This document shows positions 1-64,000 of a stretch of 64,000 bases of DNA, piece after piece. The DNA is taken from NCBI GenBank assembly GCA_021848825.1, contig JAJZTQ010000001.1:1-64000 (forward strand), in the 5' to 3' direction. The notes under the pieces are model-generated. The model worked only from the letters and a program-made list of their open reading frames with translations, was not told where the DNA came from and made no database searches. The first letter of the stretch is position 1; every line of letters begins with the position of its first letter. This DNA is from Pseudomonadota bacterium. GTDB lineage: Bacteria; Pseudomonadota; Gammaproteobacteria; Burkholderiales; JABEVD01. The translations under genes were made by a program, and so were the position numbers.

Positions 1-164
1 GCTTGTTGGCTGAAGAAGTCAATAATATCCCCCTTATTAAAAGAGAATCCTTCCGATTTAGCCACTTTCTGGAAAGAATCCATATCCGAGACAGCACGGA
101 TCTTTTGTTTCAGAGTATCCGACGAGGAAACTGTTTTCATGAACTCAACGAATTGCTTATTCAT
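1..164 (-). CDS. Nif11-like leader peptide family protein (3' end outside window)
   Basis: The gene runs off the left edge; 54 codons are visible. The frame starts at an ATG preceded by a good Shine-Dalgarno (AGGAG, 7 nt upstream). The translation begins MNKQFVEFMKTVSSSDTLKQ and continues through a KVAKSEGFSFNKGD stretch, which matches the Nif11 fold: a helix of the FxxFMxxV type, then a short acidic helix, then an A-x(2)-GF-x-F motif. Family members are either small proteins near nitrogenase genes or leader parts of ribosomal natural-product precursors (NHLP). The C-terminal part that would tell these apart lies outside. The stretch is more AT-rich than the rest of the window, in keeping with a mobile-element setting. 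Confidence 0.6.
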   Translation of the reverse strand, partial: MNKQFVEFMKTVSSSDTLKQKIRAVSDMDSFQKVAKSEGFSFNKGDIIDFFSQQ

Positions 165-770
165 TTTGTAGCTCCTATATAAGTTGACGAAATGCGGTAA
201 GCCCGCAGGTGCATTTATACCAGACTGGAATACTCGGAAATAACTGTCATGTCCGGCAGTTGCGTCGAAGGATAGATCGTGATATGCGGTAATAAGCAAA
301 ATTCTCGGTTGCCAAGCGTGTACAGTTACCGTAATCACCTGACTGGTAGGCCGTGAACCTCTATACCTCGATGATGGTCACTGGACGGCCTTTCCCCTCG
401 GTTGGTGTCGGCGCGGCGGCTTGGGCGGGGCCGCAACCCCGAAACTTGGAGGCAGCGTTCTTGCGATCCTTGAGTGCCTGATGCGGAAAGGTCCTGCCGC
501 CGACAGGCGGCTCCAGGTGGTTGCATTGAGACGATTTCTACATCCAGCCTACAGGGAAAGGATGGGGGAGAGGGGAGGGGGAAGGGAACCGCGAATGAGG
601 GTCCTTTCCCCTCGCCCCGCCGGAGGCGGTTTGGCTCTTCTTGCTACGGGTCAAGGGGCTTAGCCCCTTGCCGTCGGAGACAGGCTTTATCAGGATCGTG
701 ATCGTGTGGGTAACAATGTGGGTAATATAAAATTAATGATGGCGTAATGCGCCTAAATACGTAGATATTC
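165..770. other. Gene-poor stretch at the end of a putative integrated element
   Basis: No convincing gene is seen. On the minus strand a frame without an ATG start stays open from about 540 down to a stop at 361-363 and ends KGRPVTIIEV; it may be a decayed gene end, but no family is recognised. An inverted repeat with 9-bp arms (CAAGGGGCT and AGCCCCTTG) lies at 652-670. The first 150 bases are probably the upstream region of the Nif11-like gene. The stretch ends in a TGTGGGTAA tandem repeat and a tmRNA 3'-end fragment, described separately. Confidence 0.5.
705..725 (+). repeat. Tandem TGTGGGTAA repeat next to the att-like site
   Basis: TGTGGGTAA occurs twice in a row with a CAA spacer, about 45 bp before the tmRNA 3'-end fragment. 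Short direct repeats beside the crossover site are typical arm-binding sites of tyrosine integrases that target tRNA and tmRNA genes. That reading is inference from position; no integrase gene lies in the window. Confidence 0.4.
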
Positions 771-820
771 GATTCCCGCCGCCCCACCAATACATGAAAA
801 GGGCCGAAAGGCCCTTTTTC
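771..820 (+). mobile_element. tmRNA (ssrA) 3'-end fragment with terminator, copy 1 (att-like)
   Basis: The stretch contains GATTCCCGCCGCCCCACCA followed by ATACATG and a GGGCC-GAAA-GGCCC hairpin with a T-run. The TTCGATT loop, CCCGC stem half and terminal CCA are the T-arm and acceptor end of a tmRNA. This copy lacks one T relative to copy 2, so its acceptor strand is one base short. The 300 bases upstream do not contain the rest of an ssrA gene. It is best read as an attachment-site fragment left by integration into the 3' end of ssrA; the intact gene would lie to the left, outside the window. Confidence 0.6.
797..819 (+). terminator. Rho-independent terminator of the first ssrA fragment
   Basis: A perfect GGGCC/GGCCC stem extended by AAA/TTT pairs closes a GAAA tetraloop and is followed by five T residues. 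It is duplicated at 967-990. Confidence 0.75.
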
Positions 821-941
821 ATTCGACCGGACGATGTGGGAAGAGAACCCGCAGGGTTCGACCAGGAGGCCGACCAGTGGGAGGGCGACGCAGGACGCCA
901 GGATGGCGGTCCCGAGCTTGTTCGGGATGGGCTTGCCCACA
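821..941. other. Short spacer between the two ssrA fragments
   Basis: This 121-bp segment separates the two att-like copies. A minus-strand frame across it reads as a short hydrophobic peptide (MGKPIPNKLGTAIL...) that then runs into the upstream repeat. It has no recognisable family and is probably a scar of a second, largely deleted insertion. Confidence 0.35.
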
Positions 942-990
942 ATCCCGCCGCCTCCACCAATACATGAAAAGGGCCGAAAGGCCCTTTTTT
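942..990 (+). mobile_element. tmRNA (ssrA) 3'-end fragment with terminator, copy 2 (att-like)
   Basis: The sequence ATCCCGCCGCCTCCACCA is followed by the same ATACATG linker and terminator as copy 1. CCCGC plus the acceptor strand CGCCTCC, then A and CCA, gives the exact tmRNA length; CGCCTCC would pair with the GGGGGCG 5' end typical of betaproteobacterial tmRNA. No T-loop or tmRNA body precedes it, so it is a fragment. It probably marks the point where the ancestral chromosome resumes. Confidence 0.62.
967..990 (+). terminator. Rho-independent terminator of the second ssrA fragment
   Basis: Same hairpin as at 797-819 (AAAAGGGCC, GAAA loop, GGCCC) followed by six T residues. Confidence 0.75.
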
Positions 991-1013
991 GTTCTCCGCC
1001 AAGTGCGGAAAAG

Positions 1014-1373
1014 CTATTTCAGCTGGACGATCTGATTGAGCCGCTCGCAGACTGTCGAAAAAAGCGCTTCGTCGAGCTTGCCGATTTCATGCGGCCTTGC
1101 CCCGCGCACGCGCCAGTCGAAGGATTTGGGCTGATGGCACAAGACGTAGCTCGTCTTTCCGGCCTTCTTCGATTTTCCCAAAGATACGGCGAAGGGATTG
1201 TCGGAATTGTATTCTGCGGTGGTCATGGGAAGACCGATAACGAGCGAGGTCCTGTCGTTGAAGTTGCGCGGCGAGAGCACGAGGAAAGGGTGGATGTCCC
1301 GCATTTCACGCCCCGCCTGGGGATTGCAGTCTATCCAGATAATTTCCCTTCTGTCGGGAACCCAGCTCACCAA
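1014..1373 (-). CDS. mazF: MazF/PemK-type endoribonuclease toxin
   Basis: The 119-residue product has the PemK-like layout: an N-terminal GDIxxxD-type strand here reading REIIWIDCNPQAGREM, the HPFLVLSP segment with the conserved proline, and a mid-protein IGLPMTT strand. MazF toxins cut mRNA at short sequences and are held inactive by their antitoxin. Length is normal for the family and no defect is seen. Its start overlaps the end of the upstream mazE by 7 bp, the usual coupled antitoxin-toxin order, and it stops just after the att-like repeats. Confidence 0.85.
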   Translation of the reverse strand: MVSWVPDRREIIWIDCNPQAGREMRDIHPFLVLSPRNFNDRTSLVIGLPMTTAEYNSDNPFAVSLGKSKKAGKTSYVLCHQPKSFDWRVRGARPHEIGKLDEALFSTVCERLNQIVQLK

Positions 1374-1621
1374 TTTTCAGCGCCCAGCCTCGCTGTTTCC
1401 TGCATCGCTTCCCCGCCGTGCCTTGACGGGTCGAACTTTTGGAGCCTCTCCTCGAGGCTCAGTGCTTCCGCCTCGATAGGGGTGATGATGATCTGACCAC
1501 CCACGACTGAAATCCTGACACGCTGATGGGCGCGCAGGTGGGCTTCGCGGGCGATTGCCGCTGGCAGGCGCACTCCCAGGTTGTTTCCCCATTCCTTGAT
1601 GTCCAAAGTCACTTCCGCCAT
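1367..1621 (-). CDS. mazE: MazE-type antitoxin (AbrB/SpoVT fold)
   Basis: The 84-residue product begins with a swapped-hairpin AbrB DNA-binding domain (IKEWGNNLGVRLPAAIA, then VRISVVGGQIIITP) and ends with an acidic tail (LSLEERLQKFDPSRHGGEAM), which in MazE inserts into the toxin. The start has a strong Shine-Dalgarno (GAGGAG) 6 nt upstream. It is the first gene of a two-gene operon with mazF and should repress its own promoter through the inverted repeat just upstream. Confidence 0.87.
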   Translation of the reverse strand: MAEVTLDIKEWGNNLGVRLPAAIAREAHLRAHQRVRISVVGGQIIITPIEAEALSLEERLQKFDPSRHGGEAMQETARLGAENW

Positions 1622-1634
1622 GATTTCTCCTCGC

Positions 1635-1654
1635 GTTTAAACAACAGTATAAAC
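1635..1654 (-). promoter_or_regulatory. Probable mazEF promoter/operator
   Basis: Reading toward mazE, GTTTATACTG and TTGTTTAAAC form an imperfect inverted repeat (GTTTA with TAAAC arms) that contains a TATACT -10-like hexamer, about 13 bp before the mazE start. MazE-type antitoxins bind such palindromes over their own promoter. Confidence 0.5.
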
Positions 1655-1746
1655 GTCATCAGAAGAGAATGAAAGGCCCCACCTTCTGCGCTCCCCCGCA
1701 GAGCCGTCTCGTGGTAGGATTGCGGGAAAAGAACGGGCGAAACCGG

Positions 1747-1875
1747 TTATCTGTGGCGGATTTTCCCGGAAGCCTGCTCCAGCTTCTTTGCCACAAGCGC
1801 ATTGAGCGAAATCCCGGCATTTGCGGCTTCGATTGCGAGATCGCGATGCAGCCTCTTGTCTATCCTGACGTTGTC
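1747..1875 (-). pseudogene. HicB-type antitoxin remnant (C-terminal ribbon-helix-helix part)
   Basis: The frame lacks any start; a stop at 1876-1878 precedes it directly. It encodes RIDKRLHRDLAIEAANAGIS followed by LNALVAKKLEQASGK, the classic RHH tail of HicB antitoxins (R-x-x-x-x-LH-x-x-L-x(2)-EA-x(3)-GISLN). The N-terminal RNase-H-like part and any hicA toxin are missing. The fragment ends exactly where a RelE remnant begins on the other strand, which suggests a deletion or recombination joint between two toxin-antitoxin loci. Confidence 0.65.
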
Positions 1876-1876
1876 C

Positions 1877-1996
1877 TATGAGCGCTACCGGCTCGTCTAC
1901 CAGGTCGTCGAGGAGCGCCTGGTGGTGGTCGTCGTATCCGTGGGAAAGCGCGAGGACAATGCGGCGTACCGCAAGGCAGGGAGGCGGGTGAAATGA
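1877..1996 (+). pseudogene. RelE-type toxin remnant (C-terminal part)
   Basis: The frame encodes YERYRLVYQVVEERL, then VVVVVSVGKRE and a short tail to a TGA. This is the C-terminal half of a RelE/ParE-fold toxin (the YRL-x-Y-x-V then V-x-VGKR-x(3)-Y pattern). The N-terminal helices are absent, since upstream sequence belongs to the HicB remnant in the opposite direction, so the toxin should be inactive. Confidence 0.65.
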
Positions 1997-2078
1997 CAGA
2001 AGAATCGAGCGAGGTGGCGCAGATATGTCCTCTGGACTGAAGAATGACATGGAAGGGGGCGATGGCGGCAGAGGCGCT

Positions 2079-2140
2079 GTCATTTCGACCGAAGGGAGAA
2101 ATCGTGGAGAGGAAGATTCCTCGCTTGCCCTCGGAATGAC
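2079..2140. repeat. Imperfect palindromic interspersed repeat
   Basis: GTCATTTCGACCGAAGGGAG at the left end and TCGCTTGCCCTCGGAATGAC at the right end are imperfect inverted arms around GAAATCGTGGAGAGGAAGATTCC. This arrangement (GTCATTTCGA...GAAATC...GATTCCTCGC...GGAATGAC) is a widespread short mobile palindrome in proteobacterial intergenic regions. It is non-coding and sits between the toxin remnants and the hemerythrin gene. The rest of 1997-2193 shows nothing recognisable. Confidence 0.55.
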
Positions 2141-2193
2141 GGGAAAAGCGGTGCCTGGTCTTGAAATATCGCTTTTGGCTGGAAAGCGGGGTG

Positions 2194-2625
2194 CTAGATT
2201 TCGCTTCGCCCGTCTGCTTTGCTGGCTATTCCGTCAAGTTCTTCTTCGGTCAATACTGACTCCGTCATGGGAAAGAGTTCGCGTTCTTCGAAGCGGACAT
2301 GCCTATCGAGCAATTCGCCAAACCGGTGCAGCATGTCGATGCCGCCTTTTTCCAGGAGCCCGGCCAATTCGCGCAACATCTTGTGCTCGGCAAGCGTCTG
2401 CGTGACCAATCGCGATTGGCCCGCCTTTTCGAGAGCGGGAAGCAATCCGTTCTCTTCTGTCTGAAAGTGCGGTTCGATCTCCCGATAGAATGTCCCGGCT
2501 ATTTCGGAGGCAGGGCCCTGCGATGGCCCATCGGCTTCACCCGAGGCGCGTTTCGCGCGATTCGCGATCACCAGTGCGAGGTGATGATCTCTGGATAGTC
2601 CGAGCAGGGCGGCGTGACGTTTCAT
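2194..2625 (-). CDS. Hemerythrin HHE-domain protein
   Basis: The 143-residue product is a four-helix hemerythrin-like protein. Metal-ligand candidates are visible in order: SRDHH near residue 14, EIEPHFQTEEN near 50-60, LAEHKML near 80 and DRHVRFEERELFP near 108-120. Such proteins bind a di-iron centre and take part in O2 or NO sensing, iron storage or repair of damaged iron-sulfur clusters. The gene starts one base after the nnrS stop, so the two are surely cotranscribed, which favours a nitrosative-stress role (inference). Confidence 0.83.
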   Translation of the reverse strand: MKRHAALLGLSRDHHLALVIANRAKRASGEADGPSQGPASEIAGTFYREIEPHFQTEENGLLPALEKAGQSRLVTQTLAEHKMLRELAGLLEKGGIDMLHRFGELLDRHVRFEERELFPMTESVLTEEELDGIASKADGRSEI

Positions 2626-3834
2626 CTAACCGGGCTTTCCGTCCGAACGGGGCTTCCAGTAAATGGCGACATGTTTCAGGTTCCAGGTCCCGAAACAGCC
2701 GAGCCATACGATCGCTGCGAGGATGTAGAAATAGGAGGCATCCCGAAAAGGCGCATCGCCGATTATTCTGAAGAAGGCAGTGGACTGGAAAACGATGAAA
2801 ATGATCCAGGTGATGTTGTCCGCTTTCAGCGCGCCTCCGGAATGTCCCAGGGTCACACGCGTGACCATGGCGATCACCATGGACGAGAAATAGCCTATCG
2901 TCAGGGCGTGCAGGGGGGCCATGCCGAGAACGGATTCCGTTGAGGCGAAATGGGCAAGGCTCTGAACCGCATACAATGTCATCGAAATGCCGAGCCATGA
3001 AAATGCGATATGCAGCATGGCGAGAAGACGGACATCGAAGCTTCTGCGGATTTCCCATAGCCATGAAAGATGGAATGCGACGATGGCCATCGGCAGATCG
3101 GCCATCCAGAGATACCCGACCTCGTTCAGCATTTCGAGCGCCGCGTGGGCGGCCATTCCCCCCAGCAAAATGAAGAGCGGGCCGTAGGGGCGCCTGGGCT
3201 CGTAGCCGGGGAGCACGGCGCTCGAGAAAAAAGGGATCATCCTGTGGCTCACGGAGAGGAATATCGGCAGCAGGAAAAGCCATATGCCCATCGTCAGCGA
3301 TCCGTGCAGCAGGACGGGATTGCCGGTGAAGAGCCAGAGAAGATAGAGGATGCCCCCGACCCATCCCATGAATACATTGCCGACCACGATATAGGCGTGG
3401 ACTTTGTTCTGCGCACGACTTACGACGACTATTTTCAGCAGGGACAATCCGCCCGCAAGCCACCCTGAAAGGTAGACGATCACCGAAATGGCAATCGCGG
3501 TTTTCACTGCAAGAATGGCGAGATAAAAGAGGGCGATTCCGATCGACATCAAAAGGAATGCTGGAACGTAATGCGCTCTTTCGACCTTCTTCCCGTTCAC
3601 CCAGTTCGGCGCCGCAGTCATCAGGAATCCGAAAATGAAGAAGGGGAAGAAGCCGTAAATCATCAGGAAGGCATGGATCCATACGGAGGGGATGAGCCAA
3701 TCCATTTTCGGAAAAATGCCGGCATATCTCGCACTCAAGTCGCAAGCCCACCATGAAACGGACAAGACCGCCTGAGTCGCGCCGGACAGAAAGAACAGGC
3801 GATGGGGCGCCGAACTCAGTGTCCTCCATGTCAT
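2626..3834 (-). CDS. nnrS: NnrS family haem/copper membrane protein
   Basis: The 402-residue, very hydrophobic protein has about twelve membrane segments. Conserved NnrS features include WWACDLS, WIHAFLMIYGFFPFFIFGF, a TAAPNWVNG loop, SHRMIPFFSS, HALTIGYFSSMVIAMVTRVT and LGHSGGAL. NnrS lowers damage from nitric oxide and its genes often sit in NO-responsive regulons. It is the first gene of a two-gene unit with the hemerythrin and is preceded by an AGGG-type ribosome site. A TATAAT hexamer lies about 95 bp upstream. Confidence 0.88.
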   Translation of the reverse strand: MTWRTLSSAPHRLFFLSGATQAVLSVSWWACDLSARYAGIFPKMDWLIPSVWIHAFLMIYGFFPFFIFGFLMTAAPNWVNGKKVERAHYVPAFLLMSIGIALFYLAILAVKTAIAISVIVYLSGWLAGGLSLLKIVVVSRAQNKVHAYIVVGNVFMGWVGGILYLLWLFTGNPVLLHGSLTMGIWLFLLPIFLSVSHRMIPFFSSAVLPGYEPRRPYGPLFILLGGMAAHAALEMLNEVGYLWMADLPMAIVAFHLSWLWEIRRSFDVRLLAMLHIAFSWLGISMTLYAVQSLAHFASTESVLGMAPLHALTIGYFSSMVIAMVTRVTLGHSGGALKADNITWIIFIVFQSTAFFRIIGDAPFRDASYFYILAAIVWLGCFGTWNLKHVAIYWKPRSDGKPG

Positions 3835-3929
3835 CGCAACCCTCCGTTTGGAAAAAATGTCGCCGACTGTGCTCTCATCACGCTTCCATGCTGAACTTTC
3901 CGGGCTCGATCAATCGGACCCTGTATCTG

Positions 3930-3935
3930 ATTATA
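3930..3935 (-). promoter_or_regulatory. -10-like TATAAT upstream of nnrS
   Basis: A perfect TATAAT faces nnrS in the 150-bp divergent gap. No good -35 hexamer is seen 17 bp further up, so an activator may be needed. Confidence 0.35.
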
Positions 3936-3942
3936 GGTTTCT

Positions 3943-3961
3943 CCAGGCGGGAATCGCCTGG
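3943..3961. promoter_or_regulatory. Inverted repeat in the nnrS / RiPP-cassette divergent gap
   Basis: CCAGGCG and CGCCTGG are perfect 7-bp arms around a 5-nt centre. The site lies at the -35 position relative to the nnrS-facing TATAAT and about 20 bp before the short ORF on the other strand, so it could be an operator for either side. Confidence 0.35.
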
Positions 3962-3982
3962 GCGCGCGAGGGCCGCCGTCGA

Positions 3983-4096
3983 ATGAAAGACATCGAGATC
4001 CCGCAGGGCATGCGATGCGAATCAGAATCGTTCGTTCTCGTCCAGGATCTGGATGGGGAAAAGACCGATTCATGGTATTCGCCGATTGTTTCATGA
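3983..4096 (+). CDS. Short ORF resembling the start of a PqqD-like RRE (lasso B1) protein
   Basis: The 37-residue frame reads MKDIEIPQGMRCESESFVLV, then QDLDGEKTDSW and a short end. The F-V-L-V-x-DLDGE segment is like strands 1-2 of PqqD-type RiPP recognition elements, which in lasso clusters are encoded just before B2. A full RRE needs 80-100 residues, so this is either truncated or a different small peptide, possibly a precursor. Its TGA overlaps the ATG of the next gene (ATGA), a sign of translational coupling and hence of real translation. The frame also stays open back to a TTG at 3848, but that lies in the nnrS leader. Confidence 0.4.
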   Translation: MKDIEIPQGMRCESESFVLVQDLDGEKTDSWYSPIVS

Positions 4097-4632
4097 TCGC
4101 GCATATGGTATTTATCGAGAATCATTCAACCACAGGTTCCGCCGTGCAGCAATTCAGGACGCTGAGGCGAAAGTCGAAAAATTTTCTGCGTCAGCCGCTC
4201 AGGATGTGGTTCATTCCGGTCTGGCTGCTTCTCGGCCTTGCCAAGGCGCTGATCTTCATCGTTTCCTTCAGGCGCCTTGCGCCGCGCCTGGGGGTGCCCC
4301 TGGGCCCGGTTTCCTGGGTGCCGCTGCTCGATCCGGAACAGGAGAGAATGGCATTGAACATAGGCCGGATTGTGCGCATGGCGGCACGCTATACGCCATG
4401 GAATTCGAACTGTTTCCCTCAGGCCGCAGTGGCGCGTCTGCTCCTGGGCATTTACGGCATTCCCTATGCATTGTATTTCGGCCTGATGAGGGAACCTTCC
4501 TCGACGCAGCTGAAGGCGCATGCCTGGGTGGCGGCCGGAAGGATAAGGGTCACGGGGGGCGAGAGTTTCGGCAGGTTCACGACGGTGTGCTGCTTCGTCG
4601 CGCCCGGGCTGCAAGGCGCGGCCGAATCATGA
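4093..4632 (+). CDS. Lasso-peptide B2-type leader peptidase (transglutaminase-like)
   Basis: The 179-residue product matches lasso biosynthesis B2 proteins. It has an N-terminal hydrophobic helix (about 39-60) followed by FRRLAPRLG, an RxxxxMAARYTPWNSNCFPQA block with the nucleophile Cys107, and KAHAWV with catalytic His143, then a VTGG strand and a final FTTVCCF strand. B2 enzymes cleave the leader of the precursor peptide. The start at 4093 is chosen because its ATG overlaps the previous stop; the frame is open further up. The gene overlaps the exporter start by 4 bp. No lasso cyclase (asparagine-synthase-like) gene is adjacent. Confidence 0.78.
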   Translation: MIAHMVFIENHSTTGSAVQQFRTLRRKSKNFLRQPLRMWFIPVWLLLGLAKALIFIVSFRRLAPRLGVPLGPVSWVPLLDPEQERMALNIGRIVRMAARYTPWNSNCFPQAAVARLLLGIYGIPYALYFGLMREPSSTQLKAHAWVAAGRIRVTGGESFGRFTTVCCFVAPGLQGAAES

Positions 4633-6362
4633 AGTCGCTTCACGCCTTCCTGAAGCTGCTGGGCGCCGCCCCCCGGGGATGGACGGCAGGGCTGATGGTT
4701 CTGATGCTCGTTTCCAGCCTCACGGAGGGTATCGGATTGCTTCTCCTCGTGCCCATGCTCGGGCTGCTGGGAGGAGGGCAGGGCGGCGGCAATCCGGTGG
4801 TTCGGCATGTTCTGGAAGTGCTGAAGGCCGGCGGATTGCCTGTTTCCCTGATTTCTCTCCTGGCCGTTTTCCTTTTGCTGGTTTCTTTCAGGAGCGCGAT
4901 CCAGTATGGAAGGGAGCGTCTGGGCGCATCCCTGCAGCATCTTGTCGTCGACGAGCTCAGGCTGCGCTGCTTCGAAGCCCTGCTCGGCGCAGAGTGGCGA
5001 TGGATAGTCGCCGGCAGAAAGCAAGACCATGCCAACCTGCTCCTGACGGATGTCTCGAGGACAGGCGTAGGGTTCAACTTCGCGCTCTCCCTGGCTGCCG
5101 GTCTCGCCAGCGCTATCGCCTATCTTGCCGTCGCAATGCTTCTTTCCTGGCCGATGACCTTGCTCGCGCTGGCAAGCGGCGGACTGGTTTTCTGGCTGCT
5201 GGCCGGACAGCGGCGCGCGGCATTTCAGCTGGGCAGGAAACTGGGAGAAGCCAGCCGCAACCTGCATGGAAATGTTCAGGAAAGCCTGGCCGGTATCAAG
5301 CTGACCAAGATTCTCGGCATGGAGGCGAGGCACCTCGAACGCTTCAGGCAGACGACGGGCGGCCTGAAGCAAGAGCAGCTGAGTTTCCTGAAGAGCAACA
5401 GCGGCTCCAGGGCGCTCTTCCAGGTCGGGGGGGCCTTTCTGCTCGCAGGCTACCTTTATGCCGGCCTGAGTTTCTGGAACATGCCGCTTCCCTCGCTGCT
5501 GGTGCTGGTGATGCTTTTCGCGAGGCTGGTCCCGCTTTTCATGACGCTGCATCAGAACTACCATCAATGGCTGCACGCCATGCCCGCCCTGTACGAGATC
5601 GATGCGCTGCTCGAATCCTGCGAGATTTCTGCAGAGCCGGCGTCCGATTCCGGCGAAGGCAGAATGAATGTCAGGGAGATGATTTCCCTCGATGATGTCA
5701 CCGTGCGCTATCCCGGGAGGGAATTGCCCGCCCTGGAAAAGGTTTCGCTGCAGTTTCCGGCAAGAACCACCACCGCGATCACGGGACCTTCCGGGGCCGG
5801 GAAAAGCACGCTGGCTGATATCCTGATCGGTCTCCTGGCGCCGGACGAAGGGGAGTTGCGGGTCGACGGGGAGCCGGTATCAGGCAGCCGCCGCAAAGAC
5901 TGGCGGCGGGAAGTCGCCTATGTTCCGCAGGATGTCTTCCTTTTTCACGACAGCATCCGGAACAACCTGCTCTGGGCAGCCCCGGGCGCCACAGAAGAAG
6001 AATTGAAAATCGCCCTACAAAATGTAGCGGCGGATTTCGTCTTCGGCCTGCCGCAGGGGCTGGATACGGTCGTCGGGGACGAAGGATTGCGACTTTCCGG
6101 GGGGGAGCGCCAGAGGATCGCGCTAGCTCGGGCCTTGCTCAACCATCCCGCTATGCTGATCCTCGACGAGGCGACAAGCGCCCTTGACCTCGATAACGAA
6201 GCGCGTGTCCGGCAGGCCATCGAGAAACTGCACGGGGATCTGACCGTGGTGATCATCGGCCACAGGCTGGCGACGCTGGAGCAGGCGGACAAGGTGGTGG
6301 TGCTGGAAAAGGGGCATGTCGCAGCTCAGGGAAGCTGGCAGGATGTTTCGGGTGGGCGCTGA
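4629..6362 (+). CDS. ABC exporter, fused membrane and ATPase domains
   Basis: The 577-residue half-transporter has a membrane domain with about six helices (roughly 1-330) and an ATPase domain (about 350-577). Visible motifs are Walker A GPSGAGKST near 386, signature LSGGERQ near 488, Walker B MLILDEATSALD near 509-520 and the H-loop His near 544. There is no C39 peptidase domain, consistent with a separate B2 protease. By position it is the D-type exporter of the cassette, exporting or giving immunity to the peptide. The ATG at 4629 is chosen over far upstream starts because it overlaps the B2 stop. Confidence 0.85.
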   Translation: MKSLHAFLKLLGAAPRGWTAGLMVLMLVSSLTEGIGLLLLVPMLGLLGGGQGGGNPVVRHVLEVLKAGGLPVSLISLLAVFLLLVSFRSAIQYGRERLGASLQHLVVDELRLRCFEALLGAEWRWIVAGRKQDHANLLLTDVSRTGVGFNFALSLAAGLASAIAYLAVAMLLSWPMTLLALASGGLVFWLLAGQRRAAFQLGRKLGEASRNLHGNVQESLAGIKLTKILGMEARHLERFRQTTGGLKQEQLSFLKSNSGSRALFQVGGAFLLAGYLYAGLSFWNMPLPSLLVLVMLFARLVPLFMTLHQNYHQWLHAMPALYEIDALLESCEISAEPASDSGEGRMNVREMISLDDVTVRYPGRELPALEKVSLQFPARTTTAITGPSGAGKSTLADILIGLLAPDEGELRVDGEPVSGSRRKDWRREVAYVPQDVFLFHDSIRNNLLWAAPGATEEELKIALQNVAADFVFGLPQGLDTVVGDEGLRLSGGERQRIALARALLNHPAMLILDEATSALDLDNEARVRQAIEKLHGDLTVVIIGHRLATLEQADKVVVLEKGHVAAQGSWQDVSGGR

Positions 6363-7610
6363 ATGAGCCTTTCTCTTGCCGATCTCAAGTCGCTTCTTCT
6401 GGAACTCCTTTTTCTCAGGGATGTCGCCGCGATTTCGGATGTCGGGAAGCTTGGGGACGCGGATTGGCTCGAGGTGAAGAAAATGCTGGCAGAGCATCGC
6501 CTGGGGCCGCTCTTTCACTGGCGCCTGACCCATGAATGCAGCTTTCTGCCTGTTCCGCCATCGATACGCGAATATTGCGAAGGAAGCTTCAGGGCGGCCA
6601 CGATCCGGTCCCTGGGCATACAGCGCGAGCTGCTGAAATTGCATCGTATCCTCGAGTCTTCCGGGATTCGCCATGTCGGCCTGAAAGGCGCGAGGCTCGC
6701 CTTTTTCTGCTATCCGCAGCCAGGCCTGCGGCCGATGCGCGACCTGGATATCCTGGTCCCCGAAGCTGATGTGCTGAAGGCTTTCGATGCATTGATCGAT
6801 GGCGGCTGTTCCAGAATCGACAAATACGATGGCAGCGCCGAGGCCTGGACCAAGCATTCTCACCATATGCCTCCATTGCGATCCCCTTCGCGCATGATCG
6901 GTGTCGAGCTTCATCGCAGCCTTTTTCACCTGAAGGAAAACGGGGCTGAAGGCTTCGAATTGTCGGAACTAGAGGGCTTCTGGGAACGTCATGCCGCGTT
7001 GAGCCTGGCAGGGAAAAAAATCCCTTACCTTTCGCCCGCAGAACAGCTTCTGCATCTGATCGTTCACGCGGTATATGACCATCAGTTCAACAACGGACCG
7101 CTGCTGATAAGCGACATCGGCTATCTGCTGCAGTGCGAGCAGGTGGACTGGGAAGCGTTCTGGAGACTGGCGAAGCAGGGAGGTCATGAGAAAGGGGCGA
7201 CCCTCGCGCTCAGGATGGTCGAAAGATATTGGGGAAAGCAGGCCATAGACTGGGGGATCGAGCCCATCGCCGTGGAGGAAGATCTGCTCGAATCCGCCTG
7301 CCGATTGATGCTGTGCGATTTCGAAGCGAGCAACGGCGTGCGCGTTGCGCATGCATTCGGCCTTCGGGAAGATTTCAGGGGCAAGATGGCTTACCTCGTC
7401 AGCAAGGCCTTTCCCCGGAGATCGCAGATCGCCCTTGTCTTTCCCGTCTCGGAAAAATCACCCTGGGTCTATGCATGGTATCCCGTGAAATGGTGGTGGC
7501 TGATGACCCATCGCCTGCCGGGATTTCTGCGCGCCAGAAAACAGGTTCGCCTGAAAGCGGAAATGTCGGGACTCGGCAAGCTCAACGACTGGCTGAATCG
7601 GATCGAATGA
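6363..7610 (+). CDS. Nucleotidyltransferase family protein of RiPP/lasso clusters
   Basis: The 415-residue protein belongs to the uncharacterised nucleotidyltransferase family often found beside lasso B2 and exporter genes. The polymerase-beta-like metal motif is MRDLDILVP with Asp127 and Asp129, preceded by a LKGARLAFF segment; further on are VELHRSLFH and a LLHLIVHAVYDHQFNNG helix. It may add a nucleotide or other group to the peptide or a partner (inference from the family). It starts directly after the exporter stop, closing the operon. Its last 29 bp overlap the end of the convergent GGDEF/EAL gene. Confidence 0.75.
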   Translation: MSLSLADLKSLLLELLFLRDVAAISDVGKLGDADWLEVKKMLAEHRLGPLFHWRLTHECSFLPVPPSIREYCEGSFRAATIRSLGIQRELLKLHRILESSGIRHVGLKGARLAFFCYPQPGLRPMRDLDILVPEADVLKAFDALIDGGCSRIDKYDGSAEAWTKHSHHMPPLRSPSRMIGVELHRSLFHLKENGAEGFELSELEGFWERHAALSLAGKKIPYLSPAEQLLHLIVHAVYDHQFNNGPLLISDIGYLLQCEQVDWEAFWRLAKQGGHEKGATLALRMVERYWGKQAIDWGIEPIAVEEDLLESACRLMLCDFEASNGVRVAHAFGLREDFRGKMAYLVSKAFPRRSQIALVFPVSEKSPWVYAWYPVKWWWLMTHRLPGFLRARKQVRLKAEMSGLGKLNDWLNRIE

Positions 7611-10600
7611 GCGGTCTTCGTTCGAGGCGAAGGCTGAAATGATCGAGCATGCCCTCGAATTCCTCGACGTGCGCAGGTTTCCCGAAAAGATAACCCTGAT
7701 AGTGCTTGCAGCCTGTTCCTTCGAGGAAAAGCCTTTGCTCCTCCGTTTCTACGCCTTCGGCGATGACGCCGAGATTGAGGCTTTGCGCCACTGCGATGAT
7801 GGTCTTGACGATCGCCTGGTCGTTGCCGTCCGTGACGATGTCGCGTATGAAGGACTGGTCTATCTTCAGTTCATCGAGTGGCAGCCTCTTGAGGTATTGC
7901 AGCGACGAATAGCCGGTTCCGAAATCGTCCAGCGAAAAGCGGACGCCGATCCTGCGCAATGCATTCATCGTATTGATGGTTTCCTCTATGTTCTCGAGCA
8001 GCATGCTCTCCGTCAGCTCCATCTTGAGCCGTTTCGGATCGATGCCGAAGCGGTTCACGACAGCGCTGACGTCCGCTGCGAAATCGGGGTGATGGAGCTG
8101 CTTTGCGCTGATGTTGACTGAAAGAACGAGATCGCGTCCTGCTTCTTCCCATTTTTTGATCTGCGCACAGGCCGATTCGATCACCCATTGCCCTATGGGC
8201 AGGATGAGTCCTATCTCTTCGGCAAGCGGTATGAAGTGAGAAGGGATGATCTGGCCTCTTTCAGGATGCATCCAGCGGATCAGGGCTTCTGCGCCGATCG
8301 GGTTTCCTGAATTGTCCACCTGGATCTGATAATGAAGCTTGAATTTTCCGCTTCTGACGGATTGATGCAGTTCGCTCTCGAGCGCTGTCCTGAAGTCGAT
8401 GGCTTCCTGCATTTTCCGATCGAAGAAGCGGAGCGTGTTTCCGTCGCCGCGCTTTGCCTGGTAGAGGGCGATATCGGCCTGTTTCAGAAGTTCTTCTATT
8501 GTCTGCTGCCTTCCCCTGAAAAGGGTCGCCCCGATGCTGATCGTGCACTGGTATTGATGCATTCCCAGCTGGTAAGGCTGGTTGAGGACAGCGAAAATCT
8601 TGTTGCAGGCTGCTTCGGTCTGTTCGGCCGCGGCCATGGGCTGGCTGCTCAATCCCTCGAGTATCACGACAAACTCGTCCCCGCCGAAGCGGGACACGGT
8701 ATCGCCTTCCCTCATGCATGCAGTCAGCCTCGCTGCAATCTGCTGAAGCAGTTCGTCTCCAGTCGCATGTCCCAGGGTATCGTTGAGCGACTTGAAATCG
8801 TTGAGGTCGAGGAAGAGCACGGCCCCCTCCTTGCGGGTCCGCTGGCTCGAAGCCTGGGCCTGGTGCAGCCTGTCGACAAGCAGCCTGCGGTTCGGCAATT
8901 CGGTGAGATGGTCGTAGAAGGCGAGGTGGTTGATCTTTTCGGCTGCGGCCCTGCTTTCGGTGATGTCCGTGAAGAAGCCGACGTAATTGGTGATGATCCC
9001 GCTGCTGTCCTTCACTGCAGTGACAGTGAGCCGCTCCGGGTATATTTCCCCGTTCTTTCGCTTGTTCCAGAGTTCGCCTTCCCATGTCCCCGTTTCGTTC
9101 AGGCTCTTCCACATGGCGGCATAGAAACCCACATCCTGCAGGCCTGAGCTCAATATATGGGGGCTCTTGCCTATCACTTCCTCGGCGCTGTAGCCCGTGA
9201 TCTGGCTGAAGGATCGGTTGACCTTCAGAATCACGTTGTCGGCGTCGGCGATCAAGATCCCTTCGTGCGATTCGAGCGCAATGGCGGCAATGCGCAGATC
9301 CGCCTCGGCTTTCTTTTGTTCCGAGATGTCGATCTCGAAAGCGCAGGTCAGCGGACCTTCGCTGAGCGCCATGCGTCTTGCCGAGATATGGACGGGAAAC
9401 TCGGCGCCGTCTTTTCTCAGGCCGACGGTTTCATAAGAAGATTCGGTGGGCTCCCCATTCAGCCTTCGCCTTATCCTTTCCTCGACATCCGACCTGGACC
9501 CCGGTGCGATATGGTTGATCATGGGCTGGCCGAGCACTTCGCCAATATCCTGGTAGCCGTACATCTGCAGGAAGACATCGTTCGCCTCGACGATGAATCC
9601 GTCCCTGCCTAGCACGAGGCCCACGGGGGACTGCTCGATGATGGTTCTGAATCTGATCTCGCTCTCCCTCAGGGCGATTTCGGCCTGCTTCCTTTCGGTG
9701 ATGTCGATGATGCTGTGGATGAAGCGGAGCGCCTTCCCGCTTCCGTCCCTCAGGGTGGAGGAGCAGACAAGGCCGATGAAGATGCTGCCGTCCTGGCGCC
9801 TGAAGCGCTTCTCGCATATCAGCCGTTTGATCTGTCCGCTCGAGAGATTCTCGTGATCCTTCCTGCATTCCATGGAATCGTAGTCGTCGCGATGGCTCAG
9901 CTCGGCAACGGTCTTGCCCAGGATTTCCGGCATGCCGGCTGCGAACATTTCCAGCGCGATGTCGTTCGCCTGCACGATCCTGAGGTTCTTCGAATCGACT
10001 GCGAGGATGGCGGAAGGCGAATTGTCGAAAAGAGAGCGGAAATTGCTTTCGGACGCGCGCATCCGCTGGAGCATGTCGCTGGTGAGCGCCACGCTCATGA
10101 CGATCACCATCGCCAGGAAGCCTATCGGCCCTGTCTCGAAAAAGCGGATGACCGACCATCTGGCGAGTATGCCTTCGCCCACGCAAAGCAGGTAGAGCGT
10201 GAAAGCGAGCAGCATCCAGAGATCGGGCCGGCGACGATGAAGACGGTAAAGGGAGGCAAGCGCATAGACCGAGTAGCCGAATTCTGCCGAAACCCCGGCG
10301 ATGGCGAGATACGACCAGAATCCCTTGCGCCCGTCCGCGCGGGTGATCGTCTCACCCCAGGGCAGATCCAGATTGTAGAGCCTGTCTATGTGCTCGTACT
10401 GCAGGGTATAGGGAAGGAAAAGATTGACCAGAAAGAGCAGGGCGAAGAGCGCGCTCAGCCCTGTCATCAGCGGACGGATCATCAAACCCGTATAAAGCCC
10501 GATAAACCATGGAAGAACGGCCAGCAGCAGGAGGATGGCGGCGAGGTTCAGTCTGAGCGTCGATATGAATTCGGCGGTATTTCCGGATTTCAGGTTCCGG

Positions 10601-10761
10601 GCGAGGAACAGGGCGAAGAAAACGGAGAGCACGCACATCACGGCGAAAAGCATCTGCGTGACATTCTTCGAAGGCTTTGCGGCGATCAGGAAATGATGAG
10701 CTGCGGCATAAGCCACGATGCCGGCGATCACGTATAAACTCGAGACAACAATGGCGTCCAT
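7582..10761 (-). CDS. Membrane sensor with three PAS, GGDEF and EAL domains
   Basis: This 1059-residue protein has a 7-helix N-terminal membrane sensor (about 1-235), PAS domains near 240-365, 366-490 and 491-615, then GGDEF and EAL. The GGDEF motif is intact (FGGDEF, 692-697) and EAL is intact (825-827), followed by DDFGTGYSSL, so it could both make and break cyclic-di-GMP. The third PAS has the ILSSGLQD-x-FY-x-x-MW block shared by the other sensors in this window. An AGGAGG site lies just before the ATG. It stands alone and converges with the nucleotidyltransferase gene. Confidence 0.9.
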   Translation of the reverse strand: MDAIVVSSLYVIAGIVAYAAAHHFLIAAKPSKNVTQMLFAVMCVLSVFFALFLARNLKSGNTAEFISTLRLNLAAILLLLAVLPWFIGLYTGLMIRPLMTGLSALFALLFLVNLFLPYTLQYEHIDRLYNLDLPWGETITRADGRKGFWSYLAIAGVSAEFGYSVYALASLYRLHRRRPDLWMLLAFTLYLLCVGEGILARWSVIRFFETGPIGFLAMVIVMSVALTSDMLQRMRASESNFRSLFDNSPSAILAVDSKNLRIVQANDIALEMFAAGMPEILGKTVAELSHRDDYDSMECRKDHENLSSGQIKRLICEKRFRRQDGSIFIGLVCSSTLRDGSGKALRFIHSIIDITERKQAEIALRESEIRFRTIIEQSPVGLVLGRDGFIVEANDVFLQMYGYQDIGEVLGQPMINHIAPGSRSDVEERIRRRLNGEPTESSYETVGLRKDGAEFPVHISARRMALSEGPLTCAFEIDISEQKKAEADLRIAAIALESHEGILIADADNVILKVNRSFSQITGYSAEEVIGKSPHILSSGLQDVGFYAAMWKSLNETGTWEGELWNKRKNGEIYPERLTVTAVKDSSGIITNYVGFFTDITESRAAAEKINHLAFYDHLTELPNRRLLVDRLHQAQASSQRTRKEGAVLFLDLNDFKSLNDTLGHATGDELLQQIAARLTACMREGDTVSRFGGDEFVVILEGLSSQPMAAAEQTEAACNKIFAVLNQPYQLGMHQYQCTISIGATLFRGRQQTIEELLKQADIALYQAKRGDGNTLRFFDRKMQEAIDFRTALESELHQSVRSGKFKLHYQIQVDNSGNPIGAEALIRWMHPERGQIIPSHFIPLAEEIGLILPIGQWVIESACAQIKKWEEAGRDLVLSVNISAKQLHHPDFAADVSAVVNRFGIDPKRLKMELTESMLLENIEETINTMNALRRIGVRFSLDDFGTGYSSLQYLKRLPLDELKIDQSFIRDIVTDGNDQAIVKTIIAVAQSLNLGVIAEGVETEEQRLFLEGTGCKHYQGYLFGKPAHVEEFEGMLDHFSLRLERRPLIRSDSASR

Positions 10762-10909
10762 GCTCCCACCCTCCTTACCCGTGCCTTGTCGGGTAATTTT
10801 CAGTCATCTGACTGTATTATTCTATTCGGGAGGGGGGAATGCAATAAGACCAAGTCCAAACTGAACGGCCGCCCGGATTTCCCATGACGGCCGAGGCGAT
10901 AACGCTCCT

Positions 10910-11257
10910 TCAGTCGTCGTCCCCGCGATAGTAGCGGCGATACGGGCGATAGCCGTCGTCATCATAATAGCGTCTTGCCGGAACGTAATAGACCGCGGCC
11001 GGAGGGGGCGCATAATAGACCTGGGGAGGAGGGGAATAATACGAGCGGGGCTGGTAGGATTGCGATTGTCCGGCGTCGTAACCCAGCACTGCGCCAAGCG
11101 CGGATGCGGCAACCCTGCCGTTGCCCTGTCCCACCTGGGCGCCGAGAAGGCCGCCTGCTATGGCACCCAGCAGACCGCCCGATGTGACATCTGCGCGAGC
11201 AGGAAGGGCGGCTAGCGATATTGCGGAAGCAAGAGAGAGTATGAGCAGTTTTTTCAT
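10910..11257 (-). CDS. Glycine-zipper envelope protein, secreted
   Basis: The 115-residue product starts with a clear signal peptide (MKKLLILSLASAISLAALPARA). The mature part holds a glycine zipper (GGLLGAIAGGLLGAQVGQGN, then ALGAVLGYDAG) of the 17-kDa/SlyB-like type, followed by a Tyr/Pro/Arg-rich tail ending in Asp residues. Proteins of this kind associate with the outer membrane; the function is unknown. It is monocistronic, and the flanking 148-bp gap toward the GGDEF/EAL gene carries only that gene's leader. Confidence 0.75.
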   Translation of the reverse strand: MKKLLILSLASAISLAALPARADVTSGGLLGAIAGGLLGAQVGQGNGRVAASALGAVLGYDAGQSQSYQPRSYYSPPPQVYYAPPPAAVYYVPARRYYDDDGYRPYRRYYRGDDD

Positions 11258-11478
11258 GATGAATCCCCTTTCGTTTTGGTCTGTTCATTTAATTCGACCT
11301 GGAATTATTTTGCAAGTTCTGAATGTTGCGTAACATAGTGTTATAGTTTTGTAAGGTCGCGGGCGCGTCCAGGCCGGGCAAGGCTTTCCTCATATCTACC
11401 TGTCCAATCGATAAACCTTCCGAATTCTATCTGTTTCACTTTTTGGAAAGGGCAGCATTAGAATATCCGAATTCTTTT

Positions 11479-11497
11479 CATCACGATTCTCATTATC
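11479..11497 (-). promoter_or_regulatory. Fur-box-like site abutting the cyoA start codon
   Basis: The minus strand reads GATAATGAGAATCGTGATG, matching the classical 19-bp Fur box at 15 positions and the GATAATGATAATC core at 12 of 13. It ends directly before the cyoA ATG, where the ribosome site should be; no Shine-Dalgarno is visible. Binding of Fur-iron here would block expression of the whole operon. The rest of the 240-bp leader (11258-11478) has a weak TAGAAT -10 candidate at 11459-11464 and nothing else clear. Confidence 0.5.
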
Positions 11498-12403
11498 ATG
11501 AAAAAACTGTGGATATCGCTGCTGTTTTCCCTGCCTTTGATGGGTTATGCACTCGACGGACAGTGCAGTCAGTGGACGCTCCTTGACCCGAAGGGGCCGA
11601 TCGCTGCCGACGAGAAACATCTCATTCTCACCGCGCTCGGACTGATGCTGATCGTGGTGATTCCGGTCATCGTGATGACCATTGCCTTCGCCTGGAAATA
11701 CAGGACAGGGAACAAGGAGGCGACCTATGCGCCGAAATGGGACAATTCCCATGCCATTGAAGCCGTGGTCTGGACCGTTCCCGCAGTGATCATCACGATA
11801 CTGGGCGTCATCGTGTGGCGCTCGACCCATGACCTGACCCCCGAGAAACCCCTTGCATCCAGCGTCAAGCCGCTCGTCGTCCAGGTCGTTGCGATGAACT
11901 GGAAATGGCTTTTCATCTATCCCGAACAAGGGGTGGCGAGTGTGAACAAGCTGGTGATCCCGACAGACAGGCCTGTCAGTTTTCAGATCACCTCTGATTC
12001 TGTCATGAATTCCTTTTTCATACCTCGTCTCGGCGGACAGATCTACGCCATGGCCGGCATGCAGACCAGTCTCAATCTGCTCGCCAGCGATGTCGGGACC
12101 TACAGGGGGCTCAACACCCAGTTCAGCGGCGAAGGCTTCTCCGGAATGAATTTCGAGACCAAGGTGGTCACGTCCCAGGCGTTCAACGACTGGCTGGCCG
12201 GGGTCAAGGATTACGGCAAGGGTCTGGACAGCATCGCGTTCAAGTCGCTGGAAGTGCCGAGCGAGAACGTCAAGCCGGCCTATTTTTCGAGCGTGGAACC
12301 GCAGCTTTTCCAGACCATTCTTCAAAAATACCAGGCGGACGACCCCAAGCTCAGGACATCCGCCTGCGTGGCGCCCCGTTCCCTGATCCAGGCGAAAAAC
12401 TAA
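11498..12403 (+). CDS. cyoA: Cytochrome bo-type quinol oxidase subunit II
   Basis: The 301-residue protein has a signal/anchor segment, LLDPKGPIA, two membrane helices (about 42-65 and 85-108) and a periplasmic cupredoxin domain. The stretch that carries CuA ligands in cytochrome c oxidases here reads GTYRGLNTQFSGEGFSGMNF without Cys or His ligands, as in CyoA, so the electron donor is quinol. The usual lipobox is not canonical (DGQC at 20-23). First gene of cyoABCDE. Confidence 0.92.
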   Translation: MKKLWISLLFSLPLMGYALDGQCSQWTLLDPKGPIAADEKHLILTALGLMLIVVIPVIVMTIAFAWKYRTGNKEATYAPKWDNSHAIEAVVWTVPAVIITILGVIVWRSTHDLTPEKPLASSVKPLVVQVVAMNWKWLFIYPEQGVASVNKLVIPTDRPVSFQITSDSVMNSFFIPRLGGQIYAMAGMQTSLNLLASDVGTYRGLNTQFSGEGFSGMNFETKVVTSQAFNDWLAGVKDYGKGLDSIAFKSLEVPSENVKPAYFSSVEPQLFQTILQKYQADDPKLRTSACVAPRSLIQAKN

Positions 12404-12415
12404 GAGGATAATGAC

Positions 12416-14437
12416 ATGTTCCAATCTCTGCTTTTCGGCAAACTGACGATATCGGCCATCCCCTACGAAAACCCCATCATCATGGGGGCTGTGGGCGCTT
12501 CGGCCTTGCTCACCATGATGACCCTCGGATGGGTCACCTATCAGGGAAGATGGGGATACCTGTGGCGCGAATGGCTCACCAGCGTCGACCACAAGAGGAT
12601 AGGCGTGATGTACCTGATCGTTGCAGGCGTCATGCTGCTGCGCGGATTCGCCGATGCCATCATGATGCGCTTCCATCAGGCTTTTGCGGAAGGGGCGGGT
12701 CATGGCTTCCTGCCGCCGGAGCACTACGACCAGATCTTCAGCGCGCACGGCACGATCATGATCATCTTCGTCGCCATGCCTTTTTTCATCGGGCTGATGA
12801 ATTACATCGTTCCGCTGCAGATCGGCGCGCGCGACGTGGCTTATCCCTTCCTCAATTCCGTGAGTTTCTGGCTTACCGTCGCGAGTGCGGGTCTGGTGAT
12901 GGTTTCGCTGGCGATAGGCGATTTTTCGCAGGCCGGCTGGACCGGCTATCCGCCTTTCTCGGAGAAGGAATTCAGCCCGGGGCCAGGCGTCGACTACTGG
13001 ATATGGAGCCTTCAGCTGGGCGGTGTCGGCACCTTGATGACGGGTATCAATTTCTTCGTCACCATCCTGAAAATGCGCGCCCCTGGCATGACGCTGATGA
13101 AGATGCCGGTATTCACCTGGACCATCCTGGTGACGACCGTGCTGATCATGCTTTCCTTCCCCGTGCTGACCGTCGCGCTCGCCCTGCTGACATTCGACCG
13201 CTACCTGGACATGCATTTCTTCACGAACGGCATGGGCGGCAACCAGATGATGTTCGCCAACCTGTTCTGGATCTGGGGCCACCCTGAAGTCTACATCGTT
13301 CTTCTGCCCGCGTTCGGCATCTATTCGGAGGTCGTTTCGACCTTCTCGAGGAAGAGGCTTTTCGGCTACAATTCAATGGTATATGCGACAGTGGCCATTG
13401 CATTCCTCTCCTTCATCGTCTGGCTGCACCATTTCTTCACCATGGGCGCAGGGGCGGACGTGAATGCCTTCTTCGGCATCGCGACCGGAATCATCGCCAT
13501 CCCCACGGGGGTGAAGATTTTCAACTGGCTCTTCACCATGTACAGGGGCAGGATAGAGTTCACCACCCCCATGCTCTGGACCCTCGGATTCATCGCGACA
13601 TTCGCCATAGGCGGCATGACGGGCGTTCTGCTCTCGGTTCCAGGGGCCGACTTCATGCTTCACAACAGCGAATTCCTCGTCGCCCATTTCCACAACACCC
13701 TGATCGGGGGCGTGCTTTTCGGCTATTTCGCCGGATATACCTTCTGGTTCCCCAAGATGTTCGGATTCAGGCTCGACGAGAAATGGGGAAAAAGAGCATT
13801 CTGGTCCTGGCTGGTCGGCTTCTATCTCGCCTTCATGCCGCTTTACGCGCTGGGATTCATGGGCATGCCCAGGCGCCTCGTCCACTACGACAACCCGGCG
13901 TGGCAGCCCTACCTGCTGGTTGCGCTGCTGGGCGGTCTCGTCATCGCCTACGGCATAGCCTGCCAGGTCATTCAGCTCGTCGTCAGCATCAAGAACCGCA
14001 AGGCGCTTCGCGATCATACCGGAGACATATGGAACAGCCATTCGCTCGAATGGTCACTTGCTTCCCCGCCGCCGTTCTATAATTTTGCCAAGACGCCTCA
14101 TGTCGAGTCGCTCGACGCATTCGCACACATGAAGGAGAACGGCATCGCCTACCGCGCCACCGCCCCCTATGCGCCGATCCACATGCCCAGAAACAGCTGG
14201 GTGGGTGTGGCGCTGGGCGCGCTCACCTTCAACTTCGGCTTCGCCATGGTCTGGCATATCTGGCTGGCTGCTGCAGCAAGCCTTGTAGGCATGCTCGCCG
14301 CCGTCGTGCTTCGCGCCAGCGACGAGGATGTGGATTACATGCTTTCCGCCGAGGAAGTGGCTCGCCACGAGAAAAACGCATCGGCTCAGGGAGCAAGCCC
14401 TGCCGGTCTCGCCAACGATCTGATCACCCAAGGATAA
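12416..14437 (+). CDS. cyoB: Cytochrome bo-type quinol oxidase subunit I
   Basis: The 673-residue haem-copper oxidase core has about 15 membrane helices. Key sites are visible: SAHGTIMI with a haem ligand His, WGHPEVY at 287-293 with the CuB ligand His289 and crosslinked Tyr293, WLHHFFTMG with the two further CuB ligands, and [11 protein letters not shown] with the haem ligands. It reduces O2 to water and pumps protons in the inner membrane. It begins 12 bp after cyoA with an AGAGGATAATGAC leader. Confidence 0.95.
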
Positions 14438-14441
14438 TCCA

Positions 14442-15050
14442 ATGAGCGCCACTTCCGCAGTGCTTCACGATGACCATGCAGAGCATGGTCATGACGCGAC
14501 GGAGAATTCGCTGTTCGGTTTCTGGGTCTACCTGATGACCGACTGCATCCTCTTCGCCAGTCTTTTCGCAACCTATGCCGTGCTGCGCCACAACTATGCG
14601 GGCGGCCCGACCGGAACGGAGCTTTTCGATCTGCGCTACGTTTTCGTCGAAACGATGTTCCTGCTCTTTTCAAGCTTCACGAACGGCTTCGCCATGATCT
14701 CGCTTCACAAGAAGGACAGGATGGCGACCATAAAATGGCTCTTCATCACCGCGCTGCTCGGACTCGGATTCGTCGGAATGGAAGTGAACGAGTTCACGAA
14801 GCTCGTCACGGAAGGGAACGGCCCCGACAGGAGCGGCTTCCTTTCCGCCTTCTTCAGCCTGGTCGGCACCCACGGCACGCACGTGAGCATCGGGCTCATC
14901 TGGATGGCCGTGATGATGGGTCAGCTCTACTTCAAGGGCATCACGACGGCGACCACATCGCGGATTCTCAGGCTCAGCCTTTTCTGGCACTTCCTCGACA
15001 TCATCTGGGTCGGGGTCTTCACTGTCGTCTATCTGTTTGGGGTAATCTGA
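14442..15050 (+). CDS. cyoC: Cytochrome bo-type quinol oxidase subunit III
   Basis: The 202-residue, five-helix subunit III has an N-terminal His-rich lead ([13 protein letters not shown]), [19 protein letters not shown], and the EFTKLV and [13 protein letters not shown] blocks of this family. It stabilises the oxidase core. The stop overlaps the cyoD start (ATGA-type overlap). Confidence 0.93.
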
Positions 15051-15364
15051 TGAATATGCACGTATCGGCCCGCAGCAACATGCTGGGATTCATGCTTTCC
15101 CTCGTACTCACCCTCGTTTCATTCGGCATGGCGATGAAGGGCGGATTGCCTGAATCGGTCGCCCTCGCGGTCATCGTTGTTGCGGCAGTGGTTCAGATCG
15201 TCGTGCAGATGCATTTCTTCCTGCATCTCGATGCCTCGCCTTCACAGCGTTGGAACGTGATGGTGGCGGTCTATACCGTGATCATCATCGCCTTCATCGT
15301 GGCCGGATCGCTCTGGATCATGTACAACACCGGCATACGCATGATGCCCATGGCGCAGCCGTGA
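15050..15364 (+). CDS. cyoD: Cytochrome bo-type quinol oxidase subunit IV
   Basis: The 104-residue protein has three membrane helices and the VQMHFFLHLDASPSQRWN signature of CyoD. The start is the ATG that overlaps the cyoC stop; the open frame extends upstream inside cyoC but is not used. The stop overlaps the cyoE start by one base. Confidence 0.9.
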   Translation: MNMHVSARSNMLGFMLSLVLTLVSFGMAMKGGLPESVALAVIVVAAVVQIVVQMHFFLHLDASPSQRWNVMVAVYTVIIIAFIVAGSLWIMYNTGIRMMPMAQP

Positions 15365-16269
15365 TGAACACTTTCAGGGATTACCTTTCCCTCGCGAAGC
15401 CGGGCATCATCATGGGCAATCTGATCTCGGCAGCCGGCGGATTCTTCCTCGGCAGCCGGGGTCAGGTGAGCTTCGATGTCCTTTTCGCGACCCTTGCCGG
15501 GATCGCGTTCGTCATCGGGGGAGGGTGTTCGCTCAACAATTACATAGACAGGGATATCGACGCCCTGATGAAGCGCACCATGAACAGGCCGCTCCCGCAG
15601 AAGCGGATCCCGGCCATGCTTGCAGTCTTCATGGGCTTCTTTCTCGCCTCGTCCGGCCTCGTCCTGCTTGCGCTTCATGCCAATGTGCTTGCAGCGGGCG
15701 TCGCGCTTTTCGGTTTGATCGTCTATGTCGTTCTCTACAGCCTCTGGCTGAAAAGAACGCGGCATGGCACATGGGTCGGCAGCTTCGCCGGCGCCGTTCC
15801 CCCTCTTGCAGGCTATTGCGCGGCGAGCGGGCAGCTTGACGCGGCGGGGATCATCCTGTTCGTCATCTATGCAGTCTGGCAGTTCCCCCATGCCTATGCC
15901 ATCGCCATTCTCCACCTTCAGGATTATGCCAGGGCCTCGATCCCTGTGCTTCCCCTGGTAAGGGGAGTGGGGAGGGTGAAGAAGAACATGCCGCTTTATG
16001 TGGCCGCGTTCACGCTCTGCTCACTGATGCTTTTCTTCACGCACAACACGGGATGGGGTTATCTTGTCGTGCTGCTGTTGCTTGGGCTCGCCTGGATGAG
16101 ATCCGCCTGGCGCGACAGCAAGGGTGACGATCGCCTCTGGGCGAAGAAATCCTTCGGCTATTCCATTCTCGCCGTGATGGCGCTGAGCCTGATGATGTCG
16201 GTCGATTTCGTGATGCCCAAGCCCGTTTCGAGCTTCAAGCCTTCCATCATCGCTTTCGTCGCGCCATAA
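15364..16269 (+). CDS. cyoE: Protohaem IX farnesyltransferase (haem O synthase)
   Basis: The 301-residue UbiA-family prenyltransferase adds a farnesyl group to haem B, giving the haem O used by CyoB. Two Asp-rich motifs are visible: NNYIDRDIDALMKRT in the first loop and a second loop near QFPHAYAIA...DYARASIPVL. It has about eight membrane helices. The start (MNTFRDYLSLAKPGI) overlaps the cyoD stop. It ends 10 bp before the convergent CBS gene. Confidence 0.94.
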   Translation: MNTFRDYLSLAKPGIIMGNLISAAGGFFLGSRGQVSFDVLFATLAGIAFVIGGGCSLNNYIDRDIDALMKRTMNRPLPQKRIPAMLAVFMGFFLASSGLVLLALHANVLAAGVALFGLIVYVVLYSLWLKRTRHGTWVGSFAGAVPPLAGYCAASGQLDAAGIILFVIYAVWQFPHAYAIAILHLQDYARASIPVLPLVRGVGRVKKNMPLYVAAFTLCSLMLFFTHNTGWGYLVVLLLLGLAWMRSAWRDSKGDDRLWAKKSFGYSILAVMALSLMMSVDFVMPKPVSSFKPSIIAFVAP

Positions 16270-16279
16270 GGATATCCGG

Positions 16280-16729
16280 CTAGGCTCTCGTCCGTTCTTC
16301 CCGCTTCCTTTCGTTTGCAAGAAGCCTGGCAAGCGCCGAAAGCTCCTCGGCGAGCAATTCCAGCAGGTCGTCGAGCGCCAGGATGCCGAGCAGGGCGCCG
16401 CGCTCGTCGATCACGGGAAGTCTCCTCACCCCCTTGCTTCGCATGTATTCGATGGCGTCGGTCAGCCCTTTCCCACCCTCGATCGTGGCAAGTTCGGGCG
16501 CCATGATTTCGCCTACCGACAGGGATTCAGGATCAAGTCCCTTCGAAACCACCTCGATCACGATATCCCGATCGGTGACGATGCCCACGGGAATGCTGAA
16601 TCCGTCCTTCTGATCCACCACGATCACGTCTCCGACATGATGCCGTCTCATCAGGCCGGCTGCCGCCGTCACGGATTCCTCTTGGCGCATCACGACGACA
16701 TTTCTGTTGCAGATTTCGCTTGCAGGCAT
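16280..16729 (-). CDS. CBS-domain pair protein
   Basis: The 149-residue cytosolic protein consists of two CBS motifs (about 8-62 and 72-130), with VTDRDIVIEV and VIDERGALLGILALDDLLEL as the typical ends, then a charged helix. CBS pairs bind adenine nucleotides and act as regulatory modules. It is transcribed alone, convergent with cyoE and divergent from the next sensor gene. Confidence 0.85.
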   Translation of the reverse strand: MPASEICNRNVVVMRQEESVTAAAGLMRRHHVGDVIVVDQKDGFSIPVGIVTDRDIVIEVVSKGLDPESLSVGEIMAPELATIEGGKGLTDAIEYMRSKGVRRLPVIDERGALLGILALDDLLELLAEELSALARLLANERKREERTRA

Positions 16730-16825
16730 GCTGACCTCCTCGATGATTTCTGGATGAGCGTGCGGAAAATCAATTTTTCTGCTATAAGGTTTATATAGAA
16801 TATTCTTTAACGATAGGAAATCCGC

Positions 16826-19159
16826 TTGGGGCGCATTTTGGTTTCAAATCATCCCGGGATGGAAGCGGCGCAGATCGGCTCGCTTTTTTCGAGGGCTAGA
16901 CTGGTCCTCGCAGTCAATGTCATCAATGCAATCATCATTGCCTTTTTTCTTTGGCATGCTGTTCCGACGGATGCCATTACCGGATGGGTATTTGCGACCA
17001 TAGCGATTTGCGCTGCAAGGTTCGGCTTCCTTCTCGACTACGAGCAGAAAGCCGGCAAGCCCCTGGAATACTGGAAGCGCGTTTCCGTATGGGGTTCGGC
17101 GATATCGGGCATAGGCTGGGGAATGGCCACGATCATACTCTTTCCTTCGGCTTCGCCGCTCCTCCAGATATTTCTCCCCGTAGTCATGATGGGGATGATG
17201 GCCGGTTCCGCCGTTTCCTGGTATGCCTATTTCCCCGCCTTCAAGGCCTATTTCTTTCCTGTCGCATTGCTGACCCTGGCGCGCTTTGCCGAGGAGATCG
17301 TGAACGGCATGGACAGGGCATTTTTCGGCACGCTGGGGGCGATGTTCGTGATCTTCTCGGCAGGGCTGTACCAGCTGGCAAGGCAGTCGAACAGGGATTT
17401 GTCGCAATTGCTGCTGCTGAAATCCGAGAAGGAGGAAATCGATGCGCGTTATCTCGAACTGTCGCAAGGCGTCACCCTGAAGGAGCAATCCCTGGGACTG
17501 TTGGAGCTCGTTTTCAGGTCGAGCAGGGAAGGCATCCTGGTGACCGACGCAAAAAGGCGCATCGTCGAAGTCAATCCCGCCTTCACCCGGATTACGGGTT
17601 ATGCGCCTGATGAGGTCGTCGGAAAGCAGTTCCCGCTGCGGCAGTCCATGACCCAGGGCGGCGAATTCTTCAGCAAGGTTTGGCAATCCGTTCAGGATGA
17701 AGGAAGCTGGAATGGAGAGATCTGGGACAGCAGGAAGGACGGCGAGATTTTTGTCCAGCGGGCCAGCATCGGCCTCGTGCGCCATCCTGGAGGAGATCGC
17801 TATGTGCTGCAGTTTTCCGATGTCACGGAAGGGAAGAAAAAGGACGAACTGATCTGGCTCCAGGCCAATTTCGATGCGCTCACCAATCTGCCCAACAGAC
17901 GCCTCCTGAGAGAAAGGCTGGACGAGGCGATCGAGGGTGTAGACGGGTTCGCCCTGCTTTTGATAGACCTGGATCGATTCAAGGAAATCAATGAAACCCT
18001 TGGGCACGACATGGGTGACCTGCTGATTCTCGAGGCGGCGCTGCGCATCGGCAGATGCATGGAGGGGGGCACCCTGGCGAGGGTGGGAGGCGACGCATTC
18101 ATGCTCATTCTTCAGCGCGATGCGGAAAAGGTCGCTGAAAGAATCCTGGATGAATTTTCCAGCCCTTTCATGATCGGAGATGAGCCAGTCCAGGTTTCTG
18201 CAAGCCTGGGCATGACCTATTATCCTGCTGACGCGGTTCATGTGGAAGGATTGCTCAAGAATGCCGAACAGGCCATGTATCGCGCGAAGGAGAAAGGCGG
18301 CAATAGCTGCGAGTATTTCACTGAAGCGATGCAGCAGCAGGTCGTCGAAAGAATCATGCTGGGCAGGGACCTGAGGCAGGCCATGAAGAAGGGGGAGCTC
18401 GATATCCATTACCAGCCCATCGTGGACCTGAAAAGCGGGAAGATCGTCAAGGCTGAAGCATTGCTGCGCTGGCGTCACAGCCTGAGAGGCATGTTATTGC
18501 CCGACCTGTTCATCCCGATTGCCGAAGAATCGGGCATGATAGTGGAGATAGGGGAATGGCTTTTCAATGAGGCGGCAAGCCGCGTCAGGGAATGGCAAGG
18601 CAAATTCGGCGACATCGCGCTCAGCATCAACGAGTCCGCTCTCCAGTTCTCAGAATTTTCAACAGAAAAACATTGGCTTGAAAGACTTGAAGAATTCGGG
18701 CTGCCGAGAAACAGCATCGCGATCGAGATCACCGAAAGCGTGCTTCTCAAGGAATCGGGAAGATCGAGCGAACGGCTTCGTTCCTTCCACGAAGGGGGGA
18801 TCGAAATTTCGATAGACGACTTCGGAACGGGCTTCAGTTCCTTTTCCTATCTCAAGCAGTTCGATGTCGACTATCTCAAGATAGACCGCTCTTTCATCAG
18901 CGGGCTGACCGTCAACAGGCAGGATATGGCCATCACCGAGGCGGTCATTTCCATGGCGCACAAGCTCGGCATCAGGATCATCGCGGAAGGCGTCGAAACG
19001 GCAGATCAGCGGGACATGCTTGTTTCTTTCGGCTGCGATTATGCGCAAGGCTTCCTTTATTCCCCTCCGCTTCCAGCCGAAGAATTCGAAAAGCTGCTGG
19101 AAAACGCTCCGCTTGTGCACCAGGCGCATTTTCATACAGGATTAATTCTGGAAAGCTAA
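16826..19159 (+). CDS. Membrane PAS-GGDEF-EAL protein with degenerate GGDAF
   Basis: The 777-residue protein has an N-terminal membrane part with about six helices (1-195), a coiled linker, one PAS (about 225-340), GGDEF (345-510) and EAL (520-765). The diguanylate cyclase signature reads GGDAF with Ala424 in place of Glu, so cyclase activity is unlikely. EAL is intact (E544) with EITES, DDFGTGFSS and KIDRSF, so phosphodiesterase function is expected. The TTG at 16826 is preferred, since AGGAAA stands 7 nt upstream; the next ATG at 16859 has no ribosome site. Confidence 0.87.
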   Translation: MGRILVSNHPGMEAAQIGSLFSRARLVLAVNVINAIIIAFFLWHAVPTDAITGWVFATIAICAARFGFLLDYEQKAGKPLEYWKRVSVWGSAISGIGWGMATIILFPSASPLLQIFLPVVMMGMMAGSAVSWYAYFPAFKAYFFPVALLTLARFAEEIVNGMDRAFFGTLGAMFVIFSAGLYQLARQSNRDLSQLLLLKSEKEEIDARYLELSQGVTLKEQSLGLLELVFRSSREGILVTDAKRRIVEVNPAFTRITGYAPDEVVGKQFPLRQSMTQGGEFFSKVWQSVQDEGSWNGEIWDSRKDGEIFVQRASIGLVRHPGGDRYVLQFSDVTEGKKKDELIWLQANFDALTNLPNRRLLRERLDEAIEGVDGFALLLIDLDRFKEINETLGHDMGDLLILEAALRIGRCMEGGTLARVGGDAFMLILQRDAEKVAERILDEFSSPFMIGDEPVQVSASLGMTYYPADAVHVEGLLKNAEQAMYRAKEKGGNSCEYFTEAMQQQVVERIMLGRDLRQAMKKGELDIHYQPIVDLKSGKIVKAEALLRWRHSLRGMLLPDLFIPIAEESGMIVEIGEWLFNEAASRVREWQGKFGDIALSINESALQFSEFSTEKHWLERLEEFGLPRNSIAIEITESVLLKESGRSSERLRSFHEGGIEISIDDFGTGFSSFSYLKQFDVDYLKIDRSFISGLTVNRQDMAITEAVISMAHKLGIRIIAEGVETADQRDMLVSFGCDYAQGFLYSPPLPAEEFEKLLENAPLVHQAHFHTGLILES

Positions 19160-19179
19160 TCTTCCGAAAAGGAGGATGA

Positions 19180-19692
19180 ATGACTTACTGCAGGTTTTCC
19201 AGGTTGATGCACTGGGCAATGGCGTTTCTCGTTTTTTCGGCAATCATGCTTGTCGAACTCAAGTCCATGCTGCCCAGGGGAGAATTGAAGCGGGATTTCA
19301 TGATCTGGCATATCGAGGCGGGGATGCTCGTATTCATCCTGGTCTGGCCCAGATTGTTCTGGCGGATTGGCAATCCATCCCCGCCGATTCTGCCGCCTCT
19401 GAAGCCATTTCAAAGGTTTTCTGCAACGCTCGCCCACCAGGCATTCTATCTGATGATGATGGCGCTGCCTGTTTTCGGTTTTCTGGCGATCCAGAGCAAG
19501 GGCAGGGTGGGGCATTTCTTCGGGCTGCAATTGCCGCAACTGATAGGAAAGAACGGGCATGCTCATGCTCTCAAGCATGACCATGAACTGCTGGGCAACA
19601 TCATGATAGGCATGATCGCATTGCATCTCTTGGCCGTTTTTCATCACCATGTTTTCAGGCGGGACAACACTCTGAAAAGAATGAGCCTGTAA
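19180..19692 (+). CDS. Cytochrome b561 family protein
   Basis: The 170-residue membrane protein has four helices with paired histidines: SRLMHWAMAF in helix 1, WHIEAGMLVF in helix 2, and HDHELLGNI and IALHLLAVFHHH near the end. This is the bacterial cytochrome b561 layout with two haems b, moving electrons between quinol and an acceptor such as superoxide. It starts 20 bp after the GGDEF/EAL gene with an AAGGAGG site and may be cotranscribed with it. Confidence 0.85.
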   Translation: MTYCRFSRLMHWAMAFLVFSAIMLVELKSMLPRGELKRDFMIWHIEAGMLVFILVWPRLFWRIGNPSPPILPPLKPFQRFSATLAHQAFYLMMMALPVFGFLAIQSKGRVGHFFGLQLPQLIGKNGHAHALKHDHELLGNIMIGMIALHLLAVFHHHVFRRDNTLKRMSL

Positions 19693-19703
19693 CGAATGAA
19701 AAA

Positions 19704-21014
19704 TCAGGCTGGATGGAAGAACACGCTCGCCATGAGTCCCTTTCCGTCTTTCCTGTTGGCGAGCCTGATTTCCGCGGACTGACGCTCGGCTATCGCCTGG
19801 ACGATCGCAAGGCCTATCCCGCTTCCCTCGATTTCCTGGCCGCTTGCTCTGAAGAAACGGTCGAAGATCCGCGGCAGCAGATTCTCCGGGATGCCCGGTC
19901 CGTTGTCTGAAATCTCGACGACGGCCCTGCCGTCCGACAGATAGACGCTGACATCTATCCTGCCCCCTTGAGGGGTATAGCGTATCGCATTGTCTATCAG
20001 ATTTTCGAAAAGGACGCGAATCGAGTCCGGGTTGGCCAGGATGCGCGTCTCTTCGTCCCTGATCATGCCGAGGTCGATCGCTTTCCTTTCGGCCAGCGGG
20101 ATAAGGTCGCCTATGCAGTTTTTGACGATCTGCCCCGGATCGATCAGGCTCATCGTCACGTTCCTGTCGGCTTCGAGCCGGGCCATCTTGAGCAGCTGGT
20201 TGACGAGGCGGGAGGCCCTTTTCACCCCGGAATCGAGCTCGATCATTCTAGATTCGACGTCTTCTTCATTTCTGCAGAAGGCGAGATTTTCGATCTGCAG
20301 CTGCAGGGCTGCAAGCGGCGTTCTCAGTTCGTGGGCGGCATCCGAGATGAACTGGCGCTGCGATTCGAGGGCTTCCCTGAGCCTCACGAGCAGCGCATTC
20401 ATTTCGCTGATGAGCGGGGCGACTTCCTCGGGCACGCGGTCCAGGGGAAGCGGATCGAGACTGGATGCATCGCGCTGGGTCACTGCCTGCTTCACCGCAT
20501 CCAGCGGCTTCATGATCCGCCCGAGCACGATCGCGACCAGTATCCATGAAAGAGGAATCAGCCCGACGATGGGAAGCACGGTTCTCATCGCGGCGTTTTC
20601 CGCTATTTCCCGGCGCACTTCCATGGACTGGGAGACTTGCACCGTCCTGTTGGGATAGAAAAGGGTATAGGCGCGCCATTTTTTTCCGTTGTCGACCATG
20701 TCGGAGAATCCGGAACGGGGCGCCATGACCAGGGTGAATTCCGGACGTGAGGAGCGGACGGGCTCCTTTTCGTACCAGACCTGGATGACGAAATCGTTTT
20801 CCCTTTCCTCTTCGGTCTCTGTCCGGAATCTCGCCTGCATGGATGGAAGCTGGGACCCTTCGTCTATGCTTCTTGCGACTTCCTTGAGCTGATGGTCCAG
20901 GAGGAGTCCTGCATCCTTCTTTGCAAGCGGGTAGGATATGAAGCCTGCCAGCACGCCGACGACGGTCAGCATGCCGACCAGCAGGACAATGAGCTGCCTC
21001 TTGAGCGACTTCAA
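19704..21014 (-). CDS. Sensor histidine kinase (QseC/TctE type)
   Basis: The 436-residue kinase has two membrane helices (about 9-30 and 148-170) around a periplasmic domain of about 115 residues, then HAMP, a HisKA domain with SDAAHELRTPL (His228), and the ATPase domain with N-box NLIDNAIRYT, DNGPGIP and GSGIGLAI. It phosphorylates the response regulator encoded just upstream; its ATG overlaps that gene's stop. The sensed signal is unknown. Placement after the TonB/phosphodiesterase genes may be relevant but does not prove a phosphate role. Confidence 0.9.
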   Translation of the reverse strand: MKSLKRQLIVLLVGMLTVVGVLAGFISYPLAKKDAGLLLDHQLKEVARSIDEGSQLPSMQARFRTETEEERENDFVIQVWYEKEPVRSSRPEFTLVMAPRSGFSDMVDNGKKWRAYTLFYPNRTVQVSQSMEVRREIAENAAMRTVLPIVGLIPLSWILVAIVLGRIMKPLDAVKQAVTQRDASSLDPLPLDRVPEEVAPLISEMNALLVRLREALESQRQFISDAAHELRTPLAALQLQIENLAFCRNEEDVESRMIELDSGVKRASRLVNQLLKMARLEADRNVTMSLIDPGQIVKNCIGDLIPLAERKAIDLGMIRDEETRILANPDSIRVLFENLIDNAIRYTPQGGRIDVSVYLSDGRAVVEISDNGPGIPENLLPRIFDRFFRASGQEIEGSGIGLAIVQAIAERQSAEIRLANRKDGKGLMASVFFHPA

Positions 21015-21667
21015 GGCTTCACCACCATCCAGCCTATGCCTCGTACGTTCCTGACGATGTCGTTGTCGAATTTCTTTCTGAGGTAATGGATCAGCACGTC
21101 GATGACATTGCTTTCCACTTCCTCACCCCAGCCATAGATCCTTTCCTCGATCTGGCTTCTGGAAAAGATCGTTCCCGGGCGTTCGACGAGCATCTGGAGA
21201 AGGGAGAATTCCTTGCTCGAAAGGAGGATGGTCTTGCCTCTGTAGGTTGCTTCGTGAGACGAGGTGTTGAGCGTGATTTCGCCGTTGCTCAGCGAAGAAG
21301 GGGATTGCCCGTTCCTTCTCATGATGGCCTTCACCCTGGCAAGAAGCTCCCTGAATCCGAAGGGTTTGACGAGATAATCGTCTGCGCCGAGATCGAGCCC
21401 TTCCACCCGGTCGTCTATCCCGTCCTTCGCAGTGATGATCAGAAGAGGGGTGTCGTTTCCCTTCCACCTGATCGATTTCAGGATGTCCATCCCCGCCTTT
21501 CCCGGCAGTCCGAGGTCGAGCAGGATGAGGTCGTGAGCGCAGGATTCCGCGGCAGCCTGTCCTTCGATGCCGTCCTGGATCCAGTCGACCTTCATCCCCG
21601 CCTCATTCAGGGCAAGCGTCAGGCTTTTTCCTATCATCGGGTCGTCTTCGATCAGGAGGATATGCAT
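21011..21667 (-). CDS. OmpR-family response regulator
   Basis: The 218-residue regulator has a receiver domain (acidic EDD at 7-9, phosphoacceptor Asp51 in LILLDLGLPG, Thr in LLIITAKD and Lys in YLVKPFGF) and a winged-helix DNA-binding domain ending in the RNVRGIGWMVV strand. The start MHILLIEDD at 21667 is chosen because the receiver fold begins there; the frame extends further but into the neighbouring gene. It forms a pair with the kinase. Confidence 0.9.
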   Translation of the reverse strand: MHILLIEDDPMIGKSLTLALNEAGMKVDWIQDGIEGQAAAESCAHDLILLDLGLPGKAGMDILKSIRWKGNDTPLLIITAKDGIDDRVEGLDLGADDYLVKPFGFRELLARVKAIMRRNGQSPSSLSNGEITLNTSSHEATYRGKTILLSSKEFSLLQMLVERPGTIFSRSQIEERIYGWGEEVESNVIDVLIHYLRKKFDNDIVRNVRGIGWMVVKP

Positions 21668-21705
21668 GGGGGTATCCCTTTCCTCTGTCATGCTATCACG
21701 AACCC

Positions 21706-23148
21706 TCATCTCGAAGAAAACAGGCCTTTCCAATCCATCCCGGGAAGGGATCGGGTTCCCTGTATCCTGACAGCATCCAGCATGCTCGTCGGGATGCCGA
21801 GGCTGTCGAGGATGGTGGGCGCAATCTGGGTGGTGAAAACGGGGGCTCTCTTCAAGCCCGGCTTCATCGATGGATTCGATACCAGCAGCGCGACATGGGT
21901 ATCGTCTGCGTCGAAACCGCCATGCTCCATCCTTTTGTCGTCCCCCCTGCTCGAATAGATGACCCCGTTTTCGGGGATCAGGACGATGTCGGGAGAGCGT
22001 GAATCTGCGGGAAAGAGCAGGAGCAGCGAATTGCCGGAAAGGATGCGCTCTATCCCCAGCTTCTCTTGCCTTGCGCTCAGGATATCCGCCGCCTGTTCCG
22101 TTTTCGACCTGTCTTTCAGCCAGATCAATGCGCTTCGGTCGGACGTGATCTTGGCGGCCATGCCGGATGGCATCGCATCGGCGATCGCCTTCTCGTCGAC
22201 ATGCCTGAGCCTTCCGCCATCGATCGGGCCGTTGCCGTGCTTGGCCGTCAGGATGAAAAGGGTAGAATCCAGAAGCTTTCTTTTTTTCAGTTCGGAAACC
22301 ATCCTTCCTATCAGCCTGTCGCAGTTCCTGAGCGCCTGATCGACCCCTTTCGACGGCTTTCCCTGGCCATCTTCATAACCGTAGAGCTTCTGGGCGACAT
22401 TCAGTTCCTGCAGGTTCAGGCCGAAAAGGGAAGGAACCGGCGCGGTATGTTTGCCGTCATGGCTGCGGCCGTCCATTTCCTCGAGCAATGCGTCGACTTT
22501 CAGTTCGTCATAGCGTTCGGTTGCGAGAAGCGATGAGGTGATGCCTGCTGATTTTCCTTCCGAATTCTCCCCGATCTCCGGGGTGTACAAATCGTCCACT
22601 CCCTGTCCGTCAGGGCCGTTCAGGATTTCGTACACGGGATGCTTGTCTATCCAGGCGGTATAGCCGCCGGCATTTCTAATCGCCTCGAAAGCCGTGTTGA
22701 CCTTGAGATAGGCATGCGGATAGACGGGCCTGCATCCCACGGGATCGAGCGGAAGTCTTTTCCGGTCGATTTTGCCGTCTGCTCCATCCATGGATTCGTC
22801 GTAAACGATGGAAGTCCCGGTCTTGCGGCAAGGGCCGAGAGGCGGGGAAAGGTCCCGTGCATAGCTCACATCGAAATAAACGCCCGTGATGGCCGGGGTT
22901 CCGCCCGTGAAGATCGCAAGGAGCCCCGGAAAAGAGTCGGCAGGGACAGGACCTTGCGCATCCGTGTACTCGATGCCCTTGCCTGCGAGCCCGGCCATGG
23001 CGGAATCAGGATGCGAGGCGATATAATTTCTCAGGTCGAGCGCATGAAGGCCGTCCACGCTGATCAGCAACACATGCCCGGCCGGGTTCGCCCTTGCGCC
23101 CAATGCCATGGCGCAAAGGACTGCAAAAACAAACAGCCTGAAATTCAT
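21706..23148 (-). CDS. Secreted alkaline phosphatase / nucleotide phosphodiesterase superfamily enzyme
   Basis: The 480-residue product has a signal peptide (cut near ARA, residue 20) and the type I phosphodiesterase fold. Metal and active-site elements are visible: LISVDGLHALD at 28-38, nucleophile candidate Ser72 in PADSFPG, LTAKHGNGP, and MEHGGFDADDTHVALLV. Family members hydrolyse phosphate mono- or diesters in the periplasm. Its start overlaps the tonB stop, so it belongs to the TonB-receptor operon, which suggests it processes the imported compound. Confidence 0.82.
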   Translation of the reverse strand: MNFRLFVFAVLCAMALGARANPAGHVLLISVDGLHALDLRNYIASHPDSAMAGLAGKGIEYTDAQGPVPADSFPGLLAIFTGGTPAITGVYFDVSYARDLSPPLGPCRKTGTSIVYDESMDGADGKIDRKRLPLDPVGCRPVYPHAYLKVNTAFEAIRNAGGYTAWIDKHPVYEILNGPDGQGVDDLYTPEIGENSEGKSAGITSSLLATERYDELKVDALLEEMDGRSHDGKHTAPVPSLFGLNLQELNVAQKLYGYEDGQGKPSKGVDQALRNCDRLIGRMVSELKKRKLLDSTLFILTAKHGNGPIDGGRLRHVDEKAIADAMPSGMAAKITSDRSALIWLKDRSKTEQAADILSARQEKLGIERILSGNSLLLLFPADSRSPDIVLIPENGVIYSSRGDDKRMEHGGFDADDTHVALLVSNPSMKPGLKRAPVFTTQIAPTILDSLGIPTSMLDAVRIQGTRSLPGMDWKGLFSSR

Positions 23149-23777
23149 TCCTCGTCCAGCCTGTAGAAGCGCACCCAGATCACGATCTTCAGCGATTTCC
23201 CCGCGAGATCGGGGGGAGGAGGGGGATAGCTCGCCGATTCGACAGCCTCTATCGCGGCATGGTCCAGCATGTCGTAGCCGCTTGAAGTAACCACTTTCGG
23301 GTTGGACGCCTGCCTGTCCAGGTAGGTGAAGGAGACCTGCGTTTTCCCCTGGATATGCGCCATCTTCGCAGCATACGGATAACGCATGGCGGCCTGTACC
23401 GCGCCATTCACTTCGTCCCTGAAGGTCGATGAAACATCGGGAGGCGAAGGCGGAGAGGGCCTGACAGGCGCAGGAGGAGGCGTCACGACAGGCGACGGGG
23501 CGGGTGTCGGCGCAGGATCCTCGATCTTCGGCTGTTGCACCATGGGCTTTTGTTCGGCCACCTGCCTGTGGACCTCGTGATGGACGGGTTTCGGACGAGG
23601 CGCTTCCTTCGGCTTCGGTTCCGGTTTCGGCGGCTCGGGCGGGGCGGGGAAGGTCAGCATCACGACCTTTTCCTCGTGCTTTTCAGGCTTTTTTGCGAGG
23701 AATACGGCAAATGCCGCGACGATCATGATTTCGAGGGCGAGCGCGATCAGCGCAGCTCTGGAAAGTGCGAATTTCAC
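23145..23777 (-). CDS. tonB: TonB energy transducer
   Basis: The 210-residue protein has an N-terminal membrane anchor (about 8-28), a long Pro/Lys/Glu-rich periplasmic stretch (PPEPPKPEPKPKEAPRPKP and later repeats, about 42-110), and the TonB C-terminal domain (about 125-210: AAMRYPYAAKM, GKTQVSFTYL, SGYDMLDHAA). It couples inner-membrane proton energy to the outer-membrane receptor of the same operon. Confidence 0.88.
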   Translation of the reverse strand: MKFALSRAALIALALEIMIVAAFAVFLAKKPEKHEEKVVMLTFPAPPEPPKPEPKPKEAPRPKPVHHEVHRQVAEQKPMVQQPKIEDPAPTPAPSPVVTPPPAPVRPSPPSPPDVSSTFRDEVNGAVQAAMRYPYAAKMAHIQGKTQVSFTYLDRQASNPKVVTSSGYDMLDHAAIEAVESASYPPPPPDLAGKSLKIVIWVRFYRLDEE

Positions 23778-23783
23778 GGTAGG

Positions 23784-24170
23784 CTATTCCTTGCGGGCTG
23801 CGAGCCCGATCTGGGTGACGCCCGCTGCACGGCATGCATCCATCACCGCCATCAGATGCTGGAGCGAAGTGTCCTTTGCCCCCGCAATGGTGACGATGGT
23901 TTTAGGTCCCTTCTGCGCGAGCATGGCGGTGAGCTCATTTGAACTGACCGTTCTGCCTTCGACGCCGATATTGCCCGATGCATCGACGCTGACCAGCATT
24001 TTCGGCAGTTCCAGGGGGGTGGCAGTGGAGCTCTTTGCGAGGCTGGATGCAACCCCTGTCGAGGGAATCATGTGGAGCGTGATCATGATGAAGAAAATGA
24101 GCAGGAAGAACATGATGTCGATCATCGGGATGATCTCTATCCTGGCCTTCCTGACTTCGAAGTATTTCAT
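23784..24170 (-). CDS. exbD: ExbD-type proton channel subunit
   Basis: The 128-residue product has one membrane helix with the essential Asp18 (IEIIPMIDIMFFLLIFF) and a small periplasmic domain. The start MKYFEVRKARI is chosen because of the AGGAGAAGGC ribosome site; upstream codons in frame lie within exbB. With ExbB it harvests proton-motive force for TonB. Confidence 0.9.
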   Translation of the reverse strand: MKYFEVRKARIEIIPMIDIMFFLLIFFIMITLHMIPSTGVASSLAKSSTATPLELPKMLVSVDASGNIGVEGRTVSSNELTAMLAQKGPKTIVTIAGAKDTSLQHLMAVMDACRAAGVTQIGLAARKE

Positions 24171-24180
24171 GCCTTCTCCT

Positions 24181-24858
24181 TCAAACCACGCGCGACCTGA
24201 GGCCGGACACGACCTGGGTGGCCTTTTCTTCGGCATCCTGGTAATGGGGATACATGCGGTTGACCAGCATCACCTTCAATGTCTCGAGCTGGTGCATGAT
24301 GACTCTCACCCTGTTGCTCAATGCATTGAAGAAGAAGAGCCCGAGGATCGCGATGAAAAGACCGGATGCCGTTGCGAGCAGGGCTTCCGCGACGCCCCCC
24401 GTCACCTTGGTCGGCGCGGTTCCGGGGTCACCCAGCACCTGGAATGCGTTGAACATCCCGATGATGGTGCCCAGAAGTCCGAGGAGCGGGGCCATGGTCA
24501 CGATCGTGTCGAGCACCCAGAGGTGGCGGTCCACCCCCGGCGCTTCCCTCATGATCGATTCATCGAGCTTGTCGGAGATCCGCTCGAAGTCGTGGTTGAG
24601 GTCATGCTGCAAGGCAGCCGCGAGCACCTTGGCATGCGGCAGATCGGGGAAGGATTCCCCGAGATGCGCAAGCTCGCGATGTTCCACGAGTTTTGCCGAC
24701 TGAAGCTGTTCCATGACCTTTCTTCCCTGGTTGATCATCTTCCACAGCGCCCAGCTGCGCTCGATCGCCACCGTCATGGCGACGAGCAGCAGCAGGCCCA
24801 TCAGATAGAGAATCCCTCCGGAAGTGTCAGCTACATGTTGAAACGTTTCGAAGTTCAT
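24181..24858 (-). CDS. exbB: ExbB/MotA/TolQ family proton channel subunit
   Basis: The 225-residue protein has three membrane helices: about 16-32, then a pair at about 115-140 and 155-180 in the MotA/TolQ/ExbB domain (TIVTMAPLLGLLGTIIGMFNAF, GGVAEALLATASGLFIAI). It forms the channel with ExbD and sits between the receptor gene and exbD. Confidence 0.9.
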   Translation of the reverse strand: MNFETFQHVADTSGGILYLMGLLLLVAMTVAIERSWALWKMINQGRKVMEQLQSAKLVEHRELAHLGESFPDLPHAKVLAAALQHDLNHDFERISDKLDESIMREAPGVDRHLWVLDTIVTMAPLLGLLGTIIGMFNAFQVLGDPGTAPTKVTGGVAEALLATASGLFIAILGLFFFNALSNRVRVIMHQLETLKVMLVNRMYPHYQDAEEKATQVVSGLRSRVV

Positions 24859-24866
24859 TCAGGTTC

Positions 24867-27086
24867 TCACATGTCGACCGAGACAGTCAGCTCGTAGTTG
24901 CGCTCCGGATAAACGAAGTACATCGCTTCGCCGGTGGTGCTGTCGTTGGTCGGGGCATCGTAGACATTGTTATAGTTGAAGATGTTGTTGATCTGGAAGC
25001 CGACCTTCACATCCTTCGCCCAGCTGCCGAGATTCTTGAACTCGTAGCTCGTGTTGAAGTTGGTCACGGTGAAGCCGCCGAAGTAGATCGGATTGCCGTT
25101 GACATCCGTTGCTATGCCGTAGCGACCGCCGACGTATTTGGCGATGAGGGAAGCATAGGCAGGCCCTTGATTGTAGATTGCGCCAGCTGTCGCCGTAGTC
25201 TTCGCCACATCCGGGAGAAAGCCGGGCGTGCTCAGCGTGTAGTTGTTGATGGCATAATTGCCGTAGAGGCTGAATCCCTGACCCAAGTAATAGGTCGCTT
25301 CGCCTTCGACGCCGTTGTATTTCACGCCTCCCGTGTTCTGATAGCAGGTATAAACGCCGCAGGCGACCTTCGTTGCCTGATTGGTGAAGTCTATCTTGTA
25401 GATGTCGCCTGACAAGGTCAGCTGCCTGCTCTTCCAGGTGGTGCCGATCTGGTAGTTCTGGGTCGATTCAGGATTCAGCTCTCCAGGCAGAGGCGTCGTG
25501 GTGCCTTTTGCAGGGAAGAAGGCATTCAGATTGGGCGCAAGGAAGCCTTCGGCATACTGCGCATAGGCGCTCCAGTTGGGCTGGATCATGTAATGCGCAA
25601 CCAGGGCGGGCAGCGCCTTGGCCCATGATTGCTCCGTATTCAGCGGGTCGCCCGTTGCGCCCTGGTTGACTGCAGCATCGAGGGTCCTTCTGAAATAGGC
25701 GTATTTCACGCCTGGCGTGACCGTCAGCGCATCCGTGGCTTTCCAGTCATACTGGGCATAGGGCTGGAGCGTGGTCAGGGAGTCGTTCATGATCCTTCCG
25801 CCTCCGAAAGGATTGTCGATGACGATTCCGCCGGTCGTTGCATCGGTATTCCATGCCTGACGGACGTTGTTCTGGCGGTCCATCCAGATGCCGAAATCGA
25901 GGCTGTCCTTGCCGAAGGATTCGGAAGCCTTGAAAATGTCGCCCCAGGAACGGTAATTCATGAACATCGCGCCGCCCGGAACATCACCCACGGCATTGGC
26001 GACAGCGTTGGGACCCACAATCGTTGCGGCAGTTGCGTTGGGTTGGTTGATGCCAACGCCCAATCCATTGAAACCATTGTGATAATAGGCGTAGGTGTAG
26101 GCCTTGTTGTCGATCTTGAGGCTTCCCTGGGTGGTGTTCAGGCCGACGTATTCGAAATCGCTCCTGATTTCATCGTAGTTGTAGCAGGCGCAATCCTGGC
26201 TCATCGGATTGTTGCTGAGGCCGTAATTCTTGCCATAAGTCGCGATGGTCGAAAGGGTCGCGCCATAGGGAACGTTCTGGTGAATGGTGTTCTGCATCGT
26301 GACGAAGGTCAGGACCGTATTGTCGCCTACGGGCTTCACGTACTTGACGAAGAGATTGCCGCGATCCTGTTTCGCATTCGTCAGGTAGCCGTCTGTCTGG
26401 GCTTTCCTGTAGTCGACGAAGGCGGAGGCGTCGCCGAAGTTCTTCATCACGCCAGTGTCGAATTCACCGCCCACCATCCTGGTATTCCAGCTTCCGACTG
26501 TTGCGTAAGGGGTGAAGGTGCCTGCTGCAAGCGGATCCTTCGAGCGGACTGCGATCGTGCCGCCGAAGGTTGCGTCGCCGATATTACTTGCGTCCCCGGG
26601 TCCGCGATCGACGACGATTCCGCCGATATCCTGGGCCATGAAGTAAGAAGTCGAATGATGCGTGAAGTCGTTCGAATCGCCCCATGGAATGCCGTCGAAG
26701 GTGACGTTGTACTGGCCGTCAGAAAAGCCGCGGATATAGGGACCGCCTGACTGCGATTCCATCATGCCGGGGCCGTTGGGGTCGATGCTGTAGACGGATG
26801 GCGCGATGTTGATGATGTCGGTGTAATTGGAAGTCGCCGAAGCGTTCTGCTGGATGTATTGCTGGCTGATGATCGACTGGGGCTGGGTGGAAACGAGGGA
26901 ACCCTGGGTCGGCGCCACATAGGGAGCGGATTCCTTGCCGTATGCGGTGCTGCTGTCGCCGCCCGTTCCGACCTGCGCCGTGCCTACGTCGATTGTCGTC
27001 TGGGCGCAGGCATTGCCTGCCACGAAAAGGCTCCCCAGGACCAGCTGAGCAATTTTTTTTCTTCTGAAATTGAATGCGTTGCGCAC
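24867..27086 (-). CDS. TonB-dependent outer-membrane receptor
   Basis: The 739-residue protein has a signal peptide (cut near ACAQ, residue 29), a TonB-box-like TTIDVGTAQV, a plug domain (about 55-190, with GPYIRGF and a DGIPWGD loop) and a 22-strand barrel ending in an aromatic-rich strand (YPERNYELTVSVDM). The substrate cannot be read from sequence. It is the first gene of receptor-exbB-exbD-tonB-phosphodiesterase, and a PHO-box-like array lies 72 bp upstream, so an organic phosphate compound is the best guess (inference). Confidence 0.88.
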   Translation of the reverse strand: MRNAFNFRRKKIAQLVLGSLFVAGNACAQTTIDVGTAQVGTGGDSSTAYGKESAPYVAPTQGSLVSTQPQSIISQQYIQQNASATSNYTDIINIAPSVYSIDPNGPGMMESQSGGPYIRGFSDGQYNVTFDGIPWGDSNDFTHHSTSYFMAQDIGGIVVDRGPGDASNIGDATFGGTIAVRSKDPLAAGTFTPYATVGSWNTRMVGGEFDTGVMKNFGDASAFVDYRKAQTDGYLTNAKQDRGNLFVKYVKPVGDNTVLTFVTMQNTIHQNVPYGATLSTIATYGKNYGLSNNPMSQDCACYNYDEIRSDFEYVGLNTTQGSLKIDNKAYTYAYYHNGFNGLGVGINQPNATAATIVGPNAVANAVGDVPGGAMFMNYRSWGDIFKASESFGKDSLDFGIWMDRQNNVRQAWNTDATTGGIVIDNPFGGGRIMNDSLTTLQPYAQYDWKATDALTVTPGVKYAYFRRTLDAAVNQGATGDPLNTEQSWAKALPALVAHYMIQPNWSAYAQYAEGFLAPNLNAFFPAKGTTTPLPGELNPESTQNYQIGTTWKSRQLTLSGDIYKIDFTNQATKVACGVYTCYQNTGGVKYNGVEGEATYYLGQGFSLYGNYAINNYTLSTPGFLPDVAKTTATAGAIYNQGPAYASLIAKYVGGRYGIATDVNGNPIYFGGFTVTNFNTSYEFKNLGSWAKDVKVGFQINNIFNYNNVYDAPTNDSTTGEAMYFVYPERNYELTVSVDM

Positions 27087-27158
27087 TATTTTCTCCCGAT
27101 GTGGTTTGGATTGATTGAAAACATGGGACGGAATTTACGCACTTAGACTTAGGAGAAC

Positions 27159-27187
27159 ATGAAAGAATTGTGACGGGTTTGTTACAG
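27159..27187 (-). promoter_or_regulatory. PHO-box-like triple repeat upstream of the receptor operon
   Basis: On the minus strand three heptamers are spaced exactly 11 nt apart: CTGTAAC, CCGTCAC and CTTTCAT, with AT-rich 4-nt linkers AAAC and AATT. The PhoB consensus is CTGTCAT repeated every 11 nt with such linkers; matches are 5, 5 and 6 of 7. The site sits where PhoB would replace the -35 element of the receptor promoter. Confidence 0.6.
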
Positions 27188-27254
27188 CTGGCTCTCGATG
27201 GGCGGAGCTTGCCTATAATTGAAAGTTGGGAGGGAACAGCGGGAATGGCAAATG

Positions 27255-27281
27255 CCAAGGGCCTGCATTGCAGGCCCTTGG
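27255..27281 (-). terminator. Strong hairpin after the lipoprotein gene
   Basis: CCAAGGGCCTGCA and TGCAGGCCCTTGG are perfect 13-bp arms around a single T, just past the lipoprotein stop. No T-run follows on the minus strand (it reads CATTTGCC), so it may be an atypical terminator or an RNA-stabilising structure isolating this gene from the receptor operon. Confidence 0.5.
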
Positions 27282-27284
27282 TGT

Positions 27285-29138
27285 TTAGAAGTACTTGTTG
27301 GTCACGACGATCATGCCGTTGAGATTGGTCTCGACCGTGACAATGCCTGACGTTGGAGAAGTCAGTCCTGTTGCGTTGATGCTTAAACTGTATGACGTCG
27401 CGGAGGGTGAGAGTTGCGGGCTCTGGAACGGCTGCAGCGAACCCAATGCAACGCCAAGATAAATGGAAGAAGCATCTGCAGGCATCGTCCAGGTTGCAGA
27501 CGCGGTTTGCGTCGGCGTTGTCACGAAGCTCGAACTGCTGGCTGGGGTGATGTTCGTGATGATCGGGAAGATGAAAGCCGTCAGGTTTGCATTTCCGATG
27601 TCGGCAACGGAATAGGGCGCCTGATCGAGCCTGTCAGTATAGGCTGGAACGGCTCCCCCCGTGAATGTCGTGGTATACACCCCCCCGGAGGCGAGGATCG
27701 AACCCGAAGCGGGGTTGGAATTGAAGCATGGGGCCGTGCTGTTTGTGGGCAGCAGCGTGCAATCCTTGAGGAAATAGCTGCTGGTCGCGGAATAATAGGG
27801 ATCGTTGATGATGAAGTGCGACTGCCCGGATACGTAGATCAGGTTGACCCCGGCCGCAGGCAGGCCCGGCCCCGTTACGGTCGCTGCCGTCACTCCTGCT
27901 GTGTGGGCTGGCGCGGCATCCACGGATAGCGCGAGCAGCCGTTCGTAGGCGACAGGGCTGCTCAAGGGGACCGTTTTCGAAATGACAGGCTGGATGGTGA
28001 AACCGAACGGGCGCTGGTCTCCAGCGATTTGCCATCCTCCAGGGCAACTTCCCGTCGATGTACCGGTCGGCGTCATTTCAGTGAGTCCCAGCGTGCTCTG
28101 CCCCGCAGTGAGGTAGATCCAGACCGAAGTCGGGTTGTTGCTCGCGTCGAATGACACGGGATGAATGAGTGCATCATAGGCAGATGCCCCTCCCAGGATT
28201 TTCATCCCTGTGCTTGCCACGCCGCCTGACGAGACGTCCGTCGAGAGCGCAGTTGCTTCTGTCGAGCGGTTGTTGCCGTCATTGAGCACGGTCGGGGCGA
28301 GAAAGTTGGAAACCTGGCCCGCTGAAGGGATTGACGTCGAATAAAGGCTCTGCAACGAAGCCAGGCACATGTCGATGTTTTTCAGCGCAGCTGCCAGGTT
28401 CTGTGCCTGCGCAAGCGCGGTTGCATTGTAACTGCCTGCGGAGGGTGTGGCGGCGGACCCCACCGTGGACGAAAGCGTGACCGAACCCAGCACCGTGCCG
28501 ACCCCTGCCAGGCTGATGTTTGCAGTCTGCCCCATTATCGGTGCGTCGACGGTCAAGGCGTCCAGCACGGCATCGAGCCCCGTGTTGTTGGCGGAAAAAG
28601 AAGTCGTTCTGAGGTCGACCAGGGAAGATACATTCATCTGCGTCAGAAGCGGGACGATCATGGTCTTGATTGTCGTCTGGGCGGATGAAAGATTGTTGAA
28701 CACGGTGGAATAGGTCGGGCAGCCTGAGCAGATCGATTCCAGATCGTCGCCCGTAACGCCTGAGGCCAGCGCCACCATCAGCTCGGTGAGCGGAGTGATG
28801 TTTACGTTGCCGCTTGTGGTGTCCGAAGTGTCACCCATCGAATGAAGCGTGACCGGTTTTCCGCCGGAGATGCCGATCGCCGTGAGGAGATAGGGGCTGG
28901 TCAGACCGGCGACCGTGACAGTGTAGGTGCCGTTGCCGTTGATCACGGCGGGAATGGAGGTTTTTCCAGTCTGGTCCTTCGCATAGACGATTCCCTGGAT
29001 GGGCGCGCCCGAGGCTGCAACGCCCGAAACGAGGACGCCTGAAGGGATGGGCAGGCTCGAGGCGCCTCCGCCTCCCCCTCCGCCACAGCCGGCGAGAAGA
29101 ACAACGACAGCCAGGATGCCAAGGAATTTCCCAAACAT
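27285..29138 (-). CDS. Large Ser/Thr/Gly-rich surface or periplasmic lipoprotein
   Basis: The 617-residue product has a lipoprotein signal with lipobox LAGC (Cys18) followed by seven Gly. A first domain (about 32-110) resembles carboxypeptidase-regulatory/Ig-like folds found in bacterial lipoproteins (SGVAASGAPIQGIVYAKDQTG, NGTYTVTV). The remainder is rich in Ser, Thr and Ala with a few Cys pairs (SICSGCPTYS; others near 360 and 460). No enzyme motif is recognised. It is transcribed alone and separated from the receptor operon by a hairpin. Confidence 0.7.
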   Translation of the reverse strand: MFGKFLGILAVVVLLAGCGGGGGGGASSLPIPSGVLVSGVAASGAPIQGIVYAKDQTGKTSIPAVINGNGTYTVTVAGLTSPYLLTAIGISGGKPVTLHSMGDTSDTTSGNVNITPLTELMVALASGVTGDDLESICSGCPTYSTVFNNLSSAQTTIKTMIVPLLTQMNVSSLVDLRTTSFSANNTGLDAVLDALTVDAPIMGQTANISLAGVGTVLGSVTLSSTVGSAATPSAGSYNATALAQAQNLAAALKNIDMCLASLQSLYSTSIPSAGQVSNFLAPTVLNDGNNRSTEATALSTDVSSGGVASTGMKILGGASAYDALIHPVSFDASNNPTSVWIYLTAGQSTLGLTEMTPTGTSTGSCPGGWQIAGDQRPFGFTIQPVISKTVPLSSPVAYERLLALSVDAAPAHTAGVTAATVTGPGLPAAGVNLIYVSGQSHFIINDPYYSATSSYFLKDCTLLPTNSTAPCFNSNPASGSILASGGVYTTTFTGGAVPAYTDRLDQAPYSVADIGNANLTAFIFPIITNITPASSSSFVTTPTQTASATWTMPADASSIYLGVALGSLQPFQSPQLSPSATSYSLSINATGLTSPTSGIVTVETNLNGMIVVTNKYF

Positions 29139-29235
29139 TTACCGCCCCCATGCCATGAATTGTGGTTTCCTGAAATGTATTCCATTTTTCTCTTCCTGTC
29201 ACGCTGTAAGAACTCCCAGGTCTTTCAATCTTTCC

Positions 29236-29241
29236 TATAAT
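29236..29241 (+). promoter_or_regulatory. TATAAT -10 element
   Basis: A perfect TATAAT lies 70 bp before the ATG of the PAS-GGDEF-EAL gene at 29312. No good -35 is visible; CTGTCAC and CTGTAAG occur just upstream but at 8-nt spacing, so they are not a PHO box. Confidence 0.4.
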
Positions 29242-29311
29242 CAGAATCTTGGGGCCATTTCAGAGCGGATTCGTCTTGGAGAAAGAAATAAGGATCAGGG
29301 GAGTGCTTTAC

Positions 29312-31912
29312 ATGGGGCTTGCACTGGTGCTTTTCGCTCTGGTCCTTGCCCTCTTGCCGATGCCGAGATATGCGGTCGCCTTGCTGGTTTTTTCTGCCGG
29401 TTTTTCCGCCATGCTGGCCGCGCGCCGCACCGCAGGCATGCTCGAGGAAGACGCAAATACGCGCAGGGAGAACCTGGCGCTGCTCGACAGCGTGATCGCG
29501 AATTCGCCTTTGGGTATCAGCATCACCGACAGGGAAGGGCGCATGATCAGGATCAACAAGGCATTCTGCAGCCTTCTGGGTTATTCCGAAGAAGAACTGC
29601 AGAATCGCAATTTCCGGGGCATCACTCATCCGGAAGATCTGGCCAAGTGCAATGCGAACATCAGATCGCTGCTGGATGGTGAAATTCCTTCCTTCAGGCT
29701 CGAGAAGCGCTATCTGAAAAAGGGCGGAGGCGAAATCTGGGCGCAGCTGACCTCGAGCGCGCTGAAGGACGATATCGAGGAGGCGAAATACGTCATCTCG
29801 CAGATAGAGGATATCACCGATCGAAGACAGGCCGAGAAAGCCTACCTGGATGCGGCTGCGCGTTACAGGACGCTGCTCGATGCCACTTCGGACGGATTCT
29901 GGGCGGTCGAACTGGAAACGGGAAGGCTGGTCGAGGTCAATGATGCCTATGCGGCCATGAGCGGTTTCGAAAGCGAGGAACTGCGAGAATTGAGGGTTTC
30001 TGACCTGGAAGCCAATGAAAAGCCGGAAGAAGTCGGCGAGCATATACTGAAAGTCGTCATCCAAGGACATGACCTTTTCGAAAGCCGGCACAGGAAGAAG
30101 GGAGGCGGCTATTTCGATGTCGAGGTCAGCGCAGTCTATGAACCCGAATCGAACCTCATCATCTGTTTTCTCAGAGACATCACGGAGCGGAAGTTCACTG
30201 AAAATCAGCTCAGGCTGTTCCAGAGGGTATTCGAGAACAGCGGCGAAGGCATCATGATCACCGACAGCGAAAACAGGATAGAGAAGGTCAATCTCGCCTT
30301 TACCCGCCTCACCGGTTATCGCCAGGACGAGGTATTGGGCAGGAATCCCAGCATTCTTTCTTCCGGCCTGCAGGACAGGGAATTCTATGTCGCGATGTGG
30401 GAAAGGCTCGCCAACGAGGGATTCTGGCAGGGGGAAATCTGGGATCGAAGGAAAAACGGCGACACCTATCCGAAATGGCTTTCGATATCGGCGATAAGGA
30501 ACGAGAAGGGCGAGGCGGTGAATTATATCGGCAGCTTTGCCGACATTGCCGAACTGAAAAGGGCCGAAATAGAAATCGAGAAGCTGGCCTATCACGACAC
30601 ATTGACCGGACTGCCAAACCGTTTTAGCCTGCTCGCCAAGCTCGAGCAGGCGATCGCCAAATCGAGGCGCAACCAGACCAGGCTTGCGCTGATGTTCATC
30701 GATCTAGACAGGTTCAAGATCATCAATGACACGCTCGGGCATCACATCGGCGACATGCTGATCGCACAGGTCGGAAATCGCCTTCACAACTGCATCAGGG
30801 AAAGCGATGTCGTGGCGAGGCTGGGCGGGGACGAGTTCGTCGTGCTCATCACGGAAGTCGCCTCCCAGCATGACGTTGGGCTTGTCGCACAGAAGATACT
30901 CAAGGACTTTTCGCAGGCCTATCTCATCGACGGCTTCAGCCTCTTCACCACGCCCAGCATAGGCATCAGCATCTATCCGGACCATGGGGACAATATCAAT
31001 GTCATCATGAAGCATGCCGATGCCGCCATGTATCAGGCGAAAAGCGAAGGCGGAAACGGCTTCAGGTATTTCGAGGAGGCCATGACAAGGAAGAGCTCGG
31101 AGCGTCTCGATTTGGAGAACGGGCTGAGAAGCGCGCTGGAAAATGGCGAGTTCGAACTCCATTATCAGCCCCAGGTGTCTGCGGAAGGGAAGATCAGGGG
31201 GCTGGAGGCGCTCGTCAGATGGCGCCATCCTGAATTCGGCCTGGTTCCGCCTGACCGCTTCATCCCGATCGCGGAGGAAACAGGCATGATACAGGGCCTG
31301 GGCAAATGGGTGCTCGAGGCTGCAAGCAGGCAGATGAAGCGATGGCTGGATAAGGGCTGCAGCCCGATGCGCATCGCGATCAACGTTTCCTCGCAGGAAT
31401 TCCTGCAGACGGGCTTCCCGGAATCCGTCTCCGGCATCATAGCGGACGTCGGAATCAGGCCGGAACAGGTCGAACTCGAAATCACCGAAAGCGCCGCGAT
31501 GTCCCATCCGGAGAAGATAATCGGCATCATGCATGCGCTGAAGGAAGCATCCTTCAGGCTTTCCATAGACGATTTCGGGACGGGATATTCCTCGCTCGCC
31601 TATCTCAAGCTTTTCCCGATCGACCAGATCAAGATAGACAGATCGTTCATCAAGGACATCGCCGTCGATTCGAACGACATGGCGATCACCGTTTCCACCA
31701 TAGGGCTCGCCAGAAAGCTGGGACTCGAGGTGGTCGCCGAGGGGGTGGAAAGCAGGCACCAGTCGGAAATCCTCTTTTCGCACGGCTGCGACCTCATCCA
31801 GGGATACGCATTCAGCAGACCGATTCCGGCGGAAGAAATCGAAAGGCTTCTGGCCCAGCCTATTCTTCGGCCTGCAGCACCGTTCAAAGGCGAACCGGAA
31901 AGCCTGAAATAG
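29312..31912 (+). CDS. Membrane-anchored PAS3-GGDEF-EAL protein
   Basis: The 866-residue product has two N-terminal membrane helices with almost no periplasmic loop (about 3-45), three PAS domains (about 60-180, 185-305, 310-430), GGDEF (LGGDEF, 504-509) and EAL (E632 in GLEALVRWRHP; DDFGTGYSS; KIDRSF). Both catalytic motifs are intact. The ATG at 29312 is preferred because GGGGAG precedes it by 8 nt; an in-frame TTG at 29249 has no ribosome site and overlaps the promoter. Confidence 0.88.
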   Translation: MGLALVLFALVLALLPMPRYAVALLVFSAGFSAMLAARRTAGMLEEDANTRRENLALLDSVIANSPLGISITDREGRMIRINKAFCSLLGYSEEELQNRNFRGITHPEDLAKCNANIRSLLDGEIPSFRLEKRYLKKGGGEIWAQLTSSALKDDIEEAKYVISQIEDITDRRQAEKAYLDAAARYRTLLDATSDGFWAVELETGRLVEVNDAYAAMSGFESEELRELRVSDLEANEKPEEVGEHILKVVIQGHDLFESRHRKKGGGYFDVEVSAVYEPESNLIICFLRDITERKFTENQLRLFQRVFENSGEGIMITDSENRIEKVNLAFTRLTGYRQDEVLGRNPSILSSGLQDREFYVAMWERLANEGFWQGEIWDRRKNGDTYPKWLSISAIRNEKGEAVNYIGSFADIAELKRAEIEIEKLAYHDTLTGLPNRFSLLAKLEQAIAKSRRNQTRLALMFIDLDRFKIINDTLGHHIGDMLIAQVGNRLHNCIRESDVVARLGGDEFVVLITEVASQHDVGLVAQKILKDFSQAYLIDGFSLFTTPSIGISIYPDHGDNINVIMKHADAAMYQAKSEGGNGFRYFEEAMTRKSSERLDLENGLRSALENGEFELHYQPQVSAEGKIRGLEALVRWRHPEFGLVPPDRFIPIAEETGMIQGLGKWVLEAASRQMKRWLDKGCSPMRIAINVSSQEFLQTGFPESVSGIIADVGIRPEQVELEITESAAMSHPEKIIGIMHALKEASFRLSIDDFGTGYSSLAYLKLFPIDQIKIDRSFIKDIAVDSNDMAITVSTIGLARKLGLEVVAEGVESRHQSEILFSHGCDLIQGYAFSRPIPAEEIERLLAQPILRPAAPFKGEPESLK

Positions 31913-32252
31913 CGCATTCCCAGGGCATCGTGTATTTCCGTCAGCCCGATCTGGACCCTGTCTATCCCCGGGCTTCGGAAATCAGATCCCTTCTTGCCGA
32001 AACGGACGCCAGGATTTTACCCGGATAGGGAAGGTCGCTCACACGGCCTTCCGTTGGTCATGTCTGCGCGCTCGTTTCCGTCAATTCCACGATCAGGAGC
32101 AACCTGGATGCGCTAGCCGTTCGGGTTTGCATTGGGATTGTTACAATGTAATCAGGATAACCGTAGTTTGTCATGAAACTGTAAAATTTAGGCTGTATTC
32201 TCGCGATGGAGTCGCAGCGATGTCGAGGCGCACTCTTGAAAACAGAGGAAAT
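31913..32252. other. Intergenic leader of the EAL-CBS-GGDEF gene
   Basis: No gene is supported. In the first 100 bases one plus-strand frame (GIVYFRQPDLDPVYPRASEI..., ending at a TAG near 32027) has coding-like composition and could be a fragment of an old gene, but no family is recognised. The right half is AT-richer and carries a PHO-box-like repeat and a -10 candidate. Confidence 0.4.
32168..32201 (+). promoter_or_regulatory. Possible PHO-box promoter of the EAL-CBS-GGDEF gene
   Basis: TTGTCAT and CTGTAAA stand 11 nt apart with a GAAA linker, followed 10 nt later by TATTCT, which fits the layout of a PhoB-activated promoter (two heptamers, then -10). Matches to CTGTCAT are 6 and 5 of 7. 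The case is weaker than the one upstream of the TonB receptor. Confidence 0.35.
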
Positions 32253-34088
32253 ATGAGCGAAAAGCAGACAGGCGCGGAACAGCCGCAATATGGCGTCAGC
32301 ATGTTGCGCAATGTAATGCCTCGGATGAGTGAAGCAGAGCGCAACAGGAAGCGCCTTCTCCTGGACGACATCATCGAGAATTGTTCCCTGACCGCAGTAT
32401 TCCAGCCCATCATAGACATGGACAACGGCGCCATCATGGGTTACGAGGGCTTGATAAGGGGGCCTTCGGACAGCCCGCTCCACGCGCCCATTGCGCTGCT
32501 GCAGACAGCGGAAACGCAGGGAAGGCTTTTCGAACTGGAGAGGCTTTGCAGGAAGGTTACGCTCGAGAGCTTCCAGAGAGCAGAGCTGAAGGGCAGGCTC
32601 TTCCTCAATATCAGTCCTGAATGCCTGATCGAGCCGCTTTTCAAGGATGGCGAAACGCTCAAGCTGATCCGCGACCTGGGCATCAATCCCGACAGGATCA
32701 TCATCGAGCTCACCGAGGCGCATCCCACCTACGACTACGCCTTGCTCAGGGACGCCGTGAATCATTACAGGGAAATGGGATTCAGGGTGGCGATAGACGA
32801 TCTGGGAGAGGGTTTCTCGAACCTGAGGCTCTGGTCCGAACTGAACCCGGATTTCGTCAAGATCGACATGCATTTCGTCCAGGGCATCAACCAGGATTCG
32901 GTCAAGCACCAGTTCGTCAGCTCCATCCAGCAGATCGCAGAGAGGACGCAGACCAAGGTCATTGCGGAAGGCATAGAAACCTATGCCGAACTCGCGGTCA
33001 TCAAGAATCTGAACATCGCGCTCGGCCAGGGCTACCTGATCGGAAGGCCGAACGCAAACCCCATCGTTTCCGTGCCGACCGAAATCGTCCAGGCGCTGAC
33101 GAAGTCATTCAAGGGAAGGGGGCTCTTCCAGAAAAATGCAGTGGCCAGGAAAATCCTCAGGGAAGTCGTGCCTGTTCCTTCGAGCGCGCCGAACCAGGCG
33201 GTTTTCCAGATTTTCACCGAGAATCCGGAACTGCATTCCCTGCCTGTCGTCGACGACATGACCCCAGTCGGGCTCCTGAAGCGGCATCAGATCATCGAGA
33301 ATTTCGCGAAACCATTTGTCCACGAGCTTTTCGGGAAGAAGCATTGCGCCACGATGATGGATTCTTCGCCGATGATCGTCGACCAGAACATCAGCCTTCA
33401 CGAATTGAGCAACCTGATCGTCTCGTCTGGAAGGCATCATCTTCTCGACGGATTCATCATCACGAGCCAGGGAAAGTATGCCGGGATGGGTACAGGCCAT
33501 GACCTCATGAGGGAAATCACGGAAATCCAGATCAATACGGCGAGGTATGCGAATCCTCTCACGCTTCTTCCCGGCAATGTGCCGATCAACGAGCATATCG
33601 ACATGCTGCTCGAAACGGGCGTATTCTTCTGCGCCTGCTATTGCGACCTGGATAATTTCAAGCCGTTCAACGATGTCTACGGATACAGGCGAGGGGATGA
33701 CATGATCCAGTTCTGCGGCGAGGTGCTCTCGGAAATCTGCGATCCGGAGAGGGATTTCATCGGGCATATCGGGGGGGACGATTTCATCATTCTTTTCCAG
33801 AGCCAGGACTGGCAGAAGCGCTGCGACGAAGCGCTTGTCCGCTTCGACATGCTGAACGCGAGGTTCTTCACTGACGAGCATTTGCGGGAAAAGGGGTTCA
33901 TGACGCAGGACAGGCGGGGAGAGAAGATCTTCTTTCCGCTGACCAGCCTTTCAATAGGCGCCGTGCCTGTCGTGCCCGGAACCTACGATACCCATCATGA
34001 AATCTCGGAAGCGGCTGCGACGGCGAAGAAGAATGCAAAGAAGACGATGGGGAGCAGCCTTTTCGTCGAAAGGCGAAAGAATGCCTGA
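32253..34088 (+). CDS. EAL-CBS-GGDEF signalling protein
   Basis: The 611-residue cytosolic protein has reversed order: EAL (about 25-275), a CBS pair (about 310-435) and GGDEF (about 450-600). The EAL signature is EGLIRG (E65), with ELTEAHP, DDLGEGFSNL and KIDMHFVQG; the cyclase signature is GGDDF at 507-511, with Asp for Glu. Retained acidic residues mean activity cannot be ruled out. The start MSEKQTG is chosen for its AGAGGA ribosome site; in-frame starts exist at 32220 and further up. It converges with the fimV-like gene, 1 bp apart. Confidence 0.85.
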   Translation: MSEKQTGAEQPQYGVSMLRNVMPRMSEAERNRKRLLLDDIIENCSLTAVFQPIIDMDNGAIMGYEGLIRGPSDSPLHAPIALLQTAETQGRLFELERLCRKVTLESFQRAELKGRLFLNISPECLIEPLFKDGETLKLIRDLGINPDRIIIELTEAHPTYDYALLRDAVNHYREMGFRVAIDDLGEGFSNLRLWSELNPDFVKIDMHFVQGINQDSVKHQFVSSIQQIAERTQTKVIAEGIETYAELAVIKNLNIALGQGYLIGRPNANPIVSVPTEIVQALTKSFKGRGLFQKNAVARKILREVVPVPSSAPNQAVFQIFTENPELHSLPVVDDMTPVGLLKRHQIIENFAKPFVHELFGKKHCATMMDSSPMIVDQNISLHELSNLIVSSGRHHLLDGFIITSQGKYAGMGTGHDLMREITEIQINTARYANPLTLLPGNVPINEHIDMLLETGVFFCACYCDLDNFKPFNDVYGYRRGDDMIQFCGEVLSEICDPERDFIGHIGGDDFIILFQSQDWQKRCDEALVRFDMLNARFFTDEHLREKGFMTQDRRGEKIFFPLTSLSIGAVPVVPGTYDTHHEISEAAATAKKNAKKTMGSSLFVERRKNA

Positions 34089-34089
34089 C

Positions 34090-35214
34090 TCACCGCCGTT
34101 CAGGCGCGTCTGACTCGAAATAATCGAGGTGATCCATCAGGGCGGGCCTGGATGATGCAGGATCGATGTACTGCTCGAACAGATTTTCCCTTTCCTTTTT
34201 CTTCCACCTGAAATAGACGATTCCGCCTATCGCCATGAGCGCCGCAAGAAGGCCGATCCAGACCAGGTTCGGGATCGTCTCGCGAGGCTGCTGCGGTTTT
34301 GCCATGTTTATTCTGGCGAGCAGCCTGTTGGTTTGCGCCACGCGGTTCTGCAATTCGGCGAGTTTCCCTTCGAGCGACTTGATCTGCGACTTCAGCTGCA
34401 GCATCTGGACCGCCTGATCGTCGGCGCGGGTGATGAGCTGCGTTTCGGTTTGCTTCAGGGCCTGGTTCGCTTTCTGTTCGCCTGAAACGATGTCGAGGTG
34501 GAATGCAGGCTTGGCTTCAGGCGGTTTGGCTGCCTTCGGCTGCTCCTCGGGAGCGATGGGACTTTCCGTCGATTTGAGATCAGGTATGTTGAGCTTGGAT
34601 CCGGATCTGATGAGATTGGGCGACAGTCCGGGATTTTCTTCCAGGACTTCCGCGATGAAGCGCCGCCTGGCGGTCCTGTCGTCCGGGAAATAGCGGCTTG
34701 CGATTCCGGAAAGGGTGTCGCCGGACCTGACCGTGATGGTTTTCGTTGCAGTTGCTCGATGCGCCGTCATTTGTGGCTTCTCGACAGGCTCCGAATGCAA
34801 GGCGAGCTTCTCGGCCTGCTGCACGACAGGTGGGGAGAGCGAGACGGGATCGAGGAAAACGGTGAAGAGTTTGCCGATTTCGCCGCTTTCGCCGCAGTGG
34901 ATGTCGAGCTTCAGGTCGAGTATCGGTTCATTGATGCTCTGGTCCGTTGCAATGGTGATGAGCCTCCCTGAATCGATGACATCGATTTTCGCATGCTTCA
35001 GCTGGAATATGCCCTCGTCTACCTGCTTCTGGTCCAGCGAAACACAGGAGAGATCGACCTTCTCGGAAGGCGATGGGTTGATGCGGACGGAAGCCTTGAA
35101 GGGTTCGCCCAGGTGGGATTCGACTTTCAATGCGCCGATTTCGAGCGCAAATGCATTGCTGTTCAAGGCCAAGGCTGAGCATGCGGCAACGACTGCTTTT
35201 TTCAATTCGTTCAA
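34090..35214 (-). CDS. FimV-like LysM protein
   Basis: The 374-residue protein has a signal peptide (about 1-23), the FimV N-terminal domain (LEIGALKVESHLGEPFKA, about 24-130), a LysM peptidoglycan-binding domain (ITVRSGDTLSGIASRYF... about 160-215), a coiled coil (about 250-305) and one membrane helix (about 313-333) with a short cytosolic tail. FimV/HubP proteins organise the cell pole, including type IV pili and chemoreceptors. It is much shorter than classical FimV and lacks the TPR C-terminus. It closes the chemotaxis operon. Confidence 0.8.
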   Translation of the reverse strand: MNELKKAVVAACSALALNSNAFALEIGALKVESHLGEPFKASVRINPSPSEKVDLSCVSLDQKQVDEGIFQLKHAKIDVIDSGRLITIATDQSINEPILDLKLDIHCGESGEIGKLFTVFLDPVSLSPPVVQQAEKLALHSEPVEKPQMTAHRATATKTITVRSGDTLSGIASRYFPDDRTARRRFIAEVLEENPGLSPNLIRSGSKLNIPDLKSTESPIAPEEQPKAAKPPEAKPAFHLDIVSGEQKANQALKQTETQLITRADDQAVQMLQLKSQIKSLEGKLAELQNRVAQTNRLLARINMAKPQQPRETIPNLVWIGLLAALMAIGGIVYFRWKKKERENLFEQYIDPASSRPALMDHLDYFESDAPERR

Positions 35215-35270
35215 CCCTGGGTGAAAAGTGCTTTATTTTAATGAATAATGGTGCCGATTGAAATAAGCCA

Positions 35271-36899
35271 TCAGACCTTGAATCTGGAGACGGATTCCTG
35301 GAGTTTCGCGGCAAGCTGTTCGAGATGATGGAGCGCCTGCGAGGTCTCGACGATAGAATCCGAATTTTCCACTGCAAATCCCGCGATTCTCTCGACGCTC
35401 TGCGCGATTTCCTGGCTTGCCGCACTCTGTTCCCGGGTTGCGGCGACCATCGAGCGGATCTGCTCGAGGGTGTTGTGCGCGCCTTCGTTGATCTTGGCGA
35501 GCGATTCGGCTGCCTCTTTGGTGAGATTCACCCCTGCATTCACTTCCCGGCTGCTCTTGTCCATGATCGATACGGCCTCGTCGATTTCGTTGCAGAAAGT
35601 CTCGATCATGGAGCCGACGTCGGTCGTGGCATTGCCGGTTCGCTCGGCGAGCTTCCTGACCTCGTCTGCGACGACCGCGAAGCCTCTTCCCTGTTCGCCT
35701 GCCCTGGCCGCCTCGATTGCGGCATTGAGCGCCAGCAGATTGGTCTGGTCAGCTATTTCCTTGATCACCATCACGATTTTCCCTATCTCCGCGGAGCGCT
35801 GCTCGAGCGAGGAGATGAGTTTTGCAGAATCGGTGACCGAAACCGAGACCATGCCGAGTTCACGGGCTGCATCTATCGCGACTTTCTGTCCAGCGTTCGA
35901 CAATTCCTGGGCGGTATCGGCGATCTTTTCGGTTTCCGCTGCGCTCTGCGCGACCTGCCTGATCTTTTCGCTGATCTCGTCCACGCTGCGGGAAGTGGAT
36001 GAGGCGGCAGCGCTTTGCTGCTGGGAGCCTTCGGCGATTCTGGATGCGGTGCTGGCGAGCTGGGAGGCCGACTCGGAAACCTCTTCTGCATAGCCATGGA
36101 CCTGATGGACGATCTTCTGGAAGTTCTCGGCGAGCGCATTGAACGCTTTTGCCGCCTGACCGATTTCGTCGTTGCTTTCGACTTCGACGCGCTTGGTGAG
36201 ATCGCTGTCGTGCTGCATTGCAGTCATCACGGCCTGAAGGTTCTTCGCCGGTTTGATGATGGTCCGGATGAACCAGCCGATGACGAAGAAGAGCAGGATC
36301 TGGAGGATGAGCTGTCCAGCCCACAGCCCCATGTCGACCCGCCTCAGTCCGTCGTAATCATCGGAAAGATCGAGCACGATGCTCGCCGCACCGTTCGAGC
36401 TGCCCACCTTCACGTGATGGCACATCAGGCAGTTCGTGCCCCTGAAATTGGTGCTCTCTATGAAGGGGATGACGGCTCTCAGAGCAGGTTTTCCGTCACC
36501 GAGTTTCGTTTTTTCGAAAATCGGCTTTTCACTAGCGAGCGCCTGCCTGTCGAGGTCGTCTTTCGCCTGTTCTTCCGGCAGCCCGGGACCGAACTGGTCC
36601 GAGACCTGTTTTGCCCTGACGATCCTGAGTTCGGCGACCCCTCTGGAATCGCCCATTTTCCTGACCATCAGCTTCCTGTTTTCCGGATCGCTGATCATGC
36701 CGGTCACCATCAGCATGTTCATGCCGTTGAGCAAACCGTCTGCCGATATCTGTGCGCGGATCCTGGCTTCGTCCAGCATGCGCCTTTCGAAACGGTCCAT
36801 GGTCCAGCGCTGCGATACTGCAAGAACGATGATCAGGAATCCCTGTATGAGGATCTGTAGTTTGGCTTGGATACTCAGGGAGTTCCATATTCTTTTCAT
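35271..36899 (-). CDS. Methyl-accepting chemotaxis protein with periplasmic c-type haem motif
   Basis: The 542-residue receptor has membrane helices at about 13-32 and 190-212 enclosing a periplasmic domain that contains [10 protein letters not shown]: Cys157, Cys160 and His161 form a CXXCH haem c site. The layout ([29 protein letters not shown], then the CXXCH) matches the Tll0287-like/c-type haem sensor domain. HAMP follows (about 213-265), then the signalling domain with the highly conserved hairpin [20 protein letters not shown]. It probably senses redox state, O2 or NO (inference). It follows cheA. Confidence 0.88.
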
Positions 36900-36908
36900 G
36901 CTTCCCCT

Positions 36909-38738
36909 TTAAGCTGCGACCTCCAGCTTGATCTTGTTATCCGTGAACATGGCCGCCTTGGTCGAGGAGTCCGACGAAAGAAGCTCTTCCATGTCCAGAA
37001 TCAGCACGATGGAGCCGTCTCCCGAAAGCGTGGCGCCTGCCACTCCCTTCGGCTTTATGCCTTTCAATGGCTTGATGACGACGTCTTCGCGCCCGACGAA
37101 ATTGTTCACCGCCAGAATGAATGCCTTTCCTCCGGCTTTCATCAGCACGCCATAGGACGGGGCATTTTCCTGCGGCCAGTTGATCATCTCGGCGAGCGCC
37201 CTGACGGGGAGCACTTCCTCCCTGACAACCATGGTCGCCCTTCCCGATACGGACTGGATTTCCTCGGGATTGATCGGAATGATTTCCCTCACCATGGCGA
37301 GCGGAACGGCAAAGGACTGCCCGCCGACCTGGACGATCAGGACGGGGAGAATGGCGAGCGTGAGCGGCAGATAGATGGAGAAGGTGGAGCCTTTGCCGGG
37401 GATGGAGGCGATTTCTATCCGGCCGTTGAGCTTCTGGATGTTGGTCTTGACCACATCCATGCCGACCCCTCTCCCGGAGACGCTCGATATCTGATCCTTG
37501 GTCGAGAAGCCCGGCATGAAGATCAGACCGAGGCTTTGCTGCTCATCCATGTTGTTGAGCATTTCCTCGTCGACTATGCCTTTTTCGAGGGCCTTTCTGC
37601 GCAAGGCTGCCGCATTCATGCCCCGGCCATCGTCCGTGATTTCGATGACGATATGATCGCCTGCCTGGATCGCTGAAAGCTTGACGATGCATTTCTCGGG
37701 TTTGCCCGCAGCCCTGCGCTCTTCCGGGGTCTCGATGCCGTGATCCACTGCGTTCCTGATGAGGTGCACGAGGGGGTCCGAAAGCTCTTCTATCATGGTC
37801 TTGTCGAGTTCGGTTTCCTCGCCGGATATTTCCAGTTCCATTTCCTTTCCGAGCTGGCGCGCAAGATCTCGCGCCATGCGGGGATATTTCTGGAAAAGGC
37901 GGCCGACTGGCTGCATGCGCGTTTTCATGACGGCGTTCTGCAGCACGCCGACAAGCAGATCGAGCTGGTTGACCGCTTCGTCGAGGTCTCTCATCGTCTG
38001 GGAATCGTTTTTTCCCTGAATGATGTTGTTCCTCAGGCAATTCAGCCTGTTTTTCGTCAAGCCGATTTCACCTGACAGATTGAGAACCTGGTCGAGCCTT
38101 GCAGTGTCGATCCTGATCGTGGTTTCCTTTTCGGCTGCCGCCTTGTCCGATTCACGCCTCGGGCTTCTTTCTCTGGGCGCGTCCGTTTCCCTTCTCCTGG
38201 GGGCGGCTGCTTCGACATGAGCGGGTTCTGCCGCCTGGGCGGGATGCTGAGGCGAGGAGGCAACCAGACTTCCGTACAGTTTTTCCCAGTCAGGCCCTGC
38301 GCCGCTGACTTCCCGTTTTTCCGTCTTGGCCGGCGTTTCCAGCGCTTCGCCCTTGACTGCGCTCGCGAGTCTTTCAAGGAGCCCGGGATCTGCCGGGGCG
38401 GGCTGCGTGAAATGCTCGAGCGAGCCGAACATTTCTCTCACTTCGCCCGTCGCAGCGAAGATCGCATCCATGATGCCTGGCGTCATGACGAGTTCGCCGT
38501 TTCTCAGCTTGTCGAAAAGGTTTTCGGTGAGATGGCAAAGCTTCACCATCTCGTTGGCGTTCAGGAAACCTGCGCCGCCCTTGATGGTGTGGAAGTTCCT
38601 GAAGATGTCGTTGAGCAGCTTCTTGTCGCCCGGGTCCTTTTCGAGATCGACCAGCTTGTTGTCGACGTCGGATAACAGATCTCCCGCCTCCTGCAGGAAA
38701 TCCTGCAGCATTTCCTCATTGCCGGCAAAATCGTTCAT
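36909..38738 (-). CDS. cheA: Chemotaxis histidine kinase CheA without P2 domain
   Basis: The 609-residue kinase has P1 with phospho-His50 (NFHTIKGGAGF), a Pro/Ala/Glu-rich linker (about 106-210) where the CheY-binding P2 domain would be, P3 dimerisation (about 212-280), P4 ATPase (HLIRNAVDHGIE, DDGRGMN, GRGVGMDVV) and P5 CheW-like (about 470-605). CheA autophosphorylates under receptor control and passes phosphate to CheY. It lies between cheZ and the haem receptor, about 10 bp from each. Confidence 0.92.
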   Translation of the reverse strand: MNDFAGNEEMLQDFLQEAGDLLSDVDNKLVDLEKDPGDKKLLNDIFRNFHTIKGGAGFLNANEMVKLCHLTENLFDKLRNGELVMTPGIMDAIFAATGEVREMFGSLEHFTQPAPADPGLLERLASAVKGEALETPAKTEKREVSGAGPDWEKLYGSLVASSPQHPAQAAEPAHVEAAAPRRRETDAPRERSPRRESDKAAAEKETTIRIDTARLDQVLNLSGEIGLTKNRLNCLRNNIIQGKNDSQTMRDLDEAVNQLDLLVGVLQNAVMKTRMQPVGRLFQKYPRMARDLARQLGKEMELEISGEETELDKTMIEELSDPLVHLIRNAVDHGIETPEERRAAGKPEKCIVKLSAIQAGDHIVIEITDDGRGMNAAALRRKALEKGIVDEEMLNNMDEQQSLGLIFMPGFSTKDQISSVSGRGVGMDVVKTNIQKLNGRIEIASIPGKGSTFSIYLPLTLAILPVLIVQVGGQSFAVPLAMVREIIPINPEEIQSVSGRATMVVREEVLPVRALAEMINWPQENAPSYGVLMKAGGKAFILAVNNFVGREDVVIKPLKGIKPKGVAGATLSGDGSIVLILDMEELLSSDSSTKAAMFTDNKIKLEVAA

Positions 38739-38750
38739 TTCGACCCTTTC

Positions 38751-39479
38751 TCAAAAACCCAGGCTTTCCAGGAGCTCGTCGACCTGTGCCTGGTTGGTCA
38801 CGACGCTGCCGTCGACATGGATGACAGGGCCGTTCAACAGTCCTGTCGGCACCTCGGCCTGAGGCGAGCTCTCGATCAGGAGCGTCAGAAGCTGGGATTC
38901 CACCGATCTCACGATCTCCACCACTTTCTTGATGACCTGGCCTGTCAGGTCCTGGAAATCCTGGGCCATCATGATTTCGGTGAGCTGGCTGTTGGTCGCC
39001 CTGACCTGCTGCGGAACATCGCTCAGGTAACTCCTGGTTTTTAGGACGAGTTCCTTGAATTCTTCGAGCGAAAGGCTGTTATCGAAAACCTTGGCCCACT
39101 GTCCCGAAAGAGCTTCTGCCTGTTCGCCCAGCTGTTCCTGGATCGGTCTTGCGACTTCGGTTGCACTGAGCACGCGCTCTGCGGCCTGCTGCGTCAGATT
39201 CGCGATATAGGAGAGCCGATCGTTCGCATCCGGAATGCTGACCGCCACCTTTTCCAGGGATTTGTCATAGCCGAGTTGATGCAGCGCGTCGAAAAGATTG
39301 CGCGTCATGTGGCCGAGTTTCGAAAAGACTTCGGGCTCGCCGGATTCAGGCATGGCCTGCGGCAACGGCGCTTCGGCCGTTTTTTCCATGACGGGTGCTT
39401 CCTTTGCAGGCGGCTCATCTTCCTTGCTCGCCTGAACGATGGAATCGAACAGCGCTTCCAGGTCCTCGGTGTCTTCCAT
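38751..39479 (-). CDS. cheZ: CheY-P phosphatase CheZ
   Basis: The 242-residue helical protein carries the CheZ active-site motif MAQDFQDLTGQVIKKVV near 155-172, with the catalytic Gln, and the C-terminal CheY-binding peptide (QAQVDELLESLGF). It dephosphorylates CheY-P to end the signal. Starts 2 bp after cheY. Confidence 0.92.
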   Translation of the reverse strand: MEDTEDLEALFDSIVQASKEDEPPAKEAPVMEKTAEAPLPQAMPESGEPEVFSKLGHMTRNLFDALHQLGYDKSLEKVAVSIPDANDRLSYIANLTQQAAERVLSATEVARPIQEQLGEQAEALSGQWAKVFDNSLSLEEFKELVLKTRSYLSDVPQQVRATNSQLTEIMMAQDFQDLTGQVIKKVVEIVRSVESQLLTLLIESSPQAEVPTGLLNGPVIHVDGSVVTNQAQVDELLESLGF

Positions 39480-39481
39480 CC

Positions 39482-39871
39482 CTATACTCCCATGGTCTTG
39501 AAGATTTTTTGTAGTTTTTCGTCCAGCGTCGCTGCAGTGAAAGGCTTGACGATATAGCCGCTCGCGCCTGCCTTTGCAGCCTCGATGATGTTTTCTTTCT
39601 TCGCTTCCGCCGTCACCATCAGTACAGGCAGATGCTTGAGCGAAGCGTCGGCCCTGATCGCCCTCAGGAGATCGATGCCTGTCATGTTCGGCATGTTCCA
39701 GTCGGACACGACGAACTCGAAACCTCCCCCCTGCAGCTTCTTCAGTGCATCCACGCCGTCTTCAGCTTCAGTCACGTTGGGAAATCCAAGTTCCTTCAGC
39801 AGGTTGCGAACGATCCTCCGCATGGTCGAGAAATCGTCGACCACCAGAATCTTCAAATCGGCCTTCGCCAT
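39482..39871 (-). CDS. cheY: Chemotaxis response regulator CheY
   Basis: The 129-residue single receiver domain has [17 protein letters not shown], phospho-Asp in [12 protein letters not shown] (about 58), Thr in [13 protein letters not shown] and Lys in GYIVKPFT. CheY-P binds the flagellar switch. Spacing to cheV is 60 bp, to cheZ 2 bp. Confidence 0.94.
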
Positions 39872-39931
39872 AAAGTCTCCATATCCATTTCAGAACCTGT
39901 CGATTATTCCGAATAGGTGCTGTTTGGTCAA

Positions 39932-40861
39932 TTATCTCTCTAGATATTGTCTCATGGTCTCGGCGAGAACAGTCGGATTGAATTTCGCCACATAATCGTC
40001 GACGCCGACGGTCTTCCCCATGGACCGGTTGGCTTCGGAGGAAAGAGAGGAATGCATCACGACCGGAATGCCCTCGAATCTCCCATCGGACTTGATATTC
40101 CGGGTCAGCACGTAGCCGTCCATTTCGGGCATCTCGGCGTCGACCAGGATCAGCCTCAGGCGCTCGACGAGCGGCACATCCGCGCTCTGCGCCGCCATCG
40201 CCAGCAGCTTGTCCCAGGCTTCCTTGCCGTTGGTCGCCTGGTAGTATTTGACGCCCAGTTTGTCGAGCACCTGCATGATTTCCTTCCTCGCCACCATGGA
40301 ATCGTCGGCGAAGAAAACCGTCATCTCTCCCTCCGACTGGACCGGGTTGACGTCAGGAATGTCGGTTTCTCCGAATGCCTGGACCAGGATCTGCTCCACA
40401 TCCAGGATGGAGACCAGCCTGCCGTCATCCAGTTTCGTCACCGAGGTGATCAGTCCCTCGTTTCCGGTCAGCATGGATTCTGGCGCCTTCACCTTTTCCC
40501 AGTCCACCCGGATGATTCTGTCCACGCTTTCCACGAGGAAGCCCTGGGTCTGACGGCTGTATTCCGTCACCATCATGGTTTCCCCGATTTCCCCGCCATT
40601 GCCGATATCGAGAAAGCTGGCGAGGTTGATCACCGGAATGATGTTCCCTCGCAACGAAATGATCCCGACGACGCCCGGATGCATGTTGGGCGTCTTGGTG
40701 ATGGGAGGAGTCTTGGTCACTTCCCTGATCTTGAAGACATTGATGCCGAAAATCTCGCTCGTCCCCAGAGAAAAAAGCAGGATTTCCATCTTGTTCGATC
40801 CTGCCAGCGTGGTGCGGGCATCGATGTTGGCGAGAAGGGTATTGTTGATCCCGGAATCCAT
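39932..40861 (-). CDS. cheV: CheV coupling protein (second copy)
   Basis: The 309-residue protein joins a CheW-like domain (about 20-160: EIFGINVFKIREV, GVVGIISLRGNIIPVINL) to a receiver domain (about 178-309: VFFADDSMVARKEI, LILVDAEMPEMDG). It couples receptors to CheA and its phosphorylation tunes adaptation. It is paralogous to the gene just upstream; no separate cheW is present in this operon. Confidence 0.9.
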   Translation of the reverse strand: MDSGINNTLLANIDARTTLAGSNKMEILLFSLGTSEIFGINVFKIREVTKTPPITKTPNMHPGVVGIISLRGNIIPVINLASFLDIGNGGEIGETMMVTEYSRQTQGFLVESVDRIIRVDWEKVKAPESMLTGNEGLITSVTKLDDGRLVSILDVEQILVQAFGETDIPDVNPVQSEGEMTVFFADDSMVARKEIMQVLDKLGVKYYQATNGKEAWDKLLAMAAQSADVPLVERLRLILVDAEMPEMDGYVLTRNIKSDGRFEGIPVVMHSSLSSEANRSMGKTVGVDDYVAKFNPTVLAETMRQYLER

Positions 40862-40869
40862 GTTTTCTC

Positions 40870-41808
40870 CTAGGCTAGCAGGCGCTTGAGCGTCGCTGCA
40901 AGCTTGTGCGGCTCGAATTTCGATACATATTCGTCAACCCCAACGGATTGTCCGAGTTGCTGGTTGGAAGTGCCGGAAAGGGAAGAATGCATGATCACCG
41001 GGATGCCCTCGAATCTCGGATCAGACTTGATTCTCTTGGTCAGAAGATAGCCGTCCATCTCCGGCATTTCTACATCCGTGAGAACGAGCTGGATGATGTT
41101 CTTTACCGGAGTATGCGTGGCCTCCGCCCGGTTGGCGAGGGCCGAGAGCTCGTCCCATGCCTGCTTGCCGTTGACTGCGCTCATGTAGTCCACGCTCATC
41201 GCTTTCAGGGTGGATTCGATCTGGCCCCTCGCGACCGAAGAATCATCGCAGAAGAAGATCGTGCGCTTGACATTCATCGGCTCGATCCCGGCGAAAAGAT
41301 GTTCGTTGTCGAATCTGCTCGTCTCCGAAAGGATTTTTTCGACGTCGAGCAGCATGACGAGACGTCCGTCGTCGAGCTCGGTGACGGCGGTGACGAGTCC
41401 GCCCATGTTCGCCGTCAGCATTTCTGGCGGCACTTTCATTGCAGACCAATCCAGCCTCAGGATGATGTCGACCGCTTCGACAAGAAATCCCTGGGTATGG
41501 CCGTTGTATTCCGTGACGATCAGGATCTCGGGCTTCTTCTCGGTTTCTATTCCGGCATATTTCGCGATGTCGATGACCGGGACAAGCACTCCCCTCAGGC
41601 TCACCATCCCTTCCACGGAAGCGGGCATTTCCGGCGCACAGGTGATTTCAGGCGCGCGCATGACTTCCCGCACCTTGAATACGTTGATCCCGAAACTCTC
41701 CTTTCTTCCCGTCCTGAGATCTTTTCCCAGCGTGAAAAGGAGAATTTCAAGCTTGTTCGTCCCCGCCAGCTTGGTGCGTGCATCGACGTTTTTTAGGAGT
41801 TCGGACAT
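40870..41808 (-). CDS. cheV: CheV coupling protein (first copy)
   Basis: The 312-residue protein has the same CheW-receiver layout (SFGINVFKVREVMRAP, GMVSLRGVLVPVID; IFFCDDSSVARGQ, LVLTDVEMPEMDG). It begins SELLKNVDARTKLAGTNKLE, closely like the second copy's start, so the pair arose by tandem duplication. It heads the large che genes, 8 bp before the second copy. Confidence 0.9.
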   Translation of the reverse strand: MSELLKNVDARTKLAGTNKLEILLFTLGKDLRTGRKESFGINVFKVREVMRAPEITCAPEMPASVEGMVSLRGVLVPVIDIAKYAGIETEKKPEILIVTEYNGHTQGFLVEAVDIILRLDWSAMKVPPEMLTANMGGLVTAVTELDDGRLVMLLDVEKILSETSRFDNEHLFAGIEPMNVKRTIFFCDDSSVARGQIESTLKAMSVDYMSAVNGKQAWDELSALANRAEATHTPVKNIIQLVLTDVEMPEMDGYLLTKRIKSDPRFEGIPVIMHSSLSGTSNQQLGQSVGVDEYVSKFEPHKLAATLKRLLA

Positions 41809-41874
41809 GTGCTGGCCTTTGGTTATAATTTCCTCACATCTGCGATGCTTGTCAAGTTCTGGTGGACGCCTGCA

Positions 41875-42042
41875 TCAACATTGCTGCAAAGCATACATTC
41901 CGCGGAGAAATGCGTCTATATCAGCGTCGGTCAGATCCGGCGGAATGATCCGCTTTTCTTCCGGAAAAGGAACAATCTCGCGATTGCATTCGATCTCCTG
42001 TTGGTCCCATTCGAGCGAGTCCATCTGCATCGTCATGATCAT
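41875..42042 (-). CDS. Small acidic protein of unknown function ahead of cheV
   Basis: The product of about 55 residues reads MIMTMQMDSLEWDQQEIECN, then EIVPFPEEKRIIPPDL and a DIDAFLRGMYALQQC tail. A strong GCGGAGG ribosome site precedes a cluster of ATGs; the one 5 nt after the site is chosen, with neighbours at 42045 and 42036 also possible. No family is recognised. It lies 66 bp before cheV, in the same direction, behind a FliA-like promoter, so it may belong to the che operon. Confidence 0.5.
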   Translation of the reverse strand: MIMTMQMDSLEWDQQEIECNREIVPFPEEKRIIPPDLTDADIDAFLRGMYALQQC

Positions 42043-42070
42043 CATCACCTCCGCTTGAACCTTTGATACT

Positions 42071-42097
42071 ATAACGGACAAGCATATGAAAAGTTTA
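42071..42097 (-). promoter_or_regulatory. Sigma-28 (FliA)-like promoter of the chemotaxis operon
   Basis: On the minus strand TAAACTTT (7 of 8 to TAAAGTTT) is followed after 11 nt by TCCGTTAT (5 of 8 to GCCGATAA), the spacing used by the flagellar sigma factor. It sits about 30 bp before the small ORF that precedes cheV. Confidence 0.35.
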
Positions 42098-42138
42098 GGG
42101 CAGAATGGAGCAGCGTTTCAAGCGGGGCATGATTTGAG

Positions 42139-43194
42139 ATGAGAAGGCGCATCCTTGTCGACATATCGGCTCACGGCTATGGTCATGTCGCGCAGACCGC
42201 TCCTGTCGTCAATGCGATTTTCAGGCGCGATCTGGAAATCTTCGTCCGTTCCGGAAACGCTGTTCCGGGAGGGCGATTCGAATGCTCATTCGACTGGATA
42301 AAGGGATCGGTCGATTTCGGGATGAAGATGAAGAACGCCGTCGACGTCGACGCGGATGAGACTGCCTCATCCTATCTCCAATTCCACGAGAACTGGGAAA
42401 AAAGGCTGGAGAACGAGGCAAAGTGGCTGGAATCGATGGATTTCGACCTCGTCCTGTGCAATGCGCCCTACCTTCCGTTGAAAGCGGCAAGCCTCGCAGG
42501 CATCCCTTCAGTCTCGCTTTGCTCGCTCAACTGGGCCGATCTTTACAGGCACTATTGCAGCGCTTTTGCCGGAGCTGGTGGAATCATCGCCGAGATGGTG
42601 GATGCCTACGAGAGCGCATCTGTTTTTCTCAAGATCGAGCCCGCCTTGCCCATGGATTGGGCGAAGGCGGAAAAGATCGGTCCGATCGGGATTGCCGGAA
42701 AAGACAGGAGGGGTGAGATCGAAGAAAAGATGGGCCTCAGGGCGGGAAAGAAATTGGGCCTCGTTTCGATGGGCGGCATGGCATTTCCGATTCCTTTCGC
42801 ACAATGGCCGAGCATGGCAGGGGTGCACTGGCTCGTCCCGGAAGAAGTGGGTCGTCCCGACATGACCTCATTCGGGAGAGTGGGCATGCCATTCCCCGAT
42901 CTCATCGCCTCTTCCGATTTTTTCGTCACGAAGCCAGGCTATGGCAGCTTCGTCGAGGCTGCGATATCCGGCACCCCTGTGCTCTATCTTTCCAGACGTG
43001 ACTGGCCTGAAGAGCCCTGTCTTGTTTCCTGGCTCAACGAAAACGGAAGATGCCTGGAAGTGAATCGGGCAGCGCTGGAAAAAGGGGCGCTCATGGACTC
43101 GATGGAAAGTCTCCTCGCTATGCCCGAAAAACCAGCCCCTTTTCCGACCGGGATAGATCAGGCGGCCGATATCCTGGAAGCGCTGCTCACTTGA
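42139..43194 (+). CDS. GT-B fold glycosyltransferase-like protein
   Basis: The 351-residue protein starts with LVDISAHGYGHVAQTAPVV, the N-terminal glycine-rich loop of GT1/MurG-type transferases, and ends with a donor-site segment PDLIASSDFFVTKPGYGSFVEAAISGTPVLYL (about 252-284), in which KPGYGS and EA are characteristic. Donor and acceptor are unknown. It is a single gene between the divergent che operon and the convergent lipoprotein gene, overlapping the end of the latter by 8 bp. Confidence 0.7.
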   Translation: MRRRILVDISAHGYGHVAQTAPVVNAIFRRDLEIFVRSGNAVPGGRFECSFDWIKGSVDFGMKMKNAVDVDADETASSYLQFHENWEKRLENEAKWLESMDFDLVLCNAPYLPLKAASLAGIPSVSLCSLNWADLYRHYCSAFAGAGGIIAEMVDAYESASVFLKIEPALPMDWAKAEKIGPIGIAGKDRRGEIEEKMGLRAGKKLGLVSMGGMAFPIPFAQWPSMAGVHWLVPEEVGRPDMTSFGRVGMPFPDLIASSDFFVTKPGYGSFVEAAISGTPVLYLSRRDWPEEPCLVSWLNENGRCLEVNRAALEKGALMDSMESLLAMPEKPAPFPTGIDQAADILEALLT

Positions 43195-43501
43195 AAACGA
43201 CCCTGGTGACGACGCCATGCTCGAAGACGATGGTGGCGAATTCGTCCTTCCTGCCTGTGTCGGCATCGAAAGTGAGGTTCCTGTAGACCCACAGAATGCC
43301 GAGCTGTTCGGCGTAGTCGTTGATGAGGTAGGGCTTGCCGAATTTCGCCTCGATCGGAACGTTGGATTTTCCCATCACGAATTTCGTGAATGCGTCGCGG
43401 GATAGTCTCTGCATGACGGCGGTCTTTGGAGGCTGGCTCGGGTGCTGGTCGCAGCCTGAAAGCGCGATCAGAAGGGCTGAAATGAAGAATATGAATTTCA
43501 T
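43187..43501 (-). CDS. Small SmpA/BamE-like lipoprotein
   Basis: The 104-residue product has a lipoprotein signal with a lipobox-like ALSGC (Cys17). The mature part (DAFTKFVMGKSNVPIEAKFG, then LGILWVYRN and ATIVFEHGVVTRVVF) follows the outline of the SmpA/OmlA fold: a helix with G-x-x-x-x-x-V-x-x-x-FG-x-P and a C-terminal beta sheet. The start at 43501 is chosen because the signal peptide begins there. Precise role unknown. Confidence 0.65.
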   Translation of the reverse strand: MKFIFFISALLIALSGCDQHPSQPPKTAVMQRLSRDAFTKFVMGKSNVPIEAKFGKPYLINDYAEQLGILWVYRNLTFDADTGRKDEFATIVFEHGVVTRVVFK

Positions 43502-43555
43502 GGTGATATCCCGGTTTGATGGATGATTATACAGCCAAGTTTTGCGCAAAACCTT

Positions 43556-44389
43556 TCAGTCGGGAAAAAGACTGAGCAGGCCGTCCAGGCCGACATGATT
43601 GAGCGCATAGGTGGCCTTTTCCCTGACGACAGGCTTGGCATGATAGGCGATCCCCGTCCCCGCTTCAGCGAGCATCTTCAGGTCGTTCGCGCCGTCGCCG
43701 ATGGCGATCACCGCTTCCTTCGGCAGGTAAAGCATCTCGCGAACCCTGTTGAGCCAGTATGCCTTGCCACTGGCATCGACGATTTCGCCGAGTACCCTTC
43801 CTGTGAGCTTCCCCTCCGCGATTTCGAGCCTGTTGGATGCCGTGAAATCGAGGCCCAGTCTGGATTTCAGCTTTTCCGTGAAGAAGGTGAACCCGCCGGA
43901 TACCAGGAGGGTCCTGATGCCGAGCGATTTGAGTTTCTTCAGCATGACTTCGGCACCGGGGCTGAGCCGCAGCCTTTCTTCGTAGACTCTAGACAGCGCC
44001 GATTCATCGAGCCCCGAAAGCAGCGCCACGCGCCTTCTCAGGCTCTCCGAAAAATCGATTTCGCCGCGCATTGCGGATTCCGTGATGGCTGAAACCTCGG
44101 GCTTGATGCCCAGCATGTCGGCGATTTCGTCTATGCACTCTATGGTGATCAGGGTGGAATCCATGTCCATGACGACCAGGCCGAAATCCGAGAGCCTAGC
44201 ATTGGCCGGAACATAGGCGCAGTCGAGGAAAGCGGCTTCGCAATGCTTGGCAACGCCTTCGTCGTAGGAGACTCCTTTCAGCCTGAAGGCATGTTCGGAC
44301 AGGGCTTCGATCTCTTCAGGCTTTGCCAGATCCGCGATCTCTTCCAGTATTTGCTTCGATACGGACTTTCCTTGAATGACGAGATTCAT
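43556..44389 (-). CDS. serB: Phosphoserine phosphatase
   Basis: The 277-residue HAD enzyme carries VVMDMDSTLITIECIDEIA (nucleophile Asp in DMDST), LLVSGGFTFF, and GDGANDLKML as the third motif. It removes phosphate from phosphoserine, the last step of serine synthesis. An N-terminal ACT-like region (about 1-70) precedes the catalytic domain. The ATG at 44389 overlaps the upstream phosphatase stop (ATGA); the frame is open further up but there it shadows that gene. Confidence 0.92.
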   Translation of the reverse strand: MNLVIQGKSVSKQILEEIADLAKPEEIEALSEHAFRLKGVSYDEGVAKHCEAAFLDCAYVPANARLSDFGLVVMDMDSTLITIECIDEIADMLGIKPEVSAITESAMRGEIDFSESLRRRVALLSGLDESALSRVYEERLRLSPGAEVMLKKLKSLGIRTLLVSGGFTFFTEKLKSRLGLDFTASNRLEIAEGKLTGRVLGEIVDASGKAYWLNRVREMLYLPKEAVIAIGDGANDLKMLAEAGTGIAYHAKPVVREKATYALNHVGLDGLLSLFPD

Positions 44390-45135
44390 GCGTGCCATCT
44401 TTCCAAGAGATCGACATCGACGTAATGTCTTCCGAAAGACTCTCCTGCCAGAATTCCGAAGGGGGAGTCGGGCTCGCCCAGATCGGAAAGGACAGCTGCG
44501 GCGCCTGAAAAATCCTGATTCCTGGTGTAATCCGAGACCGTGACCAGCGTCTTGAGTCCGGCACCCAGGCTCGATCTGATGCCGTTTTCGGAGTCTTCGA
44601 CCGCAATGCATGATTCGGGATTCAGGCCAAGCTTTTCCATCGCCCAGAAATAGATATCGGGCGCGGGCTTTTTCTTCGGCACGATGTCGCCTGCTGCGAT
44701 GACCTCGAACCATTTTTCCGAATCAGGAGAAAGGCTGCATTTGAGGAGTGCCGTGACGTTTTCAGGGGTCGTCGTGGTGGCGATGGCGAGCCTGATTCCG
44801 CGTTCCAGAGCCTCCATCAACAGGCGCTTTACGCCGGGGCGCATCGGGATTTTTCCGCCTTCCAGTATCTCGACATAGCGCCTCGTCTTTTCCCTGTGAA
44901 GTTCAGCGACGAGATCGTCGAAATCGGCAGGCTTCTGCTTGCCGTAAAGTTCTACGTAATGCCTGATCCTTTCCTTCCCGCCCGTCACGGCAAGCAGCTT
45001 GCCGTAAAGTTCGACATCCCAGCGCCATTCGAGGCCATGCGCCTCGAATGCCTGGTTGAAGGCGATGCGGTGTCCATCCCGCTCGGTGTCCGCGAGCGTG
45101 CCGTCCACATCGAAAACAATTGCCCTTAACGTCAT
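44386..45135 (-). CDS. cbbY: CbbY-type HAD phosphatase
   Basis: The 249-residue HAD-IA hydrolase has FDVDGTLADTERDGHR, the TGGKERI cap loop, IATTTTPENV, GDIVPKKKPAPDIY and EDSENGI, the set typical of CbbY. CbbY enzymes destroy xylulose-1,5-bisphosphate, an inhibitor made by Rubisco, and are linked to the Calvin cycle. Here it lies between mfd and serB with 4-bp overlaps at both ends instead of in a cbb operon. Confidence 0.82.
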   Translation of the reverse strand: MTLRAIVFDVDGTLADTERDGHRIAFNQAFEAHGLEWRWDVELYGKLLAVTGGKERIRHYVELYGKQKPADFDDLVAELHREKTRRYVEILEGGKIPMRPGVKRLLMEALERGIRLAIATTTTPENVTALLKCSLSPDSEKWFEVIAAGDIVPKKKPAPDIYFWAMEKLGLNPESCIAVEDSENGIRSSLGAGLKTLVTVSDYTRNQDFSGAAAVLSDLGEPDSPFGILAGESFGRHYVDVDLLERWHA

Positions 45136-48100
45136 GCTTTCTCCTGGCTCAATGATTTGAAAAGTTTTCTGATTGCATCCATCCTGGCTTGCACATCCCT
45201 GAACTGGCCTTCGATCTTCAGCCTGTCAGGGCCATTCAGCTTGACAGTCCTGTCCTGCTGAACGAGCGCGATGATTTTCGAGGGATCTATCGGAGGCTTA
45301 GGCACGAACTGTATGCCGATGCTGTTTTCTCCTGCATCTATCTTGAGTATCCCCAGCGGTTTTCCAAGTATTCTCAATCTGTGGGAATCGACCAGCGTTT
45401 TCGCGGGTAGGGGAGGGAGGCCGAATCGGTCGACGAGCTCCCCGTACATTTCATCTATCTCCTCCATGCTTTCGCAGCTTGCAAGCCGCTTGTAGAGGAC
45501 GAGCCGTTCGTGGATGCCTTCGCAGTATTCGCGGGGAAGGAGGGCAGGGGCGTGCAGATTGATTTCCGCCGCCACGCCCAGAGGATTGGCCATGTCAGGT
45601 TCGATTCCCTGCTGCAGCGATTTCACGGCCGATTCGAGCATTGCGTTGTAGAGCGCAAAGCCGATCTTCTGCATTTCGCCGCTTTGCGATTCACCCAGCA
45701 GCTCTCCAGCCCCCCTGATCTCGAGGTCATGCATGGCGAGGAAGAATCCTGCGCCGAGCTCGCCCATCTGCCTGATCGCATCCAGCCTCTTTTTGGCCTG
45801 GGGAGAAAGCGCTTCCTCTTCAGGCGTCAGGAGATAGGCATAGGCCTGGTGATGGGATCTTCCTATCCTGCCCCTCAGCTGATGGAGCTGCGCGAGTCCG
45901 AAGCGATCCGCCCGGTTGATCAAAATGGTGTTGGCAGTCGGCACGTCTATGCCCGTCTCGATGATGGTGGTGCAGAGCAGAATGTTGAATCGCTGGTGGT
46001 AGAAGTCGCGCATGATGCGCTCGAGTTCCCGCTCGGGCATCTGGCCGTGGGCGACATGGATGCGCGCCTCGGGAAGCAGTCTTTTCAGCTTCTCGTGCAT
46101 CGATTCTATGGTTTCGATCTGGTTGTGAAGGAAATAGATCTGGCCGCCTCGCTTGAGTTCCCGGGTGCAGGCTTCCCTGATGATGCCTTCGCTGTAGCCG
46201 CAGACGAATGTCTTGATGGCGAGCCTTCTGGCCGGCGCTGTTGCGATCATGGAGAAATCCCTCAGCCCTTCGAGCGACATGGCAAGCGTTCTCGGGATAG
46301 GGGTGGCGGTGAGGGTCAGCACGTCTATTTCTGCCCTGAGGGATTTGATTCTCTCCTTTTGCCGCACGCCGAACCGGTGTTCCTCGTCTATGATGACGAG
46401 GCCGAGATTCCTGAATTCGACATCCTTCTGCAGCAGCTTGTGGGTGCCGATGATGATGTCGATTTTTCCCTCGGCAAGCCCCTTCAGCGCGTCCCCTTGT
46501 TCCTTGGCTGAGCGGAAGCGGGAGAGCTCCGCGACCTTGACGGGCCATTGCGCGAACCTTGCCGAAAAATTCTGGTAATGCTGTTCGGCGAGAAGCGTCG
46601 TCGGAACGAGCACGGCGACCTGCTTTCCATCCATGACCGAAACGAAGGCGGCGCGCAATGCGACTTCCGTCTTGCCGAAACCGACGTCGCCGCAGATCAG
46701 GCGGTCCATGGGTTTTCCGGACTTCATGTCCATGATGACCGCATTGATTGCAGCCAGCTGGTCAGGCGTTTCCTCGAAGCCGAATCCTTCGGCGAAGGCA
46801 TCGAGGTCATGCTGCCTGACGCCGAAGGGGTGGCCTACCCGTATCGCGCGCTGGGCATAGAGGTTGAGCAGTTCGGCTGCGGTATCTCTGACCTCTTCGA
46901 GCGCCTTTTTCCTTGCCTTTTCCCATTGCCCGCTGCCGAGCTTGTAGAGCGGCGCGTTTTCCGAGCCGCTGTAGCGGCTGATGAGATGGAGCTGCGAAAC
47001 AGGCACATAGAGCTTGTCTTCGTCTGCGTAGCCGAGCATCAGGAATTCTGTTTCCCCTTCTCCCAGGTCGAGCGTAACGAGCCCGAGATAACGCCCTACG
47101 CCATGCTGTTCATGCACCACCGGGTCGCCCTGATTGATCTCCGAAAGATCCCTGAGAACGGTGTCAGGCAGCGACTTCTGCCTCCTTTCCCCCCTTGTCC
47201 TGGCATGAGTCGCGTAAAGCTCGGTTTCCGTGACGATCGCGAATTCGTCGAGCATGAAGCCGTTCAATACGGGGCCTGCGCCCAGCATGAAAGGCGCATC
47301 TTTCGAGGCGAAATCGGAAAAGCTTTCGGCGGATGCGGGCTCGAGCCCGTATTCCCTGAAATAATCCATCATGATTTCGCGGCGTCCACGGCTTTCCGCA
47401 AGGACCAGCACGCGTCCGCGATAGCTTTTCAGGAAGTTTTCAAGCAGGAAGAGCGGATTTTCTTCCCTTCTTTCAACCTGGATTCCGGGAAGCATCGCGC
47501 TCTTCATCGCGGTCTTTTCTGCGCCGTCCAGAACCTCGATTCTGGAGTGGCGGTCGATCGCCGAAAAAAAGGCGTCGAAAGTCAGGAAGATCTCTTCCGG
47601 CGGCAATACCGGATGAAGCCTGTTTCCCCTGAAAAGCGCATGGCGGGATTTCGTCTCGCGCCAGAAATCCTCTATCGCACCCCTGACGTCCTTGTGCAGA
47701 CAGATCGTTGCATTTTCCGGCAGGTAATCGAAAAACGTGGCGGCCTTCTCGAAAAAGAGCGGAAGGTAATATTCTATTCCGGAAGGCGCCAGGCCGTTGC
47801 TGACGTCCTTGTAAAGCCTGATCCTGGAAGGATCCCCTTCGAACTTTTCCCTGAAGTTCCGCCTGAAGCGGCTCATGCCTTCCTCGTCCATGGGGAATTC
47901 CCGGGCGGGAAGCAGCCTGATTTCCTTGACCGGATAGATGCTTCTCTGGGTATCGACGTCGAATGTTTTGATGCTGTCAATCTCGTTGTCGAAAAGGTCG
48001 ATACGGTAGGGAAGGGGGCTGCCCATCGGAAAGAGATCGATGATCCCGCCCCTGATGCTGTATTCGCCGGGACTGACAACCTGGCTCACGTGGGTGTAGC

Positions 48101-48515
48101 CCGCCATGGCGAGCTGCTGCCTCAGCTGAGCCGCGTCCAGGGATGTTTTCTGCTCGAGGAAGAAAGTGTAGGCCGCCAGGTATTCGACAGGGGGAAGCTG
48201 GTAAAGGGCGGTGGCGGTCGGTATGATGACGACGTCGAGCTCCCGCTTCATGATCCTGTAAAGCGTGGAAAGCCGCTCCGATACGAGGTCCTGGTGAGGG
48301 GAGAAATTGTCGTAGGGCAGCGTTTCCCAGTCCGGGAAAAGGCCTGCCTTGAGATCCGGGTTGAAATACCCGAGTTCTTCGAGCAGCCTCTGGGCGTCCA
48401 GGGCTTTTTCGGTGATGATGACGAGCGGCCCGGATGCTGCCGCGATTTTCGAAAAAAAGAGCGAATCGCAGGATCCTGCCGGAAGGGAATACTTGGCTTT
48501 CAGTACTGGTGGCAT
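45132..48515 (-). CDS. mfd: Transcription-repair coupling factor
   Basis: The 1127-residue protein is full length. It has a UvrB-like N-terminus (about 1-340), an RNA-polymerase-interacting domain (about 460-540, GDPVVHEQHGVGRYLGL), a RecG-like translocase with Walker A GDVGFGKTEVALR near 610 and DEEHRFG near 708, and the TRCF C-terminal domain (about 970-1060). It removes stalled RNA polymerase and recruits UvrA. Confidence 0.96.
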   Translation of the reverse strand: MPPVLKAKYSLPAGSCDSLFFSKIAAASGPLVIITEKALDAQRLLEELGYFNPDLKAGLFPDWETLPYDNFSPHQDLVSERLSTLYRIMKRELDVVIIPTATALYQLPPVEYLAAYTFFLEQKTSLDAAQLRQQLAMAGYTHVSQVVSPGEYSIRGGIIDLFPMGSPLPYRIDLFDNEIDSIKTFDVDTQRSIYPVKEIRLLPAREFPMDEEGMSRFRRNFREKFEGDPSRIRLYKDVSNGLAPSGIEYYLPLFFEKAATFFDYLPENATICLHKDVRGAIEDFWRETKSRHALFRGNRLHPVLPPEEIFLTFDAFFSAIDRHSRIEVLDGAEKTAMKSAMLPGIQVERREENPLFLLENFLKSYRGRVLVLAESRGRREIMMDYFREYGLEPASAESFSDFASKDAPFMLGAGPVLNGFMLDEFAIVTETELYATHARTRGERRQKSLPDTVLRDLSEINQGDPVVHEQHGVGRYLGLVTLDLGEGETEFLMLGYADEDKLYVPVSQLHLISRYSGSENAPLYKLGSGQWEKARKKALEEVRDTAAELLNLYAQRAIRVGHPFGVRQHDLDAFAEGFGFEETPDQLAAINAVIMDMKSGKPMDRLICGDVGFGKTEVALRAAFVSVMDGKQVAVLVPTTLLAEQHYQNFSARFAQWPVKVAELSRFRSAKEQGDALKGLAEGKIDIIIGTHKLLQKDVEFRNLGLVIIDEEHRFGVRQKERIKSLRAEIDVLTLTATPIPRTLAMSLEGLRDFSMIATAPARRLAIKTFVCGYSEGIIREACTRELKRGGQIYFLHNQIETIESMHEKLKRLLPEARIHVAHGQMPERELERIMRDFYHQRFNILLCTTIIETGIDVPTANTILINRADRFGLAQLHQLRGRIGRSHHQAYAYLLTPEEEALSPQAKKRLDAIRQMGELGAGFFLAMHDLEIRGAGELLGESQSGEMQKIGFALYNAMLESAVKSLQQGIEPDMANPLGVAAEINLHAPALLPREYCEGIHERLVLYKRLASCESMEEIDEMYGELVDRFGLPPLPAKTLVDSHRLRILGKPLGILKIDAGENSIGIQFVPKPPIDPSKIIALVQQDRTVKLNGPDRLKIEGQFRDVQARMDAIRKLFKSLSQEKA

Positions 48516-48542
48516 GTCTTGGCTGCGGATCTCATGCTGTCA

Positions 48543-48570
48543 ATCCGCGCATAAATTGGTTTATTATAAA
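48543..48570. promoter_or_regulatory. AT-rich divergent promoter region
   Basis: The 81-bp gap between mfd and the hypothetical membrane gene holds GGTTTATTATAAAATATT, with TATAAA and overlapping -10-like hexamers on both strands, about 30 bp from the plus-strand start. Exact promoters cannot be assigned. Confidence 0.35.
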
Positions 48571-48596
48571 ATATTTCCGCTTCCTATGGTTCTGGC

Positions 48597-49073
48597 ATGG
48601 ATATCGGCGTAATCGGGACTTTCATCGTCATCGCCCTTGCAATAGCAGGGCTGGTTTATATATTCGGCTCGAAACTGATCAGGAAGCCGGCAACTGCGCC
48701 CAACCTGAAAAAGGTTGCGGAGCTCACCCGGGTCTATTTCAAGGAAAGCGATGTCGAGGCGAAGGTCGATTGCGTTCTCGTCGAAGGGCGGGGGATGGTG
48801 GTGCTGATCGAAGTGGATCCGCAGGTCAGGTTCAGGAGTTCATACATCATCGAGCAGACTCTCAAGGAGCAGATCCAGCGTCTCACCGGAAGGCAGCTTT
48901 CCGGCGTTTTCTGGCGTTTTCCTATGGTGGACAAGATCGCCGACAGCACTCATGCGGGGCCTTCCTATGCCGCTGCCAAGGTCAAGACCGAAGATCTCCA
49001 CTACGATATAGGCGAAGTTTCCTGGGAGGAATACGAAAAGGCGATGAAGGGCGTCAGCCAAGATGGCGCTTGA
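48597..49073 (+). CDS. Membrane-anchored conserved hypothetical protein
   Basis: The 158-residue protein has one N-terminal membrane helix (about 5-25) followed by a soluble domain: LTRVYFKESDVEAKVDCVLV, RGMVVLIEVDPQVRFRSSYI, LTGRQLSGVFWRFPM and an acidic end. The pattern suggests an alpha/beta domain on the cytosolic face. No known family is recognised and no catalytic motif is seen. It overlaps the convergent hydrolase by 20 bp. Confidence 0.65.
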   Translation: MDIGVIGTFIVIALAIAGLVYIFGSKLIRKPATAPNLKKVAELTRVYFKESDVEAKVDCVLVEGRGMVVLIEVDPQVRFRSSYIIEQTLKEQIQRLTGRQLSGVFWRFPMVDKIADSTHAGPSYAAAKVKTEDLHYDIGEVSWEEYEKAMKGVSQDGA

Positions 49074-49680
49074 ACCAGTTCCTCGCTTCCACGGCCACCT
49101 GCTCCAGCGTCCCGGCTTCCTCGAAAAGGTGGGTGGCGCCGGGGATGATCTTCATTTCCTTTTCGCAGGCAAGGTGCCTGAATGCGGAACGGTTGAGTTC
49201 GATGACCACATCGTCCAGTCCGCCGACGATGAAAAGCGTGGGCGCGGTCACGTTTGAGAGCTCCTGGGGACTTGCAAGATCCGGCCTTCCGCCCCGGCTG
49301 ACCACTGCCGAAACAGTCTTCCCGAGTTTCGAGGCGGCCTTGAGCGCCGCGGCTGCGCCCGTGCTTGCGCCGAAATAGCCGAGCTTCAGATCCTTCGTTT
49401 CCTTCCTTCTCTGCAGCCAATCCGTTGCGTCGATGAGGCGATCGGTCAGCAGGGATATGTCGAAGCGCATGTCGTAATCGAGATCTTCCTCGGCTGTCAA
49501 CAGATCGAGGAGGAGGGTGGCGATCCCCGCCTCGTTGAGGATTTTTGCGACATAGCCGTTTCTCGGGGAGAGCCGGCTGCTGCCGCTGCCATGAGCGAAG
49601 GCGACCAGCGATTTCGCCTCTTCGGGCAGAACCAGCAAGCCTTCAAGATCGACTTCTCCCGTTTCGATGACGACGTTCAT
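49054..49680 (-). CDS. Alpha/beta hydrolase (dienelactone-hydrolase-like)
   Basis: The 208-residue enzyme has the alpha/beta hydrolase outline: FAHGSGSSR oxyanion loop, nucleophile elbow GASTG with Ser106, FIVGGLDDVV with the acidic residue and GATHLFEE with the catalytic His. The substrate is unknown. The ATG at 49680 overlaps the radical SAM gene stop, so it is the fourth gene of the AmmeMemoRadiSam operon, which is worth noting when guessing its role. Confidence 0.78.
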   Translation of the reverse strand: MNVVIETGEVDLEGLLVLPEEAKSLVAFAHGSGSSRLSPRNGYVAKILNEAGIATLLLDLLTAEEDLDYDMRFDISLLTDRLIDATDWLQRRKETKDLKLGYFGASTGAAAALKAASKLGKTVSAVVSRGGRPDLASPQELSNVTAPTLFIVGGLDDVVIELNRSAFRHLACEKEMKIIPGATHLFEEAGTLEQVAVEARNWFKRHLG

Positions 49681-50744
49681 GCCCCTATCCTGATCGGTAT
49701 GCGTCTCCTGCCGAAATGGCCAGGCTTTTGCCCGAATCGCCCTGCTATGATCTTTCCACAATCGGGGCAGCGGCCTTCGTTCGACACCCTGTATTCCAAA
49801 AGCTCATGCCAGTCCCTGACGATGAGTTTGCCTTCGCACGAAGGGCAGGCAGTCGTTCCGCCCGCATCGTCGTGCACATTTCCAGTGTAGACGTATTTCA
49901 GTCCCGCTGCCTGGGCTAGATTCCTTGCCTTCGAAAGCGTCTCCCAAGGCGTTGCAGGCACATTCTTCAGCTTGTAGTCGGGATGGAATGCGGTGAAGTG
50001 GAGCGGGATTTCCTCTCCCAGATTTCGAACTATCCAATCGGACATGGACGAAATTTCGGCTTCGCTGTCGTTCATCCCCGGGATCAGCAGCGTGGTGATC
50101 TCGAACCAGACATCCGTTTCATGCCTGAGATAAACGAGGGTATCGAGGACCGGCTGCAATCTCGCGCCGGTCTGCCTGAAATAGAATTCGTCCGTGAATG
50201 CCTTGAGGTCGACATTGGCTGCATCCATTTTTGCATAGAAATCCCGTCTCGCCTCGTCACGCATGTAGCCTGCCGTGACGGCGACGGTCTTGATGCCGTT
50301 GCGGTGGCAGGCGTCGGCCACGTCCATCGCATATTCTGCGAAGATCACGGGATCGTTGTAGGTGAAGGCGACGCTTTCGCAGCCATGCATCCTTGCCGCT
50401 TCCGCGATCGATTCGGGGGATGCGCGATCCATCAGCCTGTCCATGTCGTCTGCCTTGCTGATATCCCAGTTCTGGCAGAATTTGCAGGCGAGGTTGCATC
50501 CCGCCGTTCCGAAGGAAAGCACTTTCGACCCCGGAAGGAAGTGATTCAATGGCTTCTTCTCGACGGGGTCGATGCAGAAACCGGAAGAACGGCCGTAAGT
50601 GGCGAGCACCATCTCGTTTCCGATCCGCTGCCTGACGAAGCAGGCCCCCCGCTGATTTTCACGGAGCTTGCAGTCGCGCGGGCAGAGGTCGCACTGGATG
50701 CGGCCGTCATCGAGAAAATGCCAGTATCTTGCCTGATACGTCAT
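49677..50744 (-). CDS. amrS: AmmeMemoRadiSam system radical SAM enzyme
   Basis: The 355-residue enzyme has the radical SAM cluster motif GCNLACKFC (Cys83, Cys87, Cys90). An N-terminal Cys cluster (IQCDLCPRDCKL...GACFV) and a C-terminal zinc-ribbon-like part (CPSCEGK...CPDCG) frame the barrel, as in AmrS and activase-like relatives. The start MTYQARY is used because its ATG overlaps the amrA stop and GGAAGG precedes it. The reaction carried out by this family is not established. Confidence 0.88.
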   Translation of the reverse strand: MTYQARYWHFLDDGRIQCDLCPRDCKLRENQRGACFVRQRIGNEMVLATYGRSSGFCIDPVEKKPLNHFLPGSKVLSFGTAGCNLACKFCQNWDISKADDMDRLMDRASPESIAEAARMHGCESVAFTYNDPVIFAEYAMDVADACHRNGIKTVAVTAGYMRDEARRDFYAKMDAANVDLKAFTDEFYFRQTGARLQPVLDTLVYLRHETDVWFEITTLLIPGMNDSEAEISSMSDWIVRNLGEEIPLHFTAFHPDYKLKNVPATPWETLSKARNLAQAAGLKYVYTGNVHDDAGGTTACPSCEGKLIVRDWHELLEYRVSNEGRCPDCGKIIAGRFGQKPGHFGRRRIPIRIGA

Positions 50745-51280
50745 GCTTCCTTCCATTTCGAAACCGTATAGCGCGAAAGCCTGATTCCATCCGACCAGAA
50801 ATGCACGGGCAATCCGGCCTTTCGCTTCAATTCTCCCAGAAATGCCGTCGCATCGGGCAGGCCTTCCCATACCTGGGGAAGGAAAGTGCTGCGCCTCGAA
50901 CCGCATTCGAAGATGATTCCGTCCGTCCCCGGCCGAAGCATCTCCCGCGCTTCCTCTTCACTGGAAAAAAACAGCATTTCGGCTTCGGACAGAAGCGAGA
51001 CTTCTATCCTGACAGCGTCAAGTTCGGATTCGATCAAGGGCGGAAATCTCGGGTCCCGGAAGGCGGCCATCAGGGCATTCTGTCTCGTGTCGATTGCAAT
51101 CGGACGGTGCGCTTCTAGGCTGCCTATGCAGCCCCGCAATTGACCCTGCTTGGTCAGCGTGACGAAGGTCGCGCCGTGCTCTTTCAGGGCTTCGGGCAAA
51201 GGAGGCTCGGCAAAATCGAAACCCAGTCCGCTCGATATCGAGCTTCTGGCAATTTTCAAGAGGATTTCGCCGTGATTCAT
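50741..51280 (-). CDS. amrA: AMMECR1 domain protein (AmrA)
   Basis: The 179-residue protein carries the AMMECR1 hallmark LRGCIGSLEAHRPI near 48-61 and FRDPRFPPL, plus the C-terminal VWEGLPDATAFLGELKRKAG helix. The human homologue is linked to a disease locus, but its biochemical role is unknown. It overlaps amrB at its start and amrS at its stop, by 4 bp each. Confidence 0.88.
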   Translation of the reverse strand: MNHGEILLKIARSSISSGLGFDFAEPPLPEALKEHGATFVTLTKQGQLRGCIGSLEAHRPIAIDTRQNALMAAFRDPRFPPLIESELDAVRIEVSLLSEAEMLFFSSEEEAREMLRPGTDGIIFECGSRRSTFLPQVWEGLPDATAFLGELKRKAGLPVHFWSDGIRLSRYTVSKWKEA

Positions 51281-52056
51281 GCCGCTTCCCCGAATGAAAA
51301 TGAGGCATAGCCGACGACGCGCCGCTTGTCTCCTGCAGTGTCGCCCGAATTCCTGATATCGATGAGCCTCGGTTCAAGCCCCATTCTTTCAGCGGAAATC
51401 AATAGGCCGTTGATGGCGGTTGCGCCGCAGGCCTGCTCCTGGCTGAGCACAGGGTCTAGTTCGAGTATGGATTTTGCCGTCGTCCCGTCGATGGCCTGCG
51501 CCACGACATAGGGATGGAAATGCGAGAGATCGGAGCTCGCCAGGACCAGGGTTTCAGGCTCGCCGAGGAAGCCGTCTATGGCGCTCGACACTTCGTCCAT
51601 GCCCGCTTCTCCGACGAGCAGCGGCACGATGGAAAATTCGCCGAGAACGGTCTGAAGGAAGGGCAGCTGCACTTCCAGAGAATGTTCCAGTTCATGCGCG
51701 ACAGGGCTTTCCGTGATGCCTGGTGATGACGCGAGCCTGATGCAGGCCTCGCTGTCGACAGAAACATTCCCGAGCGGCGTTTCGAAATGACTGCAACCCG
51801 GAAGGGCAATCCCCCTGAACCAGACCCTGTGGGCGGGGCCTATCAGGACGATACGCCTGAAACCGCTTCCTTGCAGGCGGGCGTAGGCATTTGCCGCCAC
51901 GCTTCCGGAATAGACATAGCCTGCATGAGGCACGATCATGGCAGCAGGCAACGCTTTTTCAGATTCGGGCAGCATTGCGGCGATCGCAGCCTCCAGGGCG
52001 CGCCTTTCTCCCGGGTAAAATGATCCGGCGCAGGCGGCCGGTCTCGAGTTCATCAT
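51277..52056 (-). CDS. amrB: MEMO family protein (AmrB)
   Basis: The 259-residue protein has the MEMO fold, related to class III extradiol dioxygenases: metal-site histidines in VPHAGYVYSG and GPAHRVWF, ELEHSLEVQLPFLQ and SSDLSHFHPY, plus a conserved Cys in EQACGATAI. The start is one of two adjacent ATGs behind GGAG; the frame extends upstream without a ribosome site. First gene of the amrB-amrA-amrS-hydrolase operon. Confidence 0.88.
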   Translation of the reverse strand: MMNSRPAACAGSFYPGERRALEAAIAAMLPESEKALPAAMIVPHAGYVYSGSVAANAYARLQGSGFRRIVLIGPAHRVWFRGIALPGCSHFETPLGNVSVDSEACIRLASSPGITESPVAHELEHSLEVQLPFLQTVLGEFSIVPLLVGEAGMDEVSSAIDGFLGEPETLVLASSDLSHFHPYVVAQAIDGTTAKSILELDPVLSQEQACGATAINGLLISAERMGLEPRLIDIRNSGDTAGDKRRVVGYASFSFGEAA

Positions 52057-52216
52057 GTCCATTCTCCAATCTTCCAATTGGACAAGGAATTTTCCAATAA
52101 ATTCAATTGCCGTTAAGTAAAACACCCGATCTTGTGGCAAACCGGAAAAACACTTATCCTTGTCGGAATGAAGATTATCAAGACCTCCCCTTTCCATCTC
52201 GGTTGCCAGGACTAGG

Positions 52217-55200
52217 ATGATGGATGTCACGCGATTGCTTCTTTGGGGATTGATTCTCCTGACGGCAGCCCTGTTCGCCTCAGTCTTTTTCCCGGTCTTC
52301 ACGCCGACCTTCGAGAACGCTGTCCTGCATTCCGTGATCACCATTCTCGGTTCCGTATCGGCCATTTTCTTCGCCGTGCTGATGCTGAGCCAATGCAGGG
52401 AAGGGATACGCAATCCGCATTTCTATCCCGTTTCGCTCGCCTTTCTGGCGATGGGCATCTTCGATGCTTTCCATGCCGTATCGAGCGAGGCCGTTCCGGC
52501 TTTCGTATGGCTGCACAGCCTCTCCATTTTTTCGGGCGGCCTGTTTTCTGCCCTTGTCTGGACAAGATGGAGCGGAAAAATGCAGCAATTGAGACTGCAC
52601 AGATGGGTGTCGCTGTTCGTGATCGGGGCGGGGTTCTGGTTCCTGGCCTATCCGGATCTTCCCGGCGCAGTCGATGCTTCAGGCGGCTTCATGCGCCTCA
52701 TGGACGCCATCAACCTTTCCGGAAGCCTGCTTCTTTTGTTCACTTCCCTTTACTTCTTTCTCGGCTACCAGAAGGAAAGAAAGGCCGAAAGCCTGGTTTT
52801 TGCCGTCCTTTACCTGATTTTGGGAATCGCTGCGGCGCTTTTCCCTGTTTCCAAGCTCTGGAATGGGGAATGGTGGCTCTGGCATGTGCTGATTCTGATC
52901 GCTTACGCCACCGTGATCCAGTATGCCTTCGCGGATCACGTCGGGCTCATAGCGAAGATGAAAGGCGAAATTGCAGAGCGGCAGAAAGCGGAGGCCGCGC
53001 TGGTCGAAAGCGAGGCCAGAACCCGGGTGCTCGTCGAAATGGCGCCCGAGGCGATCACCGTGCTGGACGTCGATCTCGGCCATTTCGTCGATGCCAATGC
53101 CAATGCCGAGAAGCTTTACGGCTGCAGCAGGGCAGAATTGCTCAGGCATTCTCCATCCGATTTCTATCTCGATGATCAGCCAGACGGGTTGCCGATCGTC
53201 GAGAGCATAGACAGACACAAGGAACTGGCCCTGGCAGGAAGGGAAGTCGTTTTCGAGCGCGTCATGAGGAATGCAAAAGGGCAGCTCATTCCTTGCGAAA
53301 TGCGCCTTGTCAGGCTGCCGGACAAAACGCGAAAGCTGATCCGGGCGAGTATCATGGATATCAGCGAGAGAAAGCATGCGGAAGGCAGGATAGCGAGGCT
53401 CACCAGGCTCTACAGGGCGCTCTCTGAGGTCAATCAGGCGATCGTGCGCATCGATGAGGAATCGGATCTTTTTCCGCTGGTGTGCAGGGCGGCAGTGGAT
53501 TTCGGCGGCGCCAGAATGGCCTGGGTTGGCAGGGAAGAAAATGGATTGATCGTGCCCGTGGAAAGGTACGGGCAGGCCACGGGGTACCTCGATGGACTCG
53601 TGATCTCGGCGAGCGAGGAAAGGGCCGAAGGAAGAGGCCCGACTGCACTGGCCTTCAGGGGAAACCGTCATGTCGTCGTCAACGATTTCAAGGCGAGCGA
53701 ATTGACCAGGCCATGGCATGAAAGGGCCGCGGGCTTCGGACTGAAGGCCAGTGCAACCTTCCCCATTCCAAGGGGAGGAAAACCCCATGCGGTGCTGACT
53801 GTCTATGACGAAATTCTTGGGGCGTTCGATGACGAAATGGTCGATCTGCTCGACGAGATGGCGCGCGACATCTCGTTTGCTCTGGATGGTTTCGACAGGC
53901 GGCGCGAGGCGCGCGAGGCACAGGAAGCGCTGATCGGCAGCGAACGCCATTTCAGGGCCTATTTCGAGCGGGCCATGGTCGGCATGGCGGCGACGAGCCC
54001 CGGCAAGGGCTGGATAGAAGTCAACGATGCGCTCTGCGCCATGCTCGGCTATTCCAGGGAGGAACTCACTTCCATGACCTGGTCCGAACTCACATACGAG
54101 CAGGATCTTGAGCAGAACGAGGCATTGTTCGGCCAGATCCTGACCGGGGAACTGGATGAATACGAATATGACAAACGTTTTGTCCGCAAGGACGGGGATC
54201 TCATCTATGTCCATATCGCCGTGCGGGCGGTGAGAAAGGATGACGGAAAGCTCGACTATACCGTGGCCATCGTGGAGGACATTTCGGGACGGAGATGGGT
54301 CGAGAACAGGGAAAGGCTCAGAAACCGGGCGCTCGAGATGCTCGCCAAGGGTTCGCCCCTGAAGGAGATCATGGACTTCGTGGTTCAGGGGGTCGAAAAG
54401 GAGAATCAGGCGATGCTCTGCTCGATACTCTTGCTCGAAAATGCCCATCTCGTCACCGGATCGGCGCCCAGTCTGCCAGAATTCTACAATGCCGCGCTGA
54501 ACGGCATCGAAATCGGCCCGGCGGTGGGGTGCTGCGGCACGGCGGCCTACAGTGGCGAGCGCGTGATCGTCGAAAATGTCGGAATTCATCCCTTCTGGGA
54601 AAATTATCGGGCCCTCGCCATGCAGGCGGGGCTTTCTTCATGCTGGTCCGAGCCGATAACCGGGTCATCGGGCAAGGTGCTCGGCACGTTCGCGATTTAC
54701 CGCAGGAAGCCCGGTTCACCCAGGCCTGACGATATCGCGCTGATCGAAAGCATGGCCAATCTGATCGGTATCGCGATCGAGCGCAAGCGCATCGAGGAAG
54801 AGCTTCAGCTCGCTTCGATGGTATACCGCAACACCAGCGAGGCCATGATGATCACGGACGAAGAAAACAGGATCATCGCCATCAATCCTGCATTTTCCCA
54901 GATCACCGGCTATGACATGAAGGAAGTCATAGGTGAAGATCCGAGGATACTGAGCTCGGGGAAGCACGAGGAGGATTTCTACAGGGTCATGTGGCGCGAA
55001 ATCAAGACCACGGGGCTTTGGCAGGGGGAGATATGGAACAGGAAAAAGAACGGCGAAATCTATCCTGAATGGCTGACCGTCAATACGATCTTCAATCAGG
55101 ACGGCGCTGTCCATCGCCATGTCGCCCTTTTTTCGGACATCACGGACAAGGTGAGGACGGACGAGCTGATATGGCGGCAGGCCAATTTCGATCTTCTAAC

Positions 55201-56461
55201 CGGGTTGCCGAACAGGCGCATGTTCTATGACAGGCTGGAGCAGGAAATCAAGAAGGCGCATCGCGCCGGATTGCTGGTTGCGCTGCTCTTCATCGACCTT
55301 GACAGGTTCAAGGAAGTCAACGATACGCTCGGCCACCAGACAGGAGACGTGCTGCTCGTCGAGGCGGCAGCGCGCATCGTCTCCAGCGTGCGCGAATCGG
55401 ATACCGTTTCCCGTCTCGGCGGGGATGAGTTCACGGTGATCCTGTCCGAGCTTCCGGAAATCGAACATGTCGAAAAGATCGCTCAGAATATCAATGCGAG
55501 GCTTGCCGAGCCCTTCATGCTCGGAAATGAGATCGCCTATGTATCGGCGAGCATAGGCATCACTTTCTATCCGAACGACGCACTCGAAGTCGAGCAGCTC
55601 GTCAGGAATGCCGATCAGGCGATGTATGTCGCAAAAAACAGCGGGCGCAACCGTTTCAGCTATTTCACCAGCTCGCTTCAGGAAAAGGCGCAGGCAAGGC
55701 TGAGGCTGCTCAATGATCTGAGGGGTGCGCTGAATGCCGGGCAGTTCATGCTCTATTTCCAGCCCATCGTCGAACTTTCCACAGGCAATATCGTCAAGGC
55801 AGAAGCGCTGCTTCGGTGGAAGCATCCGGAAAGGGGAATGGTCAGCCCCATGGACTTCATCTCGCTTGCAGAGGAGACTGGCATGATCCTCGAGATCGGG
55901 GACTGGGTTTTCAGGGAAGCGGCAAGGTGGGTGAGCCGCTGGAACGGACTCTGCGGCTGCAATTTCCAGGTCAGCGTCAACGAATCCCCTGTCCAGTTCC
56001 AGAGCGAATTGAAGGACATCGATGCCTGGCTGAGCTACCTGGAGGCGCTTTCGCTCTCTGGGCAGAATATCGCCATCGAGATCACGGAAAGCCTGCTGCT
56101 CAATGCCGACAGCCATGTCACGGACAAGCTGATCCAATTCAGGGATGCGGGCATACAGGTCGCCATAGACGATTTCGGAACGGGCTATTCAGCGCTTTCC
56201 TACCTGAAGAAATTCGATATCGATTACCTGAAGATAGACCAGACCTTCGTCAGGGACATCGTCACCGATCCGAGCGACATGGCGCTCTCGGAAGCGATCA
56301 TCATGATGGCGCACAAGCTCGGCCTCAAGGTCATCGCCGAAGGCGTTGAAACGGAAGAACAGAAGATCAGGCTGGGGAAGGCGGGCTGCGATTATGCGCA
56401 GGGTTATCTGTTTTCGAAACCCCTTCCCCCTGACGAATTTGAGGCCTTGATCGGATCATGA
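52217..56461 (+). CDS. Giant multi-sensor PAS/GAF-GGDEF-EAL protein
   Basis: The 1414-residue protein has an N-terminal membrane sensor with about seven helices (1-245), then PAS (about 270-385), GAF (about 390-560), PAS (565-690), GAF (700-845), PAS (845-970), GGDEF and EAL. Both output motifs are intact: LGGDEF at 1067-1072 and EAL at 1196-1198 with DDFGTGYSA. The second GAF has GPAVGCCGTAAYSGERVIV, a typical GAF ligand-pocket segment. Its stop overlaps the ispD start by 4 bp, so the isoprenoid genes may depend on this transcript. Confidence 0.9.
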   Translation: MMDVTRLLLWGLILLTAALFASVFFPVFTPTFENAVLHSVITILGSVSAIFFAVLMLSQCREGIRNPHFYPVSLAFLAMGIFDAFHAVSSEAVPAFVWLHSLSIFSGGLFSALVWTRWSGKMQQLRLHRWVSLFVIGAGFWFLAYPDLPGAVDASGGFMRLMDAINLSGSLLLLFTSLYFFLGYQKERKAESLVFAVLYLILGIAAALFPVSKLWNGEWWLWHVLILIAYATVIQYAFADHVGLIAKMKGEIAERQKAEAALVESEARTRVLVEMAPEAITVLDVDLGHFVDANANAEKLYGCSRAELLRHSPSDFYLDDQPDGLPIVESIDRHKELALAGREVVFERVMRNAKGQLIPCEMRLVRLPDKTRKLIRASIMDISERKHAEGRIARLTRLYRALSEVNQAIVRIDEESDLFPLVCRAAVDFGGARMAWVGREENGLIVPVERYGQATGYLDGLVISASEERAEGRGPTALAFRGNRHVVVNDFKASELTRPWHERAAGFGLKASATFPIPRGGKPHAVLTVYDEILGAFDDEMVDLLDEMARDISFALDGFDRRREAREAQEALIGSERHFRAYFERAMVGMAATSPGKGWIEVNDALCAMLGYSREELTSMTWSELTYEQDLEQNEALFGQILTGELDEYEYDKRFVRKDGDLIYVHIAVRAVRKDDGKLDYTVAIVEDISGRRWVENRERLRNRALEMLAKGSPLKEIMDFVVQGVEKENQAMLCSILLLENAHLVTGSAPSLPEFYNAALNGIEIGPAVGCCGTAAYSGERVIVENVGIHPFWENYRALAMQAGLSSCWSEPITGSSGKVLGTFAIYRRKPGSPRPDDIALIESMANLIGIAIERKRIEEELQLASMVYRNTSEAMMITDEENRIIAINPAFSQITGYDMKEVIGEDPRILSSGKHEEDFYRVMWREIKTTGLWQGEIWNRKKNGEIYPEWLTVNTIFNQDGAVHRHVALFSDITDKVRTDELIWRQANFDLLTGLPNRRMFYDRLEQEIKKAHRAGLLVALLFIDLDRFKEVNDTLGHQTGDVLLVEAAARIVSSVRESDTVSRLGGDEFTVILSELPEIEHVEKIAQNINARLAEPFMLGNEIAYVSASIGITFYPNDALEVEQLVRNADQAMYVAKNSGRNRFSYFTSSLQEKAQARLRLLNDLRGALNAGQFMLYFQPIVELSTGNIVKAEALLRWKHPERGMVSPMDFISLAEETGMILEIGDWVFREAARWVSRWNGLCGCNFQVSVNESPVQFQSELKDIDAWLSYLEALSLSGQNIAIEITESLLLNADSHVTDKLIQFRDAGIQVAIDDFGTGYSALSYLKKFDIDYLKIDQTFVRDIVTDPSDMALSEAIIMMAHKLGLKVIAEGVETEEQKIRLGKAGCDYAQGYLFSKPLPPDEFEALIGS

Positions 56462-57141
56462 AACTGGCGTTGGTTCCGGCTGCAGGATCGGGGTCCAGGA
56501 TGGGTGGAGCGACCCCGAAACAATACGCCATGCTTTGCGGCAGGCCGATGATATATCATGCGCTTCGTGCGCTTTGCGATTTCCCGGAAATAGAGCGGGT
56601 TTATGTCGTCCTCGCCGAAGGCGACATGCACTGGAAAGGATACGACTGGTCCTTGCCTGAAGAAAAGCTCGTATTGCTCCGTTGCGGCGGGGATACCAGG
56701 CTGCACAGCGTGCTGAACGGATTGAAGGAGATGGATGCCGATGCCGGCGACTGGATCCTGGTACACGATGCCGCAAGGCCCTGCATCGATCGCGAATCGC
56801 TTGAGCGGCTCGTCGAAGGGGTGGAACATGACGAAGTGGGCGGGCTCCTGGCATTGCCTGTCGCCGATACATTGAAGCGGGAAGACGGGCAGGGCAGGAT
56901 CGCTTCGACCGTTTCCAGGGCGGGCCTCTGGGCTGCGCAGACGCCTCAGATGTTCCGGCAAGGGCTGCTCATCGAGGCCTTGAAGCGGGCTCCCTCCGAC
57001 CAGACGGACGAGGCGGGCGCAGTCGAAGCATTGGGTTATTCGCCGAAACTGATATTGGGGGACCCGAGAAATTTCAAGGTGACCTATCCGGGAGACATGA
57101 TCTTGGCTGAAGCGATTTTGAAAAACAGGATGAAAGCATGA
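56458..57141 (+). CDS. ispD: 2-C-methyl-D-erythritol 4-phosphate cytidylyltransferase
   Basis: The 227-residue enzyme shows the nucleotide-binding start [25 protein letters not shown] near 100 and TPQMFR...TDEAGAVE near 160-185, all IspD landmarks. It activates MEP with CTP in the non-mevalonate isoprenoid pathway. It overlaps both neighbours by 4 bp. Confidence 0.95.
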
Positions 57142-57614
57142 GAATTGGGCAGGGTTTCGATGTTCATGCCCTCGTCGAGGGAAGAAAGCTGATCATAGGG
57201 GGGGTCGAGATTCCCTACGAAAAAGGGCTGATGGGGCATTCGGATGCCGACGTGCTGCTCCATGCGATCTGCGATGCGTTGATAGGCGCGGCTGCGCTGG
57301 GAGACATAGGCAGGCATTTCCCGGACACGGACAGGGATTACGAAAACATAGACAGCAGGATCCTGCTCAAGAAGGTCGGCATGCTCGTCAGGGATTCAGG
57401 CTACAGGATCGTCAATATCGATTCCACGATCATCGCCCAGAAGCCGAAGATGATGCCCCATGTCGATCTCATGGTCGAGCGGATCTCGTCCGACCTCGGC
57501 ATGAACAGAAGGGATGTCAATGTGAAGGCCAAGACGACGGAGCATCTCGGTTTCGCAGGAAGGGGGGAGGGTATCGCTGCGGAAGCAATCGCGCTGATAG
57601 ATGCCGTGAAATGA
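57138..57614 (+). CDS. ispF: 2-C-methyl-D-erythritol 2,4-cyclodiphosphate synthase
   Basis: The 158-residue trimeric enzyme has the zinc site GFDVHAL (Asp8, His10) and His42 region in [20 protein letters not shown], and [15 protein letters not shown]. It forms MEcPP two steps after IspD. Coupled to ispD and thpR by 4-bp overlaps. Confidence 0.96.
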
Positions 57615-58132
57615 AGCTTTTCTTCGCGATATGGCCTGACCAATCGACGAAAATTCGCCTGGACGGCCTGGCGAAGCTTCTTCATCGCGCATGCGGCGGG
57701 AAAATCACCAAAAGCGAGTCGATCCACCTCACCCTGGTCTTCATAGGGGAAGTCGAGGCAAGCGAAAGACTGAGGATGGCGGCATCGTCTCTCTCAGGAA
57801 AGCCTTTCGAAATGAATTTCGACAAGGTGGCCTACTGGAAGCACAACCGCATAGCCTGGGCGGGGATGGGAATCGTTCCCGATGGGCTTAAGGATCTGGT
57901 CGATTCGCTGAAGGCCGCGCTGAAAACGGAAGGATACCGCTTCGACGAGAGAAGCTATGTTCCCCATGTCACGCTGCTGAGGCACGCAAGGGAGCCGGAA
58001 ATCCTTCCGCAATCCGAACCTTTCATCTGGCACGTAGCCGAATTCTGCCTGGTCGCATCGACCGATTCAGGCTACAGGATCCTTGAAACCTGGCCGCTAG
58101 AGAAAGATGCATCCTTCGAGATGCCCGGCTAG
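57611..58132 (+). CDS. thpR: RNA 2',3'-cyclic phosphodiesterase (LigT/ThpR)
   Basis: The 173-residue 2H phosphoesterase has its two HxTx motifs: HLTL in [12 protein letters not shown] and HVTL in [10 protein letters not shown]. Such enzymes open 2',3'-cyclic phosphates on RNA. It ends convergent with the host-attachment-type gene, overlapping it by 36 bp. Confidence 0.9.
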
Positions 58133-58537
58133 GGTCCTCTCGTCGACCTTGGTGTAATCCTTTTCGAAATGGTCAGTGACCAGCCCCTTCAGGACGGCGC
58201 TGGCATTGCTGTTGATGAGCCCCATGAATTGGGGCGGGGCGACGATGATCAGCCTCTGGAATTCGTTGGTCGTCCTGCCCTGTTCCAGGTCGCGCGTGAG
58301 CTTCAGCGCGAACTGCTGCGCTTCGTTCTGTTTCGGATCCGTCGGGGGAATGTAGGCGCCATGTCCGTTTCCTGCGCTCTTGTAGTGCCCCGGCCTGTCG
58401 GAGACGAGGTCTGAGGCCTTTTCCCTGCTCGCAGCATGCTCGTATGTCCTGATCTTCTCGAGCCCTTTTTTCGGGCCCTTGTTCATGTAGATCGATGCCG
58501 AGCTTGCATTGGCGACGAGGATCCAAGTTGTGGTCAT
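58097..58537 (-). CDS. Host-attachment (Host_attach) family protein
   Basis: The 146-residue product begins TTTWILVANASSASIYMN, the N-terminal strand-turn of the family annotated as required for attachment to host cells, and carries DRPGHYKS, QFALKLTRDLEQG and RLIIVAPPQFMGL, the eRF1-domain-3-like core. The function in free-living bacteria is unclear. The ATG at 58537 is chosen for its GGGAG site 7 nt upstream. Confidence 0.8.
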   Translation of the reverse strand: MTTTWILVANASSASIYMNKGPKKGLEKIRTYEHAASREKASDLVSDRPGHYKSAGNGHGAYIPPTDPKQNEAQQFALKLTRDLEQGRTTNEFQRLIIVAPPQFMGLINSNASAVLKGLVTDHFEKDYTKVDERTLAGHLEGCIFL

Positions 58538-58576
58538 AATCATCTCCCGTAAATGGAAACTGGATGTCACAATTCA

Positions 58577-58584
58577 ATTATAAT
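58577..58584. promoter_or_regulatory. Symmetrical -10 element of a divergent promoter
   Basis: ATTATAAT gives a perfect TATAAT on each strand, one serving tsaB (24 bp before its TTG start) and the other the host-attachment-type gene. Confidence 0.5.
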
Positions 58585-58607
58585 ACAGCCTCCATCGGGA
58601 CCAAACC

Positions 58608-59273
58608 TTGAACATACTCGCACTCGACACCTCCAATGAATACTGCTCGATGGCGCTCCTGGTCGGGAAGAAGCTGATCGAGCGGGAAGCGCTTGCAGGC
58701 CAGAATCATTCCGAAATGGTGCTCGCCATGACGAGCGAAATCCTGGAAGAGGCGGGCATTTCGCTGAAGGATCTGGACGGCATCGCCTTCGGCTCAGGTC
58801 CGGGCTCCTTCACGGGGCTCAGGATCGCCTGCGGCGTCGCCCAGGGGCTGGCGCTGGGAGCGGGATTGAAGCTCGCAGGAATTGGCACGCTGAAAGCGCT
58901 TGCAGCAGGCGTTCCAGCGGAAAGGGTGATCGCCTGCCTCGATGCGAGGATGGGGGAGATCTATCATGCCGCCTTCGAAAGAAAAGAAGGCGAAATTTAT
59001 TGCGTGAGCGAACCCGAGCTCTGTTTTCCTGAAGATGCGCCGCTCTTGCACGGAGAATGGACTGGCTGCGGGAGCGGCTTCACGACCTACCGCGAGGCGT
59101 TGATCTCACGCCACGAAGGGCGGATCCTGAACATCGTCGACGACAGGCCGCGCGCCAGGGAAATCGCGAAACTTGCCGTTTCGGAATTCGAGAATGGCAG
59201 GGGAGTCGATCCGGACGTGGCTGCGCCGCTTTATGTCAGGAACAAGGTCGCGCTCAAGGAGTCGGAGCGTTGA
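58608..59273 (+). CDS. tsaB: tRNA threonylcarbamoyladenosine synthesis protein TsaB
   Basis: The 221-residue protein shows ALDTSNEYCSMALL, the QNHSEMVLAM helix and GPGSFTGLRIACGVAQGLA, the TsaB signature. With TsaD and TsaE it makes t6A37 in tRNAs. The start is TTG (MNILALD). The next gene's TTG overlaps its stop. Confidence 0.93.
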   Translation: MNILALDTSNEYCSMALLVGKKLIEREALAGQNHSEMVLAMTSEILEEAGISLKDLDGIAFGSGPGSFTGLRIACGVAQGLALGAGLKLAGIGTLKALAAGVPAERVIACLDARMGEIYHAAFERKEGEIYCVSEPELCFPEDAPLLHGEWTGCGSGFTTYREALISRHEGRILNIVDDRPRAREIAKLAVSEFENGRGVDPDVAAPLYVRNKVALKESER

Positions 59274-59713
59274 GCGAGATTTTCAGGGTCATGGATTTCG
59301 AAGATCTCGCCAGGGTGATCGAAATCGAAAAGGAGCTCTACGACTTCCCATGGACCAAGGGCAATTTTGCGGATTCGATCCAGTCGGGATATGCCTGCAT
59401 CGTCATGGAAAAGGGCGGATTCATGGCAGGCTATGGCGTGATGATGAAGATTGCAGACGAAGCGCATCTCCTCAACCTTAGCATATCGAGGAACTGGCAG
59501 GGAATGGGGCTGGGAAGAAAGCTGCTCGATCACCTGATGGGCTTGGCGAGAAAGGAAGGGCTTCATTCCTTTCATCTCGAAGTGAGATCGTCCAACGATG
59601 TCGCATTCAATCTTTACAGCAGTTCAGGCTTCGAGGAAATTGCGGTGAGGCCTGATTACTATCCGGCCCATAAAGGCAGGGAGGATGCCGTTCTGATGAG
59701 GGCGGCGCTTTGA
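59270..59713 (+). CDS. rimI: Ribosomal-protein alanine N-acetyltransferase (RimI-type GNAT)
   Basis: The 147-residue GNAT has YDFPWTKGNFADSI near 28, the acetyl-CoA loop RNWQGMGLGRKLL near 80 and LEVRSSNDVAFNLYSSSGFEEI, the usual RimI run. The TTG at 59270, overlapping the tsaB stop, gives the normal N-terminus SEIFRVMDFEDL; a frame open much further up is a tsaB shadow. The tsaB-rimI pairing is common. Confidence 0.9.
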   Translation: MSEIFRVMDFEDLARVIEIEKELYDFPWTKGNFADSIQSGYACIVMEKGGFMAGYGVMMKIADEAHLLNLSISRNWQGMGLGRKLLDHLMGLARKEGLHSFHLEVRSSNDVAFNLYSSSGFEEIAVRPDYYPAHKGREDAVLMRAAL

Positions 59714-60366
59714 ACAAGGCGATGCTGGAGGAAATGGGGCTTCATCCGGTCTGGAAGCTGAGGCGTGCCGAAGAAGCGCCCGCGGAAGCATGTGTCGCGA
59801 CGATGGGATGGGACGAACTCGAAGCTGCCATCGCTTCCTGCATCAAATGCCCGCTTCACAAGGGCAGGAACAGGGTTGTGGTGGGGGCGGGCAAGAAAAA
59901 GGCGGACTGGCTTTTCATCGGGGAGGCGCCTGGCGCCGAAGAGGACATGAAGGGCGAGCCATTCGTCGGACAGGCGGGAAAATTGCTGGACAATATGCTC
60001 GCCTCCATCGGGCTTTCGAGGCAGAAAAATGTCTATATCGCCAACACCGTGAAATGCAGGCCGCCCGGGAACAGGAATCCCGAGCCTGCCGAGATGGCGG
60101 CATGCCGACCCTATCTATCCCGTCAGATCGAGCTTGTGGAACCGAAGCTCATCGTGCTTCTGGGCAGGATCGCAGCGCAGTCCGTTCTCGATTCGGATGA
60201 ACCGATCGCGGCGCTGAGGAAGAAGCGTCATTCGTATGGCGGCATTCCCGCAGTGGTGACCTATCATCCCGCCTATCTCCTGAGGAACATGGACGACAAG
60301 GCGAAAGCCTGGGAAGATCTCTGTCATGCCCGTCGGCTGATGAAGGAGCTAGATCCTCTTTCTTGA
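59710..60366 (+). CDS. Uracil-DNA glycosylase, family 4 (iron-sulfur type)
   Basis: The 218-residue enzyme has the family motif GEAPGAEED, iron-sulfur ligands in [11 protein letters not shown] and [22 protein letters not shown], and THP-type motif TYHPAYLLR. It removes uracil from DNA. The N-terminal stretch (1-35) is a lead typical of the phage-polymerase-like subfamily. It starts with TTG overlapping the rimI stop. Confidence 0.92.
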
Positions 60367-61509
60367 GAAGCCGTAAATGAGGGTCATCGAGGAACTGATG
60401 AAGAGACCGAAAAGGATGATGATCGAATGGATGTTCATCTCCGTTTTGACCATCCCGGCATAGCAGCCCAGCAGGAGCAGTATCCCGATGTTTTCGTTGA
60501 AGTTCTGAACGGCGATGGAATGTCCGGCGCCCATCAGCACATGCCCCCTGTGCTGGAGAAGGGCGTTCAATGGGACGACGAAAAAGCCGCCGAGTGCGCC
60601 GATCATGAAAAGCGCGATCGATGCGATTTTCCAGTCCGTCATGAAGCTTATCGAAACCACCAGGAGCCCCATCATGACCCCCGCCGGGAGCGATTTCACG
60701 GCATGCTCGAGCTTCACGTATTTCGCCGCGACGATCGAGCCTGTCGCGATGCCTGTCGCCACGATCGCCATCAGATAGCCCGCTTCCTTCACTGAGAAAT
60801 CGAGAATCTGGCCCGACCAGCTGATGACGACGAACTGCAGGGTTGCGCCCACTCCCCAGAAGAGCGTCGTCACGGAAAGGGAAACCTTGCCCTGCGTATC
60901 CTTCCAGAGCAGCTTGAAAACATGCCAGAAATCGTGAAGGACGAAGGAAAGGTCCTTCTTCGGCAGCTTGTGGTCTATCGGGACATGGGGAATGAAAAGA
61001 TTGAAGAGCGCCGCAAGGAGATAGAGGAGGGCGATCATCTTGACGGCGAAGAGCGGGTTGACGGAGGAAAAAACCCCGCCGAGTATGACGCCGAGGATGA
61101 TCGCTGCGACAGTCGAACCTTCCATCCAGCCGTTGGCGGTGACGAGCAGTTTGGGCGGAAGGAGCTCCGTCAAAATTCCGTATTTCGCGGGAGAATAGGC
61201 CGCAGCCCCCGTTCCCACAATGGCGAAGGCGTAAATCGGCGCCATGCCGAAAAGCATGGCGAGGCAGCCCACCAGCTTGATGGTGTTGCTCGCGAACATG
61301 ACCTTTCCCTTCGGGATGGCGTCAGCGAAGGCGCCGACGAAAGGGGCAAGCAGGATGTAGGAGATCACGAAGAATTCGCGCAGCAGCGGTTCGTGCCAGG
61401 CTGGAGACGACAGCAGCTTTAGCAGGGCGATGGCTGCGAAGAGGAGGGCATTGTCGGCTAGGGCAGAAAAGAACTGGGCGATCAGAATGATGTAGAAGCC
61501 GCGATTCAT
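60349..61509 (-). CDS. lplT: Lysophospholipid transporter LplT (MFS)
   Basis: The 386-residue MFS protein has about twelve helices and the LplT start GFYIILIAQFFSALADNALL, AAAYSPAKYGILTELLPP, ANGWMEGSTV and a C-terminal QNFNENIGIL. It flips lysophospholipids inward for reacylation. No acyltransferase gene lies beside it here. It is convergent with the glycosylase gene and overlaps its end by 18 bp. Confidence 0.9.
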   Translation of the reverse strand: MNRGFYIILIAQFFSALADNALLFAAIALLKLLSSPAWHEPLLREFFVISYILLAPFVGAFADAIPKGKVMFASNTIKLVGCLAMLFGMAPIYAFAIVGTGAAAYSPAKYGILTELLPPKLLVTANGWMEGSTVAAIILGVILGGVFSSVNPLFAVKMIALLYLLAALFNLFIPHVPIDHKLPKKDLSFVLHDFWHVFKLLWKDTQGKVSLSVTTLFWGVGATLQFVVISWSGQILDFSVKEAGYLMAIVATGIATGSIVAAKYVKLEHAVKSLPAGVMMGLLVVSISFMTDWKIASIALFMIGALGGFFVVPLNALLQHRGHVLMGAGHSIAVQNFNENIGILLLLGCYAGMVKTEMNIHSIIILFGLFISSSMTLIYGFSRKRI

Positions 61510-61638
61510 CCAGACATGTGCTATTGAACAAGGTGATCGAATTTACCATGAAAGCGCGCAAGAGCGAAGAATTTATTGACCGAACCTACCATGGAATGCC
61601 GATTTGTGATTGAATGACGGATTCATTATCGACATGCC
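61510..61638. promoter_or_regulatory. Divergent lplT/alr intergenic region
   Basis: This 129-bp gap must hold promoters for both genes. It is AT-richer than its surroundings; no strong consensus -35/-10 pair or operator is seen on either strand. Confidence 0.4.
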
Positions 61639-62706
61639 ATGACGAGACCCATCGCAGCCAGAATCAGCAGAGCAGCGCTTACAGAAAATCTTGCAAGAGC
61701 GCGAAGGTATGCTCCCGGTTCCCGGACGATGGCAGTGGTCAAGGCGGATGCCTACGGTCACGGGCTCCTCGAGGCAGCGGCCGCCCTTTCCGATTCCGAT
61801 GGCTTTGCGCTGCTCGATCTCGATGACGCGCTGAGGCTGAGGGAGGCGGGTTTCAGGCAGAAGATCGTGCTGCTCGAGGGATGTTTTTCGATCGATGAAC
61901 TCGACGAAGTCGCCACGAGCGCGATAGACCTGGTGATCCATTCACGTGAACAGGTGGAAATGCTCGAGTCCGGAAGGCTGCAGAAAAGGATCAATGCATT
62001 CGTGAAATGCAATACCGGCATGAACAGGCTGGGATTCAGGCCGGATATTTTCAGGAAGATGCTCGAGAGGCTGGAGGAAAACGAAAACATAGGCGAAATC
62101 GCCTCGATGACCCATTTCTGCTGCGCTGACGGCGAAGAGGGGGTGAAAAGCCAGATGGACGTCTTCAATGCGGCGGTTGCGGGCCTGAATCATCCTTCCA
62201 GCCTCGCCAATTCCGCCGCATTGATCAGGTATCCCGAAACGAGAACAGAATGGCTGAGGCCGGGCATCATGCTCTACGGCGCGTCGCCTTTCCCGGAGCA
62301 GACTGCGGAAGAGCTTGGGCTGAAGCCCGTCATGACGCTTACTTCCAGGATCATCGCGATTCAGCATGTCATGAAGGGAGAAGGGGTGGGGTACGGCCCG
62401 ATTTTCAGGGCCGAAAGGAACATGCGCGTCGGGATCGTGGCCTGCGGTTATGCAGACGGTTATCCCAGGCACGCGCCCAACGGCACGCCTGTCCTCGTCG
62501 GACGCCAGCTTTCGAAAACGGTAGGGCGGGTTTCGATGGACATGCTCTATGCCGATATTTCGGACATCCCGGATGCAGGCGTCGGCACGGAAGTCGTGCT
62601 CTGGGGCGAAGGGCTGCCTGTCGAGGAAGTCGCGAAATGCTGCGGCACCATCAGCTATGAATTGCTTTGCGCATTGGCGCCGAGAGTTCCCGTTACCTAC
62701 ACTTGA
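61639..62706 (+). CDS. alr: Alanine racemase
   Basis: The 355-residue PLP enzyme has the Schiff-base Lys in AVVKADAYGHG (Lys35), NTGMNRLGF, RPGIMLYGASPF and the catalytic Tyr region GVGYGPIF, then VGRVSMDMLYADI. It supplies D-alanine for peptidoglycan. It stands 2 bp before radA, so the two are cotranscribed. Confidence 0.95.
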   Translation: MTRPIAARISRAALTENLARARRYAPGSRTMAVVKADAYGHGLLEAAAALSDSDGFALLDLDDALRLREAGFRQKIVLLEGCFSIDELDEVATSAIDLVIHSREQVEMLESGRLQKRINAFVKCNTGMNRLGFRPDIFRKMLERLEENENIGEIASMTHFCCADGEEGVKSQMDVFNAAVAGLNHPSSLANSAALIRYPETRTEWLRPGIMLYGASPFPEQTAEELGLKPVMTLTSRIIAIQHVMKGEGVGYGPIFRAERNMRVGIVACGYADGYPRHAPNGTPVLVGRQLSKTVGRVSMDMLYADISDIPDAGVGTEVVLWGEGLPVEEVAKCCGTISYELLCALAPRVPVTYT

Positions 62707-62708
62707 CC

Positions 62709-64000
62709 ATGGCCAAGGCAAAGACCCTTTACACCTGCACGGAATGCGGCGGGATCGCGCCCAAATGGCAGGGCCAGTGTCCGCATTGCAATGCCTGGAA
62801 CACGCTCGTCGAAACCGTTCAGGAAGCGGCGCCTTCCCGGTTTGCGGCGATTTCGAAGACCAGTTCGATCAGAAAGCTCGGGGATGTCGAGGCAGCTGAT
62901 TTTCCTCGCTATCCCACAGGCATTGCGGAATTCGACAGGGCGCTCGGCGGCGGGCTGGTCGAAGGCGGCGTGGTATTGATCGGCGGGGATCCCGGCATCG
63001 GCAAGTCGACCCTTCTTCTCCAGGCGCTGTGTCTGATGAGCAAGACCATGAAGGTGCTCTACGTGAGCGGAGAGGAATCGGCTCAGCAGATCGCATTGAG
63101 GGCGAAGCGCCTCCAGCTCGATGCCGATTCCATCGAGATTCTGGCCGAAATCCAGCTCGACAGGATACAGCATGCGCTCCTTGAACATCACCCCAGGATC
63201 GCGGTCGTCGACTCCATCCAGACGCTCTATGCCGATGCGCTTTCTTCCGCCCCGGGTTCCGTCTCCCAGGTCAGGGAATGCGCGGCGCAGCTCACCAGGC
63301 TCGCCAAGCAGTCCGGCATCACCATCATCCTGGTCGGGCATGTCACCAAGGAAGGGGCGATTGCGGGCCCCAGGGTGCTCGAGCATATCGTAGATACCGT
63401 GCTCTATTTCGAGGGGGATACCCATTCTAGCTTCAGGCTGGTGAGAGCATTCAAGAACCGCTTCGGCGCCGTCAACGAGATAGGCGTCTTCGCCATGACC
63501 GAAAAGGGCCTCAAGGAAGTGAGCAATCCTTCGGCGCTCTTTCTTTCCCATCACGAGGCCGAAGTGGCGGGATCCTGCGTCATGGTGACGCAGGAAGGAA
63601 CGAGGCCGCTGCTTGTCGAAGTCCAGGCGCTCGTCGACGAGGCCCATGCCCCGAATCCCAGGCGCCTCTCCGTCGGGCTCGACCAGAACAGGCTGGCCAT
63701 GCTGCTTGCCGTGCTCCACAGGCATGCCGGAATAGCCTGTTTCGATCAGGATGTCTTCGTCAACGCAGTCGGGGGCGTGCGGATCATCGAACCCGCCTCG
63801 GATCTGGCAGTGCTGCTCGCCATCGTGTCGAGCTTGAAGAACATGGCGCTTCCCGGGAAGCTCGTGGTTTTCGGCGAAATCGGACTCGCCGGCGAAGTGA
63901 GGCCGGTCCAGAGAGGGCAGGAGCGCCTGAAAGAGGCGGCGAAACTGGGATTTTCCCGCGCCATCATCCCGAAGGCGAACAGGCCCAAGGGCGGCCTGGA
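62709..64000 (+). CDS. radA: DNA repair protein RadA (3' end outside window)
   Basis: The visible 430 residues start MAKAKTLYTCTECGGIAPKW with the four-Cys zinc finger, followed by a RecA-like ATPase with Walker A GGDPGIGKST near 95, the KNRFG motif (FKNRFGAVNEIG) near 250 and most of the Lon-like C-terminal domain (VFGEIGLAGEVRPV). RadA helps branch migration in recombination repair. The gene is cut by the window end about 25 residues before its expected stop. Confidence 0.95.
   Translation, partial: MAKAKTLYTCTECGGIAPKWQGQCPHCNAWNTLVETVQEAAPSRFAAISKTSSIRKLGDVEAADFPRYPTGIAEFDRALGGGLVEGGVVLIGGDPGIGKSTLLLQALCLMSKTMKVLYVSGEESAQQIALRAKRLQLDADSIEILAEIQLDRIQHALLEHHPRIAVVDSIQTLYADALSSAPGSVSQVRECAAQLTRLAKQSGITIILVGHVTKEGAIAGPRVLEHIVDTVLYFEGDTHSSFRLVRAFKNRFGAVNEIGVFAMTEKGLKEVSNPSALFLSHHEAEVAGSCVMVTQEGTRPLLVEVQALVDEAHAPNPRRLSVGLDQNRLAMLLAVLHRHAGIACFDQDVFVNAVGGVRIIEPASDLAVLLAIVSSLKNMALPGKLVVFGEIGLAGEVRPVQRGQERLKEAAKLGFSRAIIPKANRPKGGL

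Follow-up and report, generated by a model that had tools for sequence, protein, structure and literature searches.

We found that the open reading frame at positions 35271..36899 on the minus strand of the window (the whole stretch of 64,000 nucleotides that was analysed) encodes a methyl-accepting chemotaxis protein of 542 amino acids with a predicted haem-c sCache sensor domain. The protein is probably an sCache_heme chemoreceptor and most akin to the GSU0582/GSU0935 type; His161 and Met64 would ligate its haem, and ligand switching would respond to redox state or NO.

The reading frame starts with ATG, and its product is arranged as a TM helix, a periplasmic domain, a second TM helix, a HAMP domain and an MCP signalling domain (all feature coordinates below are on the minus strand). 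TM helix 1 (residues 10-28; 36816..36872) was assigned from a hydropathy peak and the long N-terminal helix of the model structure, and TM helix 2 (residues 197-215; 36255..36311) from a hydropathy peak; according to the hydropathy profile, residues about 30-190 lie outside the membrane. The HAMP domain (residues 209-261; 36117..36275; Pfam PF00672, 1.2e-12) and the MCP signalling domain (residues 355-506; 35382..35837; Pfam PF00015, 3e-47) both exceed the Pfam cut-offs, which identifies the protein as a methyl-accepting chemotaxis protein. Direct reading of the sequence gave the motif C157-L-M-C160-H161 (36417..36431), and because the motif lies between these two hydropathy peaks, it would be on the periplasmic side. 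The only cysteines of the receptor are Cys157, Cys160 and Cys436, the first two of which are the only ones in the sensor part. The first-pass annotation had placed a CXXCH motif in the periplasmic domain of this receptor, and the reading frame, motif and topology all agreed with it.

The CXXCH motif of the receptor is not a chance occurrence. It arose in only 5 of 20,000 shuffles of the receptor protein and is kept in every domain-bearing relative recovered from related genomes and from public contigs. Among 72 distinct near-full-length sensor domains, both CXXCH and Met64 were present in all 72, and the strictly invariant residues were Met64, Pro145, Cys157, Cys160, His161 and Gly170, with no others. 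Of 300 genomes of the order searched with a family profile, 51 carry the domain, representing 20 of 134 genera; the relatives were mostly from Proteobacteria MAGs and Gallionella/Sideroxydans records.

We then assigned the sensor domain (residues about 32-187; 36339..36806) by an AlphaFold2 model, PDB comparison and profile-profile alignment. No known Pfam domain was detected in the sensor part of the receptor. PF11845 gave no match to the receptor protein up to an E value of 10, and none at its curated cut-off, and gave weak matches (best E 0.0031) to 7 of 28 relatives; PF21563 at its curated cut-off matched neither the receptor protein nor anything else in its own genome. PDB sequence searches with the receptor protein or the profile of its family, and likewise with one distant relative, found no haem sensor. 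The link to haem sensors was reached through PF21563 as an intermediate family. An hhalign comparison of the receptor family with PF21563 members was colinear over 205 columns (probability 99.2, E 1.6e-19), with the two CXXCH motifs in register and Met64 opposite an invariant Met, and the PF21563 profile in turn matched 3b47 (9e-15) and 3b42 (1e-14), the solved haem-c sensor domains of GSU0582 and GSU0935, respectively. Profile-profile comparison with genuine PF11845 members gave an E value of 1.5e-9, and hhalign with only six signalling Tll0287 sequences gave a weak match (probability 30). Judged by this profile homology, the domain is a member of the haem-c Cache superfamily that lies outside both Pfam models, with the Geobacter type nearest: GSU0582/GSU0935 (PF21563) are nearer kin of the sensor than Tll0287 (PF11845). 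The description of the domain as Tll0287-like therefore holds at the superfamily level, where the profile match is joined by a fold match to Tll0287 (5b82; Z 9.9, rmsd 3.9, 122 aligned, among the best matches of the model), but not at the family level, because PF11845 does not match, the nearer kin are GSU0582/GSU0935, and the predicted distal ligand is Met, not the Cys of Tll0287. The solved 3b42 and 3b47 domains, which are swapped dimers (PMC3460858), were absent among the fold matches listed (Foldseek, VIA). The receptor adds one more member to an already known kind of haem-c sensor, and current Pfam models do not recognise the branch that it adds to the haem-Cache sensors.

Covalent haem c on the periplasmic domain of the receptor is supported by this homology and by an entire System I cluster for haem-c maturation, ccmA, B, C, E, F, G (thioredoxin-like) and H, on another contig (C52) of the same genome, and the earlier proposal of a haem-c receptor is borne out to that extent. 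In the crystal structure of GSU0935, the axial haem ligands are His144 and Met60 (PMC8396549). In 3b42, the Met in the aligned column has chain number 26 and the His of CXXCH has chain number 110; since the latter corresponds to His144 of the full-length protein, an offset of 34 makes the aligned Met Met60. Met64 of the receptor (36708..36710) would thus be equivalent to Met60, an equivalence that passes through two alignments, and we infer His161/Met64 ligation of the haem. The distal ligand of Tll0287 is Cys (PMC12889525), and His/Cys ligation of that type is not found here, as the sensor has no Cys beyond the two of the motif. For the Geobacter haem-c sensors, which have potentials of -156 and -251 mV, a redox-linked ligand switch has been proposed, with redox preferred as the signal; the Met of GSU0935 is released on oxidation, and NO and CO displace Met60 (PMC8396549). 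Met64 is the single residue on which the model of redox/NO ligand switching becomes testable.

These observations suggest the following mechanism. Within the periplasm, the Ccm proteins would link haem c to C157 and C160. On the proximal side its iron would be bound by His161 and on the distal side by Met64, which lies where the first helix ends, and Met64 would cap the iron in the reduced state. Oxidation of the haem or binding of NO would displace Met64 and shift the first helix, and this shift, by analogy with the published Geobacter model, would pass through the TM helices and HAMP domain and alter the activity of the CheA array. The receptor would feed the adjacent CheA-CheY-CheZ-CheV pathway, together with further receptors that share its signalling class. 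The genome carries flagellin genes.

We considered whether the CXXCH might carry no haem at all and instead form a metal site or disulphide, the domain being an ordinary Cache domain for small molecules. The AlphaFold2 model of the sensor (pLDDT 85.6) has the single Cache fold of sCache_heme proteins, and its best structural hits are Cache domains that bind no haem, such as WalK (Z about 12.7, above 5b82) and CitA. In addition, the loop that carries CXXCH was modelled with the lowest confidence of the whole sensor (pLDDT 55-72 around residues 151-170). While these hits and the low-confidence loop would suit a haem-free domain, the invariance of both the motif and Met across the family, the profile homology to families that include three haem-c sensors of solved structure, and the presence of Ccm in the genome make such a domain highly improbable. 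An aerotaxis receptor with O2 bound directly at the haem would have a precedent in DcrA of Desulfovibrio, which has been proposed to sense redox and O2 via haem c (PMC8396549). However, the invariant distal Met argues for a six-coordinate reduced haem, and characterised sCache_heme proteins, among them a signalling-associated one that releases NO slowly, form no stable O2 complex (PMC12889525); we regard this reading as very unlikely.

The same slow release of NO, together with the proposal of NO as the signal for sCache_heme domains fused to signalling modules (PMC12889525), raises the question of whether the receptor is the same haem-c protein with NO specifically as its physiological signal and redox as a side effect. 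GSU0582 and GSU0935 also bind NO in both redox states (PMC8396549). On the other hand, the tested protein comes from Pseudomonas azotoformans and was assigned to DUF3365/Tll0287 (PMC12889525), redox is preferred for the Geobacter type (PMC8396549), and no NO reductase of full length from the haem-copper family was found in the genome, whose COX1 matches comprise two long proteins, resembling bo3-type quinol oxidases by inspection, and two short ones. An NO-specific receptor is conceivable, and we hold it only tentatively. Of the three signals named by the first-pass annotation (redox, O2 or NO), O2 is unlikely as a direct ligand, and the natural signal of the proposed His161/Met64 receptor is most likely periplasmic redox poise or NO, both of which are compatible with Met64.

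The receptor gene belongs to a che operon with the minus-strand order CheV-CheV-CheY-CheZ-CheA-MCP-FimV-like. Pfam searches identified two CheV proteins (CheW plus receiver; 40870..41808 and 39932..40861), the response regulator CheY (39482..39871; 3.3e-31), the phosphatase CheZ (38751..39479; 1.3e-71) and the histidine kinase CheA (36909..38738; Hpt, H-kinase_dim, HATPase_c and CheW), and cheA and the receptor start are 9 bases apart. The conserved last gene of the cluster encodes a FimV-like LysM protein (34090..35214; FimV_N 7e-10, LysM 5e-6), and the order of cheA and mcp followed by the FimV-like gene is shared by six related contigs. Elsewhere, FimV/HubP proteins act as polar landmarks, and the FimV-like protein may place the chemotaxis array. 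Two c-di-GMP proteins are encoded next to the operon: an EAL-CBS-GGDEF protein (Pfam; 32127-34088) adjoins the che cluster and is kept beside it in related contigs, and a PAS-GGDEF-EAL protein (by reading) lies at 29249-31912.

No other receptor is encoded in the stretch from CheV (41808) to the FimV-like gene (34090), and the receptor is indeed the only one in the operon. However, the suggestion that it sets the main taxis input was not sustained. The genome encodes 13 MCP-signal proteins, that is, 12 besides this receptor, and several of them have the same signalling-hairpin arm length, which differs in the receptor of the CheR/CheD cluster; the receptors of equal arm length may share the array of the receptor studied here. 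Furthermore, in the che operon of a congener (G005), the FimV-like gene comes immediately after the orthologous cheA (82%) and the receptor is missing (L172, 1501-4594). The operon itself (36909-41808) has two CheV and lacks CheW, CheR and CheB. The genome has CheW and CheR in two further che clusters, one of which also has CheB: one cluster encodes CheY, CheA, CheW, CheR and CheD, and the other CheB, CheA, CheR, two CheW and a CHASE3 receptor.

The haem-Cache domain occurs in three of the 13 receptors, namely this one and those on contigs C10 and C29. The C29 receptor (L068, 1873-3963) combines it with an added N-terminal cytoplasmic PAS domain and is possibly a two-input energy sensor. A fourth copy, on contig C5 (L067, 921-3830), heads a PAS-GGDEF-EAL protein and is 54% identical to the haem-Cache region of the receptor. 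With one sensor type heading both chemoreceptors and GGDEF/EAL proteins in a single genome, a common input to taxis and biofilm switching becomes a question that can be addressed. A tree built from 57 domains requires the MCP versus GGDEF output label, assigned from motifs and checked by Pfam for five proteins, to change 4 times, and at least 2 of these changes are forced by well supported branches. Whole-protein BLAST had suggested L037, L044 and others as receptors, which the motif check rejected as GGDEF proteins; Pfam confirmed L058 as a GGDEF protein. It is conceivable, if doubtful, that a Pfam-invisible haem-c Cache branch spans the order, has been swapped repeatedly between receptors and c-di-GMP enzymes, and reads the redox poise of periplasmic electron transfer. 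If so, swimming and attachment in one cell would follow the same haem signal.

Among known systems, the receptor most resembles GSU0582 and GSU0935 of Geobacter sulfurreducens (PF21563; 3b47 and 3b42), which are MCPs with a periplasmic haem-c domain between two TM helices followed by HAMP, and with CXXCH and a distal Met at matching places. It differs from them in the stretch from Met to the first Cys (93 residues versus their 80) and in being missed by the Pfam model, as part of a separate branch found in this order. With Tll0287/DUF3365 (PF11845; sCache_heme in PMC12889525), it shares the sCache fold and a CXXCH between the last strands, whereas it has no PF11845 match, no distal Cys and a different middle region. 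DcrA of Desulfovibrio vulgaris is, by description, likewise a chemoreceptor with periplasmic haem c (PMC8396549), the haem being predicted in our receptor, but unlike our receptor, DcrA has an additional cytoplasmic PAS domain.
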